DNA from: Burkholderiaceae bacterium
GTDB taxonomy: Bacteria; Pseudomonadota; Gammaproteobacteria; Burkholderiales; Burkholderiaceae_C
NCBI GenBank assembly: GCA_031285125.1
Contig: JAITWT010000124.1
Span: 1-37,945, forward strand
Length of the DNA stretch: 37,945 bases
Direction of reading: 5' to 3'
A model generated the notes under the pieces. It worked only from the letters and a program-made list of their open reading frames with translations, made no database searches and was not told where the DNA came from. Of this stretch, positions 1 to 37,945 are shown in pieces. Position 1 is the first letter of the stretch. Every line of letters starts with the position of its first letter. A program made the position numbers and the translations under genes.

Positions 1-344
1 CGGGCGGCCAGCGCGTCGGCCAGCCGGTTGTTGCGGCGCGGCGGCGGCAGGCCGGCCTTGACCTTGGGCAGCAGCAGCGCGCGCAGTTTGTTTTCCCAAT
101 CCGGGTCGCGCCAGAAGGTGTCGAACGCTGCGTCGAACAGCGCGCGCTCGTCGGGCGCCGAGGTCAGCAAAGCGGCCAGCGCGGCGCGCACGTCATCGCG
201 GCGCGCCAGGTCGATCCAGCCGAGCGCGGTAAGCGCGTCAACCGCCTGCGCGGACGAAACCGGCATCCCCGCGCCGCGCAGCACGCGCACGAAGTGCACG
301 AGGTTGCGGGCGATGGGCGGGAGGGTGGCGTTGGGCATCGTCAT
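1..344 (-). CDS. Partial CDS (C-terminus off window), N-terminus of a probable vWA/CoxE-like protein
   Basis: Open minus-strand frame from ATG at 344 to the window edge: MTMPNATLPPIARNLVHFVRVLRGAGMPVSSAQAVDALTALGWIDLARRDDVRAALAALLTSAPDERALFDAAFDTFW..., resembling the N-terminus of CoxE-type VWA proteins. Confidence 0.6.
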   Translation of the reverse strand, partial: MTMPNATLPPIARNLVHFVRVLRGAGMPVSSAQAVDALTALGWIDLARRDDVRAALAALLTSAPDERALFDAAFDTFWRDPDWENKLRALLLPKVKAGLPPPRRNNRLADALAA

Positions 345-365
345 TTACGCTGCGGGCCCCTACCT

Positions 366-532
366 TAAGGAACCTCTGAACAACTCCCTCGCGGCGGTCG
401 CATCCCGTATTCGGGCGGTCTGCTTCGTTGCAAATGCTCGCGATACCACCGGGTATCGCTGCGCTTTGCGCCTTGCATTCCATCCCGAATCCGGGCGCGC
501 CCACGCGCGGGGAGTTGTTCAGAGGTTCCTTA
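366..532. repeat. Short terminal-inverted-repeat element E1 (A-type ends)
   Basis: TAAGGAACCTCTGAACAACTCCC at the left and its reverse complement GGGAGTTGTTCAGAGGTTCCTTA at the right (about 23 bp); central hairpin GCGATACC-ACCG-GGTATCGC. Confidence 0.85.
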
Positions 533-712
533 GAAGAGTTGCGTACATTTGTGGTTACGCTCTCAAATCATATAAACAAGGACTGTGGGATGGGTTGAGC
601 GTAGCGATACCCATAATTTACCAGTATCCCATAGTGAGTATCGCTTGCGTTCCACCTGCCCTACGCTTGCTAACGTGTGCCGGTTACTTCAGGCGTTAGG
701 TTCTCATCACAC

Positions 713-1795
713 ATGACAAACACCAGAGTCAACGAAATAGATTTGCTGCGATTTATTGCGGCGTTGTCAGTTGTTTTTTTTCACTATTCATTCAGGGGAT
801 ATGCGGCGGACAATATGTCTGTCATGCCATACCCGCTACTGGACTCCGTTTCAAAATATGGCTACCTCGGAGTTGAACTATTTTTCATGATTAGCGGATT
901 TGTGATCCTGATGACTGCAGCTAGCGGGAGCCTAAGAGGATTTGTTATTTCAAGGATTGTTCGGATTTATCCGGCATTCTGGGCATGCTGTACCATAACC
1001 TTTGCTGCAATTGTTATGTTTGGGGGGATGCGTTACTCAGCGTCCGTTCCCCAATATCTGATAAATATGACGATGCTGAGCGGCTTTTTAGGCGTGCCCT
1101 CAATTGATGGGGCCTACTGGTCGCTGTTTGTAGAGATAAAATTCTACGCACTTGTGGCTATTGTATTGATCAGTAGAAAAATTCATCGGATTGAACAAAT
1201 TGTTTTTATTTGGTTGGTGGTCTCGATAATTCTAGAGGTTATTCCCGTCCGCACGCTGCGCGACTTGCTGATTACTAATTATTCTGCCTTTTTTATTGCC
1301 GGCGCGACGTACTTCTTGATTTGGTCAAGAGGTTTGTCAATAATAAGGATTGCGATAGTAGTGGTTTCATGGGGGCTGGCGGTATTCCAGTCAATAAAGG
1401 AGTTGCGAGATTTTGAAAATCACTACCACACCGCTATGAGCGGCCAGGCTGTTGCCGTAATTATCACAATGTTTTTTATTGCAATGATGTTGGTTTCGTT
1501 GAGACGCACAGGGCCACTTGGGAAAAACCGCTGGCAGTTAGCCGGTGCTCTTACTTATCCTCTATACTTGCTTCATCAAAATATAGGATTTATTATTTTT
1601 AATGCTTGGTATCCCGTTGTTAATGCGCATTTGCTTTTTTGGGGTACAATAATTTCTGCTGTGGCTTTAGCGTACGCTGTGCATATCTTTGTTGAGAAGC
1701 GATTCTCTCTCCCCTTTAAAACTGCCTTGAGCGTATATGCAGATCGCGCACTGCGCCTAACAAGGCGTTCCAGCGGAAGCACTGAAGCGCCGTAG
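713..1795 (+). CDS. Acyltransferase family 3 (OafA/YrhL-like) membrane protein
   Basis: MTNTRVNEIDLLRFIAALSVVFFHYSFRGY... with FFMISGFVI and multiple TM segments; AT-rich relative to surroundings. Confidence 0.85.
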   Translation: MTNTRVNEIDLLRFIAALSVVFFHYSFRGYAADNMSVMPYPLLDSVSKYGYLGVELFFMISGFVILMTAASGSLRGFVISRIVRIYPAFWACCTITFAAIVMFGGMRYSASVPQYLINMTMLSGFLGVPSIDGAYWSLFVEIKFYALVAIVLISRKIHRIEQIVFIWLVVSIILEVIPVRTLRDLLITNYSAFFIAGATYFLIWSRGLSIIRIAIVVVSWGLAVFQSIKELRDFENHYHTAMSGQAVAVIITMFFIAMMLVSLRRTGPLGKNRWQLAGALTYPLYLLHQNIGFIIFNAWYPVVNAHLLFWGTIISAVALAYAVHIFVEKRFSLPFKTALSVYADRALRLTRRSSGSTEAP

Positions 1796-1831
1796 GATGG
1801 GTATCGCTTGCGCTCCACCTATCTACGCGGG

Positions 1832-2404
1832 CTATTTCGCCAGTGCACGCCGGAAATCTGGGTCATCGATCAAATTGGAGACCAATTTTTTGTAGAGGGC
1901 GCCGTATTGGTTCATTGCCGCAGGGATTGCTGCCGCGCCGTAGAACGATGATTCCCAACTCGCATTGGCCGCCAGTTTCTTGTCAAACACCACTTTGCCG
2001 CGGTCAGTCACGATAAAGCGCGCGGCCAAGCGGGCGGTGCCGGTACCGATGGCAGCGTCAACCTTGCTGTCGGTCAGTTGACCTTCAATGACGAAGCGCG
2101 ATACTGAATCGTATAGCCCTGCTGCGGTGAGTTCGGTGACCAGCGTGTCTTTCAGAAATTGCGACCAACGTCCCTTGGCAGGCGCCAGTGTGCTCCCCCG
2201 CAATCCGCCAAGCGTGGTGTCCATCGCGGAATTTTTGCCAGGAGCGAGTTTGAACGCACCGGCTTGCGCCGGGGAAAGATTGGCCATACGCAATTTTTCC
2301 ACCGTGGCAGGCGTAGGGCTTGTCGCGTCGAGTTGAACGTTTGCACAACCGGCAACAGCAAGCACGGCAAGCAATGGAATGCATCGAAGCGCAAGCCGGA
2401 TCAT
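1832..2404 (-). CDS. Putative lipoprotein, 190 aa
   Basis: Signal peptide with lipobox LAVLAVAGC; overlaps next ORF by 4 bp. Confidence 0.7.
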   Translation of the reverse strand: MIRLALRCIPLLAVLAVAGCANVQLDATSPTPATVEKLRMANLSPAQAGAFKLAPGKNSAMDTTLGGLRGSTLAPAKGRWSQFLKDTLVTELTAAGLYDSVSRFVIEGQLTDSKVDAAIGTGTARLAARFIVTDRGKVVFDKKLAANASWESSFYGAAAIPAAMNQYGALYKKLVSNLIDDPDFRRALAK

Positions 2405-2998
2405 GGGAATGCGGGATCCCGTGAAAGGTTATCCAAAGTACGGCTGATTAATTGACGGAGCATCGTGAAAACAGCCTCATCGGCACTTTCTTTCTTTTGT
2501 GCGCCAGAGGGTGGGCTGCCGGTGCCAATGCTGGTGTAGATCACATGCTTACCGCTATGTATCAGCGGCGCAGCGCCACGGCGTCCAGGCAGATAGCGAA
2601 GCGTACACGCGTACCCATCTCCTACGGTCTGGCCTGCAAGACCAAAGGTCAGGCCGGCAATAAAGCCCTTGCTGGCCGCGTCATCCGTCAGTGGCACGTT
2701 GTTGACCGTGATGGAGAGCAGCGCGCCATTATTCACCGGTGCGTCGCTCACTTTCGCGAACAGGCCGCTGGCGTTCAATTGGTCGGATACTTGGGTTTTT
2801 AGCAATTCCGTTGCCTTGGCATTTGCCACGCCTTTGGTCTGGAACTCCCAAATCAGTTGCACATCAGTGGGCGTGGCTGGTTTTTGGTATTGAGCAGCAG
2901 GCACTTCGGGAACATTGCCATCCACATAGAAAGCTGCACAACCGCCCAAGCCCGCCAATATCGCAGCCAGCACAAGCCCACGCAGTGCGCGATACATA
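2401..2998 (-). CDS. Putative lipoprotein (tandem with preceding one)
   Basis: MYRALRGLVLAAILAGLGGCAAFYVDG: signal peptide and lipobox; start chosen at the internal Met of ORF 2401..3009. Confidence 0.7.
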
Positions 2999-3054
2999 TC
3001 GGCAACCATGAATTTTTCTCCTCGTCTACAAACTGGAATGATACCGGTATTGAG

Positions 3055-3582
3055 TTACTCCGCCCGCATAGAGCACTTGAGGAAATCGCTTATTTGCTTA
3101 TCGGTGCATCGCAAGGCGAGCGCCAAGTCTTCATTGACGTAACCGAACTGGCGCTTGATCACCCGAAACGGATGTTCCACCTTGGCACGCACACGGGCCT
3201 TCAAGCGCTCAACCTGGTCGATCAGCGCACCCAGTTCTGTGCTCTTGTTCAACGCCTTGCGCGAACTTGGCCCGCGCGCGATATGCCAGGTCACGCCGGG
3301 TTTGGCGTCTTCGCGCTTGTGGGCGCCGCGATACCCGGAGTCGGCAAAGACCGTCTCCTCTTGACCGTGCAGCAGGGCGTTGGCCGCCACCACGTCGTTG
3401 ACGTTGGCCGCCGTAGCACGCACCGTATGCACCAGGCCAGATTGAGCGTCCACGCCAATGTGGGCCTTCATGCCGAAGTACCACTGATGGCCCTTCTTGG
3501 TCTGGTGCATCTGGGGGGCGCGTTGGCCCGACTTGTTCTTGGTCGGCCTCGCCGCCGAGATCAAGGTGGCATTGACGGCCTA
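3055..3582 (-). pseudogene. IS5-like transposase, C-terminal fragment
   Basis: ...VNATLISAARPTKNKSGQRAPQMHQTKKGHQWYFGMKAHIGVDAQSGLVHTVRATAANVNDV...VEHPFRVIKRQFGYV: DDE IS5-family pattern; N-terminal part absent, frame closed by TAG upstream of VNATLIS. Confidence 0.8.
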
Positions 3583-3610
3583 GATGCCCTATGTCTAGAA
3601 CCTCAGGCGT

Positions 3611-4768
3611 TCAACCGCTTTGCCGGAATGGCGAGCGCTGGCCGAGGTGATCGAGGTAATGCGCGATGTGCATGTCCTCGCGTGCCAGGAAGCGTTCGAC
3701 CGCGCCGGCAAAAGCCGGGTGCGCGAGCCAGTGCGCGCTGGTGGTGCGCACCGGCATCAGTGCGCGGGCCATTTTGTGCTCGCCTTGCGCGCCGCCTTCA
3801 AAACGGTGCACGCCGTGCGCGATGCACCATTGGAGCGGCTGGTAGTAGCACGCCTCGAAGTGCAGGCTGTCGACCCGCTCCAACGCGCCCCAGTAGCGGC
3901 CATAGGCGATGCTGGAGTCGGCGTTCAGGGCGATCAGGCTCGATGCGATCGGTTGTTGCGCGCGCTCGGCGATGAAAAGCAGCCAGGTCTGCGGCATCGC
4001 GTCGGCCACACGCTTGAAGAAGTCCCGCCTGAGGTAGGGCAGGTTACCGTGTTCGCAGTAGGTGCGTGCGTAGCAGCGGTAGAAAAAATTCCAATCGGCG
4101 GCGCTGATGGCGGCGCCCCGGACGCAACGGAAGCGCACACCCGCTTCCCGCACTTTGCGCCGTTCCTGGCGGATTTTTTTGCGCTTGTCTTGAGACAGGG
4201 CGGCCAGGAAGGCTTCGAAATCAGACCAGCCCGCATTGCGCCAATGAAACTGCACCGCGTGGCGCAGCATCAGCCCGGCGCCGGTGCAGGCGGGGAGGTC
4301 CTGGTCGGCGCAAAACAGCAGGTGCAGCGAGGGCAGTTTGTGCGCGCCGCACCATTGCACGAGGGTCCGTGCAAGCGCCGCGCGCGCCGCCGCGTCACGC
4401 GCCAGCAGGCGCGCGCCGGGCACGGGGGTGAAAGGCACCGCCACGAGCGCCTTGGGGTAGTAGTCCCATCCGTGCTCGGCGTAGGCCTGCGCCCAGGCCC
4501 CATCGAAAACGTATTCGCCATAGGAGTGCGTTTTCAGGTACAGCGGACAGCCGGCCTGAAGCTGTGCGCCGCGCCATAGCGTGATAAAGCGTGGCACCCA
4601 GCCCGTCGCCGGTGCGGCGCTGCCGCTGGTTTCGAGCGCGGCCAGGTACTCGTGGCGCATGAAAGGCGAGGGATCGCCCTGGGCCGCCAGCAGGGCGTTC
4701 CAATCGGCCGCGGGCACGTCCGCCACGGCGGGCAGAACCCGGATAGCATAATCAAGCGACTTAGACAC
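3611..4768 (-). CDS. GNAT/FemAB-like (DUF482, COG3146-like) protein
   Basis: VSKSLDYAIRVLPAVADVPAADWNALL...PFMRHEYLAALE...DKRKKIRQERRKV...FEGGAQGEHKMARALMPVRTTSAHWLAHPAF; GTG start at 4768 proposed because upstream codons fall in a repeat end. Confidence 0.75.
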   Translation of the reverse strand: MSKSLDYAIRVLPAVADVPAADWNALLAAQGDPSPFMRHEYLAALETSGSAAPATGWVPRFITLWRGAQLQAGCPLYLKTHSYGEYVFDGAWAQAYAEHGWDYYPKALVAVPFTPVPGARLLARDAAARAALARTLVQWCGAHKLPSLHLLFCADQDLPACTGAGLMLRHAVQFHWRNAGWSDFEAFLAALSQDKRKKIRQERRKVREAGVRFRCVRGAAISAADWNFFYRCYARTYCEHGNLPYLRRDFFKRVADAMPQTWLLFIAERAQQPIASSLIALNADSSIAYGRYWGALERVDSLHFEACYYQPLQWCIAHGVHRFEGGAQGEHKMARALMPVRTTSAHWLAHPAFAGAVERFLAREDMHIAHYLDHLGQRSPFRQSG

Positions 4769-4857
4769 GGCAGTTGAACGCTTGTCTTCCTTCATGTAGA
4801 GCTCCATGAAAACAGTCATTCATGGTTTGAGCAAGCCGCTTGCCCTTGCGGGGCTAA

Positions 4858-5019
4858 GAACCTGTTTACGATCCCGGCGCGTGCGTGCGGGCGCGGGCTT
4901 GGGCGGTCTGCGGCGTTGCAACCCTTGCCCATGGCACGCGCCATGGGCTGCGGCTTGCGCCTTGCAGCCCTTCCCCATCCGCCTCCCGCACACCTCACGC
5001 CAAGATCGTAAACAGGTTC
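4858..5019. repeat. Short terminal-inverted-repeat element E2 (B-type ends)
   Basis: GAACCTGTTTACGATC ... GATCGTAAACAGGTTC, flanked by TAA/TAA; central hairpin GCCCATGGC-ACGC-GCCATGGGC. Confidence 0.9.
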
Positions 5020-5088
5020 TAAGCACGGTGCGTTTGCCCGGGGCCGGGGTGAAGCAGGACATTGGGTTCTAGACTTTTTTCTTGATGT

Positions 5089-7163
<2,075 letters not shown>

Positions 7164-7249
7164 GGATCGCACCCCCAGGGTTTTGAGCGCGTTTTCGTGC
7201 GCGTTTGGGCGGCTCGCTCAGGCGCGCCGGGTTGGTGCGCGCCGTTTGA

Positions 7250-7290
7250 GATCGTAAACAGGTTCTTAGAACCTGTGTAACATGGGACGA
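7250..7290. repeat. Isolated B-type end abutting a variant end in opposite orientation
   Basis: GATCGTAAACAGGTTC-TTA-GAACCTGTGTAACATGGG; no matching partner found upstream of 7250. Confidence 0.6.
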
Positions 7291-7434
7291 CGCGTCCACG
7301 GCAAAGCCGCAAACCGCAGCCGTAGTCAAGCGCCATGACCCCATGTATACAACGCAACGCCGCCCGCTTGCGTGCGCAAGCGTGATTTCATGGTCCAAAA
7401 TTCAAGAGACACAAGAGACAGGACACCCCCGCAC

Positions 7435-7932
7435 GTGACTCGTATCGATTTCCACTTCAACGTCACCGACAAGGTGCATCACGTCTGCCGCCTGGTGCGT
7501 AAAGCGTTACACACAAGCACAGACGGTCAGACCCGGATGCTGATATTGGCCGATACGCCGGATCTGGATCGCATCGATGCTGCGCTTTGGCAAACGGCCC
7601 CCAGTGATTTTCTGGCCCACTGCCGCAGTGATGCCCCGGCCGCTGTGCGTGCGCGCTCGCCAGTCATTCTTGCGCCGCGTGCCGATGCCGATCTGCCGCC
7701 GTGTGACATCCTCGTGCACCTGGGCTGCTCCGGCGCTTCGGTGCCCGCAGGCTTCGAGCGTTTCATGCGCTTGTTCGAACTGGTTGGACGGGATCAAACC
7801 GACCGCGCCCCAGCGCGCGCGCGTTGGCGCCACTACAGCCGGCGCGGCTATGCAATCAGCCAAGTCGACCTGGCCGCGCCCCAGGCCGGGCCGTCTGGTC
7901 AAGCCGGTGCACCTGCAGGGGAATCGACGTGA
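7435..7932 (+). CDS. holC: DNA polymerase III subunit chi
   Basis: VTRIDFHFNVTDKVHHVCRLVRKAL...LADTPDLDRIDAALWQTAPSDFLAHC... typical HolC; GTG start proposed. Confidence 0.85.
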   Translation: MTRIDFHFNVTDKVHHVCRLVRKALHTSTDGQTRMLILADTPDLDRIDAALWQTAPSDFLAHCRSDAPAAVRARSPVILAPRADADLPPCDILVHLGCSGASVPAGFERFMRLFELVGRDQTDRAPARARWRHYSRRGYAISQVDLAAPQAGPSGQAGAPAGEST

Positions 7933-8411
7933 GCGCAACGCCCCCCCGCACACCGCCGAACGTCGTCCCGACCCTCACCGAGGTGGTTGATATAACACAA
8001 TATGATTCCGGCAATTCGGTACAGTCCTCTGCGCAATTGCAGCGCCTGCCCACGCTGACTGAAGTCGTCGATTCAACTCAAATCAACCCCCGTACTCCCG
8101 CCCCCCCCCTGGCAGCCCCGCCCACGCCGCCACCGCCTGCCCCGCCTTCTAATTCCCTACCCCCGCAGAGCGTTTTGACCTCGGCCTTGTGGCAGGAGCA
8201 AGTTGCCCGAATTCAGGAGGAGCTTGCGCGGCGCATTTTGCAACGCATTGATTTTCAGATTGATACGCAACTCAAGACGGCCATCCTGGCGGCCGTACAG
8301 CGTCAGATCGATGCAATGGCGCCAGAACTTTGCACTGAAATTGAAGCCGTTTTGCGTAATCTGATCGCACAGGCGTTAGAACGACAGCCGCCTGGAAAGT
8401 CAGAAAAATAG
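7929..8411 (+). CDS. DUF2486-like protein downstream of holC
   Basis: VSATPPRTPPNVVPTLTEVVDITQ...LPTLTEVVDSTQ...; proline-rich linker and C-terminal helical region; overlaps holC stop. Confidence 0.65.
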   Translation: MSATPPRTPPNVVPTLTEVVDITQYDSGNSVQSSAQLQRLPTLTEVVDSTQINPRTPAPPLAAPPTPPPPAPPSNSLPPQSVLTSALWQEQVARIQEELARRILQRIDFQIDTQLKTAILAAVQRQIDAMAPELCTEIEAVLRNLIAQALERQPPGKSEK

Positions 8412-8688
8412 GTTCCAAACAAAGGATTGATCTTTATAAAAAGAGAGTCTTTTGAACTATAAACAAAGCCAAATCAGCGCAATATAAATATAATTTTTAA
8501 TCCAAATTTTTGCTCAAAGAAATCAGAAGCAACAGGCACTATGACAATCGGATTATCTTCACAATTTTGGATTCATGCAGCACGTCAACGTTCACAAAAA
8601 CACCCCCCCTGATGCGACTTTGTGACAAATTTTTGACTTGATTGACAATATTTTCGTTTCATATTCCCCAATCGCCCTGATAATATAG

Positions 8689-8828
8689 GGGCCCCGCGCT
8701 AGATCGGGCGGGGCAACTTTAGTGGTGATGGGACAGTTTCATGGGGCTCGGGCGGCAGCAACGTTGCGTGGGTCATGCTTTCGGGACTCCGTCGCTTTCG
8801 TTTGATGTGTTTTATAGGAGTCCCTTCG
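8689..8828 (+). promoter_or_regulatory. Structured 5' leader of the RRM gene with SD-sequestering hairpin
   Basis: GCCCCGC...GCGGGGC hairpin followed by GGGACTCC (8783-8790) / GGAGTCCC (8817-8824); the latter contains the AGGAG Shine-Dalgarno. Confidence 0.6.
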
Positions 8829-9332
8829 ATGGGCAACAAACTGTACGTCGGCAATCTGCCTTACTCTGTGCGCGACGGTGATCTACAACAGGCATTCAGC
8901 CAATTCGGTGCCGTGACTAGCGCGAAAGTAATGATGGAGCGAGACACTGGCCGTTCCAAGGGTTTCGGTTTCGTTGAGATGGGCAGTGACGCTGAGGCGC
9001 AAGCAGCCATCAGTGGTATGAACGGTCAGCCCCTGGGCGGCCGCAGTCTGGTTGTCAATGAAGCGCGGCCGATGGAAGCGCGCCCGCCGCGCAATAACTA
9101 CGGCGGCGGCTATGGCGGCGGCGATGACAACCGGGGCGGCGGTGGCTATGGCGGTAACCGTGGCGGCGGCTATGGCGGTGGCAACCGCAGCGGCGGCTAT
9201 GGCGGCGGCGGTCGCAGTGAGGGCGGCTTCCGCAGCCCCTACGGCAGCGGCCCGCGCGGACGCGGCAATTTCGGTAGCAGCGGCGGTAACTACGGCGGCG
9301 GTAATAACAGCAGCGGCGGTAGCGAGTACTAA
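8829..9332 (+). CDS. Glycine-rich RRM RNA-binding protein
   Basis: MGNKLYVGNLPYSVRDGDLQQAFSQFGAVTSAKVMMERDTGRSKGFGFVEM: RNP1/RNP2 motifs; GGYGGG-rich C-terminus. Confidence 0.95.
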   Translation: MGNKLYVGNLPYSVRDGDLQQAFSQFGAVTSAKVMMERDTGRSKGFGFVEMGSDAEAQAAISGMNGQPLGGRSLVVNEARPMEARPPRNNYGGGYGGGDDNRGGGGYGGNRGGGYGGGNRSGGYGGGGRSEGGFRSPYGSGPRGRGNFGSSGGNYGGGNNSSGGSEY

Positions 9333-9359
9333 GCAGGTACTTGGGAGCCTCTGGCGGAT

Positions 9360-9375
9360 GGGGCTTCGCCCCTTT
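9360..9375 (+). terminator. Possible short terminator hairpin
   Basis: GGGGC-TTC-GCCCC-TTT shortly downstream of the RRM gene stop. Confidence 0.4.
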
Positions 9376-9706
9376 CTGGGTTGGGTGGTTTTGTTTGCAA
9401 GCGCCGCCATCCCGCGATCCGTCATCCATTTCTTTGAAGACCTGATCCGTCCAGGAAGCCGGTCAAGCTTGCTTGCATCCCTGTGGATTCAGGCTGTCGG
9501 TCGTTCTTGCGTCCTGGGTCGCCCACGTCTGGCGATATCCAACGCTCTTCACGCCAACCCATCTCGCGGGCCGCAGGCCCTTTGTAGATGAGGTCTAGAT
9601 GAGGTCTTCCGGCGCTCGCCCATCCCATGATGACTCTTGGGGTGGGCCGGTGTCCGGCAGTTCGGGATGTACCGGCTGCCTCGCATTTTGCTTGATAAGC
9701 ATTGAT

Positions 9707-9788
9707 TTTTCATAAATCACGACATTAAAAAAGTGACTTCTGTATTCAGCAAGCAAGGATGCTGAAACATTGTCATGATTTATGAAAA
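9707..9788. repeat. Nested inverted-repeat structure
   Basis: TTTTCATAAATCACGACA (9707-9724) pairs with TGTCATGATTTATGAAAA (9771-9788), one mismatch; inner TTCAGCA (9745-9751)/TGCTGAA (9760-9766). Confidence 0.75.
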
Positions 9789-9807
9789 TTACAAAAGAAT
9801 AAATACC

Positions 9808-9972
9808 CCTAAAAACGGCAGTTGAACGCGCTTGCCAGTGTCGCGCTCGACGCGCCGGGCAAGGAGAACGCTATAGCTCCAAAGGCGCCTGCGCCCCTTT
9901 GGACAGCGCAAACAGGCCCAGATCCCCCCGCCGGCAGGCGGCTTGTCAGCCGCTCAAACGCCGCTCCCAGGC
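9808..9972. repeat. Second-family inverted-repeat element F1
   Basis: CCTAAAAACGGCAGTTGAACGCGC at left, GCCGCTCAAACGCCGCTCCCAGG at right (diverged inverted copy). Confidence 0.5.
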
Positions 9973-9979
9973 TCCCTCA

Positions 9980-10140
9980 GAACCTGTTTACGATCTCAAA
10001 TGGCTCACGCAAAGGCCTTTTCGGGAGGGGATGCAAGGCGCAGCGCGCAGCCCGTAGCCCGGCTATGGGCCAGCGTTGCAACGCCGCAGACCGCCCGAAT
10101 ACGGGGTGCGACCGCCGCGAGGGAGTTGTTCAGAGGTTCC
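9980..10140. repeat. Chimeric short TIR element E4 (B-type left end, A-type right end)
   Basis: Left GAACCTGTTTACGATC, right GGGAGTTGTTCAGAGGTTCC; flanks TCA/TTA do not match; stem GCCCGTAGC-CCG-GCTATGGGC (one G-U). Confidence 0.85.
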
Positions 10141-10550
10141 TTAGCGCAGCCCATGCGAAAACTTAGCGAAGTTAGCGCGCGTGGATAGGGAGGCCAATTC
10201 TTTGGCCAGAGCGAAGTCGAGCGTGCCGCTTCGCAGGGTTTTTCCAAGGAAGACCGGTGAGCGGACGGCCCTTCGTACCCACTGCCCCCATCAATTGCCG
10301 AATATCAATGTGGGCAGACTGATCGAGGAGAACGCTACTTTCAGATTGCCGGAAATGGAAGTCGCAAGAGCATGCGTGATTTCGCCCGTTTATTCGCTGC
10401 AATAGCGCTCTCTCAGACTCTTCATCGCCTGAGATAACAAAAAATAAGTGATAGATTACTTGCTTTTATAGTTGTGCCAGCTTTGATGCTGGACAGCGGT
10501 GTCGACACATTACCCTGGAGGGAATTTCAACCACAATCAGGAGCAAGCTC

Positions 10551-11576
10551 ATGCCTTACTATGCTGGGATCAAACAGATCAAAGACGAAGCCACGCGTCA
10601 CCGTACCATTGCGGGCCTGCAAAGGCTGCGCGAAGCCTTGAGCAGTGCAATCCCGGCACGTTTGTCCAGTAGCACGCTCTTGCGGCGACGTGGAACATAC
10701 GCGAATTTGACGCGGGAAAATACGGCTACCGCTCAGAGGAAGCCTATTACTACATCGCTGAAATTCTGAGCCGCTTCGATCTCATCGCCATCCAGGAAGT
10801 GCGCGATGGGCTCTATCCGCTGCAAACCCTGCAACGCCTGCTTGGCAGCTGGTGGGATTTTCTGGTGACCGACGTCACCTTGGGGACGGCGGGTAATTCG
10901 GAACGTTTGGCCTATTTGTACGATCGCCGCAAGGTCAATTTCACGGGACTGGCCGCCGAGTTGGTCTTGCCTCCAGAAAATAATTTGCAGTTGGCGCGCT
11001 CGCCCTACGTTGCGGGATTCCGCGCTGGATGGGCTTACTTGACACTGGCCACCGTCCACATCTATTACGGCACGGGTGTTGCCGTCGATCCGCGCCGCCT
11101 GGAAGAAATCACGGCATTCGCCAAGACGCTGGCCAAAAACACCAACAAGCTGTCAAGTTCGCCCCAATACGCTCCGGGCACGCCGCCTGTGCCAGACAAC
11201 CTCATCATGCTCGGGGACTTCAATATCTACAACAGCAAGGATGCGACCATGCAGGCCATCACCCAGGCCGGTTTTGTGGTGCCCGAGGCGTTGCAGACCA
11301 TCCCGGGTTCGAACGTCGACAAGAACAAGCACTATGACCAGATCGCGTATCACCAAAAACTGAACCGGATCAAGCCGACCGGCCTGGGCTGGCGTGTTCG
11401 ATTTCTACGAGCAGGTCTATCGGCTGGAAGACGAAAGCCTGTACGCTCAGGAGCGCGCGCAGAAACCTGGACGCAGTTTCAAGGATTGGCGCACTTACCG
11501 CATGAGCGATCACTTGCCGATGTGGATCGAACTGGGCATTGATGATGGAGATGCCTATCTGGCCTCCATTGCCTGA
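10551..11576 (+). pseudogene. Endonuclease/exonuclease/phosphatase-family protein, two frameshifts
   Basis: Frame 1 MPYYAGIKQIKDEATRHRTIAGLQRLREALSSAIP; frame shifts near 10660-10695 to ...TWNIREFDAGKYGYRSEEAYYYIAEILSRFDLIAIQEV...LIMLGDFNIYN; shifts again near 11370-11395 to VFDFYEQVYRLED...YRMSDHLPMWIEL. Confidence 0.8.
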
Positions 11577-11670
11577 ACAGCGGGTGCGCGAAAGCCGAAC
11601 TTGCGCGCGGGATCGATGAAAAAATCCACGCCTTCCATCAGGAGAAGGGCGCGCGGTTTTTTCGTCTTGA

Positions 11671-12669
11671 CTACACTGATTTGACACCGACGCCTGCCGC
11701 CTTGGCCTGCTGATCGGCGTGGTAGCTCGAGCGCACCAGCGCACCGACGGCGGCGTGGGTGAACCCCAGGGCACGCGCTTCGCGCTCGTACATCACGAAG
11801 AGATCGGGGTGCACGTAACGGCGCACGGGCAGATGCGCACGGCTGGGCGCCAGGTATTGGCCGATGGTGAGCATATCGATGCCGTGCGCACGCATGTCGC
11901 GCATCACTTGCAGCACTTCTTCGTCGGTTTCGCCCAAGCCCACCATGATGCCGCTCTTGGTCGGCACCTGCGGGTAGCGCATCTTGAACTTCTGCAGCAG
12001 TTGCAAGCTGAAGCGGTAATCACTGCCGGGGCGGGCCTGTTTGTACAGACGCGGCACGGTTTCTAGGTTGTGGTTCATCACGTCGGGCAACGCGGCACCC
12101 AGGATGTCGAGCGCGCGTTCGTCGCGGCCGCGAAAATCGGGCGTGAGAATTTCGATTTGCGTTTGCGGCGATTGCGCGCGGACGGCGCGAATGCTGTCAA
12201 CGAAGTGCTGGCTGCCCCCGTCACGCAGATCGTCACGATCCACGCTGGTGATGACCACGTACTTCAACCCCAGTTGAGCGACCGTGCGCGCGAGGTTGTG
12301 CGGCTCATCGGGATCGAGCGGATCGGGCCGGCCATGGCCGACGTCGCAAAAAGGGCAGCGGCGTGTGCATTTGTCGCCCATGATGATGAAGCTGGCGGTG
12401 CCGTGGCCGAAGCACTCGCCGATGTTGGGGCAAGAGGCCTCTTCGCAGACCGTGTGGAGTTTGTTGCCGCGCAGGATTTGCTTGATCTCGTAAAAGCGCG
12501 TGCTGGGGCTGCCTGCTTTGACGCGAATCCATTCGGGTTTTTTCAGCACTTCGGCGCCGTGCTCGACCTTGACCGGGATACGCGAGAGCTTGGCCGCAGC
12601 TTTTTGCTTGGCCAGCGGGTTGTAGTCTTGCGTGCTTTGCGCGCTGCGGAGAACTTCGGGAGTGTTCAT
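11671..12669 (-). CDS. lipA: Lipoyl synthase
   Basis: [41 protein letters not shown]: radical SAM CxxxCxxC motif. Confidence 0.97.
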
Positions 12670-12683
12670 GGGAGGGCTCGTGT

Positions 12684-13418
12684 TTATGGGCGCGCTCGGG
12701 GCGCGAGGTAGGCCTGGAGTTTCTGGCTAAAGACCTGCGCGGCTTCGTCCCAGGTGAGAGCAACGCCGAGGGTTGAGAGATCCACCGTTTTCAATCCAGC
12801 ATAGCCGCAGGGGTTGATGCGCGTAAAGGGCTCAAGGTCCATCGCCACATTCAGCGCCACGCCGTGGTAAGCGCAGTGGCGTGAGACCTTGATGCCCAGT
12901 GCAGCGATCTTGCCCAGACCACGGAATCGATCGGATGCGGGCGCCGGACCGTTGAGCGCGGTGTGTCCAAACGGATCGTCGAGCCGCACATAGATGCCTG
13001 GCGCGCCCGTGACGCGATGGCCTGTGACGCCAAAATAGGCGAGCGTGCTCAGTACGGCCTCTTCGAGCCGGTAAACATACTCCTTGACGTAGTAACCCGC
13101 GCGGCCCAAGTCAAGCAAGGGGTAGGCCACCACTTGGCCCGGGCCGTGGTAGGTCACTTGACCGCCCCGGTCGGTGGCGGCCACGGGGATCGCGCCGGGC
13201 ATGCGCACATGCTCGGCCTTTCCGGCCAACCCTTGCGTATAGACCGGCGGGTGTTCGCACAACCACAGCGCATCGGGCGTGGCGGCGGTGCGTGCGCCGG
13301 TGAATTCACGCATCGCAGCGTAGGTGGGCGCATAGTCAACGCGGCCCAGCCATTGGGGCTGGAGGGGCGCGGGAGGCGCCCGATGCATCAGCGCATTCGC
13401 GGTGCTCGTAGCGTTCAC
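12684..13418 (-). CDS. lipB: Octanoyltransferase
   Basis: [21 protein letters not shown]...[27 protein letters not shown] start at 13418 proposed instead of the longer ORF. Confidence 0.93.
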
Positions 13419-13420
13419 GT

Positions 13421-13720
13421 TCAGAGGACCACCTTGACCATCGGGTGTGCGCTGAGCGCGCAATACAGGCCATCGAGTTGCGCACGGCTGGTCGCGGTGA
13501 TGGTGATCGTCACGCCCAGGTAGCGCTCGCCTTTGCTTGGACGCAGTTCGATGGTTTTCGCATCGAACGCCGGATCGTGCGCGTGCGCAAGCTGTGTGAT
13601 GGCGTGCACGAAGCCCGCCTCGTTCGCGCCCATCACTTTGATGGGGAACTTGCAAGGGTACTTGATCAGCGATTCGCGTTGCGCGTCAGCGGGCGTGGGA
13701 TGGGCGTCAGGAGGGGTCAT
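13421..13720 (-). CDS. DUF493 (YbeD-like) protein
   Basis: [33 protein letters not shown]...[38 protein letters not shown]; conserved position upstream of lipB. Confidence 0.9.
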
Positions 13721-13902
13721 ATCGACGAGGCGGGAACAAAGCAAGAACAATCAGACACGGTAATACAGCCATGATGCATGAACAAAAAACAGGCCATCGG
13801 GTCGCGGCATTCAAAATGCATCAAATTTGACACACCGGTATCCTCTATAATCCGCGATCTTTACAGTTGCAACCAAAAACCTCGGACTGCTGTCAACGCA
13901 AG

Positions 13903-14385
13903 ATGACTGTCGAAGACGCAGATGGCGATCCTTGGAAAGACTTCAAGCCGTTGAGCGCCGAACAGGCGCGCCAATGGCGCGAAGCTCATCCAATGCTCTC
14001 GCCTTGGCGGGTGCTTGGATGGCAGGCAGTGGCCGGCTTGATATTGGCAGTCGTCTTGGGACTGCTGACCAGAAAAGCAAGCACGGCATGGTCGGCCGGA
14101 TACGGTGTGCTGGCAGTATTGCTTCCAGCCGCCGTTTTCGCGCGCGGGTTGAAGGGGCGCATCGCCTCGGTCAACGCCGTGACGGCCGCTGCCGGGTTTC
14201 TACTGTGGGAAATAGTCAAAATTGCTTTGACTGTAGCCATGTTGATGGCTGCACCAAAGCTGGTGCGGGGGTTGAGTTGGCCAGCGCTGCTGGCGGGCAT
14301 GGCCCTCGCGCTGATGGTGTATTGGGCGGCGCTGGCAGTAAAGTCTAGACAGCGTCCGCAGGTAAAAACTGATCAACCGGGATAA
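13903..14385 (+). CDS. atpI: ATP synthase subunit I
   Basis: Four hydrophobic segments immediately upstream of atpB. Confidence 0.8.
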   Translation: MTVEDADGDPWKDFKPLSAEQARQWREAHPMLSPWRVLGWQAVAGLILAVVLGLLTRKASTAWSAGYGVLAVLLPAAVFARGLKGRIASVNAVTAAAGFLLWEIVKIALTVAMLMAAPKLVRGLSWPALLAGMALALMVYWAALAVKSRQRPQVKTDQPG

Positions 14386-14394
14386 CGTTCACAA

Positions 14395-15297
14395 ATGGCC
14401 GCTGAAATCGCCACCGAAGCCGCCAAGTCTGCCGTTGAGCATGGCTTGACCCCAGGCGAATATATCCTGCACCACCTGACGTTCTGGCAGAACCACAAAC
14501 CTGCCAGTGTTCTTGATTTTTCCGTTATCAATATCGACTCGGTGTTCTGGAGCGTATTGCTGGGCGTCATCGCCTGCGGGGTGATGTGGCTGATAGCGCG
14601 CCGAGTGGTCACCTCGGGCGTGCCGGGGCGCTTGCAGGCGGCGCTGGAGTTGCTGGTCGAATTCGTGGACGGGCAGACCAAGGGCATCGTGCACAACGCG
14701 CAAAGCCGCAAGTTCGTCGCGCCGCTGGCGCTGACGGTGTTCATCTGGGTGATCTTGCTCAACACGATGGACTTGCTGCCGGTTGACCTGCTGCCGCTCG
14801 TATGGCAAAAGCTCACGGGCAACCCGCACGCCTACATGCGCGTGGTGCCCACCGCCGATCTGTCGGTTACCATGGGCTTGTCGATTTCGGTGCTGCTGCT
14901 GTGTCTGTACTACAACGTCAAGATCAAGGGCGTTGGCGGCTGGGCGCATGAGTTGGTCACGGCCCCGTTTGGCACCAGCCGCAACCCCATCTTCGCCCTC
15001 CTGCTGGGCGTCATCAACTTCGCGATGCAAATCGTCGAGTTCGTCGCCAAGACCGTCTCGCACGGGATGCGGTTGTTCGGCAACATGTACGCGGGTGAAT
15101 TGCTGTTCCTGCTGCTGGCCTTGATGGGCGGCGCGTGGGGCAGCCTCAGCATTGGCGGGGGGCTGACACTGGCCTTGCTACAAATTGTCGCGGGCTGGGC
15201 CTGGGCGGTATTTCATATTTTGATCATCGTCTTACAGGCCTTTGTATTCATGATGCTGACGCTGGTGTACATCGGCCAAGCACACGACCACCACTGA
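14395..15297 (+). CDS. atpB: F0F1 ATP synthase subunit a
   Basis: YILHHLTFWQNHKP...MDLLPVDLLP...GMRLFGNMYAGELLFLLLALM. Confidence 0.97.
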   Translation: MAAEIATEAAKSAVEHGLTPGEYILHHLTFWQNHKPASVLDFSVINIDSVFWSVLLGVIACGVMWLIARRVVTSGVPGRLQAALELLVEFVDGQTKGIVHNAQSRKFVAPLALTVFIWVILLNTMDLLPVDLLPLVWQKLTGNPHAYMRVVPTADLSVTMGLSISVLLLCLYYNVKIKGVGGWAHELVTAPFGTSRNPIFALLLGVINFAMQIVEFVAKTVSHGMRLFGNMYAGELLFLLLALMGGAWGSLSIGGGLTLALLQIVAGWAWAVFHILIIVLQAFVFMMLTLVYIGQAHDHH

Positions 15298-15309
15298 CCG
15301 GTGGATTAA

Positions 15310-15657
<348 letters not shown>

Positions 15658-15729
15658 TCCGGCAATCCGGTTCCGATCCCTGGACGCACGTTGCGTCCGC
15701 GGGTTCATCGTCCCAAGAGAGGTTGACAC

Positions 15730-16200
15730 GTGAGTATCACCGCTACCCTCATCATCCAGATCATTGTGTTTCTGCTGCTGGCAGCCTTCACGATGAGGTT
15801 CGTCTGGCCGCCGATCGCCAAGGCGCTCGACGAGCGTGCCCAGAAGGTTGCCGACGGGCTGGCCGCAGCCGATACCGCCAAAAGCGAGCTGGCCGCAGCC
15901 AACAAGCGCGTTGAAACCGCACTGGCCCAGGCGCGCAACGACTCCGCGCAACGCTTGGCCGATGCCGAGCGACGCGCGCAGGAAATCATCGAAGAAGCCA
16001 AGGCGCGCGCCACGCAGGAAGGCAACAGGATCGTCGCCGCTGCCCGCGCGGACGCTGAGCAGCAAGCCCTCAAGGCGCGCGAGGCGCTACGCGAAGAAGT
16101 GGCCGCGCTGGCTGTCAAGGGCGCCGAGCAGATCCTGCGCAAAGAAGTCAACCCAAGCGTGCATGCTGATCTGCTGGCCCGCTTGCAGACTGAACTCTGA
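15730..16200 (+). CDS. atpF: F0F1 ATP synthase subunit b
   Basis: [47 protein letters not shown]. Confidence 0.96.
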
Positions 16201-16222
16201 CGAGGCTGCACGGGAAAACGCC

Positions 16223-16744
16223 ATGGCAGAAATCGCCACCATTGCACGTCCTTACGCCGAGGCGCTGTTCAAGGCCTGCGGCGCGAGTGCCGCCGACTGG
16301 CTTGACCCAGTCGCCGCCATTGCCGCCGACGCTCAAATGCAGCACTACGCCGACGATCCCAAAATCACGTCCGGCCAGGTGCTGGGCGTGATCTCCGGGG
16401 TGGCTGGCGGCGCGCTGCCCGATGCAGCCGCACGGTTCTTGACCACGGTGCTTGAAAACGGACGCTTTCAGGCACTGCCAGAAATCGCACGCCAGTTTCA
16501 CGCGCTGGCGAACGCACAAAGCGGCGTCGCCGAGGCCCTGGTGTTCAGCGCCTTCCCGATCGACGCTGCCGCACTGACCCAGCTCAGCGCCGTGCTCGAA
16601 AAGCGTTTTGGCCGCAAGCTCGAACTCTCGGTGCAGCAGGCTCCCGATCTGATCGGCGGCGTGCGCGTCGTGGTCGGCGACGAGGTTCTGGACACTTCGG
16701 TCAAGGCGCGTCTGGAACAAATGAAAGTTGCGCTGGCCGCCTGA
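16223..16744 (+). CDS. atpH: F0F1 ATP synthase subunit delta
   Basis: [21 protein letters not shown]...[46 protein letters not shown]. Confidence 0.95.
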
Positions 16745-16781
16745 GGCGGTTGGCATCTGAAAGAAAGACAAGGAAAGAGTC

Positions 16782-18395
16782 ATGCAACTCAATCCCGCAG
16801 AAATTTCCGAGCTGATCAAGAGCCGCATTGAGGGTCTTGGCGCCAGCGTCAACGTCCGCAACGAAGGCACCGTGGTCTCGGTCACCGACGGCATCGTGCG
16901 CATCCACGGCCTGTCCGATGCGATGCAAGGTGAAATGCTGGAATTCCCGGCCACCGCGGATGGCACGCCCACTTTCGGCTTGGCCCTGAACCTCGAACGT
17001 GATTCGGTCGGCGCTGTGATTTTGGGCGAGTATGAGCACATCTCCGAAGGCGATACCGTCAAATGCACGGGACGCATTCTGGAAGTGCCCATCGGTCCCG
17101 AATTGATTGGCCGCGTGGTCAACGCGCTGGGCCAGCCTATCGACGGCAAAGGCCCGATCAACGCCAAGCTCAGCGACGTGATCGAAAAAGTCGCCCCCGG
17201 CGTGATCGCGCGTCAATCGGTCTCTCAGCCGGTGCAAACCGGCCTGAAATCAATCGACTCGATGGTGCCGATCGGACGCGGTCAGCGCGAGTTGATCATC
17301 GGCGACCGCCAGACCGGCAAAACCGCCGTCGCGATTGACGCGATCATCAATCAGAAGGGTCAGAACATGACCTGTATCTACGTCGCCATCGGTCAGAAGG
17401 CGTCGTCGATCAAAAGCGTGGTGCGCGCGCTTGAGCAGTCTGGCGCGATGGAGTACACCATTGTCGTGGCCGCTTCCGCGTCCGAATCAGCGGCCATGCA
17501 ATACATTTCGGCCTACGCTGGCTGCACGATGGGCGAATACTTCCGCGATCGCGGACAAGACGCGCTCATCATCTATGACGACCTGTCCAAACAGGCCGTC
17601 GCCTATCGCCAAGTCTCGCTGCTGCTGCGCCGCCCACCGGGCCGCGAAGCCTACCCAGGCGATGTGTTCTATCTGCACAGCCGTCTGCTCGAGCGCGCCG
17701 CGCGCGTGAACGCTCACTATGTTGAAGAGTTCACCAAAGGTGAAGTCAAAGGCAAGACGGGCTCATTGACGGCGCTGCCCATCATTGAAACGCAGGCTGG
17801 CGACGTATCGGCCTTTGTGCCGACCAACGTGATTTCGATTACCGACGGTCAGATTTTTCTGGAAACCGGCCTATTTAACGCCGGAATTCGCCCCGCCATT
17901 AACGCGGGTATTTCCGTCTCGCGAGTAGGCGGCGCGGCGCAGACCAATTGGATCAAGGGCCTTTCGGGGGGCATCCGCACCAACTTGGCGCAGTACCGCG
18001 AACTGGCGGCCTTTGCGCAGTTCGCCTCTGATTTGGACGAGGCGACGCGCAAACAGCTCGACCGCGGTGCGCGCGTGACGGAGTTGCTCAAGCAGCCGCA
18101 ATACGCCCCGCTGCCCATCAGCTTGATGGGCGCATCGCTGTTCGCGGTGAACAAGGATTACATGGACGACGTGGAGGTCAAAAAAATCCTCTCGTTCGAA
18201 GCGGGTTTGCACGCTTGGCTCAAGGACAAGCATGCCGCTTTGCTCCAAACCATCGAGAAAAACGGCGCCAAGTGGGATGTCAAGCCGGCCAAGGATTCTG
18301 ACAGCGACGAAAAGAAAGCCTTCAAGAAGCTGTGCATCGACGCCGAGGCCGAGCTGGTCTCCGCCATCGAAGCATTCAAGAAATCCTTCGCCTGA
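16782..18395 (+). CDS. atpA: F0F1 ATP synthase subunit alpha
   Basis: [30 protein letters not shown]; full length. Confidence 0.98.
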
Positions 18396-18446
18396 ACAGC
18401 GAGACCCTTCTGTACTAACTGTACTGACGTTTAGGAGCCAGGACTT

Positions 18447-20785
<2,339 letters not shown>

Positions 20786-20813
20786 GCGCCCAAGAATCCA
20801 AGGAGTAGTCCCT

Positions 20814-21245
20814 ATGCCAGCAGGCACCAGCACCCTTCACGTTGACGTGGTCAGCGCTGAGGAGGCGATTTTTTCCGGCGAGGCCACCTTCGTCGCCTTG
20901 CCCGGTGAAGCCGGCGAGTTGGGCATTTACCCGCGCCATACGCCGCTGATTACCCGCATCCGCCCGGGTGCGGTGCGCATCCGGATGGCTGGGGGCGGGG
21001 AGGAATTCGTTTTCGTGGCCGGCGGCATCCTTGAGGTTCTGCCCGATCGTGTCACCGTGCTTTCGGACACCGCCATCCGGGGCAAAGACCTCGACGAGCA
21101 AAAAGCCAACACGGCCAAGCACGCCGCCGAAGAAGCGCTGCGCAACGCCAAGAGCAGCGTTGACATCGCCCATGCGCAGAGTGAATTGGCCATCATGGCT
21201 GCGCAGATTGCTGCTTTGCAGAAATACCGGCAGAAACATCATTGA
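20814..21245 (+). CDS. atpC: F0F1 ATP synthase subunit epsilon
   Basis: [51 protein letters not shown]; start at internal ATG 20814. Confidence 0.95.
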
Positions 21246-21572
21246 TCCCGTCGCCGAGCCCGAGCCCTTGTCCGGGCTTCGTGCGCTTGTCCGGGTGAAC
21301 ACACGCTCATGCAAAAAAGACCCGCGATGCAAACAGAAACCGGGTTTTCCCCGAGCGCACGGCCTTGTGGAGCCTGTCCATAATTCGCATCGCCCGGCGC
21401 GGCGCCGGACACCAGGATAGAAAGCGACCCACACATGACGAGGAGCACACCATTTGCATGCGATCGGCTCGCCGCCGATGACTTGATCATCGTACGCTGT
21501 GGGAAGCGTTTTCCTCGGATTTGAAGATTGACCGCCGTACTCCGTACTAATAGGAACCAACAGGAGCTCATC

Positions 21573-22697
21573 ATGAAATCGTCTTATCGCACCCTCCGCG
21601 TTGCTGCCTGCGTGGCAGCGCTGTTCGCCGCTTTGGGCGTCGCGCACGCGGCAGATTCCGTCAAGATCGCGCTAGCCCTCCCGATGAGTGGTCCGAACAC
21701 TCAATACGGCGACATGGTCAAGGCCGGTGCCCTTACGGCAATCGAGCAAATCAACGATGCAGGCGGCGTAGACGGCCGTAAGCTGGAAGCCGTCATGATG
21801 GATGACGCCTGCGAGCCCAAACAAGGGCCGATCGTCGCCAACCGGGTGGTCAGCGAAAACATCCACTTCGTGATTGGTCACGTCTGTTCGGGCGCCACGA
21901 TCCCCGCCTCCGATATTTACGAGCGCGAGGGCGTCGTGATGATCACGCCCTCTGCAACTTCCCCTGTGTTGACCGAGGGCAGGAAGCGCCATTTCATCTT
22001 CCGCACCATCGGCCGTGACGACCAACAGGGGCCCGCAGCGGCGCGCTACATCCTTGATAAGGTCAAGCCCAAACGGGTTGCCGTGCTGCATGACAAGCAG
22101 ACGTATGGCGAAGGCATCGCCACTTCGGTCAAGCGCGACCTCGAAGCCGCCAAGATCCCCGTGCCGCTGTTCGAAGGAATCAATGCGGGTGATACGGACT
22201 ACTCGGCGATGATTACCAAGCTCAAGACAGCCCATGTGGATTTTGTCTATTTTGGCGGCTATCACCCCGAGATGGGTCTGCTGCTGCGCCAAGCGCGCGA
22301 GCAGGGCTTGCAGGCTGCCTTCATGGGCCCCGAAGGCGTGGGCAACAAGGGGGTGACGGCGATCGCCGGGCCGGCCTCTGAAGGCATGCTGGTCACACTG
22401 CCGGCGGACTTTTCCGCCGATCCGGCCAACGCCGCGCTGGTCAAAGCATTTGCGGCCAAGAAACGTGATTCGAACGGGGCGTTCCAGATGCCTGCCTATG
22501 CGGCCGCTGTGATCATCGCCGATTCGATCAAAGGCGCACGCAGCGTTGACCCGGCCAAAATCGCCGCTTACATCCATTCGCATAGTTTCAAAACCCCCAT
22601 CGGGACCGTGAGCTACGACAAGCAGGGCGACCTGAAGGCGTTCAAGTTTGACATCTTTGTCTGGCACAAAGACGCCACTAAAACGCCTGCGCCCTGA
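21573..22697 (+). CDS. livK: Branched-chain amino acid ABC transporter, substrate-binding protein
   Basis: Signal peptide; DSVKIALALPMSGPNTQYGDMVKAGALTAIEQINDAGGVDGRKLEAVMMDDACEPKQGPIVANRVV. Confidence 0.93.
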   Translation: MKSSYRTLRVAACVAALFAALGVAHAADSVKIALALPMSGPNTQYGDMVKAGALTAIEQINDAGGVDGRKLEAVMMDDACEPKQGPIVANRVVSENIHFVIGHVCSGATIPASDIYEREGVVMITPSATSPVLTEGRKRHFIFRTIGRDDQQGPAAARYILDKVKPKRVAVLHDKQTYGEGIATSVKRDLEAAKIPVPLFEGINAGDTDYSAMITKLKTAHVDFVYFGGYHPEMGLLLRQAREQGLQAAFMGPEGVGNKGVTAIAGPASEGMLVTLPADFSADPANAALVKAFAAKKRDSNGAFQMPAYAAAVIIADSIKGARSVDPAKIAAYIHSHSFKTPIGTVSYDKQGDLKAFKFDIFVWHKDATKTPAP

Positions 22698-22851
22698 GTA
22701 AGATTTAACTGGGCGTGCCCTCTGGCGCGCCGCATGCATTCCCTGGCCCATTCCTCTGTTGCTGCTGCGAAATGTCGGGATGGGCGGGAGCGCTGTACTT
22801 GCCCATGGGGGCCTGGCAATTTGTCGGGCCGTTTTATCTCCCGGGAGCGAT

Positions 22852-23068
22852 CCCGGAAACGGCCGTTGACCGCTTGCGCCCCTCAAGAGAGCCTCCTCGT
22901 GAACATTGACTTCGATCGTCTCGTCAACCTTCACCCCGCGGGTCACCGTGCCTCGTGCGCGACCAGCCACGCGGCATCGCTTGTCCGCGCTGGCTTGTGC
23001 CGCGGCCATGTGCCCCTGCCGCACCTTCGCGCCTTGCCTGGCGAGCGCGTTCAACCGCCGTTTCCAGG
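22852..23068. repeat. Second-family inverted-repeat pair F2 between livK and livH
   Basis: CCCGGAAACGGCCGTTGACCGCTTGCGC at left; GCGCGTTCAACCGCCGTTTCCAGG at right, ending directly at the livH ATG. Confidence 0.6.
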
Positions 23069-23998
23069 ATGAATGATTTTCTCCCCCTGATCCAGCAGAT
23101 CGTCAACGGACTGACGCTGGGCTCGATCTACGCACTCATCGCCATCGGTTACACGATGGTCTATGGGATCATCGGGATGATCAACTTCGCCCATGGCGAG
23201 ATCTACATGATCGGCGCTTACGCCGGCCTGATCGTCATCACGGGCCTGGGCACGCAAGCCGGTTATCCGCTGCCGCTGGTGCTGGCCGCGGCGCTGATCC
23301 TTTCGGTGCTCATCACCGGCTGCTATGGCTACGTCATCGAGCGCGTGGCTTACCGGCCCTTGCGCGGCGGGCCGCGTCTCGTGCCGCTGATTTCGGCCAT
23401 CGGCATGTCAATCTTCCTGCAAAACTACGTGCAGATCGGGCAAGGCGCGCGCGATGTGGCGGTGCCGGTGCTGATCTCCGGCGGGCTGGAGTTCAAGCTC
23501 GATCCGGCGGCCAATTTTCCCGTGATGGTGCCGTACACCGGTCTGATCATCATCGGTGTCACGCTGGTGCTCATGGTGGCGCTGACGTTGTTCATTTCGC
23601 GCTCACGCATGGGACGGGCCTGCCGCGCCTGCGCGCAAGACATGCAAATGGCGCAGTTGCTGGGCATTGATACGAACCGCGTGATCTCTTTCACCTTTGT
23701 GCTCGGCGCCATGCTGGCGGCTGTCGCCGGCGTGCTGATCGGGCTGCACGTTGGCAAAATCAACCCTTACATCGGCTTCATCGCCGGCATCAAGGCGTTC
23801 ACCGCCGCCGTGCTCGGCGGCATTGGCAGCATCCCAGGCGCGATGCTCGGAGGCATCCTGCTGGGCTTGGTTGAAACGCTGGCCTCAGGCTACATGCCCG
23901 CTGAATACAAAGATATCGTCGCCTTCGGCTTGCTGGTCCTGGTGCTGCTGTTTCGCCCAACCGGCTTGCTCGGCAAGCCTGAAGTGGAGAAGGTCTGA
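23069..23998 (+). CDS. livH: Branched-chain amino acid ABC transporter permease
   Basis: [51 protein letters not shown]. Confidence 0.96.
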
Positions 23999-25263
23999 TG
24001 TCCTCGGCAGTTTCCGCAATTGTGAACCTGCGCGGCATACGCGCTGCCGCTTTCGCTGCACTCCTGACGGCCGTGTTGATCGTGCCGATCCTGAGTCTGC
24101 AACTGCATTTCGTCGACTATCAACTGGCGCTGGAGCCCCATTGGCTGCTGGCACTGGTCGCGGTGGTCGCGGTATTCGTGGTCCAGCTGTTGCGCCCAGC
24201 ATTCGCGCGCGCCACGCAGGCCGTACGCTGGCGTGTACTGCCCCCGATCGATGCGCGCGCACAGCGCTGGGTCCTGGGAGCGCTGCTGCTGATCGGGTTG
24301 ATCTGGCCGTTCTTTGGTTCGCGCGGCGCGGTCGATATCGGCACGCAAGCGTTGATTTACGTGATCCTCGGCCTCGGATTGAACATCGTGGTCGGCTTCG
24401 CGGGCCTGCTCGATCTGGGTTACGTGGGTTTTTATGCCATCGGCGGCTACACCTACGCGCTGCTTAACCAGTACTTTGGCCTGTCGTTCTGGGATTGCCT
24501 GCCGATTACCGCAGCGATGGCGGCGCTGTTCGGTTTCTTGCTGGGCTTTCCGGTGCTGCGGCTGCGCGGCGATTACCTGGCGATCGTCACGCTCGGCTTC
24601 GGCGAAATCATCCGCTTGCTGGCCCGTAATCTGAGCTCGTTCACCGGCGGGCCCGACGGCATCAACGGCATCCCCAAACCCACCCTGTTCGGGATCGAAA
24701 TGGGGCGCATCGCCCACCAGGATGGCGCTCACACGCTCCACGAGCTGCTCGGCATCCCGTACAACGGGATGTACATGATGATCTTCATGTACCTGGTCGC
24801 GCTGGCCCTGGTCTGCCTGACCCTTTTCGTGACGGGGCGGCTCGCGCGCATGCCCATTGGCCGGGCCTGGGAAGCGCTGCGCGAGGACGAAATCGCGTGC
24901 CGCTCACTCGGGCTGAACCCCACCAGCATCAAGCTCTGGGCCTTCACCCTGGGGGCCGCCTTTGCCGGCGTGGCGGGCGCCATTTTTGCCGCGCGGCTCG
25001 GCTCGGTCACCCCCGATTCCTTCCCCTTCATAGAGTCCGCGATGATCCTGTCGATCGTCGTGCTCGGTGGCATGGGCTCGCTGCTGGGTGTCGCGCTGGC
25101 GGCAATTATCCTGACGGTGCTGCCCGAGCTGGCGCGCGATTTTGCCCAGTACCGGATGCTAATTTTCGGTCTGGTAATGGTCCTGATGATGATGTGGCGC
25201 CCGCAGGGCCTGCTGCCCATGCGCCGCAACCAGGTGACCTTGCCAACCCAGTCATCGACATGA
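23998..25263 (+). CDS. livM: Branched-chain amino acid ABC transporter permease
   Basis: [29 protein letters not shown]...[23 protein letters not shown]. Confidence 0.95.
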
Positions 25264-26027
25264 GCCATCCCTTGCTTAGCGTTAACACCTTGCAGATGCG
25301 CTTTGGCGGCCTGCTGGCGGTCGACGACGTCAGTTTCGACGTACTGCCGCGCGAGGTGTTCGCCATCATCGGCCCCAACGGCGCCGGCAAAACCACCGTG
25401 TTCAACTGCGTCGGCGGCTTCTACAAACCCAGCGGCGGTGAGATCCTGCTCGAAGGCCGTTCCATCACCGGCTGGCCCACGCACCGCATCGCGCGTGCCG
25501 GCCTGGTGCGCACCTTCCAGAATATTCGCCTGTTCAAACAACTGACGGTCGTGGAAAACCTGCTAGTCGCGCAGCACCGCCAGGTGCGCGGTAATTTGCT
25601 ATCGGGTCTGCTGGCCACGCCCAGCTACCGCCGCGCCGAACGCGCCGCACTCGAGCGCGCCGCACAGTGGCTCGAACGCATGAACCTGAGCGCGGTGGCC
25701 AATCGCCCAGCCGGCACGCTTGCCTACGGCCTGCAACGCCGTCTGGAAATCGCGCGCTGCATGATTACCACCCCGTACCTGCTGATGCTCGACGAACCGG
25801 CAGCCGGCCTGAATCCGCAGGAAAAAATCGAACTGCAACAACTCATCGACCAGCTGCGGCGCGAATGCGGCATCGCGGTTCTGCTCATCGAGCACGACAT
25901 GGGGCTGGTCATGGGTGTATCCGACCGCATCCTCGTGATGGAACACGGCAGGCCGATCATGACCGGCACGCCTGCACAGGTGCGCCATGACGAGCGCGTC
26001 ATTAAAGCCTACCTGGGGGACGAGTGA
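25260..26027 (+). CDS. livG: Branched-chain amino acid ABC transporter ATP-binding protein
   Basis: Walker [10 protein letters not shown]; start ATG 25260 overlapping livM. Confidence 0.95.
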
Positions 26028-26728
26028 TGCTGCGGCTTGAACAAGTGTGCACCCGTTATGGCGCCGTGCAAGCGCTCGACCGGGTTTCCATCGAAGTGCG
26101 GCGCGGTGAAATCGTCGCCCTCATCGGCAGCAACGGCGCCGGCAAAACCACGCTGATGATGACGGTCTGCGGCACCCCGCGCGCCTATTCAGGCCAGGTC
26201 TTCTTCGAGGACGCCGACATCACCACGCTTGCGACGTCCGCCGTCATGCGTCTGGGGCTGTCGATCTCGCCCGAAGGGCGGCGCGTGTTTGCGCAACTGA
26301 CCGTGCGCGAAAACTTGCAAATGGGCGCCTTCTTCAGCGACCGCTCAACCATCGAAGAGCGGCTGGATGACGCCTTCAAGCGCTTTCCCCGCCTGGCCCA
26401 ACGCGCCAACCAGCGCGCGGGCACGCTCTCGGGCGGTGAGCAGCAAATGCTGGCGATTGGCCGCGCGCTAATGAGCCACCCGCGCCTGCTGCTGCTGGAC
26501 GAGCCCACGCTCGGGCTGGCGCCTCTGATCATCAGCCAGATCTTTGAAATCATCCGCACGCTGCGCGAGGAAGGGGTGACGATCTTCCTGGTCGAACAAA
26601 ACGCGCACAAGGCATTACAGGTCGCCGACCGCGGCTACGTGCTTGAGAACGGCCGTGTGGTGCTTGCCGACACCAGCGCCAACCTGCTGACCAACGACCG
26701 CGTACGCCAAGCGTATCTGGGGGGCTAA
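26024..26728 (+). CDS. livF: Branched-chain amino acid ABC transporter ATP-binding protein
   Basis: Walker A GSNGAGKTT, LSGGEQQMLAIGRALMSHPRLLLLDEPTLGLAP. Confidence 0.95.
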   Translation: MMLRLEQVCTRYGAVQALDRVSIEVRRGEIVALIGSNGAGKTTLMMTVCGTPRAYSGQVFFEDADITTLATSAVMRLGLSISPEGRRVFAQLTVRENLQMGAFFSDRSTIEERLDDAFKRFPRLAQRANQRAGTLSGGEQQMLAIGRALMSHPRLLLLDEPTLGLAPLIISQIFEIIRTLREEGVTIFLVEQNAHKALQVADRGYVLENGRVVLADTSANLLTNDRVRQAYLGG

Positions 26729-26918
26729 TTTTCCCTGGCTCTCGCGGCAGCGCTTGGCATGCACGATAGCGCCCGCCCATGCGTCACGTCGTGTCGCCGG
26801 GTTTATCGCCAGCGTTGCCGGCTCGTTTGCCGTCTGGCCGGCGGCCCCGCTCGCCGGGGCTTGACACGGACGCGAGAGCGCTCAAAAGGCGCGAATAAAA
26901 CCGAGGCCTTTGCGCTCA

Positions 26919-27097
26919 GAACCTGTTTACGATCTGAAATGGCTCACGTTGGGCCGCAATCGGGATGAGTGGATGGCCAACGGCGCGCCGCATGGGCTCA
27001 TGCCCATGCAAGCGACTGGGCCGCCCAATCGTCCACCCAATCGCCCGATTTCGGCCCAACCCGAAGGGCAGAGGCATTTGAGATCGTAAACAGATTC
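26919..27097. repeat. Short TIR element E5 (B-type ends)
   Basis: GAACCTGTTTACGATC ... GATCGTAAACAGATTC, flanked by TCA/TCA; central hairpin GCATGGGC-TCAT-GCCCATGC. Confidence 0.9.
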
Positions 27098-27445
27098 TCA
27101 GGGTCAAGCGCATTGGGGTTGAAGCACGGGCATGGCCCATTCGTTACACCTTCTCACCCCAATCATGCCGATTGCGCGCGTCCCCTGCCGATAGAATTAC
27201 AGCCATTGACCGCGTGTTACTCCCTTTTCAGACCCAGCGAATCCGCGAAGGCCAAGCGCAGACCGTGCTTGCAGCACCGTAGCTGACGCCAACGAAGTGA
27301 TCGCTTGATAGGGAACGGGAATAACCTTCAGGGAAGTCGCATAGATACCAGCTTGGGCAAACTTCGCCGTGGAGGGGGGAGTACGTGCTACTGCTGTTTA
27401 GATTAAAAGTTTTATTTTTTCATCATCTCATCAGCGAGGTATTCC

Positions 27446-28510
27446 ATGGCTCTAGTTTCAATGCGCGAATTGCTCGACCACGCCGCTGCCAACGGCTACG
27501 GCATTCCGGCCTTCAACGTCAATAACCTGGAACAGGTGCAGGCTGTGATGGAAGCGGCCAAGGAAACTGGCGCGCCGGTCATTCTGCAGGCCAGCGCGGG
27601 CGCGCGCAAGTACGCGGGAGAGTCCTTTATCAAGTACCTGATTCTGGCGGCGGTCGAGGCGTACCCGGACATCCCGCTGGTCATGCATCAGGACCACGGC
27701 CAGAGCCCCGATGTATGCAAGGGAGCGATCGACCTGGGCTTTTCCTCGGTCATGATGGACGGCTCGCTGCAGGCCGACGGCAAGACCATTGCAAGCTACG
27801 ACTACAACGTCGATGTGAGCAAAAAAGTGGCCGAAATGGCGCACCAGGTCGGCGTCACGGTCGAAGGCGAGCTGGGCTGCCTGGGTTCGCTCGAAACCAT
27901 GCGCGGCGACAAGGAAGATGGCCACGGCACGGATGCCACCATGACGCGCGAGCAGCTGCTGACCGACCCCGAGCAGGCCGCCGATTTCGTCAAGCAAACA
28001 CAGATCGACGCACTCGCCATCGCCATCGGTACCAGCCACGGCGCCTACAAGTTCACGCGCAAACCCACGGGCGACATCTTGGCGATCGACCGTATCAAGG
28101 AAATCCACCGCCGTCTGCCCAACACGCACTTGGTGATGCACGGCTCGTCGAGCGTGCCGCAGGAACTGCTGGCGATCATCCGCCAGTACGGCGGCAAGAT
28201 GAAGGAGACCTACGGCGTGCCGGTCGAGGAGCTTCAGGAAGCCATCAAACATGGCGTACGCAAGATCAACATCGACACCGACATCCGCTTGGCGATGACC
28301 GGCGCGGCGCGCAAGTTCATGGCCGAAAACCCCGAGAAGTTCGACGCCCGCGAATGGCTCAAACCCGCACGCGAGGCCGCCAAACAGCTGTGCAAGCAGC
28401 GCTACATCGAATTTGGTTGCGAAGGCCAGGGCGCAAAAATCAAGGGCGAAACGCTGCAAGTCATGGCCGCACGGTACACACGCGGCGAACTGGCGCAGCA
28501 GGTTCTTTGA
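27446..28510 (+). CDS. fba: Class II fructose-1,6-bisphosphate aldolase
   Basis: [30 protein letters not shown]...[28 protein letters not shown]. Confidence 0.96.
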
Positions 28511-28531
28511 GAAAACGCTGAAGTGCTTGCA

Positions 28532-28555
28532 CAAGCCGCGTCCGGACGCGGCTTG
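28532..28555. repeat. 24-bp perfect palindrome in the fba-tal gap
   Basis: CAAGCCGCGTCC|GGACGCGGCTTG. Confidence 0.9.
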
Positions 28556-28593
28556 AACCTCTGAAAACCCGGCGCGTTGCGGATAATGCGCCG

Positions 28594-29535
28594 ATGAACC
28601 AACTTGAAACCCTGCGGCCATGGACCACCGTGGTCGCCGATACGGGCGATTTCCGCCAGTTGGGCGCGTTCCGCCCGCAAGATGCAACCACCAATCCCTC
28701 ATTGATTCTGAAGGCGGTGCAAAAGCCGGCGTACCGGCCGCTGCTCGATGAAACGGTCCGCGCGCACCAGGGGAAGGCGCGCGACGAAGTGATCGACCGG
28801 CTGCTGGTGCGCTTTGGCACGGAGATTCTGTCGATCATTCCGGGACGCGTATCGACCGAAGTCGATGCGCGCCTGAGCTTCGATACCGGCGCGACGGTGG
28901 CGCGCGCCGAACGTATCGTGGCGCTGTACCGCGCCGAGGGCATCGACACCGCCCAGCGCGTGCTGATCAAGATCGCCGCCACGTGGGAAGGCATCCAGGC
29001 TGCGCGCGCGCTGGAGCAACGCGGCATCCACACCAATCTGACGCTGCTGTTTTCGTTCGCGCAAGCCGTGGCGTGCGCCGATGCGCAGGTGCGGCTGATT
29101 TCGCCCTTCGTGGGCCGTATTTACGACTGGCACAAGAAGGCAGCGGGCGCACAGTGGGATGAGGCCGCGAATGCGGGCGCCAACGATCCGGGCGTGCGCT
29201 CGGTGCGGGAAATTTTCAATTACTACAAGTGTCACGGCATCCGCACCGAGGTGATGGGCGCGAGTTTTCGCAATACCGGTCAAATCGGCGCGCTGGCCGG
29301 TTGCGATCTGCTGACCATCAGCCCCGAATTGCTCAGTGAACTCGAGGCCAGCGATGCGCCGCTGACGCGCGCGCTCGATGCCCAGGCCGCGCGCGCGCTG
29401 ACGATGGCGCCGGTGCACTACACCGAGGCCGGCTTTCGCTATGCACTCAACGAGAACGCGATGGCCACCGAAAAGCTGGCCGAGGGTATCCGTGCCTTCG
29501 CGGCGGATGCGATCAAACTCGAAGCCCTGATATGA
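28594..29535 (+). CDS. tal: Transaldolase
   Basis: [29 protein letters not shown]...[36 protein letters not shown]. Confidence 0.96.
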
Positions 29536-31145
29536 CTGATATGAATACGGTCGCGCCCTTGCGCTGCGACCGCGCTCCGGCTTGGGGCAAATTGCAGGCG
29601 CATTTCGACGCCGTGGGCCGCGACTTCGATTTGCGCACGGCTTTCGCCGCCGATGTCCGCCGCCTCCAGCGTTTCAGCCAGCAAGCGCCGTACCTGTACG
29701 CCGATCTGTCAAAGAACCTGATCGACACGCGCGCCGAAGAATTGCTGCTCGAATTGGCCGTGCAGTGCGGCCTGGAGGCGCAGCGCGATGCGATGTTCGC
29801 GGGCGCGCAGGTCAACCGCAGCGAAGGCCGCGCGGCGCTGCATGTCCTGCTGCGTGACCCGCAAACGCCGCCCGGGCTGCAAGCGCAGGCCGCGCAGGTA
29901 CACGCCACGCGCAAGGCCATGCTGGCGTTCGCCGAATCGGTGCGCGCCGACGCGGGGATTACCGACGTGGTCAACATCGGCATCGGCGGCTCCGACCTCG
30001 GCGCGCACATGGCGGTGCTTGCGCTCGATGAATTCGTGCTCGCGGGCAAACGTTTTCACTTCGTCGCCAACGTCGATGGGCATGAGCTGGCCTCGGTGCT
30101 GCGCCGGCTGCGCCCGCAAAACACGCTGTTCATCATCGCCTCCAAAACCTTCAGCACGGCCGAGACGATGACCAATGCGAACGCGGCGCGGCGCTGGTTC
30201 GAGCACAACAGCGGCGGCCCCAGCGGCGATCCCCATAGCCACGACCTCCCTGCCGGTGCGCATGGCACGGCCCGGCATTTCGTTGCCGTTACGGCCAACG
30301 CCGCGGCGGCGCACGCCTTCGGCATCGAAACCATCTTTGATTTTTGGGACTGGGTCGGCGGGCGCTATTCGATGTGGTCGGCCATTGGCCTGCCCATTGC
30401 CATTGCCATTGGCGCGCACGGTTTCCAGGCGCTCCTGGCAGGCGCCCATGCCATGGACCTGCACTTTCGCACCGCGCCGTTGGCGCGTAATCTGCCGGTG
30501 CGGCTGGCGCTGTTGGACATTTGGTACCGCAACTTTCACCGCTTTTCCAGCCGCTGCATCGCCCCTTACCACAGTGCGCTGCGGCGTTTGCCGGCGTACC
30601 TGCAGCAGTTGGAGATGGAAAGCAACGGCAAGCGCGTCGATCAGAGCGGCGCGCTGCTACCGCCGGGCCTGGATACCGCGCCGGTGCTGTGGGGCGAACC
30701 GGGCACCAACGGCCAGCACGCCTATTTCCAGATGCTGCACCAGGGCACGCAGCGCGTGCCGGTCGAGTTCATCGCCGTGCGTGAGGCCGCGCACGCACTG
30801 CCCAGTCACCACGAAAAACTGCTGGCCAATGCGCTCGGCCAAGCCCAGGCATTGATGCTCGGCCGGCCCGATACGCGAGGACACAGAGATTTTCCCGGCA
30901 ACCGCCCAAGCACCTTCTTCGTCTGGCAGCGTCTGAAACCGGAAACGCTGGGCGCCTTCATCGCGCTCTACGAGCACCGGGTATTCACCAGTGGCGCGTT
31001 GTGGGGCATCGACAGTTTCGACCAATGGGGCGTCGAATTGGGCAAAGCGCTCGCCCAAACACTGGAGCCGCGCTTGGCCAGTGGCGATATGCAGGGGCTG
31101 GATGCTTCCACGGCCGGGCTGTTACGGCGCTTGCGGGAACACTAG
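29532..31145 (+). CDS. pgi: Glucose-6-phosphate isomerase
   Basis: [20 protein letters not shown]...[23 protein letters not shown]...[28 protein letters not shown]. Confidence 0.97.
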
Positions 31146-31438
31146 CCGGCAGTTGACGGCTTGTTATCTTCATACAAGCCTTAGAACCTGTTTACGATCT
31201 GAAATGGCTCACGTTGGGCCGCAATCGGGATGAGTGGGTGGCCCATGGCGCGCCGCATGGGCTCATGCCCATGCAAGCGACTTGGCCGCCCAATCGCCCG
31301 AAAAGGCCTCTGCGTGAGCCATTTGAGATCGTAAACAGGTTCTTATAAATATGGACTTGCGCTGCTTCGCTGACCTTCACCTTTTGCAGTGAGGGCGCTA
31401 CGCACCCGTCAGTGCCGCGCTCAACGGCCGTTTCTAGG
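31144..31438. repeat. Second-family inverted-repeat pair F3 enclosing element E6
   Basis: AGCCGGCAGTTGACGGCTTG at left; GCGCTCAACGGCCGTTTCTAGG at right. Confidence 0.5.
31184..31342. repeat. Short TIR element E6 (B-type ends)
   Basis: GAACCTGTTTACGATC ... GATCGTAAACAGGTTC, flanked by TTA/TTA; left portion nearly identical to E5. Confidence 0.92.
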
Positions 31439-31482
31439 CTAATTAAAAATCATTCATTCGCAAGAATTGATTGAAAAATTTT

Positions 31483-31848
31483 ATGTTATCGATCCCCATT
31501 CCTGCCGGCCTGCAAACCGTGCTGTTGCTCTGCATGAGCAACATCTTCATGACTTTTGCCTGGTACGGACACCTGCGCAAGCTCGCCAGCGCGCCGTGGT
31601 ACGCCGCCGCGCTCATCAGTTGGGGCATCGCGCTGTTTGAATACCTGCTGCAAGTGCCGGGCAACCGCATCGGCTTCACGCAAGCCGGGTTCAGCGTGGG
31701 GCAACTGAAAATCATTCAGGAGGTCATCACGCTGAGCGTGTTCGTGCCCTTCGCGGTCTTCTTCCTGCACCAGCCGCTGCGGCTGGACTACCTGTGGGCG
31801 GGGCTGTGCATGGTGGGCGCGGTGTATTTCATTTTTCGCGGCGGTTAA
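31483..31848 (+). CDS. DMT/DUF486-family small membrane protein
   Basis: LLLCMSNIFMTFAWYGHLRKL...WGIALFEYLLQVPGNRIGFTQAGFSVGQLKIIQEVITLSVFVPFAVFFL. Confidence 0.88.
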   Translation: MLSIPIPAGLQTVLLLCMSNIFMTFAWYGHLRKLASAPWYAAALISWGIALFEYLLQVPGNRIGFTQAGFSVGQLKIIQEVITLSVFVPFAVFFLHQPLRLDYLWAGLCMVGAVYFIFRGG

Positions 31849-31959
31849 ACCCTGCCTTCTTTCCCCGCCCCGTCAGACAAGGCGAATGGGGGCGCTCCTG
31901 TTACTGACACAATTGAGCCTGTCGTGCGCGGGCGGTTGCTCCGCTGCGCAATACCTTCA

Positions 31960-32121
31960 AAACCTGTTTGCGACCCTAAATGTCTCGCGCAAATCCCTTT
32001 ACGGGCGTTCTTACATTACTGCTCTCGCCCATGGCACGGGCGATGAAAGCGACGCGCGGCACCTTGTACCTCATCGGTACAAAGCCATCCGCGCAAGCCC
32101 TTTAGGATCACGAACAGGTTC
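31960..32121. repeat. Diverged short TIR element E7
   Basis: AAACCTGTTTGCGACC ... GGATCACGAACAGGTTC; core resembles E2 (GCCCATGGCACG), flanks no longer match. Confidence 0.65.
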
Positions 32122-32154
32122 CAACACCAGGAACCAACACAAGGAATCCCCGTC

Positions 32155-32799
32155 ATGTTTGGCAAACTCATGCCCCGCGAGGGAAATTTTTTCGAAATGT
32201 TCAACCAACACGCCGAGCGCATCGTCGAGGCGGCACACGCTTTCGAGCGATTGGTCGAACACTACGCTGATCCGCAGTTGCGCGAACAGCACATCGGCGA
32301 GGTTGACGATGCCGAGCGCGCCGCTGACCGCATTACGCATGATGTCAACCGGCTGTTGCACAAAACCTTCATCACGCCGATCGACCGCGAGCAGATCCAC
32401 AAGCTCATCAACACCATGGATGACGTTGCCGACCTGATCCAGGATTGCGCCGAGGCCATGTCGCTGTACGACATCCGGCAGATGACCAGCGAAATCACGG
32501 ACCTGACCTTATTGAGCGTGCGCTGCTGCGCAAGAGTCAAGGACGCCGTGCTGCACCTGGGGAAAATTAGCTCCCCGGGGACAGCCGAGGCGGTGATCAA
32601 AACCTGCGAGGAGATTGACCGGCTCGAATCCGACGCCGACCGCGCGATGCGAACCGCCATGAGCAAACTTTTCCGTGAAGAGCCCGACGTGCGCGAAGTC
32701 ATGAAACTGCGGGCCATCTACGAGCTGCTGGAAACCATTACCGACAAATGTGAAGACGTGGCCAACGTGATCGAAGGCATCGTCCTCGAAAACTCCTGA
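32155..32799 (+). CDS. DUF47-family (PhoU-like) phosphate transport regulator
   Basis: MFGKLMPREGNFFEMFNQHAERIVEAAHAFERLVEHY...HDVNRLLHKTFITPIDREQIHKLINTMDDVADLI. Confidence 0.93.
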   Translation: MFGKLMPREGNFFEMFNQHAERIVEAAHAFERLVEHYADPQLREQHIGEVDDAERAADRITHDVNRLLHKTFITPIDREQIHKLINTMDDVADLIQDCAEAMSLYDIRQMTSEITDLTLLSVRCCARVKDAVLHLGKISSPGTAEAVIKTCEEIDRLESDADRAMRTAMSKLFREEPDVREVMKLRAIYELLETITDKCEDVANVIEGIVLENS

Positions 32800-32812
32800 G
32801 CAGGCGGCAATC

Positions 32813-33823
32813 ATGGCAACAATGCACGCCAATCTCTGGATGGTGGTAATGCTTATCGTGCTGGCCATCCTGTTCGACTTCATGAATGGCTTTCATGATG
32901 CGGCGAACTCCATCGCCACCGTGGTCTCCACCGGCGTACTGCGGCCCGGCCAAGCGGTGGTGATGGCGGCCTTTTTCAACCTGCTGGCCATCGGCGTATT
33001 TCACCTGGGCGTCGCCGCCACCGTGGGCAAAGGCATTGCCGATCCCAGCATTATTGATATCCATGTGGTGTTCGGCGCGCTCATCGGCGCCATCGCGTGG
33101 GATATTCTGACCTGGTACTACGGCCTGCCGACCAGCTCCTCCCACGCACTGATTGGCGGTATCGTAGGGGCCGTCATGGCCAAAGCGGGCACCGGCCCGC
33201 TAATCGCCAGCGGCCTTTTCAAAACCGTCGCCTTCATCTTCATTTCTCCGCTGGAAGGCTTCGTGCTGGGCGCGTTAATGATGGTGGCCGTGGCCTGGAT
33301 CTTCCGCCACTTCAGCCCTTCGCGCGTGGACCGCTGGTTTCGCCGTTTGCAGTTGGTCTCGGCCGCCGCCTACAGCTTGGGCCACGGCGGCAACGATGCA
33401 CAAAAAACCATCGGCCTCATCTGGATGTTGCTGATTACCACCGGCTACACCTCGGCCCAGGCCCCCGAACCACCGATGTGGACCATCATCGCCTGCTACA
33501 CCGCCATGGGGCTGGGCACCATGTTCGGCGGCTGGCGCATCGTCAAGACCATGGGCCAGAAAATCACCAAACTCAAACCCGTGGGCGGCTTTTGCGCTGA
33601 AACCGGCGGCGCCCTGACCCTGTTCACGGCCACGTTGCTGGGCATACCCGTTTCCACCACCCACACCATCACCGGCGCCATCGTCGGCGTTGGTTCGGCC
33701 CAACGCGCCAGCGCGGTACGCTGGGGCGTTGCCGGCAGCATCGTATGGGCGTGGATTTTCACCATCCCGGCGGCGGCGATCGTCGCGGCACTTGCGTATT
33801 GGGTGAGCGCGTGGATTTTTTGA
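32813..33823 (+). CDS. pit: Low-affinity inorganic phosphate transporter (Pit family)
   Basis: DFMNGFHDAANSIATVVSTGVL...GLPTSSSHALIGGIVGA...SLGHGGNDAQKTIGLI...GIPVSTTHTITGAIVGVGS. Confidence 0.95.
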   Translation: MATMHANLWMVVMLIVLAILFDFMNGFHDAANSIATVVSTGVLRPGQAVVMAAFFNLLAIGVFHLGVAATVGKGIADPSIIDIHVVFGALIGAIAWDILTWYYGLPTSSSHALIGGIVGAVMAKAGTGPLIASGLFKTVAFIFISPLEGFVLGALMMVAVAWIFRHFSPSRVDRWFRRLQLVSAAAYSLGHGGNDAQKTIGLIWMLLITTGYTSAQAPEPPMWTIIACYTAMGLGTMFGGWRIVKTMGQKITKLKPVGGFCAETGGALTLFTATLLGIPVSTTHTITGAIVGVGSAQRASAVRWGVAGSIVWAWIFTIPAAAIVAALAYWVSAWIF

Positions 33824-33942
33824 AGCCGACAAGAAATCAGTTCAGTCGCTGCCTTATTCCATTTTTCGTTCGTAACGATAGCAATAACCCCGATTCCATC
33901 GTTTCCGAAAAACATCGATTGGGCGCGCTTACCTGACTCCCT

Positions 33943-34070
33943 CCCCTGCTGGGGGAACGGTAGGTGTGTGGGCCGCGCGCCGTTGGGCATGGGCGCTGCC
34001 TGTATTTCCAAGCGCCGCAAACCCCCATCCCTGCCTTCCCCCAAAAGGGGAAGGAGAAAAGCCAGCGCGC
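33943..34070. repeat. Imperfect long inverted repeat downstream of pit
   Basis: CTCCCTCCCCTGCTGGGGGAACGGTAGGTGTGTGGG versus reverse complement of AACCCCCATCCCTGCCTTCCCCCAAAAGGGGAAGGAG. Confidence 0.5.
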
Positions 34071-34106
34071 CAAGTCCGCTCTTGCTGTTTTGAACGAGAA
34101 ATCGAA

Positions 34107-34252
34107 TTAGGGCCTGTTCACACTATTTCCGCAGTCGCGTTGTGCACCCGAAGGGAAGGGCGGCATTGGCCCGCCCTTGGGCGTTACGCTCCTTGCATGG
34201 GCAGGCCAATACTGCCCTTCGCGACTGTGGAAATAGTGTGAACAGGCCCTAA
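34107..34252. repeat. Short TIR element E8 (C-type ends)
   Basis: TTAGGGCCTGTTCACACTATTTCCGCAGTCGCG at left; inverted copy at right with one mismatch over 33 bp; stem AAGGGCGG/CCGCCCTT. Confidence 0.9.
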
Positions 34253-34391
34253 ACCATCTGCGAGTACAAGGTTTGACGCAAAACCAGCAGCTCGCACTTT
34301 AGACGCCATTTGGATCGCATCGTTATTTATTCACGTCAACGCATTAACAGAGCGATACCCGGAGCCCCCTCCTCGATCCCCTTGCGCGTGC

Positions 34392-34691
34392 TCACTGAAC
34401 GACCGTCTCGCTTACCGCTTTCAATCTGACTGAGAACGGCTTGCTGAGGCCCGCGGCGGCCGCGAGAGCATCCTGAGTCATCCCACGATATTCCCGCCAT
34501 GCGCGCACCGCATGCGCCTCGTCCGCAATGACGTAAGCCACCGGTGCAGGAAAGCCGTTGGCCACGGCCTGGTCATAGAGCCCCTCATCCTCGATGCCCT
34601 CCTCCTTGCCACGAGCTTTGTGCCACACAGACGCGGGCACCCCGTAGAACACAGGCTTTCCGCCTGGCTCGATCACTTGTGCTTGGCTCAT
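34392..34691 (-). pseudogene. XRE-family antitoxin, frameshifted in the HTH
   Basis: AVRAWREYRGMTQDALAAAAGLSKP then a frame change; the alternative frame continues LSQIESGKRDG. Confidence 0.75.
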
Positions 34692-34819
34692 TTGTAAATA
34701 CCGCCTCTCGCACCAATCTCCAGCACGAGAATGTCCCGCCGCCCGGAATCCGGCGTTTAGATCACGCGCCAATCGCCGATATGAAGCCGATCGTCCGGGC
34801 GACGCGCCCACTTCTTGAC
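34688..34819 (-). pseudogene. RelE/ParE-superfamily toxin remnant
   Basis: Minus-strand translation VKKWARRPDDRLHIGDWRVI*TPDSGRRDILVLEIGARGGIYK*, internal stop, N-terminus missing; stop overlaps the antitoxin ATG. Confidence 0.75.
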
Positions 34820-35242
34820 ATTCGCCGCGTCTGCTCACGGCACAGCTCAAGACCCTATTTGTGCTGAGCACCCTATGGATGGTCAGCACATGCCGGCGAG
34901 CAAAGTACGCCCCAAAGGTGCATGGATCGCCCCAAAAGACCCTGCGAGCGGCTCAAGGGAGCACGCCGCCTGCACGGGTACCGCGCTGGAGTCCGCGGGC
35001 ACAGGAAATTGTCTGCATTCGGGCGCTTCAGTACATCAGCTCACTTGGACGGGATTCGTGAAGAGCATCCCTAACAGGGACGGGAACCGAACTGGCGCGC
35101 GTGAAGATGGAGCACCAAATCCAGGGAACAGTGCGCGAAAACACAACGGCAAAGTACGCCTTCTCCACCGCTACTGCCGGACGTAACAAATTCCGGTGCA
35201 ATGCCGCGCGCAACCCATCAGATCAACTACTATTTTTATTAG

Positions 35243-35270
35243 TTTACACGATTCTAGACCTTGGGATAAT
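35243..35270 (+). promoter_or_regulatory. Candidate sigma70 promoter of the luxI homolog
   Basis: TTTACA (35243-35248), 16-bp spacer, GATAAT (35265-35270), 28 bp upstream of ATG 35299. Confidence 0.45.
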
Positions 35271-35298
35271 AATCTCTTTTTACAATGGATGCGAATAT

Positions 35299-35851
35299 AT
35301 GCTTTGCATTATTAGCAAAAGAGACGAATTGCTTCCGCGCCTTGCGAAAAACATAGGACATTATAGATACAAGGTATTTGTTAAGCACCTGGGTTGGCCT
35401 CTCCCTTCCTCTGATGAGGTTGAATTAGATGAGTTTGATGGTCCCAACGCAGTCTATGTTTCCTCTCACAATGAAAATGGCCTAATCAATGGAGTTGCAA
35501 GATTACTGCCGACGACTGAACCTTATTTACTTGAAAAAATATTCCCATTTCTATGGGAAAAAACAATTGCCCCATGACAAGGAAATATGGGAATTATCCC
35601 GGTTCGCGGCATTAGATTTAAATGATTGCATGGCGCCATCGCATCAAGCGTCGTCAAAACATGCCGCGCTGTTTTTTCAAAGTGTAGCGCAGATCGCCCG
35701 CAGCCGGGGTGCTCGCATGTTAGTTACCGTATCTCCAGTCAGCATGGAACGTCTGCTCAGGATAAATGGCATTAATGCACAACGCATTGGAAGACCGGTG
35801 AAATATCATCAAACGCCAATTACCTCTCTGGCAATAGAACTTAATTTATAA
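35299..35851 (+). pseudogene. Acyl-homoserine-lactone synthase (LuxI family) interrupted by a one-base frameshift
   Basis: Frame 1 RLAKNIGHYRYKVFVKHLGWPLPSSDEVELDEFDGPNAVYVSSHNENGLINGVARLLPTTEPYLLEKIFPFLWEK; frame 2 LPHDKEIWELSRFAALDLND...AQIARSRGARMLVTVSPVSMERLLRINGINAQRIG. Confidence 0.88.
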
Positions 35852-35918
35852 TCTTTAAAAATAAGACCGCAATAGTACGAATATTATCACAAAAACCAAA
35901 ATATTCATAATCCATTTC

Positions 35919-36560
35919 ATGCACACTTTTTATTTCCAACAGCTTCTTAGCTTAACCTTGATCTATTTGCTTGGCATCATGGCGCCAGGCGCAGATTTTG
36001 CTGTAACGATTCGGCAAAGTTTGAGTTTCGGAAAGCGCACAGGTGTAATTACGGTAATCGGGATTGGATCTGGTATTTCTGTGCATGTGTTTTATACACT
36101 GATCGGTGTTGGCGTACTTTTGCGCACTCAGCCTACGCTATTTTCCATCGTAAAGGTTATTAGCGCAGCATATATGCTCTATCTAGGCGTGAAGTTCATT
36201 CGGAGCCAACCTAAAATAAGCGGCTTAAATACAACCGCCATCAATCAAAAAATGCACCCCTCGCCGCTACGCTCTTTTATTATTGGTTTTTTGACTAATG
36301 CAACCAACCCAAAAGCAACACTCTTAATTCTAGCAGTGTTCATGACCATCGTTGCAGCAAAGACTCCAATAGAAATCCAGATTATTTACGGGTTATGGAT
36401 GTGTGCGATTGCCATAGGATGGTTCGTTGCCGTAAGCCTGCTATTTTCTTCTCATGCAATCAGGAGAGGATTTTTTAACATTGGACACTGGATAGAGAGA
36501 GGCATGGGCATCTTATTGATTAGTTTCGCCGTAAATCTATTAATCAACAACGTGAAATAA
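35919..36560 (+). CDS. LysE/RhtB-family translocator
   Basis: LIYLLGIMAPGADFAVTIRQSLSFGKRTGVITVIGIGSGISVHVFYTLIGV...GFLTNATNPKATLLILAVF. Confidence 0.93.
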   Translation: MHTFYFQQLLSLTLIYLLGIMAPGADFAVTIRQSLSFGKRTGVITVIGIGSGISVHVFYTLIGVGVLLRTQPTLFSIVKVISAAYMLYLGVKFIRSQPKISGLNTTAINQKMHPSPLRSFIIGFLTNATNPKATLLILAVFMTIVAAKTPIEIQIIYGLWMCAIAIGWFVAVSLLFSSHAIRRGFFNIGHWIERGMGILLISFAVNLLINNVK

Positions 36561-36663
36561 AATTTATAATATTTGATTGGATCGCCATTTCTTTTTTGCT
36601 GGCTTAGCATAAACGTATCGGTATAAACTCAAACCCCAGCAGCATCTCTAATATACAAAACAT

Positions 36664-37377
36664 TTAATTAAGCAGCCCCAGTAATGCGGCGCTCACCACT
36701 GCCGCTGTTTTATTGGGCACTTTCATTTTCACTATACAATTTTTAATATGAAAATCAACCGTGCTTTTTGATAACTTCAGAATATCCGCAATATCTTGCG
36801 CGGATTTTCCATCGGCCGACCACTTCAATATTTCTAACTCCCTGTCCGAAAGAGCAGGAGCGCCTGTTATCGAATTGCGCCGAAGGAGCCGGGAAATTGT
36901 AAAATGAGTTACTTGTACAAGCCAGCGCATTTTTAGTTGTTTAGCATCGAGCTCCCGACGTGTTAAACACTGACAAGACCTGGCGAGCGTGAGCATGCCG
37001 CCGGCACCGAGACCATCCAGACTGGACTGTGCCCAGCCGACTTTTAACCCATGCGCTCTTGCCTCGTTCCAAAGATTTGGGGCCTCTGCAAAGACCTGAT
37101 CTGTCCATAGGATGGGCTCCTGTGATCGGCGTCCATGTATGATGGTTGGATCAATCTGTATATACCCCGCTTGAGCGTAGCGGTCTTTCCAGAATTGAGG
37201 ATAATTATTCAAAAGAATAACTTTCGGTTTACTAAGCGGTAGTAGCGCTTGAAAACCATAGGCTACATACTGAAACTCAAGTGTATTCGCTACATCTTGA
37301 ATGCGTTTGAATATATCGTTCTCGCATGTTGTATTATGCTGCATGATGTCAAGAAGATCTTCTTGCCAATTTTTCAT
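36664..37377 (-). CDS. LuxR-family quorum-sensing regulator (autoinducer-binding domain plus HTH)
   Basis: NNYPQFWKDRYAQAGYIQIDPTIIHGRRSQEPILW (W, Y, DP, W pattern of AHL-binding domains); LSDRELEILKWSADGKSAQDIADILKLSKSTVDFHIKNCIVKMKV. Confidence 0.93.
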   Translation of the reverse strand: MKNWQEDLLDIMQHNTTCENDIFKRIQDVANTLEFQYVAYGFQALLPLSKPKVILLNNYPQFWKDRYAQAGYIQIDPTIIHGRRSQEPILWTDQVFAEAPNLWNEARAHGLKVGWAQSSLDGLGAGGMLTLARSCQCLTRRELDAKQLKMRWLVQVTHFTISRLLRRNSITGAPALSDRELEILKWSADGKSAQDIADILKLSKSTVDFHIKNCIVKMKVPNKTAAVVSAALLGLLN

Positions 37378-37637
37378 GTGATACTCCCAATCTATGTCTC
37401 ACCATTCTTGGCAGCAGTCATCCGGTTAGGGAAGGTCTGCAAAACCTCATTTTTCAAGACGCGTCAGCGCGTAACCTGTTGATTCTATTGGTAGACGCAC
37501 TGCCAAAAATAGATTTTTTCAACCCCTCTATAACGGATAAAGTAAGCGGCGCGCCATAGGTGCGTCCGCTTGGCTGCAATGTTAAGCTCAATCTCAACTG
37601 AGCGCCCTTCTTTTTTCATGATCTTCCAGTGCGCGCA

Positions 37638-37934
37638 AGAGGTTTTTGCGATGTGACGGACAACCTGGACGTGCATCACTGCAAGCCCGTGAAGGCATGG
37701 CTGGCCGAGCACCGACACGATATCGAGGTGTTCTACCTGCCCAGCTACAGCCCCGAACTGAACCCCGATGAGCGGCTAAACGCCGATTTGAAGCACGCCA
37801 TTGGCTCCAAGGTAGCCGTGCGTACAAAAGCCAGATTGCGTGCCGCTGCCGATGAGCACATGCGATTCATCGCAGCCAATTGCCAGCGAGTCCGAAACTA
37901 CTTCCAAGACCCAATCGTCAACTACGCAGCGTGA
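37638..37934 (+). pseudogene. IS630-family transposase, C-terminal fragment
   Basis: VTDNLDVHHCKPVKAWLAEHRHDIEVFYLPSYSPELNPDERLNADLKHAI; upstream catalytic domain absent. Confidence 0.8.
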
Positions 37935-37945
37935 AAACTTCATCG

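Follow-up and report, generated by a model that had tools for sequence, protein, structure and literature searches.

Introduction

Quorum-sensing (QS) systems of the Pseudomonas PhzI/PhzR kind and of the Burkholderia type have an AHL synthase, a LuxR-type receptor and a lux/phz-like box before luxI. When the genes intervening between luxR and luxI were surveyed, 40 of the 48 single genes were rsaL or rsaM, and LysE was not mentioned (PMC3386692); our own literature search for a LysE between luxI and luxR found no described case in the papers covered. In the Limnohabitans type, luxR and luxI are codirectional, with a DUF4902 gene between them where checked and without LysE. A link between an RhtB-type exporter and a quorum signal has been described for PimT of Streptomyces natalensis, which affects homoserine-lactone resistance and the level of the QS inducer (PMC2698837).

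The locus described here lies in a window that is one whole contig (C208, 37,945 bp) of a 2.47-Mb genome in 233 contigs. It shares the synthase, the receptor and the box with the PhzI/PhzR and Burkholderia-type systems and differs from them in its convergent luxI-lysE-luxR arrangement, in its frameshifted luxI and in an interval without an RsaM or DUF4902 gene; its gene order and its LysE also set it apart from the Limnohabitans type. PimT is comparable to the window's LysE as an RhtB-type exporter linked to a quorum signal, but it comes from an actinomycete with a non-AHL inducer and without LuxI/LuxR (PMC2698837). The circuit is of a known kind and its third gene is unusual.

Results

The luxI-lysE-luxR locus and its borders

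Open reading frames and profile matches give the order luxI (+), LysE-family exporter (+) and a convergent luxR (−), with 67 bp between luxI and lysE. The original prediction had described this arrangement (synthase, 67-bp gap, LysE exporter, and convergent luxR with an AHL-binding domain), and the matches to PF00765, PF01810 and PF03472 bear it out. A profile search of the genome found one LuxI, one AHL-type LuxR and three LysE proteins. The 2.26-kb stretch that holds the three genes is the GC minimum of the window (0.423 versus a window mean of 0.597). The genes have a GC of 0.41-0.47 and a GC3 of 0.36-0.45, compared to a GC3 of 0.77-0.80 in the flanking genes, so that the stretch is indeed richer in AT than its flanks, as had been noted.

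The borders also proved to be as described. On the left lies a decayed toxin-antitoxin remnant (34392-34889, −), composed of an XRE/HipB-like antitoxin fragment (34392-34688, −; a weak match, TIGR03070 2e-4) and, preceding it, a stop-interrupted reading that by eye resembles the end of RelE/ParE. On the right, at the contig end, is the C-terminal fragment of an IS630-family transposase (37629-37934, +; NF033545 4e-20). The left border region also holds a short inverted-repeat element (34107-34252, beginning TTAGGGCCTGTTCACACTATTTCC), with arms of 40 nt that are 90% complementary. It is repeated genome-wide: a 156-bp query around it gave 109 matches, mostly partial, on about 30 contigs of the same genome. 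A further mobile-element remnant, an IS5-family transposase fragment (NF033581), is found at 3055-3564 (−).

The low GC and the mobile-element remnants make a horizontal gain of the stretch plausible but unproven. Of the earlier proposal of such a gain, the AT-rich, IS-bordered setting stands; the gain itself is less clear, as the homologous locus L044 is equally AT-rich (0.40-0.42) within a GC-richer neighbourhood, and the low GC therefore belongs in part to this QS lineage itself. The nearest relatives belong to the same broad family, and a housekeeping comparison with AtpG (80% identity to a Variovorax, 77% to the L044 genome and, over a partial sequence, 75% to Verminephrobacter) does not tell descent from transfer. 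A plasmid origin was rejected, since the DNA search gave no close match and the protein matches were below 60% identity.

A predicted lux box precedes a frameshifted luxI

A 20-bp lux box, AACTACTATTTTTATTAGTT, the predicted LuxR-AHL site, lies at 35225-35244 (+), 74 bp 5′ of the luxI start. This dyad fits the pattern AMCTACTATTTTTAKTAGKT with no mismatch (none expected in shuffles) and, with up to two mismatches to the degenerate pattern allowed, is unique in the genome; no second box was found before luxR or lysE at up to three mismatches. The relatives have a palindrome in common upstream of luxI, which reads ACCTACTATTTTTAGTAGGT in L038 and L039. When the 300 bp before luxI were surveyed with five mismatches allowed, a box was present 72-89 bp before the start in 15 of 103 luxI loci, a few of which are duplicates (L011 and L041), compared to 0 of 103 in the reversed control. 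The window box has three departures from the clade consensus, including one compensated pair, and by hand count it agrees with the phz-box consensus of PMC7048289 at about 15 of 18 positions. The original prediction had missed this box, which strengthens the case for a quorum-sensing module. Exact 16-mers of the box in viral contigs were disregarded as mostly at chance level for so large and AT-rich a collection.

The box overlaps a promoter-like sequence at 35243-35270 (+), with −35 TTTACA, a spacing of 16, −10 GATAAT and a TG extension (10 of 12 matches). As such scans give 5.4 hits by chance in the region, this call rests on its adjacency to the box. The overlap would place the box centre near −42.5 from the predicted transcription start, which is the spacing in classical luxI promoters, and we infer that LuxR-AHL binds at this predicted site. 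Since the conserved box and the −35/−10 elements precede luxI, this gene, and probably lysE behind it, would form one AHL-induced unit, lysE being tied to the box through a presumed operon. No terminator-like site was found on the + strand between the two genes; the 67-bp gap and the premature luxI stop could reduce or abolish read-through into lysE.

luxI is split between two ORFs that overlap and whose frames differ by one base; together they span 35299-35851. The autoinducer synthase domain (PF00765) extends over both halves, in two frames: the 5′ part (35299-35577, +; 5e-9, profile positions 11-81) closes at a premature stop, and the 3′ part (35489-35851, +; 7e-5, profile positions 76-171) is coding from about 35550-35577. 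The frame switch falls within an A-rich stretch at this same position, and the gene is therefore broken as assembled. A read-through sequence with the frames joined served for searches only. In its numbering, R23, F27, W33, D44, D47, R68, E98, S100 and R101 are invariant in the alignment with relatives, and its best solved-structure relative is the AHL synthase 3p2f/3p2h. Because 46 of 47 conserved LuxI columns are kept over both parts, as are all 55 of LuxR, the frameshift arose recently or else is an error. It is only a little short of an even call that it is a sequencing or assembly error and that the cell's quorum-sensing circuit is complete and normal: the site lies within an A-run, a single conserved column is lost, and LuxR and the box are intact, whereas other genes in the neighbourhood are broken as well. 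A programmed frameshift is not favoured, as by reading the A-run is outside the −1 slippery register and the required shift is of the other kind.

LuxI and LuxR as a predicted cognate pair

luxR (36664-37377, −) is intact and encodes an AHL-binding regulator of the RhlR/SdiA type (237 aa) with autoinducer-binding (PF03472, 4e-31) and GerE (PF00196, 2e-18) domains. None of the 55 conserved columns shows a departure, and the nearest solved structures are RhlR, 3szt and SdiA. A LuxR match in phage records, at most 42% identical, was not informative.

A genome scan for luxI returned 80 loci. The maximum-likelihood tree of LuxI places the window sequence in a clade of ten rows (support 100/99) with Verminephrobacter aporrectodeae (L038), a MAG labelled as an alphaproteobacterium (L039), the Burkholderiaceae MAG Pmx449_bin7 (L044) and Limnohabitans-type loci. 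The LuxR tree gives a matching clade (98/94), and in both trees Verminephrobacter and L044 are among the closest. The identity to Verminephrobacter (L038) is 56% for LuxI and 71% for LuxR, and that to L044 is 50% and 60%. The agreement of the two trees marks LuxI and LuxR as cognate partners within a Comamonadaceae-type clade. The Limnohabitans and Verminephrobacter loci (L038, L040-L045 and L179) belong to this LuxI/LuxR clade, and most of them have the same box at the same distance. The L039 contig carries a Comamonadaceae-type LuxI and an identical 20-bp box; its label may be wrong, because its AtpG is 75% identical to that of the window.

The exporter is closer to RhtC than to RhtB

lysE (35919-36560, +) is intact and encodes a 213-aa exporter of the LysE/RhtB superfamily, on an RhtC-like branch, with a full-length translocator domain (PF01810 2.4e-29, positions 2-192 of 193). 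With the RhtC/RhtB amino-acid exporters it has PF01810 in common, as well as its nearest NCBIfam match, of 135 bits for a cut-off of 184, to the homoserine/threonine subfamily TIGR00949. Its NCBIfam scores against RhtC (85.8 bits), RhtB (58.7 bits, cut-off 209) and LeuE (58.5 bits) are all far below the equivalog cut-offs, and its identity to the E. coli proteins is 26% for RhtC and 21% for RhtB. In the tree, RhtB, itself on a long branch, lies on the other side, and the window's LysE falls among generic exporters of its class, together with a paralogue from its own genome (43%). RhtB orthology was thus rejected on the NCBIfam scores and the tree. Since the LysE branch is long (0.9), its substrate is uncertain. 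The loci of its nearest kin (54% and 51%) contain, named by eye, a LysR-type regulator and an alanyl-tRNA-editing-like gene, among others, and neither luxI nor luxR was found there.

LysE beside luxI in other genomes

A profile search of 115 luxI loci (1.2 Mb) gave three with a LysE no more than 6 kb from luxI: the window, L117, where it is located outside luxR, and L179. The convergent luxI-lysE-luxR order occurs in the window only, and LysE is absent from the majority of luxI loci in the window's clade. As the window genome's own density (three per 2.47 Mb) predicts about 1.5 by chance, there is no general association of LysE with luxI, and a conserved luxI-LysE(-luxR) cassette was rejected. 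The original prediction had raised the hypothesis that the exporter carries the signal out of the cell or eases homoserine-lactone stress, and had called for a search of this neighbourhood in related genomes. Signal export finds no support in these results: the neighbourhood is not conserved, the exporter clusters among generic amino-acid exporters of the RhtC-like type, and its kin do not lie beside luxI/luxR. What survives is a weaker claim, that the exporter is probably under a QS promoter.

L179 (genome G752, of the same genus as Limnohabitans radicicola) differs from the window in having a 2OG-Fe dioxygenase and LysE behind a duplicated promoter, in the order luxR, DUF4902, truncated dioxygenase, LysE and luxI. 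It has two copies of the box, one 80 bp in front of the dioxygenase-LysE pair and the other 76 bp in front of luxI, because 255 bp comprising the DUF4902 end, the promoter and the leader have been duplicated with one difference. The direct repeat measures 255-267 bp (5596-5862 and 7303-7569; 254 of 255 positions identical over 255 bp) and flanks a 1.44-kb insert with the truncated dioxygenase (PF10014) and an RhtC-like LysE gene. L045, a close sister (LuxI 83%), has a single promoter and lacks the insert, and the L179 LysE is on a different branch from that of the window, with E. coli RhtC. The duplicated promoter, the empty sister and the other LysE branch together imply that a different LysE was recently placed behind the same QS promoter.

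Other relatives carry other genes. L044 resembles the window in its order of luxI, a small membrane protein and a convergent luxR, and in its low GC; unlike the window, its middle gene encodes a MAPEG protein (PF01124), and no clear match to the lux box was found. Two similar inverted-repeat elements (AAGAACGTGTTCACGATC...; 5701-5880 and 7971-8149) flank the MAPEG gene and luxR in L044. Verminephrobacter differs in having a run of decarboxylase/ketosynthase-like genes behind luxI. This region of L038 (3841-7402) contains pyridoxal-dependent decarboxylase, ketosynthase-like and MaoC-like genes and is a possible QS-linked biosynthetic cluster.

Discussion

We consider it fairly probable that the locus is a known LuxI/LuxR circuit in which LysE is a recruited QS target under the luxI promoter, and not an AHL pump. 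LuxR with AHL would bind the box at 35225-35244, centred at about −42.5, and activate the luxI promoter; lysE, which follows luxI after 67 bp in the same direction, would be transcribed along with it. LysE would then, as an RhtC-like protein, export a small compound of the amino-acid type, so that an amino acid or derivative might be released at high density as the quorum-sensing output. If the luxI frameshift is real, the strain would make no AHL of its own and LuxR would answer only the AHLs of its neighbours. Should the frameshift instead be an error, this explanation would hold in all but its eavesdropping part.

The placement of lysE behind the synthase could also be read as an AHL pump, or as relief from homoserine-lactone stress arising from AHL turnover. 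E. coli RhtB is annotated as a homoserine/homoserine-lactone exporter, and PimT offers a precedent (PMC2698837). However, the window's LysE is closer to RhtC than to RhtB, its nearest kin are unlinked to luxI, most luxI loci of the clade do without LysE, and L179 took in a LysE of a different branch, which together make such a role very unlikely. That lysE stands beside luxI by chance, as a passenger of a decaying region rich in IS elements and repeats, served by a promoter of its own or by none and unrelated to signalling, is unlikely as well, though less so. The three LysE in 115 loci are close to the number that density predicts, luxI is broken, and IS630 and toxin-antitoxin remnants lie at the borders; yet lysE is intact and immediately follows luxI in the same orientation, all three genes share the low GC, and an independent LysE sits behind a duplicated QS promoter in L179. 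Since that other LysE also lies behind a copy of the box and the luxI promoter, L179 supports the preferred reading of LysE as QS-driven cargo.

A wider reading, which we regard as doubtful, is that the Comamonadaceae-type luxI promoter, together with the luxI-luxR interval, serves as a cargo slot in which single membrane-protein genes have been captured repeatedly, LysE at least twice (in the window and in L179). Amino-acid export would thereby become a direct QS output, and an eavesdropping output where luxI is lost. We hold it low because there is one clear case beside the window, which was itself chosen for its LysE.

If the recruitment of LysE as a QS target is correct, a minimal AHL circuit, with one box in 2.47 Mb, would have one exporter as its chief or sole box-linked output, and the metabolite released on quorum would become a directly testable question. 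L179, with its fresh promoter duplication and the empty site of its sister, would then be a snapshot of a gene joining a QS regulon.
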